Shown piece after piece: positions 1 through 64,000 of a DNA stretch of 64,000 nucleotides (position 1 is its first letter; each line of letters opens with the position of its first letter). The translations under genes were made by a program, and so were the position numbers. Source of the DNA: an uncultured Lachnospiraceae bacterium (lineage in GTDB: Bacteria; Bacillota; Clostridia; Lachnospirales; Lachnospiraceae); the NCBI GenBank assembly GCA_947565425.1, contig CANOFW010000002.1, positions 162,054 to 226,053 on the forward strand. The letters are read 5' to 3'. The notes below the pieces were generated by a model. It was given only the letters and a program-made list of their open reading frames with translations. It had not been told where the DNA came from and did not search any database.

Positions 1-514
1 AATTATTTCTGCTGTCATATACTTTATTCTTTGACGACACCGTTATGCTCTCCATAGCTTTATTACGGCTAAACGCACCCGGCCCAATATGCGACACATT
101 GGCGGGAATCGTCAGCGATATGATGCCACAGCTTTCAAACGCACCCTGTCCAATGCTTGTTACAGAGTCCGGAATCGTCACAGTCTTCAAATTAGAGCAA
201 TCCATAAATGCGACATCCTCAATATTCGTCACAGTTTGAGGAATCTTCACTTCAGTCAAATTTTCACATCCGATAAATGCGCCATGCCCGATAGCTGTCA
301 CGTTCTTTCCATCAATCACAGGGGGAATTACAAGATCGCTGGTGCTCGCCCCGGCATTATAATCGGTAATTGTCACGCTTTTCCCATCCGCATTGACCTC
401 ATACTCATAATCCCCAAAATACTCCTCCGCCTGAACCTCCATACCATACGGCGCGCCTGCCATCATGACTGCTAACGCCAGTAACAATGCCAACAGTTTC
501 TTTCCCTTCTTCAT
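1..514 (-). CDS. BspA-like leucine-rich repeat surface protein, N-terminal part (runs off the left edge)
   Basis: An open frame starts at ATG 514 and stays open to the window edge (171 codons). The AGGAGG site at about 523-529 is 8 bases from the ATG. The first 20 or so residues (MKKGKKLLALLLALAVMMAG) form a clear signal peptide. After a short linker come repeats of the type IGHGAFIGCENLTEVKIP, TNIEDVAFMDCSNLKTVTIP and TSIGQGAFESCGIISLTIP, spaced about 23 residues. This is the BspA / TpLRR pattern (leucine_rich_repeat_5 family) of extracellular proteins thought to bind host or neighbour surfaces. The C-terminus and any cell-wall anchor lie outside the window, so the final size is unknown. Family assignment is firm; ligand unknown. 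Confidence 0.85.
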   Translation of the reverse strand, partial: MKKGKKLLALLLALAVMMAGAPYGMEVQAEEYFGDYEYEVNADGKSVTITDYNAGASTSDLVIPPVIDGKNVTAIGHGAFIGCENLTEVKIPQTVTNIEDVAFMDCSNLKTVTIPDSVTSIGQGAFESCGIISLTIPANVSHIGPGAFSRNKAMESITVSSKNKVYDSRNN

Positions 515-537
515 TCTTCTTTCCTCCTTATTTCGTA

Positions 538-566
538 TTGTAATTGAAATAAGCATCCCTTATAAT
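538..566 (+). promoter_or_regulatory. Sigma-A type promoter for the DUF6483 gene
   Basis: TTGTAA (538-543), a 17-base spacer and a perfect TATAAT (561-566) lie about 70 bases before ATG 634. The -35 matches 4 of 6 consensus bases. There is no other gene on this strand nearby. Confidence 0.55.
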
Positions 567-633
567 AATCCATATGTAACATGATACCATAACCAGAAAA
601 CCATAACAACACTATATTACAAGGAGGAAACAC

Positions 634-1020
634 ATGCATTTTGAAGACGAAAAAGATTATCTTATGAGAATCATGAAAGAAGCCATCAGCGTTTTATTTT
701 CATTCTTGTTAGGAAAAACGTATGTCTCTGTCGAATTGGAAAGAGAGAACCACTATCAGGTGTCCGGGCGGGACTTAAATGGATTATTGGAAATGATTGA
801 CCAGGGACAAATTAACGAGGCGGAAAATATCCTGCTAGGAAGGCTTGATTACTGCAATCAACACGAAGTGACTGCCGCCACGCTCTTTTATCAATATTTA
901 TCGGAAAAAGAGGAAAGCTTTTTAAAACAGCACAATTACTCTTATGAGGAAGTTCTTGACGGCTTAAAACAGCTTATCAAAAAATCTGGCTATAAAGATT
1001 TATTAAATGTTATTGATTAA
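634..1020 (+). CDS. DUF6483 family small protein
   Basis: A 128-residue protein, preceded by AAGGAGG about 7 bases before ATG 634. The N-terminus (EKDYLMRIMKEAISVLFSFL) and general make-up resemble the DUF6483 family, small helical proteins of unknown function common in Clostridia. I see no signal peptide, cysteine cluster or catalytic motif. It is probably cytosolic and mostly alpha-helical, with acidic and leucine-rich helices that recall a short TPR-like or coiled region. It stands alone as a single-gene unit between its own promoter and a strong terminator that begins one base after the stop codon. Family recognition is from memory of its N-terminal motif and is moderately sure. Confidence 0.65.
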   Translation: MHFEDEKDYLMRIMKEAISVLFSFLLGKTYVSVELERENHYQVSGRDLNGLLEMIDQGQINEAENILLGRLDYCNQHEVTAATLFYQYLSEKEESFLKQHNYSYEEVLDGLKQLIKKSGYKDLLNVID

Positions 1021-1048
1021 AACCCCGCTGCAAGCAACGGGGTTTTCT
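1021..1048. terminator. Bidirectional rho-independent terminator between the DUF6483 gene and glyA
   Basis: AACCCCG (1021-1027) pairs with CGGGGTT (1038-1044) and is followed by TTTT on the plus strand. On the minus strand the same hairpin is followed by TTTTAAT. It can close the plus-strand gene and the convergent glyA transcript. Confidence 0.85.
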
Positions 1049-1060
1049 CTCCCTCGCCGG

Positions 1061-1095
1061 GGCTTATCTCCTCTTTTACGAAGAGTAGATAAGCC
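1061..1095. other. Stem-loop without a U-tract downstream of glyA
   Basis: GGCTTATCT (1061-1069) pairs exactly with AGATAAGCC (1087-1095), and an inner CTCTT/AAGAG stem (1071-1075 / 1081-1085) continues it after one mismatch. Neither strand has a following T-run, so it may be a processing or stabilising 3' hairpin of the glyA message rather than a terminator. Confidence 0.5.
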
Positions 1096-1118
1096 TCGCG
1101 AAAATATACATTTCTATT

Positions 1119-2357
1119 TTACAGCAACGGATATTTATCTGTCAGCTCTTTGACCATGCCGCGCACTTCCTCGGAAGCTGCTTCTCCCTCTTTAATCATC
1201 TTGGCAATGCACTCTGCAACCTTGTCCATATCCTCCTGCGTAAATCCTCTGGATGTGATTGCCGGTGTTCCAAGACGAATACCGCTTGTCACAAACGGAG
1301 ATTTCGGGTCATTGGGAATCGTATTCTTGTTACAGGTAATGTTCACAGAATCTAATAATTTCTCCACTGCTTTTCCTGTCAAGTCATAAGGCGTCAAATC
1401 CACAAGCATCAGATGGTTGTCCGTTCCGCCGGAAACAATCTTGATATCCCTGTCCATAAGCCCTTTCGCCAACGCCTGCGCATTCTTTGCCACATTCTGC
1501 TGGTATGTCTTAAAGCTGTCGTCCAACGCTTCCTTAAAACAAACTGCTTTTGCCGCAATCACATGCATCAAAGGACCGCCCTGTGTTCCCGGAAATACCG
1601 CCTTATTAAAGTTGAACTTGTCCGCCATCTCCTGGCTGGCAAGAATCATACCGCCTCTCGGTCCGCGCAGCGTCTTATGCGTAGTAGTTGTAACCACATG
1701 CGCATAGGGGATGGGACTTGGATGAAGACCTGCCGCTACCAGTCCGGCAATATGCGCCATATCCACCATCAGATATGCGCCAACCTCATCTGCAATCTCA
1801 CGGAAACGCTTGAAATCAATAGTTCTCGCGTATGCGCTTGCGCCCGCGATAATCATCTTAGGCTTGCAGTCCAGGGCAATCTCCCTTACCTTATCGTAAT
1901 CAATAAATCCTTCGTCATTTACGCCGTAAGGCACAATCTTAAAATATGTGCCGGAAAAATTCACAGGACTTCCATGTGTCAAATGTCCGCCGTGGTCTAA
2001 GTTCATACCCATCACGGTATCGCCTGGCTCCAACATACAAAACTGCACTGCCATATTTGCCTGTGCGCCAGAATGCGGCTGTACATTCGCGTACTCGCAG
2101 CCAAACAGCTCTTTCGCGCGCTCAATAGCAAGATTCTCCACAATATCCACGCACTCACAACCGCCGTAATACCTCTTTGCTGGGTATCCTTCCGCATATT
2201 TGTTCGTCATGGGACTTCCCATGGCTGCCATAACCGCCTTGCTCACCCAGTTTTCCGATGCAATCAGCTCAATATGGCTGTTCTGCCGTTCCATTTCCGC
2301 TGTGATGGCGTCTGCCACCTGGGAATCTGTCTTTTTCACTTCATCAAATGAATACAT
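1119..2357 (-). CDS. glyA: Serine hydroxymethyltransferase
   Basis: GlyA converts serine and tetrahydrofolate to glycine and 5,10-methylene-tetrahydrofolate, the main source of one-carbon units. The 412-residue length is normal for bacteria. The PLP lysine is K228 in [14 protein letters not shown], and the early [14 protein letters not shown] and [16 protein letters not shown] motifs that line the active site are intact, as is the [13 protein letters not shown] segment before the lysine. The start ATG has a GAGG site about 8 bases upstream. It follows the DUF1294 gene by 104 bases on the same strand, so it may be the last gene of the aminotransferase run or have its own promoter in that gap. 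Nothing unusual was seen. Confidence 0.98.
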
Positions 2358-2460
2358 GTCTTTTCCTCTTTTCGTCTTTTTACATCAGAACTTCCTTCCA
2401 GTTCTAATTTACTTTATTGGCTCCAAGACCGAAAGCGTCTTCTCATGCCATAATAGCCTG

Positions 2461-2739
2461 TTATATTTTGGATGTCAAGAACAAAATCACTGCCGCCTGT
2501 ATCGCTAAGATCGCCGGCATCCCCACCACAAACTGCCAATGCTTCGTTTTATGGCGAAATGCATACATTCCCAGCCAGCACCCGGGGCTGCCGCCAACAA
2601 GCCCCACAAGAAACAGTGTCCTCTCGGCAATCCGCCATTTCTTATGCTTTGCCTTCCACTTATCCAATCCCATCAAAATAAACCCCATCATGTTTATCAC
2701 GCACAGATAGCCGATCATATATACCTTGGGCGACGTCAT
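2461..2739 (-). CDS. DUF1294 family small membrane protein
   Basis: I place the start at ATG 2739, which gives 92 residues. An AGGAGA site lies about 9 bases upstream, inside the end of the preceding gene, and the family N-terminus begins here. A longer reading from 2889 would overlap the DUF368 gene in another frame and adds unrelated sequence. The protein has two or three hydrophobic helices (YMIGYLCVINMMGFILMG; an internal TLFLVGLVGGSPGCWLGMY; a C-terminal helix) and the DUF1294 hallmarks: K-A-K-H-K-K-W-R-I-A-E, the GGSPGCWLGM turn and the RHKTKHWQF motif. Function is unknown. It is co-transcribed with the DUF368 gene, two bases downstream of its stop, so an envelope role is a reasonable guess. 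Confidence 0.85.
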   Translation of the reverse strand: MTSPKVYMIGYLCVINMMGFILMGLDKWKAKHKKWRIAERTLFLVGLVGGSPGCWLGMYAFRHKTKHWQFVVGMPAILAIQAAVILFLTSKI

Positions 2740-2741
2740 CT

Positions 2742-3590
2742 CTACTCTTCTCCTAATTTCAAGGCAATGAGAATTCCCAGAAGCAACGCTACCGCGCCTG
2801 TAAGGACCGAAATAATTGTAATCGTACCCATACTGCCCATAAAAAAGATTGCTACCGGAGACGCCACAATCAATCCTATGATTGCCCAATACGCATGATC
2901 CGGGAATTTCTCAAAGATAATTTCGATTATCTTGGCAATTGCAAAAATTCCTACCACCACGCCGATGCCAAACGGCACTAAGACCTTGCACCCGTCGAGA
3001 ATCCCCGGCACGTTAAACTGTACCAGGTTGTCAATAAAATCATTCACTTCATTTAATATGGGATTATAATACCCCATAAGCATCAGCATCATCGAACCGC
3101 TGACCCCGGGAATTACCATGGTGGCAGACGCCACAATTCCCACGCCAAACAATTTTATAATATTGATCATATTAAAGCTCAAATCTGCGGCGGCTCCCTC
3201 CTGTTCGCCCACCATGGCAAGACCTGCCACTACGCCGAAAAACAGCAAGCACACCAGAATATGTCCTCCACGAATAGTCTTGCCTTTCACTTTCTTCGTA
3301 ATCGCCGGCAGTCCGCCGATGATCAGTCCGATAAACAAAAGATTCGTCTGTAAAGGAACGCGCGCAAACATATACTCCAAGATACGCGCCAGCACGACAA
3401 TTCCCAGCGCCATACCGAGCACAATCGGCAACAGCAATTTCATGCTCTTTTTAAATTCTGAGACCAAATGTGTCGCCGCATGGATGATCTTATCGTAAAT
3501 TCCCATGGATACCGCCATAGTTCCGCCGCTGACCCCGGGAATAATATTTGCCACACCCATCATCACGCCTTTTAAGATTAATTTAATCAT
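2742..3590 (-). CDS. DUF368 family membrane protein (candidate undecaprenyl-phosphate translocase, PopT-like)
   Basis: A 282-residue polytopic membrane protein with the DUF368 signature near the N-terminus (GVMMGVANIIPGVSGGTMAV) and its internal repeat later (VPGVSGSMMLMLMGYY type). DUF368 proteins of the PopT type, studied in other bacteria, return undecaprenyl phosphate across the cytoplasmic membrane for reuse in peptidoglycan and surface-polymer synthesis. Applying that role here is inference from the family. About eight hydrophobic segments are visible. The ATG overlaps the hisC stop by four bases (ATGA, 3587-3590), showing tight translational coupling although the functions seem unrelated. 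Family call is firm, substrate less so. Confidence 0.88.
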   Translation of the reverse strand: MIKLILKGVMMGVANIIPGVSGGTMAVSMGIYDKIIHAATHLVSEFKKSMKLLLPIVLGMALGIVVLARILEYMFARVPLQTNLLFIGLIIGGLPAITKKVKGKTIRGGHILVCLLFFGVVAGLAMVGEQEGAAADLSFNMINIIKLFGVGIVASATMVIPGVSGSMMLMLMGYYNPILNEVNDFIDNLVQFNVPGILDGCKVLVPFGIGVVVGIFAIAKIIEIIFEKFPDHAYWAIIGLIVASPVAIFFMGSMGTITIISVLTGAVALLLGILIALKLGEE

Positions 3591-4663
3591 ACATTCTCTC
3601 CTACATACTCGTCTAAAAATGCAATCAACGCTTTCATTTCTTCATCCGTTCCGATGGAAATCCGCAGGTAATTGTCAATCCGCGGCTTTGCAAAATACCT
3701 CACATAAATGCCCTGCCGCTTTAACGCCTCAAATAATTCCTTTGCCGGATATTTGGGATGGCTGGCAAATAGAAAATTGCTCTTAGAATCCGGAAAGACA
3801 AATCCCAGCCTATGAAGCTCTCTCTTCGTCCACTCCCTGGTGGCAATCATTTTGCCAACGGTTTCCTGGAAGTATGCTTCATCCCGAACTGCCTCCACAC
3901 CCATAGCAATCGTAACCGTATTCATCGTATAGGAGTTGAAGGAATACTTTGCATCATTGAGATACTTTATCAGCTTCTCATTGCCAAACGCATATCCAAT
4001 GCGCATACCCGCAAGACTGCGGGATTTGGAAAAGGTCTGCACCACCAGCAGATTATCATATTTAGAAATCAAACGAACTGCCGACTCTCCTCCAAAATCA
4101 ATATATGCCTCGTCAACGATTACAATTACATCAGAATTTGCGGCAATGATGCGCTCTAACTGCGCCAATTCTTTTTCCGCGCCAGTCGGCGCATTGGGAT
4201 TAGGAATCACAATCCCTCCGCAGGGCTTTAAGTAATCCTCTGTGACAATTTCAAAATTCGCATCCAACGGCTGACACTCGTACGGAATATGGAAAAGCCC
4301 CGCCCACACATCATAGAACGAATACGTGATATCCGGGAAAAGAATGGGCTCGTTTGCGTTGAAAAAAGTCAGGAAACTCATCGCCAGTACATCATCTGAA
4401 CCCACGCCCACAAAAATTTGTTCCTCCGGCATCTTGTAACGCTCAGAAAGCGCCGACACCAGCGCGCCGGCTGTGGGGTCGGGGTATTTGCGCAGTACTT
4501 CCGTATCCATCTTTTGCAAAACGCGCGCCACCCCCGGCGCCGGCGGATAAGGATTTTCATTGGTATTTAATTTAATAATATCTGCACGCTTCGGCTGCTC
4601 CCCCGGTGTGTAGGGGATTACCTTGCGTACGTTTGCTTCCCATGCTGCCATCCTGTTCTCCAA
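3587..4663 (-). CDS. hisC: Histidinol-phosphate aminotransferase
   Basis: HisC transfers an amino group between glutamate and imidazole-acetol phosphate in histidine synthesis. The 358-residue protein has the fold-type I features: NTNENPYPPAPGV at the N-terminus, NPNAPTG (around residues 155-161), IVDEAYIDF (residues 182-190), and PLP lysine K213 in QTFSKSRSLAGMRIGY. The C-terminal arginine for the carboxylate sits in NYLRISIGT. It lies outside any his cluster here, downstream of another aminotransferase and coupled to the DUF368 gene. Stand-alone HisC proteins can also act on aromatic amino acids, so its substrate is not proven by sequence alone. Confidence 0.92.
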   Translation of the reverse strand: MENRMAAWEANVRKVIPYTPGEQPKRADIIKLNTNENPYPPAPGVARVLQKMDTEVLRKYPDPTAGALVSALSERYKMPEEQIFVGVGSDDVLAMSFLTFFNANEPILFPDITYSFYDVWAGLFHIPYECQPLDANFEIVTEDYLKPCGGIVIPNPNAPTGAEKELAQLERIIAANSDVIVIVDEAYIDFGGESAVRLISKYDNLLVVQTFSKSRSLAGMRIGYAFGNEKLIKYLNDAKYSFNSYTMNTVTIAMGVEAVRDEAYFQETVGKMIATREWTKRELHRLGFVFPDSKSNFLFASHPKYPAKELFEALKRQGIYVRYFAKPRIDNYLRISIGTDEEMKALIAFLDEYVGENV

Positions 4664-4674
4664 TCTCTATCTGC

Positions 4675-5862
4675 TTACAATCCATATTCTTTCGCTAGTT
4701 TCTCAAACGCCGGCAGAGAGCGTTCTATCATCTCATAGGAAACACAATAAGCAAGGCGCACATAGCCGGGACAGGAGAACGTCGTCCCGCCTACCAGCAA
4801 AATATGATATTTCTTTGCTGTCTGTACAAACGCTTTCTCGTCTGCATCCGGTGATTTGATAAAGAGGTAAAATGCGCCCTGCGGCTTCGCACAGGTAAAT
4901 CCAAGCGCTATCAATTTATCATAGATCAACTTGCGGTTCCTGTCATAATATGCCACATCGGTCGTCGCATCAATCGCCTTTGTCACTGCTTTTTGCATGA
5001 GGGACGGCGCATTGACAAATCCCAGAATCCTGTTTGCCACAGACAAAGCGCTGCACGCCTGCTCGCAGTCCGCCATACTTGGGCTTACGGCAACGTAGCC
5101 AATCCGTTCTCCCGGAATGGACAGAGACTTGCTAAACGAATAGGTCACAAATGTATTGTCATAATATTTCGTCAAAAACGGTACGGTATTTCCATCGTAA
5201 ACCAGCTCGCGGTACGGTTCGTCAGACACCATATAGATTTCATGCCCATACGCTTTCTGCTTCTCCTCCATAATCCCCGCAATCGTCTGAATTGTCTCCT
5301 CCGAATAGACAACTCCAGTAGGATTCACTGGATTGTTGATGATAACGGCTTTCGTCTTCTCTGTAATTTTATTCTTCAAATCCTCAAAATCAGGCTGAAA
5401 GGTATCTGTATTCGGCGCAACCTCTTTTAAAATGCCCTGATGGTTCGCCACATAGCCGCGGTATTCTCCAAAGTAAGGCGCTAACGCCAGCACTTCATCC
5501 CCAGGGTCCAGGATTGACTTAAACACAATATTCAATGCGCCCGCCGCACCTACCGTCATCGTAATGTGTTTTCCTTCAAAATCCGTGCCAAACCGTTGAT
5601 TCAGGTTGTCTGCCACTGCCTTGCGCGTTTCGGGATAGCCTGCATTGTCCATATAACCGTGGAGCTCCAAAGAGCTTTCTGTCTGTACGGCGTCTATAAT
5701 TGCCTGATTGTATTCTGCCGGTACTGGCGTCATGGGATTTCCCAGACTGAAATCATATACATTCTCCGCTCCGATTTTGGCTGCCATTTCCTTCCCTTCC
5801 AGGAACATAGCGCGAATGGCCGAGCTTCCCGCCACTGCCTGCTGCATATTCTTTGAAATCAT
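4675..5862 (-). CDS. PLP-dependent class I/II aminotransferase (aspartate-aminotransferase-like)
   Basis: A 395-residue fold-type I aminotransferase. Visible motifs are GNPMTPVP near residue 42, TVGAAGALN for cofactor phosphate binding, NNPVNPTGVVY (177-186), SDEPYREL (residues 213-220) and PLP lysine K245 in TYSFSKSLSIPGERIGY. C-terminal CPGYVRLAYC carries the substrate-carboxylate arginine. The group includes aspartate, aromatic and valine-pyruvate type enzymes, and Clostridia usually have several, so the amino donor is not assigned. An AAAGAGG site precedes ATG 5862. It is the first gene of the five-gene minus-strand run that ends with glyA; only 11 bases separate it from hisC. Confidence 0.9.
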   Translation of the reverse strand: MISKNMQQAVAGSSAIRAMFLEGKEMAAKIGAENVYDFSLGNPMTPVPAEYNQAIIDAVQTESSLELHGYMDNAGYPETRKAVADNLNQRFGTDFEGKHITMTVGAAGALNIVFKSILDPGDEVLALAPYFGEYRGYVANHQGILKEVAPNTDTFQPDFEDLKNKITEKTKAVIINNPVNPTGVVYSEETIQTIAGIMEEKQKAYGHEIYMVSDEPYRELVYDGNTVPFLTKYYDNTFVTYSFSKSLSIPGERIGYVAVSPSMADCEQACSALSVANRILGFVNAPSLMQKAVTKAIDATTDVAYYDRNRKLIYDKLIALGFTCAKPQGAFYLFIKSPDADEKAFVQTAKKYHILLVGGTTFSCPGYVRLAYCVSYEMIERSLPAFEKLAKEYGL

Positions 5863-5920
5863 CCTATCGTCCTCTTTCCATATTTTTTCAAAACTTCTTT
5901 TATTCTATCACGAATGATTC

Positions 5921-5964
5921 AAAAAAAAAAGGGGGTGTCACAAAATCGAAATTTTGCAACACCC
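5921..5964 (-). terminator. Strong rho-independent terminator after the GH53 gene
   Basis: On the minus strand a 14-base arm at 5964-5951 pairs perfectly with 5946-5933 around a TTCG tetraloop, then runs into CC plus ten T. It closes the galactan operon and isolates it from the aminotransferase run. Confidence 0.95.
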
Positions 5965-5984
5965 AGCCTTAATCATATCATATA

Positions 5985-7127
5985 TTATTTTGCTTTCGGC
6001 TTAAACTTCTTGATTACATCCAACGCCGGCAGGGGCCTTCCCTCATAATCAAACAACGCCTGGTTCGCCCACTCGTTGCCGCACGGCCCCGGATCATTCA
6101 TATATTTGAGAGAAACTTCCGTCGCCCATCCGCTGCCGGGAACTGGAATCCAAGCCGGCTCCCAATAGAAAAATCCTCTGCCCAGTCCATTGGGAATATT
6201 GGAAATCCTAGTCATCAGATCTTCCATGAAATCTGCCTGCCCCTGTTTCGTCATCGGATATTGTATCTTTTTAACCAGAGACGGTTTCGTCGCCATACCC
6301 TTACGTTTATCGGGCTCCAATTTCTCATATTTTGCATAGTCCTCCATCGTATAGCCCATGGAAACTTCCGCTACAATCAATTCCTTGCGGTAACGCTTGG
6401 CAAGATCTTTCATATTATTTTCCAAATCAGAAAGCGAGCCATGCCAAAACGGATAATAAGAAAGGCCAATCACATCAAAATCCATGCCGTCATTATCAAA
6501 AAAGTTGTCAAACCACTCCCGGTACAGACGGTTGTTGCCGCCATCGTCCAGATGGATCATAATGGGAATCTCACTGTCCACGGAACGCACCCCGCGAATA
6601 CCAGCATTGACAAACCAGGCAATATTTTCATAATTGGGGCGTTTCCCATCCGGCCACAACAAACCGTTAGAAAGCTCATTCCCTACCTGCACCATATCAG
6701 GCAATACCCCCTCGGCCCTCATATTGCGCAGCATGGCAACCGTATAATCCATAACCGCATACTCCAGCCGTTTTCCTGTGAAATCAGCCCAGGCCTTGGG
6801 TTTAATCTGCTTACCGGGATCTGTCCAGAAATCGCTATAATGCAAATCCAAAAGAATGTACATTCCACGGTCACGCGCCCGCCTTGCCAGCTCAATCGCC
6901 GTTTCCATGTCATTTGTTCCGCCCCCATAAGGTTCTCCCTCCTGGGAGTAAGGATGGTTCCACATCCTAATTCGGATGGCATTGGTGCCATATTCCTGTA
7001 AAATAGACAGTAAGTCCCGCTCATCACCATCCGCATCCTGGAACTTTGCCCCCAACTTCTCCAATTCTATCAGAGATGAAACATCCATCCCTTTGATGAA
7101 ATCCATTTTTTCTGAAATTTTACCCAT
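5985..7127 (-). CDS. Cytoplasmic GH53 arabinogalactan endo-beta-1,4-galactanase
   Basis: GH53 enzymes cut beta-1,4-galactan, the side chain of pectic rhamnogalacturonan I. In this 380-residue protein the (beta/alpha)8 barrel holds acid/base E151 in DMVQVGNELSNG and nucleophile E254 in LIVAEVSMGYT, with family features FIKGMDVSSL at the N-terminus, NAIRIRMWNHP and LLDLHYSDFWTDPGKQ. There is no signal peptide, so it acts in the cytoplasm on imported oligosaccharides. That fits the neighbouring sugar ABC transporter and GH2 beta-galactosidase, which would finish the breakdown to galactose. An AAGGAG site lies about 10 bases before ATG 7127. It is the last gene of the locus, 117 bases after the zinc-ribbon gene. 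Confidence 0.95.
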   Translation of the reverse strand: MGKISEKMDFIKGMDVSSLIELEKLGAKFQDADGDERDLLSILQEYGTNAIRIRMWNHPYSQEGEPYGGGTNDMETAIELARRARDRGMYILLDLHYSDFWTDPGKQIKPKAWADFTGKRLEYAVMDYTVAMLRNMRAEGVLPDMVQVGNELSNGLLWPDGKRPNYENIAWFVNAGIRGVRSVDSEIPIMIHLDDGGNNRLYREWFDNFFDNDGMDFDVIGLSYYPFWHGSLSDLENNMKDLAKRYRKELIVAEVSMGYTMEDYAKYEKLEPDKRKGMATKPSLVKKIQYPMTKQGQADFMEDLMTRISNIPNGLGRGFFYWEPAWIPVPGSGWATEVSLKYMNDPGPCGNEWANQALFDYEGRPLPALDVIKKFKPKAK

Positions 7128-7244
7128 ATCCTCTTATCTCCTTCCCGACAACTTACCGCCAATCCCAGCAACCTTTCCGAATTGCTCATTGCTATTCTGC
7201 CAACTTAACAGCTCCGAGCGCTACTCGCAAAGGACACTCCGTTG

Positions 7245-7463
7245 TTAATCAAAGTCAAACTTCGTATATCGTTTTGCCATTGCGCGGTAACGGAAACGTA
7301 TCATTTCATTTTTCTCAAGGACGTCTTTCTCATTGCCGGTATACTGACACCGCATACAATAGAATTCATCCTTGTCCTTATCATAAAACATATCAATATC
7401 AAGATCCCTCATAAAACAGGACGGACATCTGTAATTTAATTTGCCTTTTCCAGATTGAGCCAT
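7245..7463 (-). CDS. Small zinc-ribbon protein of the galactan locus
   Basis: A 72-residue protein with two CxxC pairs, RCPSCFMRD near residue 13 and YCMRCQYTG near residue 36, an arrangement typical of a zinc ribbon. The rest is charged and the C-terminus is basic and aromatic (MIRFRYRAMAKRYTKFDFD). It overlaps the end of the 611-residue gene by 28 bases in another frame. A near-perfect AAGGAGG about 10 bases before ATG 7463 shows that the overlap is real rather than a miscalled start. The role is unknown: RNA or DNA binding, or a small partner of the preceding protein, are both possible. Confidence 0.75.
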   Translation of the reverse strand: MAQSGKGKLNYRCPSCFMRDLDIDMFYDKDKDEFYCMRCQYTGNEKDVLEKNEMIRFRYRAMAKRYTKFDFD

Positions 7464-9271
7464 GTCGCAAATACCTCCTTATCTGAGATTGTTTTGGTAT
7501 AACCTAACGTAAACATCGGCGAGAATGCATAGCCCTCTTTCACATATCCGACTGCACTCTTGTCAGAACTTGTCATTGACACCTTCGTCTCAATCGCAGG
7601 AATTACTGCGCTAACCGCATCTGCGCCTGCAAGCTCTGCCTCTCTGCACTTGTATTCGTAGGCGATTTCCTCTCCACCGGCGCCCTCACATTTGAGCGTG
7701 ATACCTGTCATGTTCTCGGGATATTCTGTGGTGCCGTAACATGCCACCATATATTCGTTTAATTGTACCTTAGCCTCGGGATTGCTCATCTCTAAAATAT
7801 CTCTCTCAATCTTGATGTTAGAGCTTCCCTCCTCAAAATAAATCTTTGTCTGCAATTTCACGGTCAAATCATAAAACGCAATCTCTACCGGGTCAAGCGT
7901 GAGAATTCTCGTGTTTCCCTCCTGTGAAAAATGCGCTTTAGTACGGCATAAACAGAGATCTACTTCCTCTCCGTTGTAGGACAATTTCGCACTCCTGACC
8001 GTGCCCTCCCCCGCATAATGCGTAAAATAACCTGCACGATATTTCTCTTGAATGAGGAACGGATAAGATGCATCCTGCACATGCTTCGTACCTATGCCCA
8101 CAGGCCATTCCAGTTTTGCCGCATAAGGACGCAAATCTACAATCGCACCTCCTTGATCCATATTGACGCAGGCGCGCATGTAGGGATCGCAGTACCAGAA
8201 AATCTGCTTATCCGAGCCATAGAGAATATCACGCCACAACGCGCACTCCGGTTCCGTATAGCCCTTCTTCTCGCGGTAATAATCTGCAAACTCCGCCATC
8301 GTCATATCGATCAGCTTGCCTTCTTTTTTGAGCTTGCCATAGTATGCACAGCCATCGGAGTACGATTTCTCCAGCAATTCATAGGGAGCCTCCCAGCGTC
8401 CCATCTTATTCATCCATCCCGGCCCTACAAACATCATATTGTAAGCGTAACCATTATTGTATTTTTCCAAGGAGCGATACTGGTCAATCAAGTTGTACAG
8501 ATAGGGGTACTCCCAAGTCTCGCTGTCATAAATCATACCGCGCAGTACATTCTGCGGATGCGTTCCGAAATTGGAACCGTTACCGTCATAACATGCCAGT
8601 AAATCCCTGGACAGATGAGGAATTGCCACAATTCCACTGTCCTCCTCCTCATTAGCTGCCGGAGCATGCGTATTCTGTTTCGAGGGAATCCACGGATTCC
8701 AGGGACCGCCATCAAACAACGTATACCAGGAATTGTTACATGTGTGATAAGCTTTCGGTCCTTCCTCCCAACAAGTAGCCACCGCACACTTGACGGACGG
8801 ATATTTCTCTTTGATATAATTTGTCAAATCCGCATCCATGTAGTAAGAACCTGTCGATTCTGGATAAAATCCAAACATATCATAGAATTTACCAAATACA
8901 TCGTCTACAATAGATTTCTTGTCTTCCATAGAAAACATCCAGATACAGAAGTCCTTCGTATTATATTTCTCACGGAACTCCTTACAAGGCAGCCCAAGCA
9001 AAGATAAAGCAATCTCATCCCCATATTTCTCATGATGTTCCTTAGCAAGCGCAACCGCCTCCTCATTGAACAGGCTGGCATATGTCATCTGTATCGTAGT
9101 CTTTAAACCATTCTCATGCGCGAGACGCTGCTGCGTCTTAAAAATATCTAACGATTCTGTGAGTAACGCTTTTCTCCCAATATCCTCCGCCTTACCGTGC
9201 CCGGTCACTTTCTCCGCATACTCAGGCACCATTTCCGGACGGTGGATAATATTTACCACAAATTTATCCAT
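7436..9271 (-). CDS. Uncharacterised 611-residue protein of the galactan locus (possible barrel plus beta-sandwich carbohydrate enzyme)
   Basis: I do not recognise a named family. The N-terminal 350 residues look like an alpha/beta barrel: alternating strands and helices, an early VVNIIHRPEMVPEYAEK, then TTIQMTYASLF, and later STGSYYMDADL, VAIPHLSRDLLACYD and many tryptophan and aromatic residues (FDGGPWNPWIPSK, GPGWMNKMGRWEAPYE) of the kind that line sugar-binding clefts. Conserved-looking acidic residues are abundant but I cannot name the catalytic pair. The last 200 or so residues are beta-rich. It has no signal peptide and so is cytoplasmic. An AGGAGG site precedes ATG 9271, and the gene lies 17 bases after lacZ in the same operon. 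Context points to processing of galactan-derived or decorated oligosaccharides, but this is inference. Confidence 0.7.
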   Translation of the reverse strand: MDKFVVNIIHRPEMVPEYAEKVTGHGKAEDIGRKALLTESLDIFKTQQRLAHENGLKTTIQMTYASLFNEEAVALAKEHHEKYGDEIALSLLGLPCKEFREKYNTKDFCIWMFSMEDKKSIVDDVFGKFYDMFGFYPESTGSYYMDADLTNYIKEKYPSVKCAVATCWEEGPKAYHTCNNSWYTLFDGGPWNPWIPSKQNTHAPAANEEEDSGIVAIPHLSRDLLACYDGNGSNFGTHPQNVLRGMIYDSETWEYPYLYNLIDQYRSLEKYNNGYAYNMMFVGPGWMNKMGRWEAPYELLEKSYSDGCAYYGKLKKEGKLIDMTMAEFADYYREKKGYTEPECALWRDILYGSDKQIFWYCDPYMRACVNMDQGGAIVDLRPYAAKLEWPVGIGTKHVQDASYPFLIQEKYRAGYFTHYAGEGTVRSAKLSYNGEEVDLCLCRTKAHFSQEGNTRILTLDPVEIAFYDLTVKLQTKIYFEEGSSNIKIERDILEMSNPEAKVQLNEYMVACYGTTEYPENMTGITLKCEGAGGEEIAYEYKCREAELAGADAVSAVIPAIETKVSMTSSDKSAVGYVKEGYAFSPMFTLGYTKTISDKEVFATWLNLEKAN

Positions 9272-9288
9272 AACTAGTCCTCCTTCTT

Positions 9289-12327
<3,039 letters not shown>

Positions 12328-12359
12328 TTAATTTTTTTATAATCATTAAGATGAACAAA

Positions 12360-12385
12360 AGCCCGCAAAACATTGCGGGCTTTTA
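12360..12385. terminator. Internal rho-independent terminator between transporter and enzyme genes
   Basis: AGCCCGCAA (12360-12368) pairs perfectly with TTGCGGGCT (12373-12381) around AACA, with T-runs on both sides. It lies between the last permease gene and lacZ, both on the minus strand. No convincing promoter fits the 50 bases before lacZ, so enzyme expression may depend on partial readthrough. Confidence 0.88.
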
Positions 12386-12475
12386 TCTACGCTCCCGCTC
12401 CGGTTATCATCAATAAGCGCCACTGGCACTTAGAACCGTCACAAGAGATAAAGTGCTGTCGAACATATACTTCTA

Positions 12476-13288
12476 TTATTTGACTGCTCCGGTAATACCT
12501 TCTGCAAAACTCTTCTGCAATAAGAAGAAAATAATTACGGTTGGCAAACTACATAACAGAACCGCTAACATCAAAACGCCATAGTCTGTAACATAACCCT
12601 CCGTCAAGTTTGCAACAAGCATCGGCATTGTGAAGGTTTCTTCCTTCTGCAAGATTACCTTCGGCCATAAGTAGTTGTTCCATGCGTTCATAAATGTAAT
12701 CGTCATCGCTGCCGCATAAGTAGATTTCATAGTCGGAATAAACATGCGGAAAAAAATCTGAATCTCATTCAAACCGTCTATCCGCGCCGCCTCAATGATA
12801 TCATGCGGAAAACTCCGGGCGCTCTGACGGAACATCATGATTAGGAACGGTGTAGAAATTGTCGGCATGATAACTGCAATCGTTGTATTCAATAACTTAG
12901 CGGATGAAAACATACGGAACAGCGGAATCATCGTTGCCACAAAAGGAACCATCATTCCCAGAAGCAAGATAGACATTACTGCATCTTTGCCTTTATCATG
13001 GTAAATCTCAAATCCATATCCTGCAAGAGAACAAATTACCAATGCAAGGATTGTTAAAATAATCGCATATTTAAAAGAGTTGATCATTGCGGTGCCTACC
13101 GGCGACTGGGAGAGCAAGGATTTCCAGTTATCAATCAGAGCCGTCCCCGGAAGCAACGCGCCTCTGCTGACATCCACGCTCTTGTTGGTGGCACTGATTA
13201 ACATCCAGTAAAGCGGGAATACTGAAATCAGTGAAACGATAGTTAAAACAATATACATTAAAACCTTCATTATCTTTGCCTTAGTCAC
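12476..13288 (-). CDS. Carbohydrate ABC transporter permease (MalG-type)
   Basis: A 270-residue inner-membrane permease with six hydrophobic segments and the MalG-type EAA loop (EAARIDGLNEIQIFFRMFIP) that contacts the ATPase. I place the start at GTG 13288 because TAGGTG lies 6 bases upstream; GTG 13297 is also in frame. The start overlaps the end of the preceding permease by 8 bases, indicating coupling. No ATPase gene is present in the locus, as is usual for Firmicutes oligosaccharide transporters that share one MsmX-type ATPase encoded elsewhere. Together with the binding lipoprotein it should import galacto-oligosaccharides. Confidence 0.92.
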   Translation of the reverse strand: MTKAKIMKVLMYIVLTIVSLISVFPLYWMLISATNKSVDVSRGALLPGTALIDNWKSLLSQSPVGTAMINSFKYAIILTILALVICSLAGYGFEIYHDKGKDAVMSILLLGMMVPFVATMIPLFRMFSSAKLLNTTIAVIMPTISTPFLIMMFRQSARSFPHDIIEAARIDGLNEIQIFFRMFIPTMKSTYAAAMTITFMNAWNNYLWPKVILQKEETFTMPMLVANLTEGYVTDYGVLMLAVLLCSLPTVIIFFLLQKSFAEGITGAVK

Positions 13289-14189
13289 GCTTATCACCTA
13301 CTTTCATCTGCACAAATGCCAGGATTGCCACCAAAATGAAGATAAGGAAGGACATCGCTGCCGCATACCCGAAGGTGGGCACATACTTAAAGGACATATT
13401 GTAAATATAATGAGACATCGTAATCGTAGCATTTGCAGGTCCGCCCTTTGTCAAGTTGAGAGACTCGTCGAACAACTGCAATGTTCCGTTCGTTGACATA
13501 ATTGCCGTCAAAAGAATCGTCGGCTTCAGCAATGGAACTGTTATCTTGAAAAACGTCTGCATCGGACTTGCACCGTCAATCTTAGCTGCCTCATACACAG
13601 AATATTCTATATTTTGTAAACCGGACAGATAAAATACCATATTATATCCCGTCCATCTCCAAACAAGGGCAATGATAATAACAATCTTTGCACTCGTCGC
13701 ATGACCCAGGAAGTTATATCCTGTATTTAAAATTCCAAGATTTATTAATACTGTATTAATAAAACCGTCCACACCAAACAAGGAACGGAAAATAATTGCA
13801 TAAGATACCAGCGATGTCGCACACGGCAGGAAAATCGCCGTACGGAACAAACCTTTACACCGCAGATCCTTATTATTCAACATAGATGCCAATATCAAAG
13901 CCAGAATAAGCATGATTGGCACCTGAATAATCAGATATAAAAATGTATTACCTAAAGATGCCATAAAGACGTTATCTCTGAACATACGAACATAGTTAGC
14001 AAGCGGATCGCCAAACTTCAAATTGTTCGCCTTACCTGTTTGCAGAGATAAAATGAAAGCCTGAATCATGGGCCAAAAACTCATAACCGCAATCATAAGC
14101 GTTGCAGGTGTCAAAAATGCCCAACCGGTCAAATTATGCCTTCTCTCAAGAGACATTTTTCTTTTTTTGGGTTCTTTCACTTGACTCAC
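13281..14189 (-). CDS. Carbohydrate ABC transporter permease (MalF-type)
   Basis: A 302-residue polytopic permease starting at GTG 14189 with GGGGGA 7 bases upstream. The conserved cytoplasmic EAA loop reads YEAAKIDGASPMQTFFKITVP. Six membrane helices are visible, and a short charged N-terminus (KEPKKRKMSLERRHNLTG) precedes the first one. It is the heterodimer partner of the next gene. It lies 85 bases after the binding-protein gene, with a GC-rich hairpin between them. Substrate is inferred from the locus. Confidence 0.92.
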   Translation of the reverse strand: MSQVKEPKKRKMSLERRHNLTGWAFLTPATLMIAVMSFWPMIQAFILSLQTGKANNLKFGDPLANYVRMFRDNVFMASLGNTFLYLIIQVPIMLILALILASMLNNKDLRCKGLFRTAIFLPCATSLVSYAIIFRSLFGVDGFINTVLINLGILNTGYNFLGHATSAKIVIIIALVWRWTGYNMVFYLSGLQNIEYSVYEAAKIDGASPMQTFFKITVPLLKPTILLTAIMSTNGTLQLFDESLNLTKGGPANATITMSHYIYNMSFKYVPTFGYAAAMSFLIFILVAILAFVQMKVGDKRD

Positions 14190-14214
14190 ATCCGTATCCC
14201 CCTTTAGTCAGTTA

Positions 14215-14241
14215 GGGGGGGCAGCGACTGCTGTCCCCCCC
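14215..14241 (-). other. GC-rich intercistronic hairpin between binding-protein and permease genes
   Basis: Seven G (14215-14221) pair with seven C (14235-14241), closed by CAGC/GCTG with one bulged base and a GACT loop. There is no T-run on either strand. Similar hairpins in binding-protein operons protect the upstream message from 3' decay, or reduce downstream expression. Confidence 0.75.
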
Positions 14242-14273
14242 AAGCTGTTTCTATTCACATTACATAAATGTTC

Positions 14274-15665
14274 TTACTGCATCTGTGACTCAATGGTCTC
14301 CTGTGCAAGCTGAAGTTCATCATCAACACTTGCTCCGCCTACGATATTCTGCATAGCACTTGCTACAGCATCACGTGCTTCATAGTAGAATACACCTGTG
14401 TTGTTACTCGGTGTCTTGCCTGCAAACTCTACAATCTTAGCAGATACAGCGTCTCCGCCGAAGAAATCATCGCCCTTAGCATATACATCAGAATCACCAG
14501 CCGGCAGATAAGTAGCAAGTGCGCCACAGCTAATAATGTTCTCATAAAGCTCTACGCTTCCTGCAAATGTGCTCTTCAAGAAATCTTTTGCTAATTCAAC
14601 ATTCTGGCAGTTTGCTGTAATAGCCCAAGAAGAACCACCATTGTTAGAATAGTTTGTAGCGTTATCTACGCCTACAAGACTTGGCATGTTGGTAATAGCC
14701 CATTTTCCGCTCTGGTCTTCTGCTGTCTTGATAGAAGCCATAATCCAGCATCCATTGATAGTACCTGCAACTGTCTCAGTTGTCATAGTGGAAATGTACT
14801 GATCCCAGTCATTAACCTCTACCAATACGCCAGCTTCTTTCAGAGCTGCATAAGTTTCCATAACCTTCTTCAAAGCAGCGTTGCCAACGAGTGCAGGATT
14901 GCCTTCATCGTCAAACAAAGAAGCGCCGCAAGACTGCATCATCATCATGATAACGTCAGACTCACCAGCCTGGCAGGAAAGTAACGGTTTGCCAGTTTTC
15001 TCAAGAACGGTCTTGCCTTTCTCAAGATACTCATCCCAAGTAATGTCTGTAAAGTCTTCAATCTTCATGCCAGCTTGCTCTAAAATGTCTGTCCTGTAAG
15101 CTGCGATTACAGCGCCGTTGTCAAACGGAACACCATAGTTCTTGCCTTCTACAACAGAATAAGCTGTTTTAGCTTCACCAAACTGTGCGAAATCAATGCC
15201 GCTGTCTGTCAAATCAATAAATGCATCTGGATAAGAAATTACATTCTTCTGGAATGCGTTATCCTGCATGAGGATAATGTCCGGCAATGTGGATAAATCA
15301 CCACTGGTTGCTGCGGTAGTCAACTTAGTCTGTACATCTTCCCAAGGTGTCTCAGTTACTTCAACATTGAAGTCTGGATGGTCTGCCTGATAAACTTTGC
15401 CAGCCTCTTCCATGGAGAAAATATTGAATGCCGGGTCCCAGCACCATACCGTCAACTTATCGCCGCCCGCTGCTGCATCATCTCCTGCCGCTGCGTCATC
15501 GCCTTCTGCTGCATCATCTCCTGCTGTTGCGTCGTCTCCTGCTGCATCGTCTGTTGTTTCCTGATTTGCGTCGTTAGTGGAATCATCAGCCTTATTGCCG
15601 CATCCAGCCAACATGGTTGCTGTCATTGCTACACAGAGCAATGCACTTAAAATTTTTCTTTTCAT
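14274..15665 (-). CDS. Extracellular sugar-binding lipoprotein of the galactan ABC transporter
   Basis: A 463-residue family-1-type solute-binding protein. The signal peptide ends in lipobox LAGC (around residue 22), so the mature protein is lipid-anchored outside the membrane. A strongly acidic spacer of about 45 residues follows, built from repeats of the type GDDAAAGDDA, and then the two-lobe binding domain starting near LTVWCWDPAFN. The many tryptophans and aromatic residues fit sugar binding. GGGAGG precedes ATG 15665. It is the first gene of the transporter operon, directly downstream of a strong promoter and a LacI-type operator. The substrate is probably beta-1,4-galacto-oligosaccharides, judged by the neighbouring GH53 and GH2 genes. 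Confidence 0.93.
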   Translation of the reverse strand: MKRKILSALLCVAMTATMLAGCGNKADDSTNDANQETTDDAAGDDATAGDDAAEGDDAAAGDDAAAGGDKLTVWCWDPAFNIFSMEEAGKVYQADHPDFNVEVTETPWEDVQTKLTTAATSGDLSTLPDIILMQDNAFQKNVISYPDAFIDLTDSGIDFAQFGEAKTAYSVVEGKNYGVPFDNGAVIAAYRTDILEQAGMKIEDFTDITWDEYLEKGKTVLEKTGKPLLSCQAGESDVIMMMMQSCGASLFDDEGNPALVGNAALKKVMETYAALKEAGVLVEVNDWDQYISTMTTETVAGTINGCWIMASIKTAEDQSGKWAITNMPSLVGVDNATNYSNNGGSSWAITANCQNVELAKDFLKSTFAGSVELYENIISCGALATYLPAGDSDVYAKGDDFFGGDAVSAKIVEFAGKTPSNNTGVFYYEARDAVASAMQNIVGGASVDDELQLAQETIESQMQ

Positions 15666-15720
15666 ATTGGTTTCCCTCCCGTGAAAACTTTATGTTTTTT
15701 TACCGATGCGCATACATTGC

Positions 15721-15732
15721 GCAAACGGTTGC
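15721..15732. promoter_or_regulatory. LacI-family operator for the galactan operon
   Basis: GCAAACGGTTGC is an inverted repeat with one mismatch and a central CG, the usual form of a LacI/GalR/MalR half-site pair (compare GCAAACGTTTGC). It lies 12 bases downstream of the -10 hexamer, where a bound repressor would block initiation or early elongation. The LacI-type gene just upstream is the obvious candidate to bind here. Confidence 0.7.
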
Positions 15733-15743
15733 TCTACGAGTTT

Positions 15744-15772
15744 AGTTTACCAAATATAGGAATTGATGTCAA
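15744..15772 (-). promoter_or_regulatory. Promoter of the galactan transporter operon
   Basis: Minus-strand TTGACA (15772-15767), 17-base spacer, TAAACT (15749-15744). A second TTGACA overlaps just upstream (15778-15773). The start site would fall next to the LacI-type operator. Confidence 0.75.
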
Positions 15773-15923
15773 TGTCAACACTTTCCAGTTTTTTACTCGC
15801 TTTTTTGTATATTCTGTCTAAGAAATTTTCGTCACTATTACTATGTTTCCCCAGCATTTGTAATATTATTCCGTTATAATCCACTATACATTTCAGACTT
15901 TCGCCAAAATAATTTCACCTGCA

Positions 15924-15967
15924 AAACCGCCTCTATCCCTGTAAAATCAAGGCATAGCGGCTTTTTT
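15924..15967. terminator. Probable terminator after the LacI-type gene
   Basis: An imperfect stem (AACCGC ... GCGG with CTATCCCT / AGGCATAG inside) is followed by six T on the plus strand and four T on the minus strand. Its position between the regulator stop and the transporter promoter fits a terminator of the regulator gene, but the minus-strand T-run is short. Confidence 0.45.
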
Positions 15968-16040
15968 CCGGTTTTACTGAATTCATTAGTAAATTTACCC
16001 AGATTTTTGTCGTATTTTACCGATTGTATTTACTAAATTT

Positions 16041-17048
16041 CTATTTGGTAGAATCTTTAAGAATGACCTCATACCCCAACAACGTTCGCGGGTTTACTTC
16101 ATTACCGTCTATTAGTTCCATCAATACTTTGCACGCTGCTGTCCCAAGCTCTCTGGCATTAAAGGAAAGCGATGTGATAGACGGAATATTATTCCCCAGG
16201 ATAGAACTGTCATAAAACGACGCCACCTTCATCTGGTCCGGAATAGAAATCTTCTGCTTACATAGCTGATTCAGCACATGAATACAGACCGCATCATCCA
16301 TGCACACAATACAATCTACGCCTTCCGTCAGTAACTTCTCCACAGCGCGTTCTATCATGATCTCTTTTTCTACATTTACATGGATAATCTCTTCGCTGAC
16401 GGGAATGCCCGCCTGCTCATAGGCGTCCAAATACCCTTGTAATCTATTCTGCGTCACCACATGCGTCTCAATCCCGCCAATCAGCCCAATGCGCCTCATC
16501 TGTTTCATTAATAGAATGGAAACTAACTCCCGACAGGCCGCCTGATGGTCATTATCCACCTGGATCACTCCATCATAATTGCTGCTTCCCACTGTGACAA
16601 ACGGGATATTCTGGGATTTTAAATATTCTACATGGGCGTCCTCTGTAAACGTGCGCATGAGAATAACACCATCCACTTTGTGATTCTCCACCATACGCAC
16701 AAGCTGAGCACAATCCCTCCCCCTGCTCATTGTCAGCAATATATCATAATCCATACTGATTGCCGTCTCCTCAATCCCTACCAGACAGGACTGAAAAAAC
16801 GGTAAATCTACCACCGTATAATCTTCCGGCAGCATGACACCGATGTTGTAAGTCTTTAACTGTGCAAGGCCCTTTGCGAGAACATTTGGCTTGTAATTAT
16901 GTTCCTCAATATAAGCGAGTACGCGCTCCCTGGTTGCCTTTCCGATTCGTCCCTTTCCAGAAATCGCCCGCGACACTGTAGTTTTGGACACACCGAGCGC
17001 CTCTGCCACATCTGAAATTGTCAGTTTTTTCTCATTAGACTGTTCCAC
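16041..17048 (-). CDS. LacI-family transcriptional regulator of the galactan locus
   Basis: A 335-residue repressor-type protein. The N-terminal helix-turn-helix is textbook (TISDVAEALGVSKTTVSRAI, then GKGRIGKATRERVLAYIEEHNYKPN with the hinge). A periplasmic-binding-protein-like effector domain follows. I prefer GTG 17048 as the start because GGGGTG lies 6 bases upstream; GTG 17051 is only 3 bases from it. The gene sits directly upstream of the transporter operon in the same direction, and a LacI-type operator overlaps that operon's start. The likely inducer is galactose or a galacto-oligosaccharide (inference). Only 16 bases separate it from the L,D-transpeptidase gene, so it may be read from that gene's transcript. 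Confidence 0.93.
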   Translation of the reverse strand: MEQSNEKKLTISDVAEALGVSKTTVSRAISGKGRIGKATRERVLAYIEEHNYKPNVLAKGLAQLKTYNIGVMLPEDYTVVDLPFFQSCLVGIEETAISMDYDILLTMSRGRDCAQLVRMVENHKVDGVILMRTFTEDAHVEYLKSQNIPFVTVGSSNYDGVIQVDNDHQAACRELVSILLMKQMRRIGLIGGIETHVVTQNRLQGYLDAYEQAGIPVSEEIIHVNVEKEIMIERAVEKLLTEGVDCIVCMDDAVCIHVLNQLCKQKISIPDQMKVASFYDSSILGNNIPSITSLSFNARELGTAACKVLMELIDGNEVNPRTLLGYEVILKDSTK

Positions 17049-17064
17049 CACTACACCCCGCTTC

Positions 17065-18495
17065 TTATATCTTTGGCTTCTTGCCTTCCGTTCCAGGCAA
17101 CGTATAGACTAAAACAGCACAACCACCGTCAATATTATCGTACAACGTCTTTGCCGCACTATAGGGCAGGTTGATACACCCATGAGAACCGCGCCATTTG
17201 TAATAATCTCCGCCAAAGCTTCCGCGCCATTTTGCATCATGAAATCCCACGCCACCATTGAACGGCATCCAGAAAGATACCGGACTGGCATACCCTTGGC
17301 CTCTCAGCGTGCGATTTCTCTCTTTATAATAGAGCGCAAATGTTCCCGTCGGCGTACTCCAACCTTTCGCCTCATTTCCCGAGACAAAATCAGATTCCAC
17401 AACCAGTTCCCCATCCTTATAGTAGATTAGATGTTGCGCTGTCAGATTGACTTCCACATAAGTATCTCCATAATCTTTCTTACCAGGGCTGTTTGCCGTC
17501 TTCTCATATTCCGGCTCCCTTGCAACCACCTTGCCCGCTTCCACCAGTTCTGTCAGCGCTTGCGTTTCTTTCTCCCGATCAATTTTCCATCCGTATTCCC
17601 CGCCGTCAATTTCTACTTTCTTCCCATAAGAAGTTTTGAACTTTCTGGACTTGCCCGCCGTATCCCAGTTATCCGCCAAACGGTTCACATAGGCAGCAAT
17701 CTGCTCTCCTGAAACACTGACCTGCTGTTGTTCGTCCACCGTAATCCACTGGCTGATTTCGTCTCCGTCTAACACTTCCTGTTCCTTACCAAACAAATAG
17801 GTGATCTTTGCGCGTGCATAATGGTTCATATTCTTCACAAGTCTCTTTAACTTCTTAGACTTTGCAGTAACTTTCGGTTTCACATAACAGTCTTCTTTTT
17901 CCAGCGAAAGAGAATCTTCAAGCTTGACAATCGCACGTTTCAGCGCTTTGAGAAACTTTTTCTTCTTAACCTTCGTCCCCTGCTCCTCTGGGATAATTGT
18001 GTACATGTTCTCCTTAGAATAATCTGAAACTCTGGCATCCTTGGGCTTTTGCATCTTATCTTTATCCATAATCTCAAGTTCATTCACCTGGCGTTTTAAT
18101 TTCGCTTCACTGAAATCAACCATAGTCTCTACTTCAATCTCAGATTCGTGAAAATAAGCCGTCGGCCATGCCAGACAATTCTGTTTTTGTAACTCCCGCT
18201 CTAAGCTACCGTCAAAAATCGGCATAACGCCAATATCTACCCCTGCAAGAACCTCTGTCTTGCCTTGACGTGCATTTATCTTAATCTCGTACTTTTCAAT
18301 TTCCTGCGTAATTGTCCACTCCACGTCCTTTACGGTATCTCCGGACGCGGTTACGCCATTGATAACCGTTCCTGGTAGAAAATGCGTGCTGTAAAAGAGC
18401 GCAAACCCTAAGTATATCAGAAGAAGCATCAGAATAACCCCAGATGTAATCCATACTCCCAGCCATCCAATTCCTGTCTTCTTTGTCTCCTTCAT
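17065..18495 (-). CDS. Membrane-anchored L,D-transpeptidase (YkuD) with peptidoglycan-binding-type repeats
   Basis: A 476-residue protein with a short cytoplasmic N-terminus, one membrane helix (about 12-35), a long extracellular region with PG_binding_4-like repeats (the first near GVTASGDTVKDVEWTI), and a C-terminal YkuD catalytic domain from about residue 345. The catalytic motif is intact: HDAKWRGSFGG followed by SHGCINLPYS with H438 and C440. L,D-transpeptidases make 3-3 peptidoglycan cross-links that resist most beta-lactams. The same window holds a MecA-like PBP system. An AAAGG site precedes ATG 18495. It is divergent from tRNA-Pro. Confidence 0.93.
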   Translation of the reverse strand: MKETKKTGIGWLGVWITSGVILMLLLIYLGFALFYSTHFLPGTVINGVTASGDTVKDVEWTITQEIEKYEIKINARQGKTEVLAGVDIGVMPIFDGSLERELQKQNCLAWPTAYFHESEIEVETMVDFSEAKLKRQVNELEIMDKDKMQKPKDARVSDYSKENMYTIIPEEQGTKVKKKKFLKALKRAIVKLEDSLSLEKEDCYVKPKVTAKSKKLKRLVKNMNHYARAKITYLFGKEQEVLDGDEISQWITVDEQQQVSVSGEQIAAYVNRLADNWDTAGKSRKFKTSYGKKVEIDGGEYGWKIDREKETQALTELVEAGKVVAREPEYEKTANSPGKKDYGDTYVEVNLTAQHLIYYKDGELVVESDFVSGNEAKGWSTPTGTFALYYKERNRTLRGQGYASPVSFWMPFNGGVGFHDAKWRGSFGGDYYKWRGSHGCINLPYSAAKTLYDNIDGGCAVLVYTLPGTEGKKPKI

Positions 18496-18605
18496 AATTA
18501 AATTGCCTTTCTCTTATGTTGTCTCTTTTATTATAAATCTATTTCACTCAAAGTCAAATAATTAGTCAAAATTATAGACATTTTTTGCTTTTAAAATTTT
18601 AAAGG

Positions 18606-18634
18606 TTGACATCCCTTGTCCCCTATGATAGAAT
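18606..18634 (+). promoter_or_regulatory. Promoter of tRNA-Pro
   Basis: TTGACA (18606-18611), 17-base spacer, TAGAAT (18629-18634), 34 bases before the tRNA. Near-consensus, as expected for a stable RNA gene. Confidence 0.85.
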
Positions 18635-18668
18635 GATTTTTGCATCACAGATAATTAATTTACATTTT

Positions 18669-18743
18669 CGGGGTATGGCTCAGCTTGGCTAGAGCGCACG
18701 GCTGGGGGCCGTGAGGTCGCAGGTTCGAATCCTGTTACCCCGA
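18669..18743 (+). tRNA. tRNA-Pro (anticodon GGG)
   Basis: A full cloverleaf can be drawn. The acceptor stem is CGGGGTA (18669-18675) with TACCCCG (18736-18742) and discriminator A. The D stem is GCTC/GAGC. The anticodon stem is CACGG/CCGTG around loop CTGGGGG, giving anticodon GGG. The T stem is GCAGG/CCTGT around TTCGAAT. CCA is not encoded. It reads CCC and, by wobble, CCU codons. It is a single-gene unit with its own promoter and terminator. Confidence 0.97.
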
Positions 18744-18749
18744 TTCAAT

Positions 18750-18788
18750 AAGAGACATGACTTCTATTTGAGAGGACATGTCTCTTTT
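18750..18788 (+). terminator. Terminator of tRNA-Pro
   Basis: AAGAGACATG (18750-18759) pairs perfectly with CATGTCTCTT (18777-18786) around a 17-base loop, with TTTT at the end. Confidence 0.85.
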
Positions 18789-18801
18789 GTGTTAAAATGA
18801 T

Positions 18802-18824
18802 ATGCGAACTTGTCCGCTTTGTTC
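18802..18824 (-). repeat. Dispersed repeat R1, copy 1 (GAACAAAGCGGACAAG type)
   Basis: The reverse complement of this stretch matches 29886-29908 at 22 of 23 positions. Its core GCGGACAAGTCCGC is palindromic (one mismatch in this copy). It lies between the tRNA terminator and the relA terminator. Confidence 0.7.
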
Positions 18825-18831
18825 TGAATAG

Positions 18832-18875
18832 AAAGCGTGTAACATCTGAAATCTTCACAGACGTTACACGCTTTT
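18832..18875. terminator. Terminator of relA (bidirectional hairpin)
   Basis: AAAGCGTGTAACATCTG (18832-18848) pairs with CAGACGTTACACGCTTT (18858-18874) with a single weak pair, giving a 17-base-pair stem. It lies 11 bases after the relA stop on the minus strand. Confidence 0.85.
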
Positions 18876-18885
18876 ATAAATGATA

Positions 18886-21219
18886 TTACCCTCTAGTCCT
18901 CTCAATGTCTATAATACTTTCCACTTGGCGTAGCTTCTCGACTAAGCTGTTCAATTCGTCTTTGCCCTTGGTGCGGAAAGCCAACGTGATAGTGGCAATC
19001 CCCTGTTTGCTGGTGGAGGAATGCACGGAGTCAATATCAATCTGGCGCTCCGTGAGAATCTTGGAAATATCGACCAGCAGACCAGTACGATTATTTCCAT
19101 AGAGCTTAATCTCCGCCATATAACATCTCTCGCTACACTCTCCAGTCTGCCATTCTGCATCTAAAAGACGTTCGCGGTCCAGTTCCGAAAGATTGACAAC
19201 ATTAATACAATCTGTGCGATGAATAGAAATTCCTCTTCCCCTAGTGACAAAGCCGACAATCTCATCCCCAGGCACCGGCGCACAACAGCGTGAAAAACGC
19301 ACTGCCACGTCATCAATCCCCTTCACGACAATCCCACTCTTAGAATGCGCTTTCCCGTGTCTCTCTCTATTACCGCCGGAAGACGAATTGCCTGCGCCGC
19401 TCTCTACAATTTTGAGAACGTCATCATCCGTCAGGGCAATCGAGTGGTCTTCCTGATAATATTCCAACATCTTATTGATAATCTGTCCTTCCTTGAGCCC
19501 GCCATGTCCTATGGCTGCCAAAACAGACTCCCAATCCCGGAAACCATATTTGCGCATGATACGACTCTGGTAAGAAGACTGGTTCACATCCGGCCAGTTA
19601 ATACCTTTCGACTTGCAGTACTGCGACAAAAGTTCCTTTCCTTTGGAAATATTCTCCTCTTTAAATTCACTGCGAAACCACTGATTAATCTTATTCTTCG
19701 CCTGCGTGCTCTTAACAATGTTAAGCCAGTCGCGACTGGGCCCCCGCGAATTCTGCGAAGTCAAAACCTCAATCCTGTCCCCATTCTGTATCACATAATC
19801 AATATTGACTAATTTGCCATTCACTTTGGCGCCAATCATTTTATTACCTACCGCAGAATGGATGCTGTAGGCAAAATCTATAGGTGTGGAACCTTTGGGC
19901 AGGTTCTTGACGTCGCCGGACGGTGTAAAACAAAATACTGTATCAGAAAACAGATCCAAATCGCTTTTCAGAAGGCTCATAAACTCACGGTTGTCAGACA
20001 TATCCTTCTGCCACTCCAATATCTGTCTGAGCCAGCTTAACTTAGCTTCCTCCTGCGTCTTTTCTTCCGTCTTATTGCCATTGGCCGCTTCCTTGTACTT
20101 CCAGTGCGCGGCAATGCCATATTCTGCCGTACGATGCATTTCAAACGTACGGATTTGAATCTCAAAAGGCTGCCCAGTTGGTCCAATCAACGTCGTATGC
20201 AATGACTGGTACATATTGGGCTTTGGCATAGCAATATAATCTTTAAATCTGCCCGGAATCGGTTTATACATTTCATGGATTACGCCAAGCGCTGCATAGC
20301 AGTCCTTGACTGACTTAACAATTATGCGAATTGCAAATAAATCAAAAATCTGATCCAGTGTCTTATCCTGGTTCACCATTTTCTTATAGATACTAAAGAA
20401 ATGTTTGGCGCGGCCGTCAATCGCCGCCTTTATGCCCGCTTTGGAAATATGCTGTTTCACTTCGTTCACCAGTTGTTCAACATATTCTTCACGCGTGCTC
20501 TTTCTAAGCGCTATCTTCTCTACCAAATCATAATACGCGTCTGGTTCAAGATATTTCAAAGAAAGGTCGTCTAATTCGATCTTTATCTTAGAAATGCCGA
20601 GACGCTGTGCAATGGGTGCATAGATGTCCATGGTCTCCCTTGCCTTCTCTTTTTGCTTCTCCGGCCTCATATACTTGAGGGTACGCATATTGTGCAGGCG
20701 GTCGGCAAGTTTAATCAGAATCACACGAATATCCTTCGCCATGGCAAGAAACATCTTGCGCATATTCTCTGCCTGTACCTCAACCTTATCCGCCTCATAA
20801 GGCAATTGTCCCAGCTTGGTAACGCCGTCAACCAAAAGCGCCACTTCCTCACTGAACTCTTTGGCAATCTCTTCTTCCGTCATCACGGTATCTTCTACGA
20901 CATCATGAAGAATACCAGCCACGATCGTCTCTTTGTCCAGTTCTAACTCTGCAAGAATAATCGCCACGCAAAGCGGATGGATAATGTATGCCTCGCCTGA
21001 CTTACGCACCTGTCCCTTATGCGCCTCGTCCGCAATTTTGTATGCTTTTTCAATTAGTGAAATATCCGTCGAAGGATGATAGCGTCTCACACTTGCAATC
21101 AGCTCGTCATACAAGCTCTCCGGACTTACAAACTCCTTCGTCGGTTTAATCTGCCCTGCCTGCGCTTCCACTTCCTGCCGTTGTTCCAACTGAATATTCT
21201 TCCCATCTTCCATAAGCAT
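18886..21219 (-). CDS. relA: Bifunctional (p)ppGpp synthetase/hydrolase (RelA/SpoT, Rel type)
   Basis: This 777-residue long-form Rel makes and destroys the stringent-response alarmones. In order it has an HD hydrolase domain (H81 in AYIIHPLCVA and HD at 105-106 in AGILHDVVEDTVM), a synthetase domain (GRAKHFFSIYKKM, then FAIRIIV, PKPNMYQSLHTT), a TGS domain (VFCFTPSGDVKNLPKGSTPIDFAY), a zinc-finger region (FSRCCAPVPGDEIVGFVTRGRGISIHRTDC) and a C-terminal ACT domain. Both catalytic halves look intact, as in the single Rel of most Firmicutes. ATG 21219 or 21213 may be used; the upstream site is weak. A good promoter lies 51 bases upstream. Confidence 0.97.
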   Translation of the reverse strand: MLMEDGKNIQLEQRQEVEAQAGQIKPTKEFVSPESLYDELIASVRRYHPSTDISLIEKAYKIADEAHKGQVRKSGEAYIIHPLCVAIILAELELDKETIVAGILHDVVEDTVMTEEEIAKEFSEEVALLVDGVTKLGQLPYEADKVEVQAENMRKMFLAMAKDIRVILIKLADRLHNMRTLKYMRPEKQKEKARETMDIYAPIAQRLGISKIKIELDDLSLKYLEPDAYYDLVEKIALRKSTREEYVEQLVNEVKQHISKAGIKAAIDGRAKHFFSIYKKMVNQDKTLDQIFDLFAIRIIVKSVKDCYAALGVIHEMYKPIPGRFKDYIAMPKPNMYQSLHTTLIGPTGQPFEIQIRTFEMHRTAEYGIAAHWKYKEAANGNKTEEKTQEEAKLSWLRQILEWQKDMSDNREFMSLLKSDLDLFSDTVFCFTPSGDVKNLPKGSTPIDFAYSIHSAVGNKMIGAKVNGKLVNIDYVIQNGDRIEVLTSQNSRGPSRDWLNIVKSTQAKNKINQWFRSEFKEENISKGKELLSQYCKSKGINWPDVNQSSYQSRIMRKYGFRDWESVLAAIGHGGLKEGQIINKMLEYYQEDHSIALTDDDVLKIVESGAGNSSSGGNRERHGKAHSKSGIVVKGIDDVAVRFSRCCAPVPGDEIVGFVTRGRGISIHRTDCINVVNLSELDRERLLDAEWQTGECSERCYMAEIKLYGNNRTGLLVDISKILTERQIDIDSVHSSTSKQGIATITLAFRTKGKDELNSLVEKLRQVESIIDIERTRG

Positions 21220-21269
21220 CTCACCATCCCGCCTGTTCTGCCGTCCTTGTAAAATTATAGGTAATCTAC

Positions 21270-21298
21270 ATTATAGATAAATTTTTTGAAAAAATCAA
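21270..21298 (-). promoter_or_regulatory. Promoter of relA
   Basis: Minus-strand TTGATT (21298-21293), 17-base spacer, perfect TATAAT (21275-21270). The leader would be about 45 bases. Confidence 0.65.
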
Positions 21299-21496
21299 CG
21301 GTTTATTTTCTTTCCCACAACAAATGCGTAACCTTTCAGCCTTGATTTTTATACTTATTTATTGGTAAATTCTTCTATTAGCAGCACCCCTTTACTTTTT
21401 TATGTGAAAAGAGGTGCCTTCACAATTTATTTTTTCATGCATTTGCCGCATCCCAACACAGACTTAAAAGATAGATTCTATATATCCTGTAGTTTT

Positions 21497-21772
21497 TTAA
21501 TATAGAACATCTAATACGATTTCCTTCCAGGCATCCTTAAATAAGATATTATCAATCTTAGCTTTTTCTATAAGTTCATCAATACTATCAAACGATTGTT
21601 CATTTTTATCAATCCAAACAGAAACAAAACTATCTGAATTATCTCTACTGATGAAGCCGTCTTTATTATTATAATTAAATTCTAATTCTCTTCCACATTC
21701 AATAAGATACTTTAAGGCTTTAATTGATTTATTTTCAAATAACTCTTTTACCATATTATCCTGTATATTCAT
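21497..21772 (-). CDS. Probable immunity protein of the toxin island
   Basis: A 91-residue acidic protein. I choose ATG 21772 because GAGGAAGG lies about 10 bases upstream; a longer reading from 21808 overlaps the previous gene. No signal peptide or membrane helix is seen, so it is cytosolic. The make-up (MVKELFENKSIKALKYLIECGRELEFNYN followed by F-I-S-R-D, V-S-V-W and a C-terminal W-K-E-I-V-L-D-V-L-Y) resembles the small beta-rich immunity proteins found beside polymorphic toxins carrying a D-x-D-F-x-H C-terminal domain. That pairing is from memory of such loci and is not proven. It is the last gene of the AT-rich module and overlaps nothing on its 3' side. Confidence 0.55.
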   Translation of the reverse strand: MNIQDNMVKELFENKSIKALKYLIECGRELEFNYNNKDGFISRDNSDSFVSVWIDKNEQSFDSIDELIEKAKIDNILFKDAWKEIVLDVLY

Positions 21773-21794
21773 AACACATTCACCTTCCTCAATA

Positions 21795-22433
21795 CTACTT
21801 ATTATCAAACATACTCACCAAAGAAAGAAATGAATTCCCGGAATATTTCTTTAACGGAGTAAGTCCTATGATATTTTGCGACCTATATTTCACATCTATT
21901 TCTTTAAATTGTGTTATTTCATTATACTCCCCAGAAGCAATCACTTCTTCATACATTGCTGGGTAATCATAAGTATTAATTCTGTTATTATAACTTGCAT
22001 ATATTTTAATATCTTTGTGTTCACTAATCCAATTCTGCAAGTCATCTGAGTATATTTTACTACTTAAACTTATATTTATTTTTTTTACATTCTTATTTAT
22101 CAGCTCATTTAATCCACGAATTATACTTTGTGAATTGATTTTTCCATCTACTTCTGCACTATAATAATAAATTTTAAAATTCTTATAATTGTTATTTGCA
22201 AACTCACACAATTTTTCACCATGAGATTCTGCTTTTTGACTATTATAATCAGATTTTATATATATAACATTTTCTATTTCCTTTGGTAATGAATCATCAA
22301 TGATTCCATATATTTCATTGTTTAAATTAGTTTTTGATATCAATATAATATTATTTAAATATGTATGTACACTAAAAACAACTATACCTATCATACAAAA
22401 ACTAACTATTCTTATTCTTGCTTTATTATTCAT
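21795..22433 (-). CDS. Small membrane-anchored subtilisin-like (S8) protein
   Basis: A 212-residue protein with one N-terminal membrane helix (about 8-32) and then a compact domain with the order and spacing of a minimal subtilase. Asp 46 lies in YGIIDDSLP (compare VAVIDTG), His 71 in ESHGEKLCEFA (compare HGTHVAG), KINISLSS at 118-125 matches the usual NMSLG strand, Asn 150 in ASYNNR matches the oxyanion Asn, YPAMYEEVIASG matches the YPA..VIAVGA loop, and Ser 201 lies in SGNSFLSL (compare SGTSFAAP). About 100 residues fewer than typical S8 enzymes. AAGGA lies 6 bases before ATG 22433. The gene lies between a toxin-like gene and a probable immunity gene. Whether it is an active protease is unproven. 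Confidence 0.6.
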   Translation of the reverse strand: MNNKARIRIVSFCMIGIVVFSVHTYLNNIILISKTNLNNEIYGIIDDSLPKEIENVIYIKSDYNSQKAESHGEKLCEFANNNYKNFKIYYYSAEVDGKINSQSIIRGLNELINKNVKKINISLSSKIYSDDLQNWISEHKDIKIYASYNNRINTYDYPAMYEEVIASGEYNEITQFKEIDVKYRSQNIIGLTPLKKYSGNSFLSLVSMFDNK

Positions 22434-22780
22434 AATATCCTTCTTATACTATCAACCTAATTAAGAGAGATACATAATGAACTCTTTAATTTGGGCTGTT
22501 TTCCCTATTATATACTCTTCCTATATTTTCATATTTCCTGCAAGATAATAAATTGAGTTTCTTAAATATTATCTACATATTATCTCCTGTACCAAAATAG
22601 CATTATAAAATTTTTACTATTCCAACACAGGAGATTTTAATATCTTATAAAAATTTTTTCTTATTTACATTCTCTCTACCACAAAAAAATGAGAATATAT
22701 CAATCAAATATCCCGCAGCAAGCTGACGGATATACCTAGCTTGTTCTTAGTAAGTCCGCCCCAAGGGTTGGGGGATTCGC

Positions 22781-22829
22781 ACCCGCAGGGCACTTAGAAA
22801 GATAGCCATGTATACCCGCAGGGCACTTA
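22781..22829. repeat. Short direct repeat in the AT-rich island
   Basis: ACCCGCAGGGCACTTA occurs exactly twice (22781-22796 and 22814-22829), 17 bases apart, in an otherwise AT-rich 450-base gap (22434-22884). The gap holds no open frame I can support. The flanking GC-rich stretch (about 22710-22865) looks foreign to its AT-rich surroundings. Confidence 0.65.
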
Positions 22830-22884
22830 ACATAGCTATTTCCCTAAGTGGGTACATTGCTCGCGAGAATAAAGATTATATTCT

Positions 22885-23748
22885 TTAATACCATATCCAA
22901 TAATGTGCATGCGGAAATGTATGCTTACCGCCATGACTAAAATCAATATCTAAAAAAACTTTTCCCTTTCTATCGTAGAATCGCCTTTGATATAGTTTTT
23001 TCCCATTTTTACTATATAAATCTGTACTCGAATCAGGTCTTCCAGTTGTCGGCAAACTTCCATTTTTACCCTTCACTTTTTTATTTTTTTTACGTCTTCT
23101 CGGAACTTGTTCTTTAGGAATCGCTACTCCACCTTTTCGTTTAGCCTTACTTTTTGATGCGGTTGAAGCTTTAATTATTGTATATACTTGATATGTGAAT
23201 ATAAAAGTTGCTATTGCACTAAGAATATAATAGCTAGCCGTTCCAGCAACTGTAATAGTTACTTGCCCTTCATACCCCTGAAAATCTACAGTATCCACCA
23301 ATTCATTGTTCTCATCGTAAATCTCAACCGGATGATCTTCTAAAACATCTTCAATTTCAATTGTACTAATTTCCTCTTCTATTGAATCAGCATATGAATC
23401 AGCATCAATAAAAGCATCAATGTCAATATCGTCAATTAACTCGTCAGCAACATCATTAAAATCATCAAACACTAACGTATAATCATCCTGAGAATAATCA
23501 TTTTCAATAGAAACATCAACATTCTCCTCTCCTGAATATGAAACATTCACCACTTCACCTTCATATTCTCCATTAATCTCAATTCCATCTTTGTTCTCGA
23601 CAACATTAAACTCAATACCATCCACATAAACAGTTTCAACATTGTCATCACTAGAATTAGCATTGGAAGTAAATGAAAAATCTTGGGTTATCAATGAAAT
23701 AATGATCACTATAGCTACAAAACGTTGGATTATCTTTTTGCTCTTCAT
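22885..23748 (-). CDS. Secreted or membrane-anchored polymorphic-toxin-like protein
   Basis: A 287-residue protein from ATG 23748, which has AGGGGA 7 bases upstream. In order: signal peptide (first 30 residues, MKSKKIIQRFVAIVIIISLI then a short polar end), a very acidic region of about 120 residues, a second hydrophobic helix (about 172-192, YYILSAIATFIFTYQVYTII), a strongly basic stretch (KSKAKRKGG, RRRKKNKKVKGKNG), and a C-terminal domain of about 58 residues that begins GSLPTTGRPDSSTDLY and ends DIDFSHGGKHTFPHAHYWIW. That ending is the form seen at the C-termini of polymorphic toxins of the type-24 group. The charge pattern would put the C-terminus in the cytoplasm if both helices insert. 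Family call moderate; activity unknown. Confidence 0.6.
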   Translation of the reverse strand: MKSKKIIQRFVAIVIIISLITQDFSFTSNANSSDDNVETVYVDGIEFNVVENKDGIEINGEYEGEVVNVSYSGEENVDVSIENDYSQDDYTLVFDDFNDVADELIDDIDIDAFIDADSYADSIEEEISTIEIEDVLEDHPVEIYDENNELVDTVDFQGYEGQVTITVAGTASYYILSAIATFIFTYQVYTIIKASTASKSKAKRKGGVAIPKEQVPRRRKKNKKVKGKNGSLPTTGRPDSSTDLYSKNGKKLYQRRFYDRKGKVFLDIDFSHGGKHTFPHAHYWIWY

Positions 23749-23901
23749 AAAGTTTCCCCTTTCGTTAAACTTATCCCCCCACAAAATGTTTGAAAAGTTA
23801 AACAAACATTCCCGGATTATTAGTTACAATCTATCATTATCAGGATCTTTCCTGTTATTTTTCACCCACTCTTTATGTAAGTAATATTATTCTTTTGCCA
23901 T

Positions 23902-24864
23902 TCAATTGTCAAGCACAATATCAATAGACTTTGTCCTGTTTCTTTCCAGTGATTTCGTATACCTTTGCAGCATTTTTCCCTGCACTTTCAGCTCTTCCTG
24001 CCAGGAAAATCCCAGATTTTCTGCCAGATGGATGGAAATGCCATTATCTTTATGTATCAAACAGTGCAGATTGTCAAACTCCGTTTCCTTCTGCGCAAAA
24101 TGTATAATTTCCCGGCAAAGCTCTGTGGCGTAACCCTGATTCTGAAATTCCTCACCAATTACATACCCCATCTCCAACGCCGGCTCCCCATGGAGCTCCA
24201 AACAATTGAGCCCTGCGCGTCCTATGAGCTTTCCGGTAATTTTATCAATGGCAAGCCACATTCCATAGCCGTAAAAGTAATACATATTTTCAATATACGC
24301 CCTCGTATATTCTTCCTCCTTCGCCCGTTCTTCATACAATCCTTCCATATATTGCGTGATGCTTTTGCCCTCGTATAGTTCATACAAATTGTCCAAATCT
24401 GCCAGCGTTATTTCACGCAGAAAACACCGCCTTGTCTCTATCGCCGTCCACGGCAGCCCGTGCTCACGCTGATACACGCGTTCCAGAAAATGAAAATCCA
24501 CTTCCTCAAAGCTTTCCACCAACACCTTAGCCGCAGAAAGCTTTTGACCGGGAATCCTCGGGTTGAGGTAGCCACAGGCCGCCATATCCATTCCTTCTAT
24601 AATAGAGAGAACACGGTCTGTCGCTGCGAGCAGCAGACAACATTCCGGCGTTAAGCTATGAAGGTTTAGCACTGTTAGAAGTTTCTCTCCGTTGTCCGCA
24701 CCAAACATATCCAGGTTGACAATCTGCACGCCATAACGGTACAAACCGTCTAAAAGTTCCGTCAACCCGTCCTCCATAACGAATCGTTCATTATCCTCCT
24801 CTTTGGCAATATTCAGTTCCCGCAGGGAAATGATCAATCCTTGCAATTTCATTTGTGTTTCCAT
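23902..24864 (-). CDS. GNAT-family N-acetyltransferase with an N-terminal HAD-like segment
   Basis: A 320-residue protein; I take METQMKLQGL at ATG 24864 as the start, with GGAGG upstream. A longer frame from 24936 begins at or before the predicted transcription start. Residues 1-130 resemble a reduced HAD-type fold (NLDMFGADNGEKLLTVL, then CLLLAATDRVLSIIEGMDMAACGYL) as in phosphatase-like gene products. Residues 145-310 are a RimJ/RimL-like GNAT domain (RCFLREITLADLDNLYELY; GRAGLNCLE; ALEMGYVIGEEFQNQGYATELCREI acetyl-CoA loop; HKDNGISIHLAENLGFSWQ). The substrate is unknown; a small molecule or protein N-terminus is possible. Confidence 0.85.
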   Translation of the reverse strand: METQMKLQGLIISLRELNIAKEEDNERFVMEDGLTELLDGLYRYGVQIVNLDMFGADNGEKLLTVLNLHSLTPECCLLLAATDRVLSIIEGMDMAACGYLNPRIPGQKLSAAKVLVESFEEVDFHFLERVYQREHGLPWTAIETRRCFLREITLADLDNLYELYEGKSITQYMEGLYEERAKEEEYTRAYIENMYYFYGYGMWLAIDKITGKLIGRAGLNCLELHGEPALEMGYVIGEEFQNQGYATELCREIIHFAQKETEFDNLHCLIHKDNGISIHLAENLGFSWQEELKVQGKMLQRYTKSLERNRTKSIDIVLDN

Positions 24865-24938
24865 TTTTCTCTCATTCCTCCAATTTTCATATGGTGGACG
24901 CCGTGAAGCACAACCGCACAGGCAAAATTGTTTCATTC

Positions 24939-24966
24939 AGTATAACACATCCGCTCTATATTGCAA
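24939..24966 (-). promoter_or_regulatory. Probable promoter of the GNAT gene
   Basis: Minus-strand TTGCAA (24966-24961), 16-base spacer, TATACT (24944-24939). It supports the downstream start at 24864. Confidence 0.45.
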
Positions 24967-25003
24967 CTTATGCAGGAAATACGGCATCTTATGTCTCGAA
25001 TGA

Positions 25004-25031
25004 TTGATAAGCTGCAATTATTGCGTATAAT
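25004..25031 (+). promoter_or_regulatory. Promoter of the LytTR-DUF3021-ABC operon
   Basis: TTGATA (25004-25009), 16-base spacer, perfect TATAAT (25026-25031). The start site would fall at about 25037-25039, downstream of the in-frame GTG at 25034. That rules out the GTG and favours TTG 25055. Confidence 0.65.
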
Positions 25032-25054
25032 AAGTGAAGAAAGGCGGTGGAACT

Positions 25055-25495
25055 TTGAAGATAGAGATTATCGTGGATGAAAACGCAAACGATCTGGACA
25101 TTGTAGTTACCTGTAAACGGCTGACGCCCGACGTCGAAAAAATTCTGGCGTCACTGCGCATGATTAACCATCAATTGACTGTCAAAAAAGACGGAGAAAT
25201 TCTTTTTCTGGACATTGCGCAGATTATTTATATTGAGAGCATAGATAGAAAATGCTTTATCTACACGCGCAAAGACGTGTACGAGTCCGATTACCGTCTT
25301 TACGAATTGGAAGGACAGCTTGAGGAATACGGCTTTCTGCGCGTAAGCAAATCATTTTTGATTCATTTACAAGATATTCAATCATTGAGAGCTGATATTA
25401 ACAGGAGAATCCGCATCACTATGGCGGGCGGAGAACAGATTATAGCTTCCAGGCAGTATGCCGAAGAATTGAAAAAAAGATTAGGAGTGATGTAA
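25055..25495 (+). CDS. LytTR DNA-binding regulator
   Basis: A 146-residue protein with a short N-terminal region (KIEIIVDENANDLDIVVTCK) and a C-terminal LytTR domain from about residue 48 (LFLDIAQIIYIESIDRKCFIYT, LEEYGFLRVSKSFLIHLQDI, RIRITMAGGEQIIASRQYAEELKKRLG). It lacks a receiver domain. I choose TTG 25055 because AAGGCGG lies 7 bases upstream and the GTG at 25034 lies before the likely transcript start. Such LytTR proteins pair with DUF3021 membrane proteins, as here, and usually control the linked ABC transporter; the DUF3021 partner may restrain the regulator at the membrane (inference from the family). Confidence 0.92.
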   Translation: MKIEIIVDENANDLDIVVTCKRLTPDVEKILASLRMINHQLTVKKDGEILFLDIAQIIYIESIDRKCFIYTRKDVYESDYRLYELEGQLEEYGFLRVSKSFLIHLQDIQSLRADINRRIRITMAGGEQIIASRQYAEELKKRLGVM

Positions 25496-25498
25496 TTT

Positions 25499-25981
25499 AT
25501 GGAAGAAAAAAGAACAATTTTTGACTATCTGGCGCAGATACTTACGATATTCGGATTTAATACACTGATATTAAATATATTTTGCCTTATTTTCGGAGAT
25601 TCCGCACAAAGCATGTCTTCCATGTTCGCACTTGGAAATCGCGGCATCCCCGTCGGTACCTGCTTGCAATTTCTCTGCGTTTCTTTCCTGATCACAGGGG
25701 CGCGTTATTTGTTTTTTACAGACACTTTCATCAAAACTATGGCGATCTGGTTAAGAACATTAAGTATGTTAGCCTCCATTATCTCCATAATTGCTATTTT
25801 TGCCGTCGCTTTCGCGTGGTTCCCCATAGATATGTGGCAGCCATGGGCAATGTTCCTTCTCTGCTTCGGCCTCTCTTTTGTGGGAAGCTACCTCGTGATG
25901 GTAATCAAAGAAAAATCAGAAAACAGACGGATGGAGGAAGCTTTACAACGTCTGAAAAAGAAAGGAGAATTGATGAAATGA
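25499..25981 (+). CDS. DUF3021 family membrane protein
   Basis: A 160-residue protein with four hydrophobic helices and a charged C-terminal tail (KEKSENRRMEEALQRLKKKGELMK). The length and helix order match the DUF3021 family, always found next to a stand-alone LytTR regulator. It lies 3 bases after the LytTR stop, and its own stop overlaps the ATG of the ABC ATPase (ATGA at 25978-25981). Probable role is membrane sensing or control of the regulator, by genetic association only. Confidence 0.85.
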   Translation: MEEKRTIFDYLAQILTIFGFNTLILNIFCLIFGDSAQSMSSMFALGNRGIPVGTCLQFLCVSFLITGARYLFFTDTFIKTMAIWLRTLSMLASIISIIAIFAVAFAWFPIDMWQPWAMFLLCFGLSFVGSYLVMVIKEKSENRRMEEALQRLKKKGELMK

Positions 25982-26886
25982 ACGATACCTTAAACACCAA
26001 ACGAAAGACAGACGTCAACGTCGGCAAAACGCTCTATACTTTGAGAGCGGAAAACATTTCCCATAGTTTTTCCGAACATCAAGTCTTAGACAAGGTAAGC
26101 TTTCAAGTAAAAAAGGGCGAAGTCTTCGGCCTGCTCGGTCCCTCGGGAGCAGGAAAAACCACTTTGATTAAAATATTGACTGGACAGCTTTCGCAAGATA
26201 ACGGAACCGCTGAACTTTTGGGCAGGGACACCCGCAAGCTGAGCGCCAAAGAGCGCAAACAAATTGGCGCCATGATGGATAATTTAGGGCTATATGACCG
26301 CCTGTCGATATACAACAACCTGTCCTTTTATGCAGATATACTCCATGTTTCTCGCCATCGAATCAACGATATCTTAAAGGAAATTGGGTTGTATGAGGAC
26401 AGAAACAAAGCCGTTGCAAAACTTTCCAAAGGCATGAAAAACCGCCTGTCACTGGCAAGAGCTTTCATGAACGACACCAAAATCCTCTTTCTCGACGAGC
26501 CGACTGCCGGACTTGACCCTGTGACGACAAGAGAAATTCACCATACGCTCTGCCAACAGAAGAAACAGGGATGCACCATCTTTCTTACCACACATAATAT
26601 GTACGAGGCACAAAGTCTGTGCGACCAAGTCGCTCTGCTGGGTGAGGGCAGGATTATCGAAATCGGAAATCCCACGGAAATCTGCCAAAAATACAATCAC
26701 CTAAACAAACTTAGGATAACGCTTAACGATGGCAAAAATGTGGTCTTAGAAAATAATAGCTCCTCTGCTCTGGCCGTCAAAGAATATCTTGAAAAAGATA
26801 TAATTACTTCTATCCACTCTACAGAACCAACGCTGGAAACTGTTTTTATTGAACTTACCGGAAAGGGGTTGAACGAAGATGAATAA
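25978..26886 (+). CDS. ABC transporter ATP-binding protein (LytTR-linked)
   Basis: A 302-residue ATPase starting at ATG 25978, coupled to the DUF3021 stop. Walker A is GPSGAGKTT, the signature is LSKGMKNRLSLARA, and Walker B is ILFLDEPTAGLDP, with Q-loop and H-loop (TTHNM) present. The C-terminal extension (about 70 residues) is like that of drug or peptide exporters such as the BcrA/CcmA group. The first 20 residues (MNDTLNTKRKTDVNVGKTLY) are an extra tail. It should energise the permease encoded next. Antimicrobial-peptide or bacteriocin efflux is likely but unproven. Confidence 0.93.
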   Translation: MNDTLNTKRKTDVNVGKTLYTLRAENISHSFSEHQVLDKVSFQVKKGEVFGLLGPSGAGKTTLIKILTGQLSQDNGTAELLGRDTRKLSAKERKQIGAMMDNLGLYDRLSIYNNLSFYADILHVSRHRINDILKEIGLYEDRNKAVAKLSKGMKNRLSLARAFMNDTKILFLDEPTAGLDPVTTREIHHTLCQQKKQGCTIFLTTHNMYEAQSLCDQVALLGEGRIIEIGNPTEICQKYNHLNKLRITLNDGKNVVLENNSSSALAVKEYLEKDIITSIHSTEPTLETVFIELTGKGLNEDE

Positions 26887-27574
26887 CATCAAAGCTATTT
26901 TTATAAAACAAATCAAGGACACGCTGAAAAATAAGACCATTTTCATCCAATTTATCATGTTTCCCATATTTACGCTCATTATGTCCAATTCTATCAAAAT
27001 TGAAGAAATGCCAGAAAATTTCTTTGTAAATCTTTTTGCCACCATGTACATAGGCATGGCCCCGCTGACAAGTATGGCGGCCATCATTTCCGAGGAAAAA
27101 GAAAAAAACACACTCCGCGTATTAATGATGTCGAACGTAAAACCTCAGGAATATTTACTGGGCATCGGCATTTATGTATGGTTCATCTGCATCATGGGCG
27201 CAGTCGTCATCTGTGCTGTCGGCAAATATTCCATACAGGAACGCCTCGTCTTTATAAGTATCATGGCAATCGGCATCTTAATTTCTCTGCTCATCGGCGC
27301 AGCAATCGGTACATGCAGCACAACACAGATGATGGCGACTTCGATTACCCTTCCTGTAATGATGGTCTTTGCCTTCTTGCCCATGCTATCACTCTTTAAC
27401 GAGACCATTGCCAAAATAGCAAAGTTTTCCTACTCCCAACAAGTCAGTCTTATGCTCGCGCAAATAAGCAACCTTGATATAGGAATGGAAACTGTCTGCA
27501 TCATGGCTGTAAATATCGTACTTTCTGCAATACTCTTTACCGCCGCCTACAAAAAATGCGGATATGCCATGTAA
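26879..27574 (+). CDS. ABC-2 type permease (LytTR-linked)
   Basis: A 231-residue membrane protein with six hydrophobic segments. It starts with the common ABC-2 N-terminus (MNNIKAIFIKQIKDTLKNKT) and contains EEKEKNTLRVLMMSNVKPQEYLLG, the cytoplasmic motif of this permease group. Its ATG overlaps the ATPase stop by 8 bases. It probably forms a homodimer with the ATPase and exports a peptide or lipid-like compound. The operon ends at the hairpin at 27615-27680. Confidence 0.9.
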   Translation: MNNIKAIFIKQIKDTLKNKTIFIQFIMFPIFTLIMSNSIKIEEMPENFFVNLFATMYIGMAPLTSMAAIISEEKEKNTLRVLMMSNVKPQEYLLGIGIYVWFICIMGAVVICAVGKYSIQERLVFISIMAIGILISLLIGAAIGTCSTTQMMATSITLPVMMVFAFLPMLSLFNETIAKIAKFSYSQQVSLMLAQISNLDIGMETVCIMAVNIVLSAILFTAAYKKCGYAM

Positions 27575-27614
27575 TATTGAACCTTCATATCTGCGTTGAT
27601 AGATTTGTTTTATT

Positions 27615-27680
27615 AAAGAAGCTGCCGCAACACTAAGTTCCATTCAACAACTTTGCATTGCAGCAGCCTCTTCTTTTATG
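27615..27680. terminator. Shared terminator between the convergent ABC and PadR operons
   Basis: AAAGAAGCTGCCGCAA (27615-27630) pairs with TTGCAGCAGCCTCTTCTTT (27658-27676) with small bulges. TTTT follows on the plus strand, and the reverse side runs into TTAATAAAAC on the minus strand. Confidence 0.75.
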
Positions 27681-27730
27681 CTTGTTATAAAATTATTACT
27701 ATCTTGCCATAATTTTTGAAGCGTCAGTAT

Positions 27731-28699
27731 TTAATCATCAAAAGAAACTTCCACTTCTCCTATCTTACAATCAACCTGGATCATTTTATTCGCAGAATTA
27801 TCTATTTCTTTCTTAGCGCCAATTGCATGGAAATCGTGGTCACCGATTGACACCTCGCCAATACTACAGGAAATCCTATAATTATAATCCTTCTCCCTTC
27901 CGCATACTTGCGCGTCTATGGAACCAATGCCACAATCTATATACAGATTATCTGCGGTAATCGCTTCCGTATCAATTTGCCCTACGTCGGCATTTAAAGT
28001 TACCTCAGGAGCTTCTATCGCTTCCAAGTCAATTTCTCCAGCGCCCACATCTGCACGGAATTCCGTCAGCGCCGTCAGCTTTTCATATGCCAAACACTCT
28101 CCAGCATTGACATTTATGCTGATTTTCTCTGCTTTCAGCGGCAGATCCGTATAAATTGCTCCTGCGTCCTGCTTTAGAGAAATTGCCTCTAATATTTGTG
28201 TCCCTGTCATCATTTCTGCCGGAATGCCAATTGTAATTCTCGTACTGTCATTATTTTTGCTGCGTTTACTACCCGTCTCCTGAATTTTCAAGATACCGCC
28301 ATCATTATATGCCTCTACCTTGCGCCGATGATTCTTCTTACGGTACTCCACCCTCACTTGAATTTCATCGCCATCATATTCTTCCATTCTCACTTTTCCA
28401 TAATAAACATCCAAATCCAAGCGGGTAATTCGTTCTTCACCTTCACCATTCCATGAAAACGCATACTCATTTGTCGATGCACTCTTCCAATTCACGCCAT
28501 CATCCCTCCAGTTATCTCCATTGCGCCAAATTGCGTCTCCTACCTCAGAAATAGGTCCAAAACTGTATTTTCCATCCTCCACATCCGCCCAGAAATCACT
28601 GTAATTAAAGCCTATACCAAAACTAACTGTGCAGCAAACACTGCCAAGAACTACCAATACTAAAGACAAAATCAACGCGAATTTAATAAAATGTTTCAT
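27731..28699 (-). CDS. DUF4097 family beta-strand repeat envelope protein
   Basis: A 322-residue protein from ATG 28699 (AAGGAG upstream). It has an N-terminal membrane helix (MKHFIKFALILSLVLVVLGSV) and then a long run of beta-strand repeats typical of DUF4097 (RLDLDVYYGKVRMEEYDGDEI, later ISINVNAGECLAYE, FRADVGAGEIDLEAIEAPEV, NADVGQIDTEAI, DCGIGSIDAQVCG, CSIGEVSIG). The C-terminus repeats the theme (VDCKIGEVEVSFDD). It is coupled by an ATGA overlap to the DUF1700 gene and belongs to the PadR-DUF1700-DUF4097 unit widespread in Clostridia. A role in the cell-envelope stress response is suspected but unproven. Confidence 0.88.
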   Translation of the reverse strand: MKHFIKFALILSLVLVVLGSVCCTVSFGIGFNYSDFWADVEDGKYSFGPISEVGDAIWRNGDNWRDDGVNWKSASTNEYAFSWNGEGEERITRLDLDVYYGKVRMEEYDGDEIQVRVEYRKKNHRRKVEAYNDGGILKIQETGSKRSKNNDSTRITIGIPAEMMTGTQILEAISLKQDAGAIYTDLPLKAEKISINVNAGECLAYEKLTALTEFRADVGAGEIDLEAIEAPEVTLNADVGQIDTEAITADNLYIDCGIGSIDAQVCGREKDYNYRISCSIGEVSIGDHDFHAIGAKKEIDNSANKMIQVDCKIGEVEVSFDD

Positions 28700-29424
28700 A
28701 TTGCCCGCTCCTTTCCCGGAAATATCTCTTTCCAAAGTTTTACAATTGCCCGCCAAAGCCACGGGAGACCCTTACCGCAAATCCATACGCAGAGAACGGT
28801 TGTCAATATCGCAAACGCCCAAACTAAGAGTGCAGCTCCCAACAACGCAAATCCTGCCGCGATACCGCCTACTGCAAACTCCCCAATACCAACGCCAAAC
28901 AGTACACCACCAACAATATAAAGTGTAAAAGCCACGCCTATAAAACCAACCACTGCACCAAGCAGCCCTGCGATCACAGACACTACTCCACTTAAAATGC
29001 TTAACCAAATCGGGCTCGTAAGTACAATCGCAATTACAATCAACACAATCTTCAGCGTACGATCTTCATCCTCGCCATCTTTCCCCTTGCTGAACTTCTG
29101 CTTCGCCTGCTCCCAATAACCTCCTTGTTCCTGTTCCGGCTTCTCTTTGACGTCTATCTCCTGATGAATCTCCTGAAACCGCGCATCTTCAAAACCGTGC
29201 TCCGTATAAACGGCAGATTCCGCTCCCTGTTCCATCTTCAAATCCGCTTTAATCGTTGCCGCCACCTTCTTGGGAGATTCCAGTTCCCTGAGAATGCGCT
29301 CTTCATTTTCCTCCCCTGCGTCTTCAAAATAACTCCAATAATAAGATAACGCTTCGCGCCTCTCTTCCTCTGATATGTCTGCCAGCAGCGTTTCCAACTG
29401 CCTCATAAATTCCTCTTTTCTCAT
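28696..29424 (-). CDS. DUF1700 family membrane protein
   Basis: A 242-residue protein. The N-terminal 70 residues are the DUF1700 signature (MRKEEFMRQLETLLADISEEERREALSYYWSYFEDAG, then ESPKKVAATI). A charged middle and four hydrophobic helices (from about residue 125) follow. It overlaps the PadR stop (29421-29424) and the next gene's ATG by four bases each, so all three are translated together. In similar operons the PadR protein represses the unit; the membrane protein's role is unknown. Confidence 0.88.
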   Translation of the reverse strand: MRKEEFMRQLETLLADISEEERREALSYYWSYFEDAGEENEERILRELESPKKVAATIKADLKMEQGAESAVYTEHGFEDARFQEIHQEIDVKEKPEQEQGGYWEQAKQKFSKGKDGEDEDRTLKIVLIVIAIVLTSPIWLSILSGVVSVIAGLLGAVVGFIGVAFTLYIVGGVLFGVGIGEFAVGGIAAGFALLGAALLVWAFAILTTVLCVWICGKGLPWLWRAIVKLWKEIFPGKERAI

Positions 29425-29744
29425 GCCAGCTCTCCTCCCGAAAATAACGTTGAAATTTTAGAAGAATAAGTTACCCATTCCGTCTGGTACAAGTCCAACT
29501 GTGCGCTGCCTCGATCTGTAATCTTATAGTACCTGCGGTTCCTTCCTCCGCATTCCATATCATAGACTTCCAGGCAACCATCTTTTTGCAGCCGTCTAAG
29601 CACCGGATACAGAGTGGATTCCGACACCTCAATGGCCTGTCGGACGTCCTGGGTTATTTTGTAACCATATGTGCCTTCTCTCTCTTTGCTCACAACGGCA
29701 AGAACTATGGCGTCCAAAAGAGCTGCACCTGTATTAAATACCAT
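29421..29744 (-). CDS. PadR-family transcriptional regulator
   Basis: A 107-residue PadR protein (subfamily s2 size). The winged helix is clear: LLDAIVLAVVSKEREGTYGYKITQDV, then ESTLYPVLRRLQKDGCLEVYD and GRNRRYYKITDRGSAQLDLY. It is the first gene of the PadR-DUF1700-DUF4097 operon, and the AT-rich palindromic promoter upstream is a likely site of self-repression. The ligand is unknown; many relatives respond to antibiotics or envelope stress. Confidence 0.92.
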   Translation of the reverse strand: MVFNTGAALLDAIVLAVVSKEREGTYGYKITQDVRQAIEVSESTLYPVLRRLQKDGCLEVYDMECGGRNRRYYKITDRGSAQLDLYQTEWVTYSSKISTLFSGGELA

Positions 29745-29813
29745 TCCATCACTCCTTTCCTTCCTTGCAATTGTACAATATTATATTTTTTATATTACTA
29801 TTTTATGTTTAAT

Positions 29814-29842
29814 ACTATATATTATATAATATTATTTGTCAA
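29814..29842 (-). promoter_or_regulatory. Promoter of the PadR operon
   Basis: Minus-strand TTGACA (29842-29837), 17-base spacer, TATAGT (29819-29814). The spacer and downstream DNA are made of AT palindromes (TATTATATAATATATAG type), a plausible PadR operator. Confidence 0.8.
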
Positions 29843-29867
29843 CAGTTATTTTTAGAACAACTTAGAA

Positions 29868-30076
29868 AAGGTCTTTCCTATAAGAGAACAAAGCGGACAA
29901 GTCCGCATCAACTCCCTAAATCCCTCATTCATAAGAAGCTTGAACGATTTGCTGCGCCGAGTGCAGTCGCGTTAGCGACTAATACCTCTTGCACGAGTGC
30001 GCATATTATTTTTATCTTATAGGAAAGGTACTTTCACGCTTTAGCGTGACAAGGTCTTTCCTATAAGATAAAAAAA
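29868..30076. repeat. Composite palindromic repeat region (contains repeat R2, copy 1, at 29997-30076)
   Basis: AAGGTCTTTCCTATAAGA occurs as a direct repeat at both ends (29868-29885 and 30051-30068). R2 itself (29997-30076) holds a 19-base perfect inverted repeat (30009-30027 with 30056-30074) around a CACGC-TTTA-GCGTG hairpin. Between lie AGTCGC-GTTA-GCGACT and other small palindromes. R2 recurs at 37515-37594. No open frame is supported between 29745 and 30169. Confidence 0.8.
29886..29908 (+). repeat. Dispersed repeat R1, copy 2
   Basis: Matches 18802-18824 (reverse strand) at 22 of 23 positions. Here the core GCGGACAAGTCCGC is a perfect palindrome. Confidence 0.7.
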
Positions 30077-30103
30077 TCGGTACTGGAAAATTCCACGTAC
30101 CGA
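30070..30103 (-). terminator. Terminator of the flavodoxin gene
   Basis: On the minus strand TCGGTAC (30103-30097) pairs with GTACCGA (30083-30077), with TGGAA/TTCCA inside, followed by seven T (30076-30070). The T-run coincides with the end of repeat R2. Confidence 0.88.
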
Positions 30104-30169
30104 TGCTTCTTTCTATATAAAACTTCATCAAATATACGGATATTATCTTTGGATAATAATTCAATAATC

Positions 30170-30721
30170 TCAATAACCTTTTTTTAATCTGCTATCAAAT
30201 CCTCTGACATTCCCGTGTTCCCCGAGCACCCGTTCCACAAATGCCCTCGCTTCTGCCAAATCTTCCTCATTGGGATGAAATATTGCTTCGTCAAAATTGT
30301 GCAGCAGCTTCTTCCTGCACGCTTCCTGCCTGGGATCTTCCCGGGTAATCTCGTAATTTTGCCGAATCTGCATCGGCATTTTCCCCTGGCAAAGAAACAT
30401 ACCTAAATATTCGCAGTCATCCGGTATCCAAACATTTACTTTCTTCTCTATGTCCCTGTAATATCTTTCATCACTGCCCATACCACAGGTGCCGAACAGC
30501 GCAATCTTCTTGCCGTGCAGCTCCGACATCGTGTCAATCACCGAAATATCGCAAGTGCCTCGGTTGACCCAGAACCCGATAAAGAACATATCTGCTTCTT
30601 TCCCTCTATATTCATCTATACTCTGCATGTCCTTGGACATACCTGGAAGCGCACTGAAAATCTCAGTGGCTACCTTCTTCGTATTTCCAGTTTTGCTAGA
30701 ATACAGCACCATATAATCCAT
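30170..30721 (-). CDS. Flavodoxin family protein
   Basis: A 183-residue protein from ATG 30721 (AGGTGA 6 bases upstream; GTG 30730 is also in frame). The FMN phosphate loop is YSSKTGNTKKVA near the N-terminus, and FIGFWVNRGTCD and LFGTCGMGSDERYY match the isoalloxazine-binding loops of a flavodoxin fold. It should carry electrons as a small soluble flavoprotein or act as an NADPH-dependent FMN reductase-like partner. The reductase or acceptor cannot be told from the neighbours, which are unrelated. The gene is a single-gene unit closed by the terminator at 30070-30103. Confidence 0.85.
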   Translation of the reverse strand: MDYMVLYSSKTGNTKKVATEIFSALPGMSKDMQSIDEYRGKEADMFFIGFWVNRGTCDISVIDTMSELHGKKIALFGTCGMGSDERYYRDIEKKVNVWIPDDCEYLGMFLCQGKMPMQIRQNYEITREDPRQEACRKKLLHNFDEAIFHPNEEDLAEARAFVERVLGEHGNVRGFDSRLKKGY

Positions 30722-30803
30722 CTTGCTCACCTGCTATCTATTTTCGCTGCTATACTGAGCGTCAGATACATCTGCCATGAGTATAACTTGCTTTCGTACT
30801 ATT

Positions 30804-31499
30804 TTAAATATATGGCCCACCGCCGCAGTAAAGTCGTCCTCCACCACAGCAGAGATTACATATCATATTGGCTATGCACAACTTGAGGCAAAAACTCCCT
30901 CCATCCCCAACAGGGCTTCCATAACTCTGTCGCTGCCCATAATACCAATTGCCACCGTTCTGAAGATTGGCGTACAATTGCTGATACTGCCGATTCCCCG
31001 GTTCCATTGCCAACGCGCGCTGCGCAGAATCCATAGCCGCCACATTATTACCTACACCAGAATTCGCTATGGCATTCAGATAATACCAGTAAGCGTCACG
31101 ATCCTTGATACTGCTCAACACATTGAGCGCCTCCCTATAGTGGCGACTGCGGATATAATTCTCTGCCGCCCGCTTATAGACGCTCTCCGAATCTTGCTCC
31201 CGTGTATGTTTCGGCTGTCCAAATCCACCAAAAAAATCTCCGAAATCTCCATATGTACCGCCTCTCTGCTGTCCGTAGGCGGCGTTCCCATAACTGCCAG
31301 AGGCCCCATGCTCCTTCTCGTACATAATCTGCTGGTAAGCCTGCTGGATCTCTTTGAACTTCTCCTCCGCCTGTTCCTTATGCGGATTATTGACATTCGC
31401 ATCTGGATGGTATTTGCGGCTCAAGGAGCGATATGCTTTTTTAATATCTTCATCAGTGGCATTCCTCGATAAACCAAGGACTGTATAAGGATCATACAT
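30804..31499 (-). CDS. J-domain protein with TPR-like tail and cysteine-rich end
   Basis: A 231-residue protein. Residues 1-70 are a J domain ([29 protein letters not shown] motif in YHPDANV), which stimulates an Hsp70 ATPase. A Gly/Tyr-rich linker follows, then a helical TPR-like part ([38 protein letters not shown]). The C-terminus is unusual: [20 protein letters not shown] ends in CGGG, six cysteines in 27 residues, which could bind metal, be acylated or insert in the membrane. The ATG overlaps the DUF5685 gene stop by 8 bases, so the two are made together. Client proteins are unknown. Confidence 0.9.
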
Positions 31500-32328
31500 A
31501 CTGCTTTCCTTCCCGTTTGCACTTCACTCGTTCATAACGGCACCACACGCCGGAATATAAAATATTCCGCAATATTTCTATATTCTCCACGATGGGCAGA
31601 CGTTCAAATGCACGTGAACATTCCGCCATCATCATGCCTAAAATCTGCTCTGTACGCCGTCCAAACCCTTCCTTCTGGTACTCATGCAGAAACACATTAT
31701 AATTTCCTGTCTTCGCGTCTTTCTCTACATCCTCAAAAGCATCCATCAGATAAATGAACTTGCCGAGGAAAAATCCTATCTGGCGCAAATCTGCCTCCCA
31801 TTCATCCTGGCGATACACAAGAATCTTTGCCATAATTTCTCCAAAATATCCAGACACTTCATCAAGATTCGTACACTGCTCTTCTTCACAACGGCGAATC
31901 TGTTCCATCTTCTGACGAATGAAGCAATCTTTCTCAGGATACGCCGCTGCTACCTTCTGAAATCGCCCGCTGAGAGAAGCCGCTAGCGCTTTCTTAGACA
32001 CCTTACGCTCATCTTGCCAATCATCCAGACATTTGTAATAAGACAACAAAAGATTCATGTCCGCGCCATACCGTGAAAACTTATTCACTCTGGCAAGATG
32101 CTTTTCAAAAGGATGCGCTACACATCTTTGAAAATCTTCCACCGTCTCCGGTTCATAGAGACTCGTAAGCAATAGAATCACAAATGTCATATCATAGCTC
32201 AAGGTCATCTGCCCTAATCTACCATATGTGTCTCTCAGCGCTCTGCACAATCCGCAATAGTAAGATTGATATAAGTCAAATTCTTTAAATTTCATTTCCG
32301 GCTTATTTATAATCACATATCCAAACAT
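31492..32328 (-). CDS. DUF5685 family protein
   Basis: A 278-residue protein. I take ATG 32328 because the family begins MFGYV; ATG 32346 in the same frame would add six residues, and neither has a strong ribosome site. The family motif [17 protein letters not shown] (CxxC) is near the N-terminus, followed by cysteines near residues 70 and 95, [14 protein letters not shown] and the late [19 protein letters not shown]. The pattern suggests a helical protein with a possible metal site. Function is unknown. It is translated together with the J-domain protein, which hints at a chaperone client or assembly role. Confidence 0.85.
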
Positions 32329-32397
32329 ATTTCTAATTTTAAGCATTCTTTACAAAATTGCAATTAACAAACCAGAAATATTCTATTAAAATATTAT

Positions 32398-32423
32398 AAA
32401 AAACACTTCCTGCATACGCAAGA
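32398..32423 (-). terminator. Probable terminator after nadE
   Basis: On the minus strand TCTTGC (32423-32418) pairs with GCAGGA (32413-32408) around GTAT, followed after four bases by six T (32403-32398). Short stem. Confidence 0.45.
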
Positions 32424-32453
32424 GATTTTTTGCCACTTCGCAAATATTAACAA

Positions 32454-34391
32454 TTACGGTCTACATCTTTCCAAACGTGCAAGCCACAGGTCTGCGCTGG
32501 CATCGCTCGGCATCCGCAAATCTCCGCGCGGTGAAACTGCCACTGTTCCGACCTTAGGACCGTCCGGCAGACAGGAACGTTTAAACTGCTGGCTAAAGAA
32601 TCTGCGGATAAAGATTTTTTCCCATTTAAAAATAATCTCCGGCGTATATTGATTGCCGCCTAAGTTATCTTCATCACAAAACGCACGCACAGCAAGCCTG
32701 AAAATTTTCTCCGGTCCAAACCCTAAGCGCAGCATATGGTATAAAAAGAAATCATGAAGTTCATATGGCCCTACGAGGTCCTCCGTTTTCTGAGAAATCT
32801 GACCGTCTTTGGGCGGCAAGAGTTCTGGGCTCACCGGCGTATCTAAAACGTCAAGAAGAATCTTGGTAAGCTGAGGACTATCGCATGTGTCTGCATAATA
32901 ATGCACAAGATGGCGGACAAGCGTTTTGGGCACCGAAGCATTGACGCCGTACATAGACATGTGGTCGCCATTGTAGGTTGCCCAGCCGAGCGCAAGCTCC
33001 GACATATCGCCAGTGCCAACCACCATGCCATTTTGCTTATTGGCAATATCCATCAAAATCTGCGTGCGTTCTCTTGCCTGTCCATTCTCATAAGTAACAT
33101 CATGGCTGCTCTCTTCCTGTCCAATGTCACGGAAATGTACCCGCACAGCCTCCCGGATATCCACCTCCATAAGCTCCGCGCCCAGACACCGCACCAGATT
33201 CACAGCATTGTCATATGTGCGATCCGTCGTACCAAAACCAGGCATCGTCACCGCACAGATTCCTTTGCGTTTCATGCCCAACAAATCAAAGGCACGCACG
33301 GTCACAAGCAAAGCAAGCGTAGAATCCAATCCCCCAGAAATCCCGACGACTGCGCAGCGACAGTTCGTATGCTCCAATCGTTTCTTGAGCCCCATCGACT
33401 GAATAGAGAGAATTTCTTCGCAACGCTTTCTGCGTTTTTCCGCCTTCCCCGGCACAAACGGCGCCGGGTCTATAAAACGTGTAAGCTCCGTTTCTTCCCT
33501 TTTTAGATGAAACGTCAGCTCCCGGTAGTCTTTCTTATCACCGCAAAATGTCGTCATACGCCTGCGCTGCCCATTTAGCCTCTGTATATCAAGCTCCGCA
33601 TAAATAGACTGATTCTTAAAACGCTCCGCTTCCGCCAGCATAACGCCATTTTCCGCTATCATATTGTGAGCAGAATATACGACGTCCTGTGTAGATTCCC
33701 CATCTCCGGCGCTGGCGTACACATAGCCGCAGACCAACCGTGCAGACTGTCCTTCTACTAGGCTTTTGCGGTAACAGTCCTTTCCTGTCAACTCATTGCT
33801 CGCCGACAAATTCACTATCAGATTGGCCCCTGCAAGCGCATGGGAAATACTAGGCGGTTCCGGTGACCAAATATCCTCACAGATTTCCGCCGCAACTTTT
33901 AACTCCGGCAGACAATCCGGCACAAACAGCAGATGCCCGCCCATGGGTACACGCAGGTTTTCCGCCAGCAATACTTCCACAGGCTCCTCCATCCCCGCAG
34001 TAAAATGTCTCGTCTCATAGAACTCATTATAGCCGGGAATACATTGCTTCGGTACAAGCCCCAAAATTCTGCCGCCAGAAAGCGCCGCCGCCACATTGTA
34101 AAGCCCGCCACGATATGCAAGCGGAAGACCCACGAACACCAGCATATTTTTACCGGCAGTGCCCTCGGCAACCTCAATCAACGCCTGCTTTGCCTCCTCC
34201 AGCAAGGTATCCTGGAAAAATAAATCACCGCAGCTATAACCGGTAATACAAAGCTCCGGAAAGACCACGACCACAGCGCGCTGCCTCTCCGCTTCCTCAA
34301 TCTTCTCCATAATTTTTTCTTTGTTATATATGGTATCGGCAACCCGAATCTTGGGAGTTACTGCCGCCACCTTGACAAATCCATCCTTCAC
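32454..34391 (-). CDS. nadE: Glutamine-hydrolysing NAD+ synthase
   Basis: A 645-residue two-domain enzyme that makes NAD from deamido-NAD, ATP and glutamine. The N-terminal nitrilase-type glutaminase has its triad E46 (VVFPELCITGYSCGD), K115 (LVPKQCIPGYNEFYETRHF) and C171 (AAEICEDIW). The C-terminal synthetase has the P-loop VVGISGGLDSTLALL and VVGTGDMSELALGWATYNGDH. The start is GTG 34391 with AAGGAG 8 bases upstream. With pncB in the same window it supports NAD salvage from nicotinate. It lies 86 bases downstream of hslO. Confidence 0.97.
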   Translation of the reverse strand: MKDGFVKVAAVTPKIRVADTIYNKEKIMEKIEEAERQRAVVVVFPELCITGYSCGDLFFQDTLLEEAKQALIEVAEGTAGKNMLVFVGLPLAYRGGLYNVAAALSGGRILGLVPKQCIPGYNEFYETRHFTAGMEEPVEVLLAENLRVPMGGHLLFVPDCLPELKVAAEICEDIWSPEPPSISHALAGANLIVNLSASNELTGKDCYRKSLVEGQSARLVCGYVYASAGDGESTQDVVYSAHNMIAENGVMLAEAERFKNQSIYAELDIQRLNGQRRRMTTFCGDKKDYRELTFHLKREETELTRFIDPAPFVPGKAEKRRKRCEEILSIQSMGLKKRLEHTNCRCAVVGISGGLDSTLALLVTVRAFDLLGMKRKGICAVTMPGFGTTDRTYDNAVNLVRCLGAELMEVDIREAVRVHFRDIGQEESSHDVTYENGQARERTQILMDIANKQNGMVVGTGDMSELALGWATYNGDHMSMYGVNASVPKTLVRHLVHYYADTCDSPQLTKILLDVLDTPVSPELLPPKDGQISQKTEDLVGPYELHDFFLYHMLRLGFGPEKIFRLAVRAFCDEDNLGGNQYTPEIIFKWEKIFIRRFFSQQFKRSCLPDGPKVGTVAVSPRGDLRMPSDASADLWLARLERCRP

Positions 34392-34477
34392 TGGCTGGCT
34401 CCTTTCTGAATATAGACATTTGCTGATTTTTCCTGATACTGAGACACAGAATACTGATTTTCACGTTTATTTTTCAG

Positions 34478-35365
34478 TTATTTCTTTTCCCGTAACAGTT
34501 CTTGCAACTCTTGCGGGGTAAATATATAATGCTTATCACAAAATTGACAGTTCACCTCAATAGATTCCCCCGCATCGACCATTTCCTGAATGTCCTTTTT
34601 GCCGATGCTGGCAATCGCGCGTGTAACACGCTCTTTAGAACAATTACATTCATACTGCACTGGAACTTTCTCGGTAATCTCAACGCCAAACTCACCTAAA
34701 AGCTTCTCTAGCAAAGACTCGGGCGTCATTCCCTGCTCCAACAAATCCGTTACGGACGTCACCTGTGCCACCTTCTTTTCCAACGCGGAAATCACTTTCT
34801 CGTCCGTATATGGCATCAACTGAATAATAAATCCGCCCGCCTGTTTGACTGTATTATCCCGGTTCATCAAAACGCCAAGACCCACAGCAGAAGGAATCTG
34901 CTCGGAAGTCGCAAAATAATACGTCAAATCCTCCGCAATCTCGGACGTCTTCAATTCAACCTGTCCCACATAAGGCTCTTTCAAGCCCATATCTTTGATG
35001 ACGCTCAAAATACCAAGCCCCAGCGCGCCTCCGACATCCAGTTTACCTTGTGCGTTGGGCGGCAGCATTACGTCCGCAACCTGCGGATATCCTTTGACAT
35101 TTCCTCTGCTATCCGCTGTGACTGCCATGCCTTTTGCCGGCCCTGCACATTTTATCTGCAAAGTCAGAAGGTCGTCCTCGCCCTTCATCATGCACCCCAT
35201 CATCACACCCCCGGTAAGAAGCCTGCCGAGAGCCGCTGTAATCACCGGGCTCGTATTATGGTAACCTCTCGCCTGTTCCACTAAATTTCTGGACGTCACT
35301 GCAAAGGCACGGATTTGGTTGTCCGCCGCAGTTGCTCTTACCATATAATCTCTGTACTCACTCAT
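34478..35365 (-). CDS. hslO: Hsp33 redox-activated chaperone
   Basis: A 295-residue Hsp33, a holdase switched on when its zinc-bound cysteines are oxidised. The four cysteines are at the C-terminus in two pairs: YECNCSKERV and VNCQFCDKHYIF, the CxC and CxxC pattern of the family. The N-terminal domain (DNQIRAFAVTSRNLVEQARGYHNTSPV) and the GGVMMGCMMKG region are typical. An AGGAC-type site precedes ATG 35365. It lies between the methyltransferase and nadE, all in the same direction. Confidence 0.96.
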   Translation of the reverse strand: MSEYRDYMVRATAADNQIRAFAVTSRNLVEQARGYHNTSPVITAALGRLLTGGVMMGCMMKGEDDLLTLQIKCAGPAKGMAVTADSRGNVKGYPQVADVMLPPNAQGKLDVGGALGLGILSVIKDMGLKEPYVGQVELKTSEIAEDLTYYFATSEQIPSAVGLGVLMNRDNTVKQAGGFIIQLMPYTDEKVISALEKKVAQVTSVTDLLEQGMTPESLLEKLLGEFGVEITEKVPVQYECNCSKERVTRAIASIGKKDIQEMVDAGESIEVNCQFCDKHYIFTPQELQELLREKK

Positions 35366-35427
35366 AACTTGTCCTACTTTCTTCTATATCTATGTAATTA
35401 CCGCAAAAATTACGCCGCTGCCGTTTC

Positions 35428-36192
35428 TTATTTTAGCGTCTTGCCTCGTTCTCTGGCAACCATACAGACGCGTTCACTATCCTTTCGCACTGGCTCCTTC
35501 GTATATGCGTCATACATCGCTACAAACTCCATACCAGCCTCTTCCAAAAGCTCCCGCACACGATGCAATTCATATCCCCTCTGAAAATGCGTCTCTTCAT
35601 ATTTGCGGTATAACGCATGATTTTCTTCATCACGGACGAACAATGTCAAATCATATTGATTTATTTGCTCCTCTTCATCATAAAAGTTCTCCCAGATAAA
35701 GCTCCCCTCTTCACGGTTTTCGCATATCGTATTCTCCCCTAAGAGTTCCCTGTATTTAAACAGCGTATTCATGTCAAAAATAAATAGTCCTCCCGGATCC
35801 AAATAATTATTTACCAACAAGAATACGGAGAGTATGTCCTCTTCCTCTAAGATGTAGTTGAGGGAATCACAGACGCAAACAACAGCGCGCACCGTTCCAT
35901 ATAACTCAAATTCGCGCATATCCTGAAGGAGATATAAAATGTCGGACGATTCCTCTTCTTCATCCCGGGCAATTTGCAGCATTTCCTCAGAATAATCCAC
36001 GCCAATCATATCATAGCCCGCCTGCGCCAAGAGCCGCGTCATCTTCCCTGTGCCACATCCTAAATCAAGCACAAGCCCCTCGGATATCTGGGATTCCCGC
36101 AAAAGCGAAGTCAGATATTGGCTCCACTCCCGGTAAGGCACATTATCCATAAACATATCGTAAACTTCTGCAAATCCGCTGTATGCTTCCAT
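35428..36192 (-). CDS. Class I SAM-dependent methyltransferase
   Basis: A 254-residue protein with an N-terminal family start (YSGFAEVYDMFMDNVPYREW) and SAM-binding motif I VLDLGCGTGKMTRLLAQ (about 42-58), then GVDYSEEML (motif II), LLQDMREFEL (motif III) and CVCDSLNYILEEED. The beta-sheet C-terminal part is typical of the type-11/25 group. The substrate is unknown. It is the first gene before hslO and nadE. Confidence 0.9.
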   Translation of the reverse strand: MEAYSGFAEVYDMFMDNVPYREWSQYLTSLLRESQISEGLVLDLGCGTGKMTRLLAQAGYDMIGVDYSEEMLQIARDEEEESSDILYLLQDMREFELYGTVRAVVCVCDSLNYILEEEDILSVFLLVNNYLDPGGLFIFDMNTLFKYRELLGENTICENREEGSFIWENFYDEEEQINQYDLTLFVRDEENHALYRKYEETHFQRGYELHRVRELLEEAGMEFVAMYDAYTKEPVRKDSERVCMVARERGKTLK

Positions 36193-36227
36193 ATTAGGAT
36201 ACTCCTCATTTTAATTCATTACAGTAC

Positions 36228-36349
36228 GAGGCATCAGGGCTCCTCCCACTTCGTGGGCCCCTCCTCATGCCATATGCCATATACTTCTTTGGAAACGATT
36301 AGAGGCATCAGGGCTCCTCCCACTTCGTGGGCCCCTCCTCATGCCATAT
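36228..36349 (+). repeat. Dispersed repeat R3: two tandem copies
   Basis: A 48-base core (GAGGCATCAGGGCTCCTCCC and so on, then a CCCAC-TTCG-GTGGG hairpin, ending CTCATGCCATAT) occurs at 36228-36275 and again, identical in the core, at 36302-36349. A related copy lies in the opposite orientation at 43843-43970. The gap 36193-36496 holds no supported gene besides these; translations through the repeat give the meaningless string RGIRAPPTSWAPPHAIYY. Confidence 0.85.
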
Positions 36350-36496
36350 ACTACCAACTTTATTTACAAAAGTCAATTATACAAGCCCTTGATTCTTTTT
36401 TGCAAAAAACGTATACTGTTTTTAGTTGTGCTAAAACATTTTAAAGATTAACCGTTTATCCGCCTTGCGGAAAACTTTTTGATATAAGGAGTTATC

Positions 36497-37510
36497 ATGA
36501 CTGAAAATTTAGATCATTACATTTCCAAACATATCCGGCGCGTATATCGGCGACGTCTTGCTTCTCCTATTCTATATCTAGTTCTATTGATTGTCCTGTG
36601 GCTGTTATTGCCGCTGCAAGATATCTTATTACCTGAGAATCTCGACAACCTTGACAACCTCTTTGCATATAGTAACGCGCAATCATCTTATGTAAATGTG
36701 AAGTTACATAACTTATATTTTACCGGATATACAAACAAATCTTGGGGACAGACCAACGGGTATTACTATTACACCTTGCAAGGCAAAAATTGTGTAATCG
36801 TTCTGTTAAGCCCCCGTACCTGCGAAGAGGGACTTCCTCAAATAGAATCCGTACAAGTCCGTGCACGCGTCCTCAAAGGAGACGCCACATTCAATGCTCT
36901 ATTGGAGCAACTATCACAAGATTTGGATTGGACAAAAGAGGGCATTTCCCAGAAAATCAGCGGCTATTTTATCAGCGAACCGGCATTTCGTCTGATTTCA
37001 AGTATGTTTCTAATAGGTATCTATTTTATAACTGGCACATATGCCCTGTTCCGGCTGCTCTTGTATATTCTGTATATCTGCCTGCCGGTATTCTCTCCCG
37101 CCTGCCGTAAGCTCAGGCTTTTCGGCAAACCATCGGCGCTGCTTGCACAGGCAGAAGAAGAACTTGCCACCCTGCCACAATTGGCAACGGAAGATATGTT
37201 TATCACAGAGCATTATTTTATTGTGCTTGCCAACTACGGCGTTGCCATCATACCCATACAGGAAATTATCTGGATTTACAAATATTCCACATTGCACAAG
37301 CTTCTGTGGCATCATTTCAGCATTTCCTACACGCTGCATATTACGGCGAACAAGCATCTGTACCTCCAATGTCCAAAGAACATGAAATCCGACATTGACG
37401 GAATTATAGATTATTTATCGGAGGCAAACCATGAGATATTGGTGGGATTTAATGAAGAAAATCGTTTAAAAGTAAAACAGAAAACAAGACGTTTGGCAAA
37501 ATGTGAGTAA
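36497..37510 (+). CDS. DUF6709-like membrane protein
   Basis: A 337-residue protein with AAGGAG before ATG 36497. It has an N-terminal helix (about 22-42, PILYLVLLIVLWLLLPLQDI), an extracellular region of about 120 residues (YVNVKLHNLYFTGYTNKSWG, GYYYYTLQGKNCVIVLLSPRTCEEG), two helices near 155-200, then a cytoplasmic part with a PH-like or YcxB-like set of strands (ITEHYFIVLANYGVAIIPIQEIIWIYKY). I recall similar Lachnospiraceae proteins as DUF6709; the match is from memory. Function unknown. It is a single gene between repeat families and is closed by the terminator shared with the flagellin gene. Confidence 0.7.
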   Translation: MTENLDHYISKHIRRVYRRRLASPILYLVLLIVLWLLLPLQDILLPENLDNLDNLFAYSNAQSSYVNVKLHNLYFTGYTNKSWGQTNGYYYYTLQGKNCVIVLLSPRTCEEGLPQIESVQVRARVLKGDATFNALLEQLSQDLDWTKEGISQKISGYFISEPAFRLISSMFLIGIYFITGTYALFRLLLYILYICLPVFSPACRKLRLFGKPSALLAQAEEELATLPQLATEDMFITEHYFIVLANYGVAIIPIQEIIWIYKYSTLHKLLWHHFSISYTLHITANKHLYLQCPKNMKSDIDGIIDYLSEANHEILVGFNEENRLKVKQKTRRLAKCE

Positions 37511-37514
37511 AAAA

Positions 37515-37594
37515 GTGCGCATATTATTTTTTGTCTTATTGGAAGACACTTTCACGTTTTAGCGTGACAAAGTCTTTCCTATAAGATAAAAAAA
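37515..37594 (+). repeat. Dispersed palindromic repeat R2, copy 2
   Basis: About 90% identical over 80 bases to 29997-30076: same GTGCGCATATTATTTTT left end, CTTTCAC-GTTTTAGC-GTGA core hairpin and CTTTCCTATAAGATAAAA right end. As in copy 1, the right end merges with the T-run of a minus-strand terminator. Confidence 0.85.
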
Positions 37595-37636
37595 CTGTCG
37601 CGCGCAGTATGTTTCAACCACCATGCGACAGTTTTT
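37592..37636. terminator. Bidirectional terminator between the DUF6709-like gene and flagellin
   Basis: ACTGTCGC (37594-37601) pairs with GCGACAGT (37625-37632). Five T follow on the plus strand, and seven T follow on the minus strand (coinciding with repeat R2). Confidence 0.88.
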
Positions 37637-37655
37637 ACTATTTTCACTCGCTCAT

Positions 37656-38621
37656 TTATTGCAACAGAGATAATACACCCTGTGAGCTTTGGTTCGCCTG
37701 TACAAGCATAGATTGCCCGACCTGCGCCAAAATATTGTTGGTACTATACGTAACCATTTCCTCTGCCATATCGGTATCACGGATTCTCGACTCCGCAGAA
37801 GCAGTATTCTCACTAATATTATCTAGATTGGTAATCGTATGCTCTAAACGGTTCTGTGTCGCCCCCAACGAAGAACGCATCTCAGAAACCAAATCAATTG
37901 CATTTTGGACAAACTTCATTGTCCTTCCCGCCATCTCATGAGAATTGACAAACAGACACTGCCGCGGATTGAAAAGATTTTTCTTACCCGTTATCGGATC
38001 GTATGACAGCCAGGTCGGATATGCCGTGTTTTGCTCACTGTTCTTCTCTATATACTCAATAGAAGGCTTAGTAGCCAATACAACGTCTATTCTGGAATCC
38101 AGAATATTAAACGCCAGACCCAGCCCATGCGTATCCATTGCTTTAATATCAATTTGAATGCTCTGTCCAGAATGGGCGCCTACCTGAATATTTTTATTTT
38201 TAAACGATCCATCTAATAAATTCATGGAATTAAACTGTGTTGCGCCGGCAACACGGTCGATTTCTGTTCCCAACTGATCAATTTCACTTTTAATGGCATC
38301 CCTGTCGATAGAAGTATTGGTATCGTTTGCCGCCTGCGTTGCCAGCTCATTCATTCTTTGAAGAATGGAATGAACTTCATTAAGCGCGCCTTTCCGCCAC
38401 TTGAATCAACGAAACTCCATCCTGTGCATTATTAGACGCCTTGTCTAAGCCTCGAATCTGAGCGCGCATTTTTCAGATATTGACAAACCCGCCGCATCAT
38501 CCGCTGCACTGTTAATTCGATACCCCGAAGACAGCTTTTTAACCGAATCAGACTGTTTTTTCGATACGGTGCCTAACATCCTGTTGGCATTTGCCGCCTG
38601 CATATTATGTTGTATAACCAT
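37656..38621 (-). pseudogene. Flagellin gene interrupted by two compensating one-base indels
   Basis: Start ATG 38621 (GGGAGAAGG upstream) and stop at 37656 are in the same frame, for about 321 codons, a normal short flagellin. The N-terminal D0/D1 part reads MVIQHNMQAANANRMLGTVS and continues to GLSISEK. One A is then missing in an A-run (38469-38473; five instead of six), and one A is added at 38391-38393 (GGAAAGG instead of GGAAGG). Between them the true sequence (MRAQIRGLDKASNNAQDGVS) is in another frame, and the start frame meets stops. After the second indel the frame returns (ALNEVHSILQRMNELATQAAND) and ends with a perfect C-terminal D0 (NNILAQVGQSMLVQANQSSQGVLSLLQ). This may be real inactivation, slippage-based control, or homopolymer sequencing error. 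Confidence 0.85.
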
Positions 38622-38760
38622 AAATTCCTTCTCCCTAGCTTAATTTTATATATTTTATCTGGTAAATTAGCTTGCAATTTTTATCAAAATAATATAATAT
38701 ATATTATATCGGTAAAATATCCCAAAAAATAACCCCTTTGCCAAAACTTTGAAACATATA

Positions 38761-38789
38761 GTAGAATTTTAATCACATGAGAATTCTAC
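38761..38789. repeat. Inverted repeat upstream of flagellin
   Basis: GTAGAATT (38761-38768) is the exact reverse complement of AATTCTAC (38782-38789). It is the first element of a chain of palindromes running to 38968. Confidence 0.6.
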
Positions 38790-38827
38790 AACAAAAGCTG
38801 GGCTCGACAGAGCCCAGTTTTTGTTGT
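38788..38827. terminator. Terminator hairpin after the DUF1002 gene
   Basis: An 18-base arm (38788-38805, core CTGGGCTC) pairs with 38810-38827 (GAGCCCAG plus TTTTTGTTGT) with one mismatch around a GACA loop. T-runs occur on both strands. On the minus strand it can end the DUF1002 transcript. Confidence 0.75.
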
Positions 38828-38968
38828 TATAGTAAACGCATGAAATGAATGCGTTTACTATAACCGCTCCGCAAGGATGCGCACGGATGCACATAGGAAA
38901 TATGCCGCTTGCGGCGTGCATCCGGCGCAGGAAACGAATCAAAACGCAAACGTTTTATTCGTTTCCTA
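38827..38968. repeat. Cluster of three long stem-loops
   Basis: Hairpin 1: TTATAGTAAACGCAT (38827-38841) with its perfect 15-base complement at 38849-38863. Hairpin 2: GGATGCAC (38885-38892) with GTGCATCC (38916-38923), and an inner GCCGC/GCGGC stem. Hairpin 3: AGGAAACGAAT then AAAACG (38929-38946) with CGTTTT then ATTCGTTTCCT (38951-38967), 17 pairs with one bulge. No protein-coding potential is supported between 38622 and 39014. Confidence 0.85.
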
Positions 38969-39014
38969 TATATAAGAAAATCTAAACTTCCACGTATTCA
39001 TGCAACAAGGTCAT

Positions 39015-40037
39015 CTAAGAAAATATTCCCTGAAAGAAATCCACGATAGACTGAAAGAATCCGGCAATCTTGTCAAAAAATCCTCCGGCGTCGATTTTAG
39101 ACAATTTATTATATAATTCTTCTGCCTGATTCTTTATGGAATCCCAATCAAGATCAAGCTGACCAATCTTTTTGAGCAAGTCCGTCAATTGCGCAACTTC
39201 TTCCTCTGAGAGCACAATATCAAATTCTTCACAGGCGTTGTCAATCACATCACGAATCTCACCTTCGTCACTTAGATCTTTAGAAAGCACTTCCTGTTTC
39301 AGATACGCAATCAACTCTTCTACTTTCTCGGAATCTCCTACCTTCTTCGCCAAATCTCCGGTAAGTACCAACTCATTCAACGCAGTGTCCATGCTCTCCT
39401 CAGAAACTGCTTCCCCGGTCATATCAGAATATGCTTTCATGGCTCCAACTAAAGCTGCCGTACCGGAAATCGGCGTGGGCGCCGCCACAATAATATCCGC
39501 ATCTGTAATCCCCGCCGTAATCAAAGCATTTTTGTACATTCCAATCGTACAATAAGAAATGTTCTTGGTGGTAATGTTTATTCCGTGCCCTTGCTCTCTT
39601 TTTACGACAAGCACGGAAGAAAGAGAGCGTGTGCCAATCTTACTGGCGTCCACATAATTTCCCAAGTATTGGTGCTCTTGTTCATTTGTAATGTAAATTA
39701 CATCATAATCCGCAAGCTCCGCCGGGTTAATGCCCAATAAGCCAAGCACGACCGCCTGTTGTTCTGCCGTCAGGTTCGCACCCAATGCGAGATATGGCTT
39801 ATCCTCTTTGGTAATCGGTTCTGTCACTTCACCTTCCTGTCCAGAAGCGTCTACTGCTTCCCCGGAGCCGTCGCCACTCTCCGCCGGCGATGACTCATCC
39901 ATTCCTTCTGGTTGCTCCGACCCGTCAGCCTGATTTTCCAAGACCTCCGGCTCCGCCGCAAACGCGCTTGTAGACGGCAAAACGGACACTGCGCATACCA
40001 AACACATCGCAATCCACTTTTTGATCTTCTTTTTCAT
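39015..40037 (-). CDS. DUF1002 family secreted protein
   Basis: A 340-residue protein from ATG 40037, where GGAGG lies 5 bases upstream; ATG 40049 is in frame, but the ribosome site overlaps its codons. The signal peptide is MKKKIKKWIAMCLVCAVSVL with a cut near SAFAAEP. A Ser/Glu/Gly-rich spacer of about 50 residues follows, then the DUF1002 domain (YLALGANLTAEQQAVVLGLLG, ITNEQEHQYLGNYVDASKIGTRSLSSVLV, GITDADIIVAAPTPISGTAAL). The C-terminal 90 residues are helical and end with amphipathic phenylalanine-rich repeats (GGFFDKIAGFFQSIVDFFQGIF). Function unknown; envelope location likely. Confidence 0.88.
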   Translation of the reverse strand: MKKKIKKWIAMCLVCAVSVLPSTSAFAAEPEVLENQADGSEQPEGMDESSPAESGDGSGEAVDASGQEGEVTEPITKEDKPYLALGANLTAEQQAVVLGLLGINPAELADYDVIYITNEQEHQYLGNYVDASKIGTRSLSSVLVVKREQGHGINITTKNISYCTIGMYKNALITAGITDADIIVAAPTPISGTAALVGAMKAYSDMTGEAVSEESMDTALNELVLTGDLAKKVGDSEKVEELIAYLKQEVLSKDLSDEGEIRDVIDNACEEFDIVLSEEEVAQLTDLLKKIGQLDLDWDSIKNQAEELYNKLSKIDAGGFFDKIAGFFQSIVDFFQGIFS

Positions 40038-40104
40038 AGTATCCTCCATTCCTGTACATGACTGTACAATTTATTCCCGCGAGCAATGTGCGGGGTATTT
40101 GATT

Positions 40105-41040
40105 TTACAAATGCTGCAAAAGCCATCTATAAATATCTTCATAAACTGTATCTCTATCCAGTTCATTGAGAATCTCATGCCGGTCGGTAGGATATAACTT
40201 GAAATCAATATCCTTAATCCCTGCACGCAAATAAGTATCGTATGCAAACTTTACCCCTCTCCCATAAGCACCCACCGGGTCATCTTCCCCGGAGACAAAA
40301 AATAGTGGCAAATCCTTGGGAATCGCATCAATGTTCGCTGGCTGATTAATATAATGTATGGTATCAAACAGATTATAAAATCCATTCAAAGTAAACTGAA
40401 AGGTGCAGCGTGGATCCTTATTATAGGCATCTACAATATCCCGGTCTTTCGTCAGCCATGCCCCCTGCCCTTCTTTCGCAAACCGTTTATTATTCCCCGA
40501 AAAAACCTGTTTTTCTACAAAACCACCCCGGTGATTCCATCCACGAAAAAGCGCCGTCAGACGGCAAATCCTTTTGCCCATTTTTACTGTCTTATCGGTT
40601 TGCGTGCCTGTTCCCATGATAACGGCGCCGGCAAGCCCTTCCCCATGCTTGGACAAATATTTACGCAAAAGGAACGAACCCATGCTGTGTCCCAGCATGA
40701 AATAGGGTATCTGCGGGTATTCTGCCTGAGTTGTCATGCGAAGCTGATGCAAATCCTCAACCACCAAATCACTTCCATGCTCCGACGCAAAATAGCCCCA
40801 AAACTCCTGAGACTGTACCGATTCCCCGTGACCCAAATGGTCATTACCGACAACTACAATCCCTTTGTCGTTAAGATATTTGGCAAACGCCTCATAGCGT
40901 TCCACATATTCTATCATACCATGACTAATTTGTAAAACAGCCCGAACGTCTCCCTCTGGCTCCCATTTGACTGCATGGATCGTTGTCTTCTTATCGGATG
41001 ATAAAAAACCAAAGATACTCTTCTTATTTATAGGCGTCAT
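40105..41040 (-). CDS. Alpha/beta hydrolase, lysophospholipase-like (S33-type)
   Basis: A 311-residue cytoplasmic hydrolase with the monoglyceride lipase / PldB pattern: LQISHGMIEYVERYEAFAKYL, VVGNDHLGHGES, nucleophile elbow MLGHSMGSFLLRKYL (serine near residue 119), acid in PLFFVSGEDDPVGAYG, and histidine in YPTDRHEILNELD. It should cut ester bonds of lipids such as lysophospholipids or monoglycerides. Its ATG overlaps the stop of the coiled-coil gene by four bases (41037-41040). Confidence 0.92.
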   Translation of the reverse strand: MTPINKKSIFGFLSSDKKTTIHAVKWEPEGDVRAVLQISHGMIEYVERYEAFAKYLNDKGIVVVGNDHLGHGESVQSQEFWGYFASEHGSDLVVEDLHQLRMTTQAEYPQIPYFMLGHSMGSFLLRKYLSKHGEGLAGAVIMGTGTQTDKTVKMGKRICRLTALFRGWNHRGGFVEKQVFSGNNKRFAKEGQGAWLTKDRDIVDAYNKDPRCTFQFTLNGFYNLFDTIHYINQPANIDAIPKDLPLFFVSGEDDPVGAYGRGVKFAYDTYLRAGIKDIDFKLYPTDRHEILNELDRDTVYEDIYRWLLQHL

Positions 41041-41954
41041 CCCTGTATCTCCTTAACCATTGCTTTTGCCTGATCCGTCGTCTGGCGAAGACCGTCCCAT
41101 TTCTCCTTCTGCCGCACAAAATTCTGCTGAACTTCCTCCACTTTGCTGGAAACTTCCTGACAACATTCCTGTATCGTCTCATCTGCAAAAGCTTTTTCCA
41201 TATCATCCTTTAGCTCTTCTATCGGCAGATTCAACATCTCCTCCCCGACAGCCATACAAGAATTCTTCGCAGTCTCTAACTTGTCAAACTGCCGCTTCAG
41301 TCGTTCTTCGACTTCTTCTATTTCTCCACGCGATTTCTGCCATTTCATTCCCACAATCTGCATCTGCTGCGCCAAAGTCGCTGTTGTCTGCTGATAATGG
41401 TCCGACATCTCCCGCACTTCTTCCGCCGCCTGCACAAACTTTCTTCCGCTTTCTCCCATTCTGCCTGCTTCCACAGCAGCATTCAAAGAAAGCACGCCCA
41501 TTTGCTTGCCAATTTCCACCACATCTTCCAGCATCTTGCGCATTTCGTCCATGCCGTTGCTCAGTTCTGTAGTAATGGGGGCAATAATCTTTGCCAGCGA
41601 AACTGGCTTTTCTGATGCTGCGTCCTCCCCCTCCTTCTGTGCCTGCTCCTGCCGCGTTCTAAGCTCTTCCTGCTTCTCGGCAGCGTCTTCTGCCCGTTTT
41701 AGAAGTCTCTGATTAAAATCCAACTGACGCTGCGACTCTCTTGTAACGCCATCTGTTGCTGTTGTCACTTTTTTAAGCTGGCGTTCAAGCTCACGTTGTT
41801 CCCTTTCTATTTCTGAAAGCCGCTGCCCTGCTTCTATCCACATCAAGCTCATTTTACTTAGCTTCTGCTCCGTCTCCTCCAACGCTGCCTGGCACTCTGC
41901 CAACTCACGCTCCTTGTCTCTCATCTCCTGTTTTCGACTTGTTCTTCCAAACAT
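41037..41954 (-). CDS. Soluble coiled-coil protein with a chemoreceptor-like signalling tip
   Basis: A 305-residue protein that is almost all coiled coil (long Glu/Gln/Lys/Arg heptads) without membrane helix or sensor domain. In the middle (about 149-185) it has MGVLSLNAAVEAGRMGESGRKFVQAAEEVREM, matching the hairpin tip of methyl-accepting chemotaxis proteins ([26 protein letters not shown]) with several changes. The long helices before and after form the two arms. It could bind CheA/CheW or act as a decoy or scaffold. No other chemotaxis genes are near except a CheX-like fusion at 62.6 kb. It is coupled to the hydrolase gene. Confidence 0.8.
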   Translation of the reverse strand: MFGRTSRKQEMRDKERELAECQAALEETEQKLSKMSLMWIEAGQRLSEIEREQRELERQLKKVTTATDGVTRESQRQLDFNQRLLKRAEDAAEKQEELRTRQEQAQKEGEDAASEKPVSLAKIIAPITTELSNGMDEMRKMLEDVVEIGKQMGVLSLNAAVEAGRMGESGRKFVQAAEEVREMSDHYQQTTATLAQQMQIVGMKWQKSRGEIEEVEERLKRQFDKLETAKNSCMAVGEEMLNLPIEELKDDMEKAFADETIQECCQEVSSKVEEVQQNFVRQKEKWDGLRQTTDQAKAMVKEIQG

Positions 41955-42014
41955 GGCTTTTCCCTTTCTCCTCTATATTTTATAACGAACTTCATCCATA
42001 GATTATAACAATTT

Positions 42015-43781
42015 TCAACAAAAATTTTTCACGACAATCTGAATTGTCTCTCTTCCATTATATCGGTTGATTTCTGGATAATACGCAAAAGAAACTTGCA
42101 TACCGCTTCCTGCGCCTGCCAATGCCTGTGCTAACGCGCGGCTCCCAAACCGTTCTTCGAGAAAATTCAAAAATAAATCCGGCTCTCCAAAATACAATGC
42201 CGGCATTACCGCAGAACCCTTGCCCTTCACCTGCATTCTACACACATTTTGATGTTTCCCCAAAATCCTTATGGATATAATTTCTATGTCCCGGTCGGCG
42301 AATAACGGTTTCTCATTTGCTTTGCCAAAGGGCTCTAAAATCCCCAGCTCTTCCACCAAATTTTTCGATATGTAGGACAGAGGCATCGGAACGTCTATGA
42401 CAATTTTCCCACACAGGTCTTCCTCTGTCAATGTTGTATTCTCATTTAATGTCTTGCGAAAGAGTTCTACACGCTCTTTTGGCAGAGACAAGCCCGCCGC
42501 CATCGGATGACCACCGTATTTTGTGAATAACTCTTTGCACTTCGTCATCTCATCATACATAGAATACTGCTCAATGGAACGCCCGGAACCTTTTACACCA
42601 TCCTCACTCTTTGTCAACACAAAGACTGGACGGTTGTACTGTTCCCGAATGCGCCCGGCAATAATTCCCGCAAGGCTCTCGTGACAATCCGGCAGATAGA
42701 TTACCAGCACTTTATCTTTATCAAGCCCCATCTGCTCAATCATCTCTTTTGCCTGCCGCACACCTTGCTCTGTCAGTTCCTTGCGGCTCGCGTTCAAATC
42801 ATACAAATCCCCTGCATACTCCGCCGCCTGACATTCATCTTCCGCCAGCAACATCTTCAACGCTCTCTTTGCTGTATCTAAGCGACCGCTGGCATTGAGG
42901 CATGGCCCCAGCACAAATCCAATATGATACGCCTTTATTGCCCCCAGCGGAATCTGGTTCCTGGACGCTAAGGCGCGCATTCCATAATTCCGCGTTCTAT
43001 TTAAAGATTTAAGCCCTTCTTTTACCAAAATTCGATTTTCCCCTTGCAAATCCATAACATCGCCTACCGTTGCAAAGGCAGCATTTTCCAAATATGCAAA
43101 CGCTTCATCCGCCGGAAATCCCATCTGTTTATAAAGCACCTGAATCAGCTTAAACGCCACTGCCGCACCGCACAGATTTTTAAACGGATAAGGGCAATCT
43201 GGCTGTTTGGGATTTACTACCGCATCTGCCGAAGGGATACAATAAACACGCTCCCCATTCTCTGCCTTCTCATAAGGTACTTCATGGTGATCCGTAATGA
43301 TAACCGTCATACCCAACTCCTTTGCCAGTGCAATCTCCCCGGATGCTGCAATACCATTGTCGCAGGTCAAAAGCGTATCCATCCCTTCCTCCTTCGCCTG
43401 CCGAACTAACCGTTCATTCAAACCATAACCGTCTGCCATCCTGTCTGGAATTGCATAATCAACCTGCGCGTGGCAACGCCGCAACGCTGAATACAGAATA
43501 TAGACTGACTGTACGCCGTCAATATCATAATCTCCCAGTATACGGATGTGCTTTCCCTGTTGTATCTTATCCTGCAAAATCTCTGCCGCCAACAAAATAT
43601 CTTTCATCTGCTCTGGAGCATTTAAGTCCTCCAGCGACCCCTGAAGGTACTCCTTGACAGCCTCATCTCCCACGACATCCCGATTACGAATAATTCTGGC
43701 TGTCACCTGATCGATGCCAAAACGATTCGCTATTCCCTTAAAATCTGCTCTTTTTGCCGATATTACCCATTTCTTCTGCAC
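42015..43781 (-). CDS. recJ: Single-stranded-DNA-specific exonuclease RecJ
   Basis: A 588-residue DHH/DHHA1 nuclease that digests single-stranded DNA from the 5' end in recombination and base-excision repair. Metal motifs are visible: ILGDYDIDGVQSVYIL (motif I), CDNGIAASGE, VIITDHHEVP (DHH motif III), and later GPCLNASGRLDTAKRAL and the DHHA1 motif KGSGRSIEQYSMYD with GGHPMAAGL. The start is GTG 43781 with AGGAGG 8 bases upstream. It is divergent from the NrnA-like gene across a 229-base gap filled by repeat R3. Confidence 0.96.
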   Translation of the reverse strand: MQKKWVISAKRADFKGIANRFGIDQVTARIIRNRDVVGDEAVKEYLQGSLEDLNAPEQMKDILLAAEILQDKIQQGKHIRILGDYDIDGVQSVYILYSALRRCHAQVDYAIPDRMADGYGLNERLVRQAKEEGMDTLLTCDNGIAASGEIALAKELGMTVIITDHHEVPYEKAENGERVYCIPSADAVVNPKQPDCPYPFKNLCGAAVAFKLIQVLYKQMGFPADEAFAYLENAAFATVGDVMDLQGENRILVKEGLKSLNRTRNYGMRALASRNQIPLGAIKAYHIGFVLGPCLNASGRLDTAKRALKMLLAEDECQAAEYAGDLYDLNASRKELTEQGVRQAKEMIEQMGLDKDKVLVIYLPDCHESLAGIIAGRIREQYNRPVFVLTKSEDGVKGSGRSIEQYSMYDEMTKCKELFTKYGGHPMAAGLSLPKERVELFRKTLNENTTLTEEDLCGKIVIDVPMPLSYISKNLVEELGILEPFGKANEKPLFADRDIEIISIRILGKHQNVCRMQVKGKGSAVMPALYFGEPDLFLNFLEERFGSRALAQALAGAGSGMQVSFAYYPEINRYNGRETIQIVVKNFC

Positions 43782-43842
43782 GGTCCGTTCCTCCTGAAAG
43801 CATCATAGCAAAAGATGATGACTTTTTCAAGAAATTATGATA

Positions 43843-43970
43843 ATATATGGCATATGGCATGAGGATTTGACCTGAGGGGGGACCCTGCGTAGCTGGGGAG
43901 AGTCCTGAGGTCTCGTGACAGTTCCAATGAATTAAAATGGTACTGGGAGGAGCCCTGATGCCTCGTACTG
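43843..43970 (-). repeat. Dispersed repeat R3, extended inverse copy
   Basis: ATATATGGCATATGGCATGAGGA (43843-43865) and GGGAGGAGCCCTGATGCCTC (43945-43964) are the reverse complement of the ends of the 36.2-kb copies. About 80 bases with their own palindrome (GACCTGAGG ... CCTGAGGTC) are inserted between them. AATGAATTAAAAT, also next to the 36.2-kb copy, is included. Confidence 0.75.
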
Positions 43971-44010
43971 GAGCCATTAATTAACATGGCATAAGGAGGA
44001 CATTATACTT

Positions 44011-45015
44011 ATGAACCCGCTTAATCTAGTTGAAATATTAAAAAATCATACCGTTTATATACAGACACACAACTTCCCTGACCCGGACGCCATCGCAAGC
44101 GCGTTCGGCCTCCAGAATTTTCTGGCATACCACGGCGTTCCCGCCACTTTATGTTACGATGGGAAGATTGATCGGCTCAGCGTTAAAAAGATGCTGGAAA
44201 CTTTTGGCATTACCATGTATTCTAAAAATGATGTTCCGCACATGACTGAGGACGATTACATCGTTTTGGTAGATTCCCAGAAAAAGAACAGCAACGTCAC
44301 GGATTTAATCGGCGATGAGGTAGCTTGTATCGACCATCATCCCATTTTTTTCCACAACGAATATCTTTACCAGGATATTCGTCCGGTAGGTTCCTGTTCC
44401 TGCTTAATTGCTTCCTACTTCCAAAGCACAGACACGCCTATTGAGCCCAAATGTGCCGCCGCGCTTGCCTATGGCATTAAGATGGACACCGCTGATTTTA
44501 CCAGGGGAACAACTGCACTGGACACAGAAATGCTATCTTTTCTTTTTTCTCATGCAGATTGGGATTTAGTCTCAAGCATGTATTACAATACCATGGAATT
44601 TAACGACCTTCAGGCATACGGCGCTGCCATTCAAAATATTCAGATTTTTGATCGGACAGGCTTTGCTTATATCCCATTCAACTGTGCGCCAGCATTGATT
44701 GCCATTATCTCAGATTTCATTCTCTCGCTGGATGTTGTAGATATCGCCATTATCTATGCCATGCAGACAGAAGGCATCCGCTTCTCGGTCCGTAGTGAAC
44801 AAAAACCAATCCATGCGGGAACGCTGATTGCCCGGGTACTTGCTCCTTTCGGTGACGGTGGAGGCCACCCGTCCATGGCTGGCGGTATGATCCCTTCCGC
44901 TAATATGTCTTTACTGGGAGAAGATATCCACACCACCATCCAGGATGCATTTCTGGAGGTAATATCCCAAATGGAAGCACAGGCAAAATGCGAATCAAAT
45001 ACTCAACAGCCGTAA
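44011..45015 (+). CDS. DHH-family phosphoesterase (NrnA / oligoribonuclease-like)
   Basis: A 334-residue DHH-DHHA1 protein. Metal motifs are THNFPDPDAIASAFGLQ, VLVDSQ and ACIDHHPIF (DHH). The DHHA1 end is visible as AGTLIARVLAPFGDGGGHPSMAGGMI. Relatives degrade very short RNAs (nanoRNase), 3'-phosphoadenosine phosphate or cyclic-dinucleotide products; which applies here cannot be told. AGGAGG lies about 11 bases before ATG 44011. Confidence 0.92.
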   Translation: MNPLNLVEILKNHTVYIQTHNFPDPDAIASAFGLQNFLAYHGVPATLCYDGKIDRLSVKKMLETFGITMYSKNDVPHMTEDDYIVLVDSQKKNSNVTDLIGDEVACIDHHPIFFHNEYLYQDIRPVGSCSCLIASYFQSTDTPIEPKCAAALAYGIKMDTADFTRGTTALDTEMLSFLFSHADWDLVSSMYYNTMEFNDLQAYGAAIQNIQIFDRTGFAYIPFNCAPALIAIISDFILSLDVVDIAIIYAMQTEGIRFSVRSEQKPIHAGTLIARVLAPFGDGGGHPSMAGGMIPSANMSLLGEDIHTTIQDAFLEVISQMEAQAKCESNTQQP

Positions 45016-45022
45016 ACAACAA

Positions 45023-45075
45023 AGCGCCGCAAGATTGGATTCATATAGCTTATTATGAACCGCTCTTGCAGCGCT
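45023..45075. terminator. Shared hairpin terminator between the convergent DHH and LamG genes
   Basis: AGCGCCGCAAGA (45023-45034) pairs with TCTTGCAGCGCT (45064-45075) with one mismatch, and a second stem (GGATTCAT/ATGAACC) continues inside. The T-run is weak on both strands. Confidence 0.6.
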
Positions 45076-45095
45076 CATTATTCTATTTACAATGT

Positions 45096-46676
45096 TTATC
45101 TCTTAATTCTAATCTTCTTTACATTGCTGTAATCACTGTAATATGTCTTCCTGCCCACCTTCTTGTATGCGCGCACTCTTACATAGTACGTCTTTCTTTT
45201 CAGTTTTTTCAATATTACCTTCGTCTTTTTAACTCTTGTCTTCCTGGCAGATTTAAACTTCTTATTTGTAGCATAAGATATTTCATAACCTGATGCACCA
45301 ACAGATTTGCCAAACTTCACTTTTAGCTTATCGCCCTTCTTGTTCATGACCTTAGAAAGCTTAATTGCTTTGGGCGCTGAGTCAACGTTTACAGTCGGAC
45401 GACTTTTGAGTGCGGCAAAACAAGCCTTTAGCTCCTTTTGTAATCTTACCACTCCACTCTGCCCAATCTGCACGCCGTTCCCGCCGGTCACCGCCCGCTT
45501 CGCCTCTGCAAGAACACTTGCAAATGACTGCCACGAAGCTTGTGTATAATTCTTCTGCTGGACATTTGCCACCTTGTTTATCGTTGCTTGAAGAGCACTG
45601 GTATTCAGCTTGCGCACTTTAACGATAAATTCCCTTACCGCTTCCATGCCGCCCCGTCTACTTGCTCTTACTGTCAGTTTCACTTCTATATCCTTATCCC
45701 TGGGGTTCATAACCGTGCCATCCGCCAGAATCACCGCTGAATCTGCCTCCCACGAAATCGAATCAAAGTCTCCAACCTTACTCGGTAATTTAAGATCATA
45801 GACGATGTTTCCTATATTCGTATTTCGTCCCAGCACATTGCGGGTAAAAAACTTTCGTTCCTCTAGCTCTGAAAACCTGGCTTCAAAAACCTCATTAGCC
45901 GTCATTGCCCTGTCATATATTTTAAAGGAGGCAATGTTGCCTGAGAAATCTGAATCCTCCTTACGGCAGCTTTTGCCAATAAATCCTAAAATGCCATTCT
46001 TCATGCCAGCGGCAACAATATCGTCTTTGATACTAAGATTTGTAACCAGCCCACCGGCTTTGCCGACACGCCTGCCATTCACATACAGGCTCACCCTGCC
46101 ATGATCCACTACAAGATTAACTGTATAAAAACGGTCATCCCAGACTTTTCCCGGCTTTGTCAGCGTTTTCTCCGCTAAATCCTTTACCGCCAAGACGCCC
46201 ATGCCCTTACTCGCATTGGGCGAAAAATACAGCGCATTCTCCAGAGATTCCAGCGAAGTCTTAGAACCCAGACAAAACAACCATGCATTCTCACCGCAAC
46301 TGCTGTTCTTGGCAAATTTCGTCTCAACGGTAAACGTCTCCATATCTGTTAAAGAATCCACAATTCCCTTGGGCAATTCCACATAAGCGTTCTTATCCAG
46401 TGTCATTATTCCCTTATTGCCATTGCACTGAACCTCGCCATGCACAACTGCATCATTTTTATAGGGAGACTTATCTTCTAACTTGCCATCCGCCACCTTG
46501 GAAAAATCATAATTTGCCACCACACCAGATTCTGTAACATCCGTTTGGACCATTACTGTTGTATGTTCCATACCAGACGAAGCCTCTGCTCTCATTGAGA
46601 ATCGTTCCGCTGCAAATACAGACGTCACCGCCATGATACAGGCAAGCGCTCCGCTTATGGCTCTTTTGAATCTCAT
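45096..46676 (-). CDS. Secreted LamG-like / Ig-like / FIVAR / fibronectin type III protein
   Basis: A 526-residue exported protein with signal peptide (MRFKRAISGALACIMAVTSVFA). Domains in order: a concanavalin/LamG-type jelly roll (about 50-275, VANYDFSKVADGKLEDKSPY to ASFKIYDRAMTANEVFEARF), an atrophied bacterial Ig-like domain (about 285-355, ISWEADSAVILADGTVMNPR), a FIVAR-type helical domain (about 358-425), and a C-terminal FN3 domain with a strongly basic Lys/Arg-rich end (KKTYYVRVRAYKKVGRKTYYSDYS type). There is no LPXTG or catalytic motif. It probably binds sugar or cell-wall material through the jelly roll and the basic domain. It is 19 bases downstream of asnS. Confidence 0.85.
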   Translation of the reverse strand: MRFKRAISGALACIMAVTSVFAAERFSMRAEASSGMEHTTVMVQTDVTESGVVANYDFSKVADGKLEDKSPYKNDAVVHGEVQCNGNKGIMTLDKNAYVELPKGIVDSLTDMETFTVETKFAKNSSCGENAWLFCLGSKTSLESLENALYFSPNASKGMGVLAVKDLAEKTLTKPGKVWDDRFYTVNLVVDHGRVSLYVNGRRVGKAGGLVTNLSIKDDIVAAGMKNGILGFIGKSCRKEDSDFSGNIASFKIYDRAMTANEVFEARFSELEERKFFTRNVLGRNTNIGNIVYDLKLPSKVGDFDSISWEADSAVILADGTVMNPRDKDIEVKLTVRASRRGGMEAVREFIVKVRKLNTSALQATINKVANVQQKNYTQASWQSFASVLAEAKRAVTGGNGVQIGQSGVVRLQKELKACFAALKSRPTVNVDSAPKAIKLSKVMNKKGDKLKVKFGKSVGASGYEISYATNKKFKSARKTRVKKTKVILKKLKRKTYYVRVRAYKKVGRKTYYSDYSNVKKIRIKR

Positions 46677-46695
46677 ATCGACCTCTTCTTCCTAA

Positions 46696-48087
46696 TTACA
46701 ATTCACAATTGTTTACTGTCCGCGGGAAAGGCACCACATCACGAATATTCGTCATGCCCGTCAAATACATGACGCACCGCTCGAATCCAAGTCCGAAGCC
46801 GGCATGTCTCGCCGTACCGTATTTACGCAAATCGAGGTAGAAATCGTAATCTTCCTGATTAAGCCCCAATTCCTCCATACGCTGGCAGAGCTTGTCGTAG
46901 TCGTCCTCTCTCTGGCTTCCACCGATAATCTCGCCGATTCCCGGCACCAGGCAGTCTACCGCAGCAACTGTCTTGCCATCAGGATTAAGCTTCATATAAA
47001 ATGCCTTAATTTCCTTTGGGTAATCCGTCACAAACACCGGGCGCTTAAATACCTCCTCGGTCAGATACCGCTCGTGTTCCGTCTGTAAATCTGCCCCCCA
47101 GGAAACTTTGTACTCAAATTTATCGTTATTCTTCTCTAAAATCTCAATTGCCTCTGTATACGTCACATGGGCAAATTCAGAACTTGCCACATGACGAAGA
47201 CGCTCCAACAGCCCCTTGTCCACAAAGTTATTAAAGAACTGCATTTCCTCCGGGGCATGTTCCAGCACATAATTGATAATGTATTTGAGCATACTTTCCG
47301 CCAAAACCATATCGTCCTTCAAATCAGCAAAAGCAATTTCCGGCTCAATCATCCAAAATTCTGCCGCATGTCTTGTCGTATTAGAATTCTCCGCGCGGAA
47401 CGTCGGTCCGAACGTATAGATATTCTTAAACGCCATGGCATACGTCTCACCATTGAGCTGACCGCTCACGGTAAGATTGGTCGGCTTGTTGAAAAAATCC
47501 TGTGAAAAATCAACCGTTCCATCGTCATTTTTGGGCATATCATTCAAATCAAGTGTTGTCACCTGAAACATTTCCCCTGCTCCCTCACAATCGCTGCCAG
47601 TGATAATCGGCGTATGCACATAGACAAAATCACGCTCCTGGAAAAACTTGTGAATCGCATAGGCAATCAGTGAACGCACGCGAAAGACTGCCTCGAACGT
47701 ATTCGTACGCGGCCTAAGATGCGAAATGGTACGCAAATATTCAAAACTGTGACGTTTCTTCTGCAACGGATAATCCGGGGTGGACTTTCCCTCAATGACA
47801 ACCTCATCCGCCTGAATTTCAAAAGGCTGCTTTGCCTGCGGTGTGGCCACCAATTTCCCAGTTACAATCACCGCTGCTCCTACATTTAACTTATCCACCT
47901 CTGCAAAATTAGATAATTTATCGTGGTACACGACTTGCAGCGGCTCAAAAAACGTTCCATCGTTTACCACCATAAATCCAAAATTCTTGGAACCGCGGAT
48001 GCTGCGCACCCAACCGCCGATGCATACCTCCTGCTCCAGATACTCTTCCTTCTTCCGATACAACTCTTTAATGTTCGTTAATTCCAT
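46696..48087 (-). CDS. asnS: Asparagine-tRNA ligase
   Basis: A 463-residue class IIb aminoacyl-tRNA synthetase. An OB-fold anticodon-binding domain ([24 protein letters not shown]) leads, followed by the class II core with motif 2 ([25 protein letters not shown]) and motif 3 ([27 protein letters not shown]). This ending is the AsnRS form rather than AspRS. AGGAG precedes ATG 48087. It lies between the trigger-factor-like lipoprotein and the LamG protein with gaps of 30 and 19 bases. No T-box leader is possible in the 30-base gap. Confidence 0.97.
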
Positions 48088-48117
48088 AACTTCTCTCCTT
48101 CTATCATTCTACTCCAT

Positions 48118-49293
48118 CTATGGTGCAACTGTCCCTGCTGCCTCGTCATCTGTCGGGGCGGCAGCATTTTCATCATAGGTAACCTTAGCATTTTCAATCA
48201 CAAAATCCATCGCCTTATCACTGATGTAGGCATTTCGCACATAATCCTCTCCATACTGCTCCATCAACGCTTCTTCACTCTCATAAGAAAAATCACTTAC
48301 AATTTCCTGTTTGTATTTCTTATATCCTTCCGCGTCGACTTCAATATTTTCTTTCTTGGCAATCGCCTCCAGCAATAACTGGTTTGTCAAACTATCCTCG
48401 ATATACTGACGTACCTGTTCGTTAAAATCTTCCTCCGTAGTATTCATGCTTGTCAAATAATCGGAAAGCTCCATATTATAATTACTTTTCAGGTTTTCCG
48501 TAAACTGATCCATATATTCCTGTATTCTCTGATCCAGTAGACCGTCGGGAAGCGTCACCGTACAGTTCTCATGCAATTTCGTAAACATTGCATTCTGGGT
48601 ATCTGTTTCCTTTTGGGTCTCATTGTTGCTCTCTAACCTCTCTCGGACGCCCTTTTTCATATCGTCTACCGTTTGATAACCTTCACTGACAAAATTACTT
48701 GCCACAAACTCATCAGTCACCGTGTCGTACGTCATAAATTCTTCCTTGACAATCTTATTAATTTTTACCTTAAATACGACTTCCTGACCCGCCAGCTCCG
48801 TATTCTGATAGTCTTCCGGGAATGTCAGATTTAATTCGACATTTTCTCCGACCTTTTTGCCAATCAGACCGTCCTCAAATCCCTCAATAAAACTATTGGA
48901 GCCTATTTCCAGCTTAGCCCCCTCCGCTGTTCCGCCATCAAATGCCACGCCATCTTTCAGACCTTCATAATCAATATCGGTAATATCTCCTTCCTCCACT
49001 GTAGTCTTATCCGTATCTACATAATTGGGATAGGAAGCAAGCGTGTTCTCGATATTGCTCTTAACGTCTTCATCTTTGACCTCATAGGTCCCCAACGTTA
49101 TCTCTAACCCTTTGTACTCTCCAAGCTTCACACATTCATCTATATCATAAGATGATGCGTCCGTCTCACTGCCGGAAGCCTCCGTTCCCTCGGTTGTATT
49201 CTGCTCTTCATTTTTGTTTTCTTTTCCACCGCAGCCGCCAATTAACGTCACTGCACATACGGCAATTAAAAGTGCTGTTATTTTCCTCTTCAT
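48118..49293 (-). CDS. Trigger-factor-like FKBP peptidyl-prolyl isomerase lipoprotein
   Basis: A 391-residue lipoprotein starting at ATG 49293, where the signal peptide MKRKITALLIAVCAVTLIGGC with lipobox IGGC begins; a longer frame from 49359 has no such start. After a Glu/Thr-rich spacer comes an FKBP domain (EEGDITDIDYEGLKDGVAFDGGTAEGAKLEIGS, then FIEGFEDGLIGKKVGENVELNLTFPEDY). The C-terminal half is helical like the trigger-factor chaperone arm. It should help fold secreted proteins outside the membrane, like PrsA-type foldases. Typical of Lachnospiraceae. Confidence 0.88.
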   Translation of the reverse strand: MKRKITALLIAVCAVTLIGGCGGKENKNEEQNTTEGTEASGSETDASSYDIDECVKLGEYKGLEITLGTYEVKDEDVKSNIENTLASYPNYVDTDKTTVEEGDITDIDYEGLKDGVAFDGGTAEGAKLEIGSNSFIEGFEDGLIGKKVGENVELNLTFPEDYQNTELAGQEVVFKVKINKIVKEEFMTYDTVTDEFVASNFVSEGYQTVDDMKKGVRERLESNNETQKETDTQNAMFTKLHENCTVTLPDGLLDQRIQEYMDQFTENLKSNYNMELSDYLTSMNTTEEDFNEQVRQYIEDSLTNQLLLEAIAKKENIEVDAEGYKKYKQEIVSDFSYESEEALMEQYGEDYVRNAYISDKAMDFVIENAKVTYDENAAAPTDDEAAGTVAP

Positions 49294-49482
49294 ATAAACA
49301 TTTACCTTTCTTTCTAATTTAAATAAAAATGACTGTTCAGTCCCCATACAGCAAATCATACCAAAATCATCCGCCTAAAAATGAAGCCTGAAAAGTAACA
49401 ATAGAAACAGAATACCATATTTTATTGTAAAATAAAAGGGTTCCTGTATACAAATCACAAATAAATCACACTCTAAGTCCAG

Positions 49483-49512
49483 TTGCAGATACAGACTTTG
49501 ATATGATATACT
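49483..49512 (+). promoter_or_regulatory. Possible promoter of pncB
   Basis: TTGCAG (49483-49488), 18-base spacer, TATACT (49507-49512), about 35 bases before ATG 49547. The -35 is weak. Confidence 0.4.
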
Positions 49513-49546
49513 TGCTGTAAAAGTAAACGAAAGGAGTGTTTTCTCC

Positions 49547-51010
49547 ATGATTACCGACCATCTAACCTTGCTGACTGATTTGTATGAATTGACAATGATG
49601 CAAGGATATTTTAAAACCGGCAACCAAAATGTCGTCATCTTTGACGCTTTCTACCGCACCAACCCGGACAATGGAGGCTACGCCATCTTTGCTGGGCTTG
49701 CTCAGATTATTGATTATATCGAACATCTCCAGTTTGACGCAGCGGACATTTCATACCTGGGGTCACTGGGAATTTTTGAAGAAGATTTTTTGGAATATTT
49801 AAGAACGTTTCGCTTCTCTGGAGATATCTACGCCGTCACGGAGGGCACGGTCATTTTTCCCAGAGAACCTTTGATAAAAGTAATTGCCCCCATCATGGAG
49901 GCACAGCTCATTGAAACGGCAATCTTAAATATCTTAAACCACCAGAGCCTGATTGCTACGAAAGCTGCGCGTGTCTGTTATGCAGCTGGAAGCGACGGCG
50001 TCATGGAATTTGGACTGCGCCGCGCACAAGGACCGGACGCTGGTATCTACGGCGCCAGAGCCGCCATTATCGGCGGATGCTGCGGCACCTCAAACGTCCT
50101 CTGTGGCAAACTCTTTGATGTACCGGTAAAGGGTACGCACGCCCACAGTTGGATCATGAGCTTCCCGGACGAATACACTGCCTTCAAAACATACGCCAAA
50201 TACTACCCAGCCGCCTGCATCCTGCTCGTAGACACTTATGACACCTTGAAATCTGGCATTCCCAATGCCATTCGGGTATTTGAGGAGATGCGCGCGCAAC
50301 ATATCCCCCTCATCAACTATGGCATTCGCATGGATAGCGGAGATCTCGCATACCTCTCCAAGAAGGCGCGCAAAATGCTGGATGAAGCTGGATTTACAGA
50401 CGCTATTATCTCTGCCTCCAATGACTTGGACGAATATTTAATAGAAAACCTCAAGGCACAGGGCGCAGCAATCACTTCCTGGGGAGTAGGCACCAACTTG
50501 ATTACCTCTAAGAACACACCTGCCTTTGGCGGCGTATACAAGCTCGCTGCCACTCAGGATGAACAGGGAAATTTCGTGCCCAGAATCAAACTTTCCGAGA
50601 ACAGTGAGAAAGTGACGAACCCCGGCAATAAAACAATTTACCGTATTTATGAAAAAGAATCAGGAAAAATTAAAGCAGACTTAATCTGCCTGGAAGATGA
50701 AACATTTGATTGTGAGAAAAACCTACGCATTTTTGACCCTTTGGAGACCTGGAAATACACCAACCTGATCGGCGGCACTTACACGATGCGCCGCCTGCCC
50801 GTAAAGGTATTTGATAAGGGACAGTGCGTCTACCAATCCCCCAGCGTTATGGAAATCCAGAAATACTGCGAGCAGGAGAAAAACACACTATGGAACGAAG
50901 TGAAACGTTTCTCCAACCCCAGTAAAGTATATGTAGATTTGTCTGATAATTTGTTTGAAATGAAACGGAATATCCTGCGGGAACTTTCCGCAGAACATCA
51001 CCAGTTTTAA
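49547..51010 (+). CDS. pncB: Nicotinate phosphoribosyltransferase
   Basis: A 487-residue NAPRTase, the first step of NAD salvage from nicotinate (Preiss-Handler route). The family start LLTDLYELTMMQGYFKTG is clear, as are EFGLRRAQGPDAGIYGARAA (phosphoribosyl-binding), GTHAHSWIMSF, RMDSGDLAYLSKKARKML and SWGVGTNLITS. AAGGAG precedes ATG 49547. Its product can feed NadD and NadE (nadE is at 32.5-34.4 kb). Its last bases overlap the 3' end of the convergent flippase gene by 4 bases (51007-51010), with no terminator in between. Confidence 0.97.
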   Translation: MITDHLTLLTDLYELTMMQGYFKTGNQNVVIFDAFYRTNPDNGGYAIFAGLAQIIDYIEHLQFDAADISYLGSLGIFEEDFLEYLRTFRFSGDIYAVTEGTVIFPREPLIKVIAPIMEAQLIETAILNILNHQSLIATKAARVCYAAGSDGVMEFGLRRAQGPDAGIYGARAAIIGGCCGTSNVLCGKLFDVPVKGTHAHSWIMSFPDEYTAFKTYAKYYPAACILLVDTYDTLKSGIPNAIRVFEEMRAQHIPLINYGIRMDSGDLAYLSKKARKMLDEAGFTDAIISASNDLDEYLIENLKAQGAAITSWGVGTNLITSKNTPAFGGVYKLAATQDEQGNFVPRIKLSENSEKVTNPGNKTIYRIYEKESGKIKADLICLEDETFDCEKNLRIFDPLETWKYTNLIGGTYTMRRLPVKVFDKGQCVYQSPSVMEIQKYCEQEKNTLWNEVKRFSNPSKVYVDLSDNLFEMKRNILRELSAEHHQF

Positions 51011-52065
51011 CACTTAGGGCTTTCCAGCGTTGTACGCGTACCGGACATTGCATGACCCACCTTTGATTTAAAATGACACCACGCTGCCACCAGCGCACTG
51101 ACGATTAATACCATGTAAAAATTTAACCCGCGCGTGACACACATAGACGCCGTCAGTGTCGCGCCGGTAAATACCTGGGAAAATGCCGTCTTATACATCA
51201 TCTCTGTGATGCCCTGCGCTCCTGGCAGCGGAAGCATATCAACCGCTATGTAAATCGCCGCCTGTAAGCTCATCACGGTAAACGCCGATGTTCCGTTAAG
51301 CCCCAACCCCTTGTAAATCAACCAGGTCAAAAAGAATACGCTGCATCGCTGAACCACCGTAAAGGCAATAACTGCATAAATTTTTCTCTTATTGTTTAAG
51401 AAAAACAACACTGCCTCATGATATTGATCTGCCATTTCAATGAGCTTCTTCGTCCGTTCGCCAGAATTCTTGAGAATCCTGAGCTTTTTCAATAATTTCT
51501 CTCCACCTACAACGATTCCTTTAAAACATTTGGGGCTCACCATAATAAAGAGCAGAACTACCACCAACAGCGTATTTAGAAACAGTCCCAGATAATAAAG
51601 ATACAAATAGCCTTGTAAGTGATCTGCAAGCGGTTTATAACAGAAAATTAAAATGCCAATCCCCATTACCACCAGCACAAATTTATAAATAACCGCTACG
51701 GTCATTAACACGACAGAACTGTCTGAAACCTTATGCCCTTCCTTCTGCATATAGTAGAGCTGCATAGGCTGCCCCCCGGTCGCTGAGGGCGTAATCCCTG
51801 AAAAGAAAAATCCTACAAACGAATACTTGACACATGTCGCAGCGCTCGTCTTATAATTTAAGGAACGCAAAAGATAGCAAATCATAAACCCTTCCGCCGA
51901 TACAAAAAAGAATGCCGTCGCGACCGCCGCACACAAATACAGGGGGTGCAAAGTCCTCACAGATTCCACGACTGCTTCCATATCATTTCCCTTGAAAATA
52001 ACATAAAATGTAAGTGCTGCCAGCAATATAAATACAATGGCGCTGATAATATTTTTCTTACTCAT
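51007..52065 (-). CDS. LPG-synthase-TM / UPF0104 family flippase-like membrane protein
   Basis: A 352-residue protein with about eight membrane helices, from ATG 52065 (GGAG upstream), which overlaps the previous stop by four bases (ATGA). Motifs AAVATAFFFVSAEGFMICYLLRSLNYK, FFFSGITPSATGGQPMQLYYM and DMLPLPGAQGITEMMY are the marks of the lysylphosphatidylglycerol-synthase transmembrane family (MprF-like N-terminal part, AglD/UPF0104). No aminoacyl-transferase domain is present, so it is a stand-alone membrane unit, often beside glycosyltransferases and proposed to move or regulate lipid-linked products. The neighbouring GT2 fits this. Confidence 0.88.
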   Translation of the reverse strand: MSKKNIISAIVFILLAALTFYVIFKGNDMEAVVESVRTLHPLYLCAAVATAFFFVSAEGFMICYLLRSLNYKTSAATCVKYSFVGFFFSGITPSATGGQPMQLYYMQKEGHKVSDSSVVLMTVAVIYKFVLVVMGIGILIFCYKPLADHLQGYLYLYYLGLFLNTLLVVVLLFIMVSPKCFKGIVVGGEKLLKKLRILKNSGERTKKLIEMADQYHEAVLFFLNNKRKIYAVIAFTVVQRCSVFFLTWLIYKGLGLNGTSAFTVMSLQAAIYIAVDMLPLPGAQGITEMMYKTAFSQVFTGATLTASMCVTRGLNFYMVLIVSALVAAWCHFKSKVGHAMSGTRTTLESPKC

Positions 52066-52673
52066 AAGTAAACTCCATTCACTGCATAAGATAACTTCCG
52101 CCACATCTTACGTAACATATTCCTACGCTTCACCGGATAATAGCCATTCAACCTGTTAAACTTACTCAGCGTCCCCTCATAGACAGTACAGGTCTGTTCC
52201 AGCTCATAGAAATCCCTGGGCGTCACCAGTGAAAAATGCTTTTCAAAAAGCTCTATGCCATTTTCCTGTAAGATATTTGCGGTAAAAGAAGAACATGTAT
52301 AATGGTTCTTCTGGTAAAACGGTATATTCAATAATATCATGGGAAGCCCCAATACACAATAATGATATTGAAATCTTTTTTCATAACATTCTTTTAGTTG
52401 TCTGGCAAGTTCTGTTTTCTGCTCTTTTGTACATTGCAAACTGACAATCTTGTACCGTGCCGTTGGAAAGGCGCGTTCAATCTTTTGGGTATCTTCCTTT
52501 TCAAATCCTGCCAAAATGGGGATTGCCGGATTCCGCCTGCCCACACTGTACGCCTCCTGCAATTCTTCATCCATAGACAACACCACATGAATATAATCAA
52601 TACCGGTCACTCTGCGAATTATTGAAGCAAAAAAACCGGGTGTATCTACCAATGCAAAGTATATTTGTTCCAT
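52062..52673 (-). CDS. Permuted papain-like (YiiX / NlpC-P60 superfamily) protein
   Basis: A 203-residue protein. The likely catalytic His is in GIDYIHVVLSMD near residue 29, and the Cys is in HYTCSSFTANILQENG near residue 127. That His-before-Cys order is the permuted arrangement of YiiX-type NlpC/P60-like hydrolases, which act on lipids or peptidoglycan peptides. No signal peptide is visible; basic and aromatic residues fill the C-terminus (RRNMLRKMWRKLSYAVNGVY), possibly membrane-peripheral. It is translated together with the flippase-like protein. Enzyme class is inferred from the two motifs only. Confidence 0.7.
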   Translation of the reverse strand: MEQIYFALVDTPGFFASIIRRVTGIDYIHVVLSMDEELQEAYSVGRRNPAIPILAGFEKEDTQKIERAFPTARYKIVSLQCTKEQKTELARQLKECYEKRFQYHYCVLGLPMILLNIPFYQKNHYTCSSFTANILQENGIELFEKHFSLVTPRDFYELEQTCTVYEGTLSKFNRLNGYYPVKRRNMLRKMWRKLSYAVNGVYL

Positions 52674-52728
52674 CCTGTTACCTCTTTTGTCTCTTTCTTA
52701 GTATAGCAAAAATTAAGTATTCGCTATA

Positions 52729-53751
52729 CTAGTTAAATTGGTATAGTCTCCTCGCCAGGCGATACCCAGCAAGTGTAAATGCATCACCAATCCTCCCCGG
52801 TAGGTAAGTAAAGCCGCTGATTGTCCTCCATTTTAGTGACGCATATAATCTTTGGTCGTGATATTTTACATAGTTCCAAAGCATTTCCCGCTTTTTCAAC
52901 GCCTCCGGCGTGCCAATCAGCAAAAGATGAATGGATGAAATTGCCATCATAATTGATATATTGCGGATTAAATAATTGCTGAGCTTCGGGTTATCCTCAC
53001 TCAATTTCTCCAAATCTGCACATTTGGAAACTAGTTTTGTCACCCTTATCTGCTGGTCGATACGCCGCATCAAAACTTTCTCATTTACTGACTGATCGTC
53101 TCTGCCCAGGAAATAATGGTAGAGATCCAGATTCAAATAACACAATGTCTTTACATAGGGCAGCGGCTGGTTAGCAAAAATATTATCCACATAAAACGTA
53201 TGCTTGGGCAGCTTTACCCCAGACTTGCGCAGCACCTCCGTGCGGTAGAACAGGGAATGCATCACCAAATACTGAGAAGGATGAAAATGTCTGACTGCAT
53301 CCCAGCCACAAACCTGATTCTCCCTCAAGACATTCTTATAATCCATCCGCTTAATTTTGCTCTCATTAGCATGATCGTACAGATAATTACAGATAATCAA
53401 ATCTACCGTAATCTCTCGCTTCTCCCATTCACGAATTTTATGTAGAAGCTTTTGCAACTCCCGCTCATCCAGCCAGTCATCCGAATCGACAACCTTGAAA
53501 TATTTGCCGGTCGCTAAGGCGAGCCCAGCATTGACGCCGGAACCATGACCGCCGTTCTCCTGGTGGACGACCCGCACAATCTCCGGGTAATTCCTCGCAT
53601 AATTGTCTGCTATCTCCCCTGTCCTGTCTGTCGAGCCGTCGTCGACAATGATGATTTCCGCCCGCTCATCCGCCGTCAGCAGCGTATCAATGCAATGTTC
53701 CATATAATCTTCAGAATTGAAACAGGGTACGGTAAATGTAATATCTCTCAT
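52729..53751 (-). CDS. Family 2 glycosyltransferase
   Basis: A 340-residue GT-A enzyme: FTVPCFNSEDYMEHCIDTLL, IIIVDDGSTDRTGEIAD, QENGGHGSGVNAGLALATGKY, and metal-binding FKVVDSDDWLDE (DXD). The C-terminal 200 residues hold helices that may touch the membrane but no clear transmembrane span. It probably builds a surface glycan or glycolipid, with the flippase-like gene two genes downstream. The gap to the next gene is 55 bases. Confidence 0.92.
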   Translation of the reverse strand: MRDITFTVPCFNSEDYMEHCIDTLLTADERAEIIIVDDGSTDRTGEIADNYARNYPEIVRVVHQENGGHGSGVNAGLALATGKYFKVVDSDDWLDERELQKLLHKIREWEKREITVDLIICNYLYDHANESKIKRMDYKNVLRENQVCGWDAVRHFHPSQYLVMHSLFYRTEVLRKSGVKLPKHTFYVDNIFANQPLPYVKTLCYLNLDLYHYFLGRDDQSVNEKVLMRRIDQQIRVTKLVSKCADLEKLSEDNPKLSNYLIRNISIMMAISSIHLLLIGTPEALKKREMLWNYVKYHDQRLYASLKWRTISGFTYLPGRIGDAFTLAGYRLARRLYQFN

Positions 53752-54017
53752 ATGCTTTCTCTCCTGTATTTTTTATGTCCTATCTTATTTAACGAAATTA
53801 TTCTTGGATTTTCTTCACTATTTTTCTTAATTTTTCTTTAAGATTATACCAGCCGCATTCGACACCCCAAACGGAATGGGAAAGCAGAAGGATTTGGATC
53901 GTCTCCTGCCGCCTTAGGACAGTCTATCGCATTTTTCTTAAAACTGCCCTGTGTTTACCTTACAATAATCTTACAGTTTTGTAATATTGGGATTTGTTAT
54001 AGATGATATAACAGAAA

Positions 54018-54047
54018 AACCCCCCGGAAGTCTATACTTCCAGGGTT
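54018..54047 (-). terminator. Orphan terminator-like hairpin upstream of the hicB relic
   Basis: AACCC plus CCGGAAGT (54018-54031) pair with ACTTCC plus GGGTT (54036-54047) around CTAT, followed by TTTTT on the minus strand. No intact minus-strand gene lies upstream within reach, so it may be left over from a lost gene. Confidence 0.55.
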
Positions 54048-54060
54048 GTATTTGGGGTAG

Positions 54061-54246
54061 TATTTTCTTGCCCTTGGCTGCGCTATGCCCTTCTATATGG
54101 AAAACGACACCAAAACGGTAAGGAGGAATGTAACTCTCCCAAGCTGGCTGAATTATGAAGCAGAACATGCCGGAATCAATGTGTCAAGAGTATTGCAAGA
54201 CGCCCTGATGAAAGTATTAAACGTACAACGCTCCCCTTACTCATAA
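54061..54246 (+). pseudogene. HicB antitoxin relic (C-terminal part only)
   Basis: An open stretch directly after an in-frame TAG (54058-54060) reads, from ATG 54085, MPFYMENDTKTVRRNVTLPS, then WLNYEAEHAGINVSRVLQDA, and ends LMKVLNVQRSPYS. This is the ribbon-helix-helix C-terminal domain of HicB-type antitoxins (usual form RKNITLPSWLNYEAEKAGIN, SSVLQDALKERLG). The N-terminal RNase-H-like half of HicB and the HicA toxin are missing here, so it is a truncated remnant, though the 53-residue DNA-binding piece could still be made. No ribosome site is obvious before ATG 54085. Nothing else coding is seen in 53752-54309. Confidence 0.75.
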
Positions 54247-54275
54247 TTGACAAATTATTCCCCATATCTTATAAT
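54247..54275 (+). promoter_or_regulatory. Consensus promoter of the blaI-blaR1 pair
   Basis: TTGACA (54247-54252), exactly 17 bases, TATAAT (54270-54275): a full match to the sigma-A consensus, 34 bases before ATG 54310. Confidence 0.9.
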
Positions 54276-54280
54276 TTATA

Positions 54281-54292
54281 TTACATTCGTAA
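54281..54292. promoter_or_regulatory. BlaI-type operator at the blaI promoter
   Basis: TTACATTCGTAA, a dyad of the form TTAC-N4-GTAA that resembles half-sites of BlaI/MecI operators. It lies at about +1 to +12 and is followed by GATTT, as is the similar site at 58831-58842. Confidence 0.65.
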
Positions 54293-54309
54293 GATTTTGG
54301 GGGATAAGT

Positions 54310-54705
54310 ATGAAAACACTACCGCAGATATCGGAAGCAGAATTTGAAGTCATGAAAATCGTATGGAAATATGCGCCAATCAGCACCAACGAAATTACAG
54401 ACAAACTTACCCAGACGACTGCCTGGAGCCCTAAGACGATACAGACGTTAATCAAACGTCTTGTGACTAAGGGCGCGCTTTCTTACGAAAAGCAGAGCAG
54501 GGTTTTTGTCTACACTCCGCTGATAGCAGAAACGGAATATATCGGCGAGCAAAGCCATTCTTTTCTCAAACGTTTTTATCATGGAGATATCACTGCCATG
54601 GTTTCTTCCTACATCGAAAACGACAGGCTCACCGCCGCAGAAATAGATACCCTGCGCTCGCTGCTGCAAAAAGGCAGACGCGACGGGAGGAATTCGCATG
54701 ACTGA
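54310..54705 (+). CDS. BlaI/MecI-family repressor
   Basis: A 131-residue winged-helix repressor. The family start PQISEAEFEVMKIVWKYAPISTNEI is typical, followed by the recognition helix and wing (AWSPKTIQTLIKRLVTKGALSYEK, SRVFVYTPLI) and a helical dimerisation tail (FLKRFYHGDITAMVSSYIEN). In known systems BlaI blocks its own operon and the resistance gene until BlaR1 or MecR1 triggers its cleavage. Here the operon promoter and the PBP promoter at 58.9 kb both carry similar dyads. GGGGGAT precedes ATG 54310. It overlaps blaR1 by 8 bases. Confidence 0.93.
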   Translation: MKTLPQISEAEFEVMKIVWKYAPISTNEITDKLTQTTAWSPKTIQTLIKRLVTKGALSYEKQSRVFVYTPLIAETEYIGEQSHSFLKRFYHGDITAMVSSYIENDRLTAAEIDTLRSLLQKGRRDGRNSHD

Positions 54706-56629
54706 TTTCGTCATCCATTTCCTACTGTGCAATTTCTTTCTCTGCGCCATAACCGGTATCTTTGTCATTACAAAACGATTATTGACTAACCATTTAACCA
54801 GCCGCATGCAATTCAATTTGTGGTACATGTGGGCTGGTATTTTGGTCGTTCCATTTCTACCTGTAAATCTACTTAAATTTCCGCAAATTTTCTCCTGGTT
54901 TGAAAAACTGGTAAACATCGTATTGCCATACCATAAAGAACTTTCACAGATGGCAACAGGGACAACGCTGTCCCAGCCAATAACCCCGCTCAATGACTTT
55001 GCACTTTCTGTAAGCAGACAAACGTCATCCTCTGCCGTCCTTGTGCTGTGTATAATTTGGCTGATCGGTATTCTAACCGTTTTCATAGTGATGATAAAAG
55101 CCCACCTCCGTTTAAGAGCCATTAAAAAATCTGCGCTTCCCTTACAGAACAAAGAAGTCCTCGCCTTATATCATGACTGCCTGCACGAACTGAATATAAA
55201 GCGAAACATTCCTCTTTACAGCACTGCCTTTTTAAACTCCCCTATCATGGCGGGATTGTTCCGTCCGTGTATTTACCTGCCAATCCGCCTGCTGTCTGAA
55301 TTCCATACTATTGACAGTCTCCATACCTCAAATCTATCCCATCCGTATTCCAGCGCTCAACCTTCCTCTGCACCCGATAGGAATACGTTTTGCCCGATAC
55401 GATATATGCTGCTGCATGAACTTTTACATTACAAGCACAAAGATAATTGCGCTAATTATTTGCTGGAACTTGCCTGCGTTTTCTATTGGTTTAATCCCCT
55501 GGTATGGTATGCCACAAAGGAAATGCGCAGTGACCGGGAAATCGCCTGCGATACCGCCGTGCTCGAACTGCTCAATGAAAACGAATACGAAACATATGGC
55601 AGCGCACTCCTTGATTTTGCGGAGAGACTATCATTTGCGCCATTCCCTTTTTCCTCCGGAATCAGTGGAAACATGAGGCAAATGAAACGGCGCATATGCA
55701 ATATTTCTGCATATCAGGAACCTTCTGCACGCAAAATATTTAAAAGTTTCACTGTTTTTATGCTCATTGCCTGTACATTATTGGGGCTCACTCCTCTACT
55801 GTCAGCCAACGCAGACAGCAGGAACCATTATCACTGGCATACCGCTTCAGAAAATATTTCAATCATAGACGCATCCGCATATTTTGGCGCGTATAAGGGA
55901 AGCTTTGTCTTATACGACGAAGGACATGATAAATGGCATATTTCTAATCTAAATAATGCTACCTTACGGACTGCGCCGGAGTCCACTTACAAAATATATA
56001 CCGCCCTCTTCGGATTGGAGGAAAATATTATTTCACCAGAGAATTCTTTTCTCGCATGGAATGGCGCCGTCCACCCATTTGAAGCATGGAATGCAGACCA
56101 AACCCTTTCTTCTGCCATGCAATCCTCCGTCAACTGGTACTTTCAGGAGATAGATCATAGGCTCGGCGCATCTGCACTCCACCGTTATGTGCAAGAAATT
56201 GGATATGGAAATAAAGACCTTGGCACAGACCCCGCCTCACAATTAACAAATGCCACAGACGCAGACTCCACGACTGCCTCCGCTTACTGGATGCAATCCA
56301 CACTGAAAATTTCACCCGTCGAACAGGTCATGCTTTTATCAGACCTTCATAACAACCGCCTTGGCTTTTCACCCAAAAATACCAAGACGGTGGAAGATTC
56401 CATCCGCCTGTATTCATCCGAAGCTGGAACGCTCTATGGAAAAACAGGAACCGGACGCGTAGAGGGCAAAGATATCAACGGCTGGTTTATCGGTTATGTT
56501 GAAACTGACGGCAATACCTATTTCTTTGCCACCAACATTCACAGTGATACACAAGCTGCCGGCAGCAAAGCGGCAGAAATTACGATGAATATTTTGTATC
56601 ACATGAGTATGATTGATTACACCTTCTAG
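54698..56629 (+). CDS. BlaR1/MecR1-type beta-lactam sensor-transducer (M56 protease plus penicillin-binding sensor)
   Basis: A 643-residue membrane protein. The N-terminal half has four membrane helices and an M56 metalloprotease with zinc motif HELLH (240-244) and SDREIACD (278-285). A further helix (about 350-370) leads to an extracellular class-D beta-lactamase-like sensor with S429-x-x-K432 (in ESTYKIYTAL), SVN (477-479) and KTG (K582 in YGKTGTG). All three sensor motifs are intact, so it should acylate with beta-lactams and signal inside to cleave BlaI. It faces the PBP gene tail to tail with a 4-base overlap. Confidence 0.93.
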   Translation: MTDFVIHFLLCNFFLCAITGIFVITKRLLTNHLTSRMQFNLWYMWAGILVVPFLPVNLLKFPQIFSWFEKLVNIVLPYHKELSQMATGTTLSQPITPLNDFALSVSRQTSSSAVLVLCIIWLIGILTVFIVMIKAHLRLRAIKKSALPLQNKEVLALYHDCLHELNIKRNIPLYSTAFLNSPIMAGLFRPCIYLPIRLLSEFHTIDSLHTSNLSHPYSSAQPSSAPDRNTFCPIRYMLLHELLHYKHKDNCANYLLELACVFYWFNPLVWYATKEMRSDREIACDTAVLELLNENEYETYGSALLDFAERLSFAPFPFSSGISGNMRQMKRRICNISAYQEPSARKIFKSFTVFMLIACTLLGLTPLLSANADSRNHYHWHTASENISIIDASAYFGAYKGSFVLYDEGHDKWHISNLNNATLRTAPESTYKIYTALFGLEENIISPENSFLAWNGAVHPFEAWNADQTLSSAMQSSVNWYFQEIDHRLGASALHRYVQEIGYGNKDLGTDPASQLTNATDADSTTASAYWMQSTLKISPVEQVMLLSDLHNNRLGFSPKNTKTVEDSIRLYSSEAGTLYGKTGTGRVEGKDINGWFIGYVETDGNTYFFATNIHSDTQAAGSKAAEITMNILYHMSMIDYTF

Positions 56630-58782
56630 TCGGCAAACCACTCCTCCAAAACCTGCCGGTCCTTTTCCACTACATAACCGCTGCCTCCCCGCTCCTTCAC
56701 ATCTTCCGTCATACTGACAAGCAGAATTGGGCGTTCCGCTGTTTTTTCCGCAGTAAATATCGCAAACCATCCCAGTTCCGTGCCGGAAGTATCATCCTGG
56801 GACGCTTTAATTTCTGCCGTCCCTGTCTTGCCCGCCAGAAGAACATCTTCCCGATGCGCCGCATACCCGGTTCCATGAGGATCATTCACTACCTTTTTGA
56901 TTCCCTCCAGTACCATATTTGTTGTATCGACTGAAAAAGCGCCGGCAAGCCAGTATTCCATTTCCTGTTTCTGTATAAGATAAGGTTTTACCACGTTTCC
57001 CTGATTACAGAATGCCGTATAGATACATGCCATATGTAAGGGATTGATTAGCATTTGTCCCTGCCCATACCCACTGTCTGCCAGTTGTATTTCTGTCTCA
57101 ATATTTTCCGTATTGGAATATTGGGACTTGGACATCACGATTTCAAAGGGCAGTTCTGCGTGAAATCCTAATTGCAGAAGCGACTGCTCCAACTGCTTTT
57201 TGCCAATTTTCAAGGCAGCCTTGGCAAAATAAATATTGTCAGAATAAATTAGCGCATTTTCCAGTACAACCGGTTCATACTCATGAAGCGTTGTCACATG
57301 GTACGAACCCCAGGAAGCGTCCTTTTGCCAGCGCAAGCCCGCATTCCCATAATCCTCGTCCGGCTTGACCGCTCCCGATTCCAGCCCAATAGCGGCGATA
57401 ATCGGTTTGAATGTAGACCCTGGGCACCATTTCTGTCGAAAACGATTGTACATCGGTTTATTATCATCCTCATTCAGCGCTGTCCACTGCTCGTTTGATA
57501 GTCCCAGAATAAAATCATTGTTGTCGTAAGACGGCGTGCTTACCAATGCCAACACTTCCCCGGTATATGGTTGCATCGCTACATGACAGCTCTTATCTTC
57601 TCGAAACTGTTCATACAACTCCGTTTGAAGTTCCGCGTCTACTGTTAGCTTGATATCTTTGCCATGCTCCACCACTTTACAGGCAATTTCTATTTTTTCG
57701 TCGCCTTCTGCATCCACAATATAAATGCGGCAACCGTCCTGCCCTTTTAAATCCTTCTCAAATAAACCCTCCACACCGCTTCTGCCGATAACGCTATTTG
57801 CACGATAGCCCTCGCCGGCATGTTCCTCTAAATCTTCCGCCGTAACATTCTGTACATAGCCTACCAGATGCGCGGCTGCCTCCCCTAATGGATAACTTCT
57901 CACCTCCGTATCCGAAATCATTACACCAGGAATCTCTAATAATAGTTGCTGACGCTCTTGCTCTCTTATGACCTCCTCGTCTGCTTCCATTGACATCAAA
58001 TCTGTTGCTTGCACTTTGCGCACTGTCTTTATGGGAACAAAAGAATCCTCTTTTACCCACTTCGCAGATAACTTCTTCTCTACGTCCATAACCTCTAATC
58101 CCAGCAATTTCGCAGCTTTCTCTAACGCCTGTGCGCGGTTCTCCAACTTTCCCGGCACGATACCCACTGAAGAAGCCGCCCCTTTTCCTGCAAGAACACG
58201 CCCATTACGGTCCAAAATCTGTCCACGCTCCGCCTGCGTCATGGAAACTCTCACTTTATCCGTAGATTGCAAGCCTGGATAAATCAATGAATCCTCCCAC
58301 AGAAGCCCGTACCCCTTTTCTCCTTTATGAAAATATACCTCATTTTCAAAACTGACATTTCCCGCCGCCGTGTCAAACGATGTCTGGTATGTAACTCTGC
58401 CTGCCTTTTTGTCATACGAGATAACGGTAGTCTCCATATTACGCACTTCCATTCCTTCGTAAATCGCCGCATTACGCTTGATAAAATCCTCCCCGCTGAT
58501 ATTTTCCGCCGCTTCTGCATCGAGCATTCCATACATTTGCTGATATTTTTCCTGTGAAATAAGCCCCATATAAGTGAGCAGCAATTCATCCGGCTCTTGC
58601 CATTTACTTTTGTTGTTTGCAAATAACCCTTCTTCCCCAAATAACCCTTCTCCTCCAACTCTATCCCCTGCAAAAAAATGCAGACCTACCGCCGTGCCAA
58701 CTGCAATTACTGTCAGAATTACAACGGCAATCCATACCATTCTACTGATTTTTTTCTTCCTGTTTTTAGTTCTCTTTTTCAT
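56626..58782 (-). CDS. MecA/PBP2a-like class B penicillin-binding protein
   Basis: A 718-residue PBP from ATG 58782 (GGAGG 9-10 bases upstream; ATG 58803 lies before that site). It has one membrane anchor (about 14-38), then an NTF2-like MecA_N domain (about 60-170, ELLLTYMGLISQEKYQQMYGML), the dimerisation domain (about 185-370, ERGQILDRNGRVLA), and a transpeptidase with S456-x-x-K459 (PGSTFKPI), SDN (514-516) and KTG (652-654, LLAGKTGTAE). An MecA_N domain marks PBPs such as PBP2a, PBP5fm and PBP3 of Bacillus, several of which bind beta-lactams poorly. Control by BlaI/BlaR1 next door makes an inducible low-affinity PBP likely. Confidence 0.93.
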   Translation of the reverse strand: MKKRTKNRKKKISRMVWIAVVILTVIAVGTAVGLHFFAGDRVGGEGLFGEEGLFANNKSKWQEPDELLLTYMGLISQEKYQQMYGMLDAEAAENISGEDFIKRNAAIYEGMEVRNMETTVISYDKKAGRVTYQTSFDTAAGNVSFENEVYFHKGEKGYGLLWEDSLIYPGLQSTDKVRVSMTQAERGQILDRNGRVLAGKGAASSVGIVPGKLENRAQALEKAAKLLGLEVMDVEKKLSAKWVKEDSFVPIKTVRKVQATDLMSMEADEEVIREQERQQLLLEIPGVMISDTEVRSYPLGEAAAHLVGYVQNVTAEDLEEHAGEGYRANSVIGRSGVEGLFEKDLKGQDGCRIYIVDAEGDEKIEIACKVVEHGKDIKLTVDAELQTELYEQFREDKSCHVAMQPYTGEVLALVSTPSYDNNDFILGLSNEQWTALNEDDNKPMYNRFRQKWCPGSTFKPIIAAIGLESGAVKPDEDYGNAGLRWQKDASWGSYHVTTLHEYEPVVLENALIYSDNIYFAKAALKIGKKQLEQSLLQLGFHAELPFEIVMSKSQYSNTENIETEIQLADSGYGQGQMLINPLHMACIYTAFCNQGNVVKPYLIQKQEMEYWLAGAFSVDTTNMVLEGIKKVVNDPHGTGYAAHREDVLLAGKTGTAEIKASQDDTSGTELGWFAIFTAEKTAERPILLVSMTEDVKERGGSGYVVEKDRQVLEEWFAD

Positions 58783-58830
58783 CTTGACTTTCCCTCCTAG
58801 CATACAAATAATATCATTCCTCCTTAAATA

Positions 58831-58842
58831 TTACTTATGTAA
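58831..58842. promoter_or_regulatory. BlaI-type operator 2 at the PBP gene leader
   Basis: TTACTTATGTAA followed by GATTT has the same TTAC-N4-GTAA form and flank as the site at the blaI promoter. It lies about 40 bases downstream of the PBP -10. Confidence 0.6.
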
Positions 58843-58876
58843 GATTTCACAGCAAAAAAATATTGTAGTGTTTTAA

Positions 58877-58905
58877 ATATTACACTTGTAGGAACTAATT
58901 GTCAA
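58877..58905 (-). promoter_or_regulatory. PBP gene promoter with overlapping BlaI-type dyad
   Basis: Minus-strand TTGACA (58905-58900), 17-base spacer, TAATAT (58882-58877). A TACA-CT-TGTA dyad (58881-58890; BlaI/MecI sites have a TACA-NN-TGTA core) overlaps the spacer and -10, an ideal position for repression. Confidence 0.75.
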
Positions 58906-58945
58906 GCGTTTCATGGAAACATTAGTCACAACTTAGAATATACCC

Positions 58946-59857
58946 TCACAAAGAAGGAAAACGCACCTCCACAACAAAACATCCTTCTTGCAAAAAAGCC
59001 TCGATACTGCCGCCCAACTGCTGGGTAAATTCTTTGGCGATGGCAAGTCCCAGCCCCGTCGTCCTGCGATTTCTGGACTGGTCTGTCGTGTAAAACCGTT
59101 CAAAAATCTGCTGCAAATCCTTCTCTTCAATCTGCTCTGTCTCATTGGCAATGGTGATTACCGCATATTCTTCACGGGATGTAAGCGAAAAATGATAGCT
59201 TCCCTGCCCATGCACCAGAGCATTTTTGATGAGATTTTCCAATATTCTGGAAATTGCATGTTTATCCGCCAAAATAAATATAGATTCTCTGGGAATCTCA
59301 ATCTGCGGCTCGAGTCCTTTTGAGGTAAAATCCTCATAAAACATGGAAATAATTTCTGCAAAAACGTTTCCTACATTAAGCCTCTGAGGGCTTAACTGGA
59401 ATTCTCCCGCCTCCAGTCTGGCATATTCAAATAATTGATTCAAAATATCCCCAAGCTCTATTAGCCTGCGTTCCACAATCCGCAAATATTCCGTCTTTTT
59501 CTCCTGTGGAATATCTGCGTTTTTCTGCATCTGCACATATCCTTTTACAGAGGTGAGCGGCGTGCGGATATCATGGGAAATACTGGTGATGCTCTCACGA
59601 TAGCTCTGATTTGCCTTTCTCAACCGACGATGTCTCTTCCTATAATCTTCGATCACATCATTCAAACCATTGATTAGTTCTTCCGTATTTCCCACAGGAT
59701 AAGCAGAGGTCAGCATATAATTGCTTTCCTCCGCTTTTAAAAATAATAGCTGCTCTTTGATATGGTTGATTTGTTTCCGGTAACAGTGCAGGCGCAGCAG
59801 CAATATTACCGCTGCCGCCGCCAAACATATACTCAAAACCGCAAGAATTATTTCCAT
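58946..59857 (-). CDS. Sensor histidine kinase, peptide-antibiotic type
   Basis: A 303-residue kinase with a single short N-terminal membrane helix (MEIILAVLSICLAAAAVILL) and no extracellular sensor domain, so it probably senses through the linked ABC transporter. The H box is H95 in SITSISHDIRTPLTSVKGY, the N box is LENLIKNALVHG and the G box is TTGLGLAIAKEFTQQLGGS. It lies one base after the permease gene, at the end of the operon, and pairs with the response regulator at 61774. Confidence 0.92.
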   Translation of the reverse strand: MEIILAVLSICLAAAAVILLLRLHCYRKQINHIKEQLLFLKAEESNYMLTSAYPVGNTEELINGLNDVIEDYRKRHRRLRKANQSYRESITSISHDIRTPLTSVKGYVQMQKNADIPQEKKTEYLRIVERRLIELGDILNQLFEYARLEAGEFQLSPQRLNVGNVFAEIISMFYEDFTSKGLEPQIEIPRESIFILADKHAISRILENLIKNALVHGQGSYHFSLTSREEYAVITIANETEQIEEKDLQQIFERFYTTDQSRNRRTTGLGLAIAKEFTQQLGGSIEAFLQEGCFVVEVRFPSL

Positions 59858-59858
59858 A

Positions 59859-60698
59859 TTATTTCACATCCGCCTTCCGAAAATGTAATACCCCCAACAC
59901 GGCTGCAATCACAAGCCACACGGCTGATACCAGCACGCCCCGCACGATAAATTCCGTTTCAAAATCTGCAATTGGGCAAGATGACATTAGGTCCAGCACC
60001 CAATACTTCGACGGCTGCATTTCCAGTCCATGAAAAACAAGGTCAAGCCCCGCCGTCAGCGTCGTAGAAAACATCAGCATGCCAATACTTACGGATATGC
60101 CTGCCGCCAGATTGCGGGTAAGCTCTCCGATCAACATATAGATTACAGCAATCGCAGCTCCAAACAAAAACTGAAATCCAGTATAGAAGGCGACGTCCCC
60201 CCATGCCGTAGCAGAAAATTCCTGCCACCCCATAAACGGAATTCCCATACATATTGTTATCGCTACTACTACCGCCTCAAATACCAGCGTCAGTATTATG
60301 ACAGGGATCATCTTTGCAAAGAAAATAGCAGGTCTCGTATAGCCTTTTCCTACAAGATTCTTCACTGTACCTGCGGAAAATTCCCGTATCACGAAAATAC
60401 TTACCAATACCGCTGCGATAATTCCCACAAAATGACCGCCAAACATCTGCTGCAAGACGCCGGCAATCCCTATCTCCCGCATCATAGATTTCGGCGCGCC
60501 GCTATCATTCACACTCTCGTCCACTTGCGACACAATAATCCTGGCTGTGCCGTTGGCAACTTCTCCCTGATTAATTTTATCAATCATCACCAGAGAGCCA
60601 TAAAGCAATAAGGCAAGGATTGACGCCACCAAAACGCCGATATAAATTGCCTTGCTTTTCCTTAACTTATAGAATTCTGCATTGAGTAAATTAAACAT
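59859..60698 (-). CDS. ABC-2 type permease (bacitracin/lantibiotic-type)
   Basis: A 279-residue membrane protein from ATG 60698 (GAGGTG upstream), starting MFNLLNAEFYKLRKSKAIYI, the common start of BcrB / lantibiotic-immunity permeases. Six helices are visible, and REFSAGTVKNLVGKGYTRPAIFFAKM is the typical cytoplasmic loop. It overlaps the ATPase stop by 8 bases. It should pump out or expel a peptide antibiotic, or serve self-immunity. No peptide gene was seen nearby. Confidence 0.9.
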   Translation of the reverse strand: MFNLLNAEFYKLRKSKAIYIGVLVASILALLLYGSLVMIDKINQGEVANGTARIIVSQVDESVNDSGAPKSMMREIGIAGVLQQMFGGHFVGIIAAVLVSIFVIREFSAGTVKNLVGKGYTRPAIFFAKMIPVIILTLVFEAVVVAITICMGIPFMGWQEFSATAWGDVAFYTGFQFLFGAAIAVIYMLIGELTRNLAAGISVSIGMLMFSTTLTAGLDLVFHGLEMQPSKYWVLDLMSSCPIADFETEFIVRGVLVSAVWLVIAAVLGVLHFRKADVK

Positions 60699-61602
60699 TA
60701 GACGCACCTCCCAATAAATCCATAAAATAGCCTTCCAAATCCTGCCCCGCAAGATAACTCTCCTTCAGGTGTATGCCGCCCTCAACCAGTTCCCGGTTTA
60801 TCACCCAGGAGTTGTCTATTCCATCAAATACCCTTAGAACGCCTTCCTTTGGCACATCATATTCCGTAATATGGCATTTTTCTTCCAAAATCGTGGAAGC
60901 ACGCTGCACGTCATCCACGACTAATTTCACACAACGTCTACACCTGCTTTTCAAATCCTCTGCCGCAAATTCCTCTATTAATACACCCTCTTTGATGATT
61001 CCATAGTTGCTCGCAATCTTGGACAATTCCCCTAAAATATGACTGGAAATTAAGATCGTAATCTGCCGTTCCCGATTGAGTTTTGATAAGAGATCGCGCA
61101 CCTCTTTAATTCCCTCCGGGTCTAATCCGTTGATAGGTTCGTCCAATATCAGAAAGTCTGGGCTGCGAAACAGTGCAATGGCAATTCCCAGACGCTGTTT
61201 CATACCCATTGAGAAATTTTTAACCTTCTTCTTTCCTGCCTGGGCGAGCCCTACAAACTCCAGCATTTCCTCCACCGCATGTTTCCCGGTAATGCCAAAG
61301 CTCTTTCTCACAACCTCCAAATTATCCCTTGCCGTCATCGTCCCATAAAGCCCCGGCTGTTCAATTAACGTCCCCAAACGCTGCCGTTGCTTTTCTAAAT
61401 CACCCGAGCCAAACAATTCCATGGTTCCCGCCGCCGGAGCTGCAAGCCCCGCCACAACACGCATAAATGTAGTCTTCCCCGCGCCGTTTTTGCCGATAAA
61501 GCCGTAAATATCTCCCTTTTTCACATGCATACTGACATGATCCACCACAGTATGCTTCCCATATATCTTGGTAATCCCGTCCGTTCTCAATGCATACTCC
61601 AT
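60691..61602 (-). CDS. ABC transporter ATP-binding protein (BcrA-type)
   Basis: A 303-residue ATPase from ATG 61602 (GGAGG 6 bases upstream). Walker A is GKNGAGKTT, the signature is FSMGMKQRLGIAIA, and Walker B is FLILDEPINGLDP. The C-terminal part (about 225-303) is like the BcrA family of bacitracin-type exporters. It works with the permease that follows. Confidence 0.93.
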   Translation of the reverse strand: MEYALRTDGITKIYGKHTVVDHVSMHVKKGDIYGFIGKNGAGKTTFMRVVAGLAAPAAGTMELFGSGDLEKQRQRLGTLIEQPGLYGTMTARDNLEVVRKSFGITGKHAVEEMLEFVGLAQAGKKKVKNFSMGMKQRLGIAIALFRSPDFLILDEPINGLDPEGIKEVRDLLSKLNRERQITILISSHILGELSKIASNYGIIKEGVLIEEFAAEDLKSRCRRCVKLVVDDVQRASTILEEKCHITEYDVPKEGVLRVFDGIDNSWVINRELVEGGIHLKESYLAGQDLEGYFMDLLGGASNV

Positions 61603-61773
61603 ACTGTTCCTCCTATCCTGTGAACTATCGAATCCTTTTCCGCTGTCACGCTGCAAATAAGCAAATCTGTGCAAGCGGCAGCGACCTAAATCTTTTTCTT
61701 ACAAGAAATAATATAGCAAGGAACTTTTTAGAAACTTTAGGCAAAATATAAAGAAAGTCTAAAGATTTAAGCG

Positions 61774-62472
61774 CTACCCCATTTTAAAGCCAATGCCCCA
61801 TACTGTCTGTATATATGTTTCCTGAGGGCAGATTTTGGCAAGTTTCTGGCGGATATTGCTGATATGCACATTGACCGCATTCTCCTCCCCCAGAAATTCC
61901 TCATTCCACACAGACTCATAGATATTGCTCTTCGTAAATACTTTTCCCGGATGGCGCATCAAAAGTTCTAAAATCATATATTCCCGCTTCGTCAGGGACA
62001 CTTCCTGTTTTGCCGCCTGCACTTGTAGGCTTTCCGGGTAAATCGTTAAATTCTTGTATGTCAAAACCTCCTGCGCGCCAGCAGAATTTACAGATTCCCC
62101 GCTCACTGTCCTACGCCTCAATACCGCCTCTAATCTTGCCAAAAGCTCCTCTGTGTCAAAAGGCTTTACAACGTAATCATCCGCCCCGGCACGAAGCAGT
62201 GAAACTCTCGTCTGCACGTCGTCCCGCGCCGAGGACACAATAACGCCAACACGGGGGTAATCCTCTTTGATACCACGCAAAACATCCTCCCCGTCCATTC
62301 CCGGCAGCATCAAATCTAAAATCACAGCCTCCGGCACGCGCTTCTCTAAACAGAGCAAGGCTTCCGTCCCCGAAAACGCCTGCATTGTCTCATATCCTTG
62401 TCCCGTGAGCAGTTCGTTTAACATCTGGCTGATGTCCCCGTCATCCTCCACAATCAAAATCAATGTCGCCAT
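61774..62472 (-). CDS. OmpR-family response regulator
   Basis: A 232-residue regulator with a receiver (D53 in VILDLMLPGMDG, acidic pocket EDD at 9-11, K in VVKPFDTEELLARLEA) and a C-terminal winged helix (ESLQVQAAKQEVSLTKREYMILELLMRHPGKVFTKSNIYESVW). It is the first gene of the regulator-ATPase-permease-kinase operon. The 171-base gap before the ATPase gene holds a CTTTAG/CTAAAG inverted repeat (61735-61764) that could be a weak terminator or regulator site. Confidence 0.94.
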   Translation of the reverse strand: MATLILIVEDDGDISQMLNELLTGQGYETMQAFSGTEALLCLEKRVPEAVILDLMLPGMDGEDVLRGIKEDYPRVGVIVSSARDDVQTRVSLLRAGADDYVVKPFDTEELLARLEAVLRRRTVSGESVNSAGAQEVLTYKNLTIYPESLQVQAAKQEVSLTKREYMILELLMRHPGKVFTKSNIYESVWNEEFLGEENAVNVHISNIRQKLAKICPQETYIQTVWGIGFKMG

Positions 62473-62499
62473 CTTTTTTCCTTTCCAGCTTGCCTTATG

Positions 62500-62538
62500 A
62501 TAAAATAGCCAAAAGCAGAAATTCTGCCTTTGGCTATT
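62500..62538 (-). terminator. Terminator after the hemerythrin fusion gene
   Basis: TTCTGC plus TTTGGCTATT (62522-62538) pairs with AATAGCCAAAA plus GCAGAA (62504-62520) with one mismatch, and TTTTAT follows on the minus strand. Confidence 0.8.
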
Positions 62539-62587
62539 CTAATTCTACATCCTGTCTCATATTCCTGATTGCAAATAAAACCTGTCT

Positions 62588-63934
62588 TTATTTTTTATTT
62601 GCAAAAAAATCGTCTACTGTTTTCAAGATAAAGTCTTCCGGCATTGTTTTTAATAAATATCCTTCCGGTTTCAACGCCTTCACATTCTTGACGCTCTCCC
62701 TGTCGCCTCTGCCGGTCAGGAACATTACCGGGATATCCGCAATGTCTTTATCGGAACGAATCATCTCCAATGCCTGCTTTCCATCGCAGATTGGCATCTC
62801 ATAATCAAGCAGCACTAAATCCGGACGGTTTAAGGCTATCATTTTTATCGCAGATATGCTGGAATTAGACTCCAGTATGTCGTACTTGTCTGACAATAAC
62901 TGGCGCAATCTGCCAAGTATAAACTCCGAATCATCCACCACAAGAATCTTAAACTTACGCTTTTCCTGCTCCTTGTTCTCTTTCACCAGATAATCCCTGA
63001 CCGCATTCATAGCGTTCTGATAGTTGATTTCTGAGACAATCTTGCCGCTGAGAGGCTCGGCAGATACCGCGCTGAATGCAAAATATCCCACCTCCGTACT
63101 GAATAGCAAGCTACAGGAAGGATGCTCTCGCTCAAATGCTTTCAAAAGCTGCTCATGGGTCAGCAAACTTTCATCCTCCAGCGTCATAAGGTCGAATGCA
63201 GGAATACGTTCCCAGATCTGCTCCAAGAACTGCCGCGATAAATAGCGCGTAACATTCAGCACCATGTCGTCCACTTTCGGGTATTCCGTATTCAGTATGT
63301 TACTGATAACTTTCAGCAAAAGCCTGTCTTCAAAGACAAGCGTAATCTGCCAGCGCTCTTTCTTCTCACCGCTGTAAACCATTCGGCAGCAAAAAACTTT
63401 GCCAAAGTCTTCTCCTGCATACTGCCCGCTGATCATCTTGGCTTTCAGTTGGAACATCTCCTGCACGAGCTGGATAATTGTTGTCTCCAGCACCGCCTTC
63501 TCTTCCTCTTTGGGAATGTCGCCCCACTTACTGCTTGTCTTTCCTACAATTGCCTGATCCTCGGTCAGCGTATGGGAAATCATCCATCCGATACAAACGC
63601 CCAAAAAATGTCGGATAGAATCCGGGGAATATTGGGTGCTTTCCATCTCCTCTTCCAATGCCGGTATTGTCTTAAACCGAAAATCATCATGCAGGCGCTT
63701 GTGTATTTCATAATCACTATAACCAATAGACTGCATATACTCTTCTTCATGTTCAAAATGCTTATCGGTATGCCCTTTCAAGTATTTAATTCCTTCCCGG
63801 CATACATGTTCATTCTTCTCCTCGCGTTCGCTGAGACTCATCAGTTTATTCATAGTAGAAAAAAGCACTTGGTGTTCCTTATCAATAAAGTCCACACCGA
63901 TATTATAACTATCATTCCATGCGATATGGCTCAT
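62588..63934 (-). CDS. Hemerythrin - CheX-like - receiver fusion protein
   Basis: A 448-residue cytoplasmic protein from ATG 63934 (GGAGG 9 bases upstream). Residues 1-135 are a bacteriohemerythrin: iron ligands H21, H55, H59/E63, H78/H82 and H121/D126 are all visible (KEHQVLF; HTDKHFEHEEEYM; HKRLH; HTLTED), so it should bind a di-iron centre and sense oxygen. Residues about 165-315 look like a CheX/CheC-type phosphatase fold (WQITLVFEDRLLLKVISNIL, SCSLLFSTEVGYFAFSAV). Residues 325-448 are a receiver (ILVVDDSEFILGRL, LLDYEMPICDG, FLTGRGD, LKTMPED). It may link oxygen sensing to a phosphorelay or chemotaxis. No output DNA-binding domain. Confidence 0.85.
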   Translation of the reverse strand: MSHIAWNDSYNIGVDFIDKEHQVLFSTMNKLMSLSEREEKNEHVCREGIKYLKGHTDKHFEHEEEYMQSIGYSDYEIHKRLHDDFRFKTIPALEEEMESTQYSPDSIRHFLGVCIGWMISHTLTEDQAIVGKTSSKWGDIPKEEEKAVLETTIIQLVQEMFQLKAKMISGQYAGEDFGKVFCCRMVYSGEKKERWQITLVFEDRLLLKVISNILNTEYPKVDDMVLNVTRYLSRQFLEQIWERIPAFDLMTLEDESLLTHEQLLKAFEREHPSCSLLFSTEVGYFAFSAVSAEPLSGKIVSEINYQNAMNAVRDYLVKENKEQEKRKFKILVVDDSEFILGRLRQLLSDKYDILESNSSISAIKMIALNRPDLVLLDYEMPICDGKQALEMIRSDKDIADIPVMFLTGRGDRESVKNVKALKPEGYLLKTMPEDFILKTVDDFFANKK

Positions 63935-63956
63935 GTTGCATCTCCTCCAAGTTAGC

Positions 63957-63979
63957 AACCCCCATTTCAAATGGGGGTT
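63957..63979. terminator. Hairpin at the right edge
   Basis: AACCCCCATTT (63957-63967) pairs perfectly with AAATGGGGGTT (63969-63979), with a short T-run on the plus strand. It precedes the hemerythrin gene and may close a gene beyond the window; a second GC-rich hairpin starts at 63987 and is cut by the edge. Confidence 0.6.
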
Positions 63980-64000
63980 TAATTGTAACCCCTCCGGGGT

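What the first reader, a model, noticed from the sequence alone, without database searches (positions are those of the whole stretch)
21497..23748. AT-rich toxin - mini-subtilase - immunity module
Three minus-strand genes with visibly lower GC than all neighbours sit between relA and a GNAT gene. The first encodes a signal peptide, an acidic ectodomain, a second membrane helix, a basic stretch and a C-terminal domain ending in the D-x-D-F-x-H ... P-H-x-H pattern of polymorphic toxins. The last encodes a small cytosolic acidic protein that fits an immunity role. Between them is a membrane-anchored subtilisin-like protein only 212 residues long. A toxin-like protein whose N-terminal part is membrane-bound, with its own protease gene between toxin and immunity, is not a layout I know. 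One idea is that the protease releases or activates the toxin domain at the membrane.
Basis: partly seen in the sequence, partly recalled or inferred. Interest (0 to 1): 0.78.

Follow-up and report, generated by a model that had tools for sequence, protein, structure and literature searches.

The report
Secreted toxin cassette with own protease
A bacterium carries a small inserted gene cassette that appears to make a weapon against other bacteria: a secreted, membrane-anchored toxin, the protein that protects the owner, and an unusually small dedicated protease that may cut the toxin loose.

Summary
Three AT-rich minus-strand genes (toxin 22885-23748, mini-subtilase 21795-22433, immunity 21497-21772) form an inserted cassette: in a genome of the same genus the flanking genes lie about 0.1 kb apart. 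The toxin's last 60 residues are a mobile polymorphic-toxin domain, also found on Rhs, LXG, phage capsid and other Sec-type proteins; relatives of the 91-residue protein go with that domain in 7 other loci. The mini-subtilase keeps the S8 Asp, His, Asn and Ser. Short intact S8 genes of this kind adjoin such a toxin in five other genomes. These toxins carry two unrelated C-terminal domains, so the protease goes with the delivery half. All 4 toxins beside the compact S8 have YxGQ[VM] where the ectodomain meets the hydrophobic segment; 18 other toxins lack it (post hoc). Best reading: a Sec-dependent polymorphic toxin, class III bacteriocin-like, with a surface protease that cuts it there. Cleavage, release and toxicity are untested. 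S8 is optional in the wider family, and a plasmid copy lacks the catalytic Ser. Subtilisins in polymorphic toxins are known; the separate mini-protease is the variant.

The parts
22885..23748 (-). Toxin gene, 287 aa (P0001): signal peptide, acidic ectodomain, hydrophobic segment, basic linker, C-terminal toxin domain
   Evidence: ORF and translation; ribosome-binding-site-like sequence, no internal stop; similar architecture in L067, L003, L039, L068, L069
23656..23748 (-). Signal-peptide-like N-terminus (residues 1-31)
   Evidence: Kyte-Doolittle peaks at residues 6-28; no signal-peptide predictor was available
23275..23655 (-). Acidic ectodomain with the VDG motif (residues 32-158)
   Evidence: hhalign of window+L067 against 6 other toxins (one of them, L086, without S8): probability 83%, P 8.7e-6 over 37 columns
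23254..23274 (-). Y-x-G-Q-[VM]-x-I motif (residues 159-165), candidate cleavage or recognition site
   Evidence: Y.GQ[VM] present in 4 of 4 toxins next to the compact S8 and in 0 of 18 other toxins (found post hoc)
23170..23268 (-). Hydrophobic segment (about residues 161-193), membrane anchor or insertion segment
   Evidence: alignment position and hydropathy (marginal in this copy)
23068..23154 (-). Basic linker (about residues 199-227)
   Evidence: sequence
22888..23067 (-). C-terminal toxin domain CTD-I (residues 228-287), QRRxY..G....DxD[FY]xH...PHxHxW
   Evidence: recurs on Rhs (L019), LXG (L022, L095), phage minor capsid (L098-L102), choline-binding (L097) and Sec-type proteins (L020, L021, L091-L093, L096; signal peptides judged by eye); weak Ntox24 score, below cut-off
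22434..22884 (-). 451-bp gap between toxin and protease containing dispersed repeats
   Evidence: 20 matches in the own genome at E <= 0.01, the locus itself included; a 16-nt direct repeat
21795..22433 (-). Compact membrane-anchored subtilase gene, 212 aa (P0002); Asp46, His71, Asn150, Ser201
   Evidence: Pfam PF00082 above cut-off; four catalytic positions conserved in 6 of 6 intact S8 aligned, the window's own included; profile of 4 compact members matches subtilisins in the PDB, best E 2.4e-6
21497..21772 (-). Immunity gene, 91 aa (P0003), RE[LI]EF motif
   Evidence: relatives directly follow the same toxin domain in L018, L020 (a fragment), L021, L091, L092, L093 and lie in the L067 cassette; PHROG 3711, E 1.9e-13
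21220..23901 (.). Whole inserted stretch between the RelA/SpoT-type gene and the GNAT gene
   Evidence: in same-genus genome G176 the two flanking genes lie about 0.1 kb apart and only the flanks match

Best explanation
The cassette is a horizontally acquired, Sec-dependent polymorphic-toxin (class III bacteriocin-like) system used against competing bacteria. The toxin is exported by its signal peptide and held at the membrane by its hydrophobic segment. The 212-residue subtilase, anchored by its own N-terminal helix with the catalytic domain outside, cuts the toxin at or near the Y-x-G-Q-[VM] boundary between ectodomain and hydrophobic segment and so matures or frees the toxic half. The C-terminal domain, possibly a metal-independent RNase of distant Ntox24 type, then acts in a neighbouring cell. 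The 91-residue protein neutralises it in the producer's cytosol. Shown by sequence: the insertion difference between two genomes of the genus, the toxin-domain shuffling, the toxin-immunity linkage, the S8 catalytic residues, the S8-toxin adjacency and the motif correlation. Inferred: export, topology, cleavage, target and toxicity.
For: Toxin domain recurs on unrelated carriers. Immunity relatives go with the same domain. Short intact S8 genes next to such toxins in five other genomes, found by searching with S8 alone (neighbourhoods). S8 and toxin show similar divergence and dN well below dS. The same delivery half carries two unrelated C-terminal domains, and S8 was found beside CTD-I only on that delivery half: 0 of 17 loci with CTD-I on other proteins. 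YxGQ[VM] in 4 of 4 compact-S8 toxins and 0 of 18 others. Catalytic positions conserved. Flanks adjacent in the same genus. The G345 copy lies among conjugation-type genes, named by eye. Cassette GC below its flanks in 5 of 5 relatives computed.
Against: The Macrococcoides plasmid copy (L082) lacks the catalytic Ser by alignment. The two further family members found by toxin profile alone, G162 and G099:C22, have no S8 in the stretch held (only 598 nt upstream of G099:C22), and 8 of 8 loci L083-L090 outside the family have none. So the protease is not essential in general. Basic residues follow the hydrophobic segment in the window's sequence and the net charge there is positive in 10 of the 14 toxins for which the script measured it (negative in 3, zero in 1), which is compatible with a cytosolic toxin domain that an outside protease could not free directly. 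The motif was found after the fact, in about three independent lineages. The delivery-half homology rests on 37 columns. No structure could be predicted.
Confidence: 0.55

Rival explanations
1. The subtilase protects the producer: a surface protease that degrades the toxin, its own or a sister cell's, as a second immunity layer beside the cytosolic immunity protein.
For: In the window and L067 the S8 gene sits directly beside the immunity gene; in L003 it directly follows it. S8 is optional in the family.
Against: S8 goes with the delivery half and with a motif in the toxin itself rather than with one toxic domain. In L039 and L069 S8 is the gene before the toxin.
Confidence: 0.2
2. The toxin stays in the membrane with its C-terminal domain in the producer's cytosol and kills its own cell when the surface protease cuts the ectodomain, as a stress- or phage-triggered suicide system.
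For: Acidic flank before and basic flank after the hydrophobic segment in the window's sequence. Geo26-type proteins were predicted OUT->IN in print (PMC13176240, passages read).
Against: The same toxin domain is found on export-type and phage-capsid carriers. No PADLOC model matched the three window proteins at E <= 0.01. Ali24, a protein with a similar signal-peptide and membrane-helix layout, was found in culture supernatant and inhibits related strains (PMC13176240, passages).
Confidence: 0.12
3. The S8 gene is unrelated cargo that happened to land in the same AT-rich island.
For: A repeat-bearing gap separates it from the toxin in the window and a longer gap does so in L067. S8 is absent beside many related toxins.
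Against: It is beside such a toxin in five other genomes in several gene orders; in L003 it starts at the last base of the immunity stop codon; dN is well below dS, though dS is near saturation.
Confidence: 0.08
4. The three proteins are not a toxin system.
For: No Pfam or NCBIfam model reaches its cut-off for the toxin or the immunity protein; toxicity was not tested.
Against: Domain shuffling over five carrier types with a linked small gene in several of them.
Confidence: 0.04

Closest known systems
Polymorphic toxin systems, Sec-exported class (Zhang et al. 2012, PMC3482391, passages read)
   Same: Signal peptide, exchangeable C-terminal toxin domain, linked immunity gene; releasing peptidases are a recognised part, subtilisin among them
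   Different: In the passages read the subtilisin of Sec-exported toxins is a fused domain (Acetivibrio cellulolyticus only) or, for Ntox38, a mycosin-like protease in the neighbourhood; here it is a separate, very small membrane-anchored protein beside short Sec-type toxins
Ntox24 (PF15529)
   Same: Overlapping stretch of the model matched; conserved His residues; carriers in print include LXG and MuF
   Different: Scores 13.7-16.8 bits against cut-off 24; no immunity family of Pfam matched P0003 at E <= 5, whereas Imm50 and Imm53 are the partners in print
Geobacillin-26 / alicyclobacillin-24 class III bacteriocins (NF035925; PMC13176240, passages read)
   Same: Sec signal peptide, 238-245 aa against 251-307 here, membrane helix towards the C-terminus; weak N-terminal profile match in one relative (L069, E 0.001)
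   Different: 19 bits against cut-off 40; their helix is near the C-terminal end with no toxin domain behind it; the word immunity does not occur in that paper's text, and an S8 peptidase is named only as one of the secretome proteins
SAR2788 family putative toxin (NF038340)
   Same: Signal peptide and membrane-anchor layout (recalled); weak match to one relative (P0007, E 0.24)
   Different: 11.2 bits against cut-off 50; of its family-wide matches the 7 loci looked at were not such cassettes
QhpE mini-subtilisin (NF049966)
   Same: Small S8 protease, model of 219 positions, best NCBIfam match of P0002 and P0005; dedicated to one substrate (recalled)
   Different: 19.4 and 36.7 bits against cut-off 165; QhpE is cytosolic (recalled) whereas P0002 has an N-terminal hydrophobic helix
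CylA, NisP and mycosins (recalled)
   Same: Dedicated S8 proteases that process a secreted toxin or secretion component
   Different: Larger proteases with other substrates; not compared here beyond the mycosin model matching the two longer S8 relatives below its cut-off

Membership tests
Polymorphic toxin system | C-terminal toxin domain shared between unrelated N-terminal carriers | tested here: met
   CTD-I on Rhs, LXG, phage minor capsid, choline-binding and Sec-type proteins
Polymorphic toxin system | Same carrier, different toxin domains | tested here: met
   VDG-type delivery half with CTD-I (window, L067) and CTD-II (L003, L039, L068, L069, L082); CTDs unrelated, hhalign probability 0.3%. 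Carrier homology rests on 37 columns, probability 83%
Polymorphic toxin system | Linked immunity gene | tested here: met
   P0003 relatives with the same CTD in 7 other loci; in the window it is separated from the toxin by S8
Polymorphic toxin system | Toxicity neutralised by the immunity protein | not testable with these tools
   needs expression
Releasing peptidase of polymorphic toxins (fused form) | Peptidase domain within the toxin polypeptide | tested here: not met
   S8 is a separate gene
Peptidase S8 (PF00082) | Pfam cut-off | tested here: met
   26.2 bits against 21.8; the compact relative P0005 alone falls below at 15.9
Peptidase S8 (PF00082) | Catalytic Asp, His, Asn, Ser | tested here: met
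   conserved in 6 of 6 intact S8 aligned, window included; the plasmid copy L082 lacks Ser
Peptidase S8 (PF00082) | Proteolytic activity | not testable with these tools
   needs an assay
Ntox24 (PF15529) | Pfam cut-off 24 bits | tested here: not met
   13.7 bits (window) and 16.8 bits (L096); only 1 of the 7 domains scanned matched at E <= 1
QhpE (NF049966) | NCBIfam cut-off 165 bits | tested here: not met
   19.4 bits, 36.7 bits
Geobacillin-26 family (NF035925) | NCBIfam cut-off 40 bits | tested here: not met
   19 bits in 1 of 15 toxins; a search of 249 genomes found nothing anywhere, controls included, so it does not show absence
SAR2788 family (NF038340) | NCBIfam cut-off 50 bits | tested here: not met
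   11.2 bits in 1 of 15 toxins
Anti-phage defence system | Match to a PADLOC model | tested here: not met
   none for P0001-P0005 and P0007; only generic subtilase and IetS models for the longer S8 P0008

The most novel reading that the evidence does not exclude
A separate, membrane-anchored subtilase of about 210 residues works as a dedicated sheddase for Sec-exported polymorphic toxins. It recognises a juxtamembrane Y-x-G-Q-[VM] site in the delivery half and releases whichever toxin domain is attached. In some versions (L039 by Pfam, L082 by eye) a TraX-type membrane acetylase gene is part of the set and would modify the toxin or the new end. This would be a protease-gated release route for antibacterial toxins in Gram-positive bacteria, spread by conjugative elements and plasmids.
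Probability: 0.35. Interest if true: 0.78.

Novelty: new variant of a known kind. Interest (0 to 1): 0.62.

Why it matters
How short Sec-exported toxins of Gram-positive bacteria leave the producer's membrane and enter a neighbour is, to my knowledge, poorly understood. A protease gene that travels with the toxin, paired with a conserved juxtamembrane motif, turns this into a direct cleavage test. If right, it adds a separately encoded release protease to polymorphic toxins and offers an unusually small subtilisin-type protease with a predictable site. The cassette is also a clean case of a weapon sitting between two genes that are neighbours in a relative.

Tried and rejected
SAR2788 model (NF038340) as a family probe: 38 of 200 genomes matched at E <= 0.01, none over the cut-off. 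The G099 tandem array it pointed to (L038) encodes lipoprotein-like proteins and is unrelated. Of the other matches I looked at L023, L027, L028, L031, L033 and L034 and saw no such cassette; the rest were not looked at.

Geobacillin-26 model (NF035925) in 249 genomes: 0 matches and no control rang, so uninformative.

Rfam in 21200-24000: two sub-threshold hits, taken as chance. PDB sequences: no relative of CTD-I beyond one chance-level match (E 0.035, glycosyltransferase), none at E <= 1 for CTD-II or the immunity family.

The genome-contig scan with P0002 alone found nothing. The viral-contig scan gave no mini-S8 relative, nor did the phage collection; plasmid matches to P0005 covered at most 54% of the query.

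Inconclusive: whether CTD-I belongs to Ntox24, and whether its D-x-x-H-G stretch resembles the colicin E3 active site (recalled, not tested). Membrane topology was judged by hydropathy only. The promoter and terminator scan (21 promoter-like sites against 16.5 expected) decided nothing.

Not examined: of the 16 S8 rows, 12 were not examined in their surroundings from that call; of the 24 rows I examined 10, and the 14 in long open frames (509-939 aa) were not examined. Of the 28 toxin rows, 8 are full-length; of the 20 weak ones I looked at 2 (L132, L133; nothing clear in L133). Absence of S8 in L130-L132 was judged from the ORF list, not with the profile.
Full report
WHAT IS THERE. On the minus strand between a RelA/SpoT-type gene (18886-21219) and a GNAT gene (23902-24936), both named by eye, lie a 287-aa toxin gene (22885-23748), a 212-aa subtilase gene (21795-22433) and a 91-aa gene (21497-21772), all with ribosome-binding-site-like upstream sequences and without internal stops. 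GC is 0.329, 0.244 and 0.254 with GC3 about 0.2, against 0.45-0.46 and GC3 about 0.5 for both neighbours; the cassette contains the lowest GC of the window. The 451-bp gap between toxin and protease contains short dispersed repeats, with 20 matches in the own genome including the locus itself.

INSERTION. In G176, a genome of the same genus, the RelA-type protein is 88% identical and the GNAT gene ends about 0.1 kb from its start; comparing window 18001-25500 with that stretch, only the two flanks match by blastn. The window has about 2.7 kb there. So the cassette was gained in this lineage or lost in the other; its low GC favours gain.

TOXIN DOMAIN. The last 60 residues match other proteins: a 130-aa frame in L018 and the end of a 4316-aa frame in L019, of which the held part has Rhs domains, Sec-type proteins on Cytobacillus and Paraclostridium plasmids (L020, L021), and an LXG protein in a Listeria record (L022). 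A viral-contig scan gave 12 loci: Sec-type proteins (L091, L092, L093, L096; signal peptides by eye), an LXG protein (L095), a choline-binding protein (L097), five phage minor capsid proteins (L098-L102; Pfam was run on L098 and L102, the others by eye; the printed ends of L098-L100 are the same), and L094, whose frame was not resolved. Invariant across the 11 aligned members are D, QRR, Y, G, DxD, H, H and PHxHxW. Pfam Ntox24 is touched at 13.7 bits (window) and 16.8 bits (L096) against a cut-off of 24, so membership is not met; Zhang et al. thought a metal-independent RNase conceivable for Ntox24 (PMC3482391, passages).

IMMUNITY. Small proteins sharing RE[LI]EF with P0003 stand directly after the same domain in L018, L020, L021, L091, L092 and L093, and one lies in the L067 cassette (8 rows aligned, of which L020 is a fragment). 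P0003 matches PHROG 3711 (E 1.9e-13), as do the followers in L018 and L091. The toxins of L019 and L022 have a different follower.

PROTEASE. P0002 is an S8 peptidase above the Pfam cut-off. The four compact members (window, L067, L003, L068; 211-216 aa from the starts I chose) and two longer ones (L039 279 aa, L069 297 aa) keep Asp, His, Asn and Ser in 6 of 6. In the compact form the chain ends 11-13 residues after the Ser. It starts with a hydrophobic helix, so the catalytic part is expected outside (inference). dN/dS between window and L067 is 0.345/1.28 for S8, 0.278/1.05 for the toxin part compared and 0.308/2.30 for immunity; dS is near saturation.

ASSOCIATION. Searching 200 and then 397 genomes of the family with the protease gave 13 genomes at E <= 0.001 and 19 at E <= 1e-6. 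Of the 24 rows, six are complete S8 genes in frames of 217-308 aa (the window included), and all six adjoin a toxin gene of this architecture; in L067 its signal-sequence region is broken by a stop. What I call immunity has support by homology for window and L067; for L003, L039 and L069 it is the next small gene, similar to each other by eye, and for L068 the third gene is a 225-aa frame of unknown kin. Gene orders: toxin-S8-immunity (window, L067), toxin-immunity-S8 (L003), toxin-S8-225 aa (L068), S8-toxin-immunity (L069), S8-toxin-TraX-immunity (L039; TraX by Pfam, E 2.1e-29). Four further rows examined had no toxin: a remnant in Mobilisporobacter (G099), G097:C180 (a 276-aa frame broken by unread bases), G009 (an intact 321-aa S8 in an ABC-transporter operon) and G334 (contig end, gene not resolved). 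The other 14 rows are long proteins and were not examined. The reverse search, with a 13-toxin profile in 397 family genomes, gave 25 genomes with a match and 8 full-length hits; six have S8, but those six were in the query. The two new ones, G162 and G099:C22, have toxin and putative immunity genes and no S8 in the stretch held. Outside the family, the toxin loci L083-L090 (two of them, L083 and L084, with damaged toxin genes) have no S8 in the stretch held, 8 of 8. The Macrococcoides plasmid NZ_CP065730.1 has toxin, immunity, TraX-like gene (by eye) and an annotated S8 whose Ser position reads Phe in the alignment. So S8 is an optional part.

WHICH HALF DOES S8 GO WITH? S8-linked toxins carry two C-terminal domains that do not resemble each other (hhalign probability 0.3%). 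Their delivery halves share a VDG motif (probability 83%, P 8.7e-6, only 37 columns) and the hydrophobic segment; toxins without S8 have the same kind of delivery half. Around 17 loci carrying CTD-I on other proteins, an S8 profile found no protease; one marginal hit was the L091 toxin's own frame (E 0.0015, taken as chance), and some of these loci are short. Lining up 22 toxins at the hydrophobic boundary, Y-x-G-Q-[VM] stands there in 4 of 4 with compact S8, 0 of 2 with long S8, 0 of 1 with the Ser-less S8 and 0 of 15 with none. By simple arithmetic, just these four of 22 would be 1 in 7315 by chance, but the motif was seen first and the four are about three independent lineages, so this is a lead and not a test.

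MECHANISM. I think it most likely that S8 cuts the exported toxin at this boundary and thereby matures or frees it. Not settled: the toxic domain may lie on the cytosolic side (basic residues follow the hydrophobic stretch in the window protein; net charge there is positive in 10 of 14 relatives measured), in which case cutting the ectodomain would have another meaning, and a protective role for S8 remains possible.

COMPARISON. Zhang et al. 2012 (PMC3482391; passages found by term, not the whole text) list subtilisin among proteases of Sec-exported toxins with the note that it is fused only in Acetivibrio cellulolyticus, S8 with Ntox32, and a mycosin-like protease in the neighbourhood of Ntox38. 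Geo26 and Ali24 bacteriocins share the signal-peptide and membrane-helix layout (PMC13176240, passages) but family cut-offs are not met. Searches for polymorphic toxin with subtilisin-like or subtilase, mini-subtilisin, releasing peptidase, S8/TraX/bacteriocin, and subtilisin-like/interbacterial combinations (with 15 of 49 listed, 133; listings and abstract starts seen) showed no paper on a stand-alone mini-subtilase with such toxins in this open-licence library. That is a limited search.

VERDICT. A real, inserted, conserved toxin-immunity cassette with an optional dedicated mini-subtilase: a new variant of a known kind, with a sharp and cheap test of its mechanism.

Noticed in passing
window 22704-22873: Dispersed short repeats in the toxin-protease gap, 70-96% alike, 20 matches over the own genome including the locus itself; contains a 16-nt direct repeat at 22781-22796 and 22814-22829.
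   Followed up: partly
L082 3278-4455: Macrococcoides caseolyticum plasmid: S8 gene whose catalytic Ser position reads Phe, next to a TraX-like gene and divergent from toxin and immunity genes; L039 also has S8, TraX, toxin and immunity together.
   Followed up: partly
L067 (G225), upstream of 7923: The signal-sequence region of the closest relative's toxin is interrupted by a stop codon.
   Followed up: no
L068, L134, L135 (G345): The cassette lies among conjugation-type genes (TraG/VirB4/TrbL-like, single-strand-binding protein, methylase, all named by eye), so it probably rides on an integrative conjugative element.
   Followed up: partly
L132 2748-4474 (G345): Second signal-peptide toxin-like gene with an HxH-rich end and a following gene of 235 aa, no S8 in the ORF list.
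   Followed up: no
L070 1499-6378 (G009): A 321-aa S8 protease gene in an operon with an ABC transporter and signal-peptide proteins; looks like a bacteriocin-type cluster of another kind.
   Followed up: no
L038 (G099): Tandem array of similar lipoprotein-like genes of about 250-270 aa alternating with short frames, beside 940-982-aa proteins.
   Followed up: no
L042 8513-8846 (G099, Mobilisporobacter senegalensis): Degraded mini-subtilase in overlapping short frames without a toxin gene of this type beside it.
   Followed up: no
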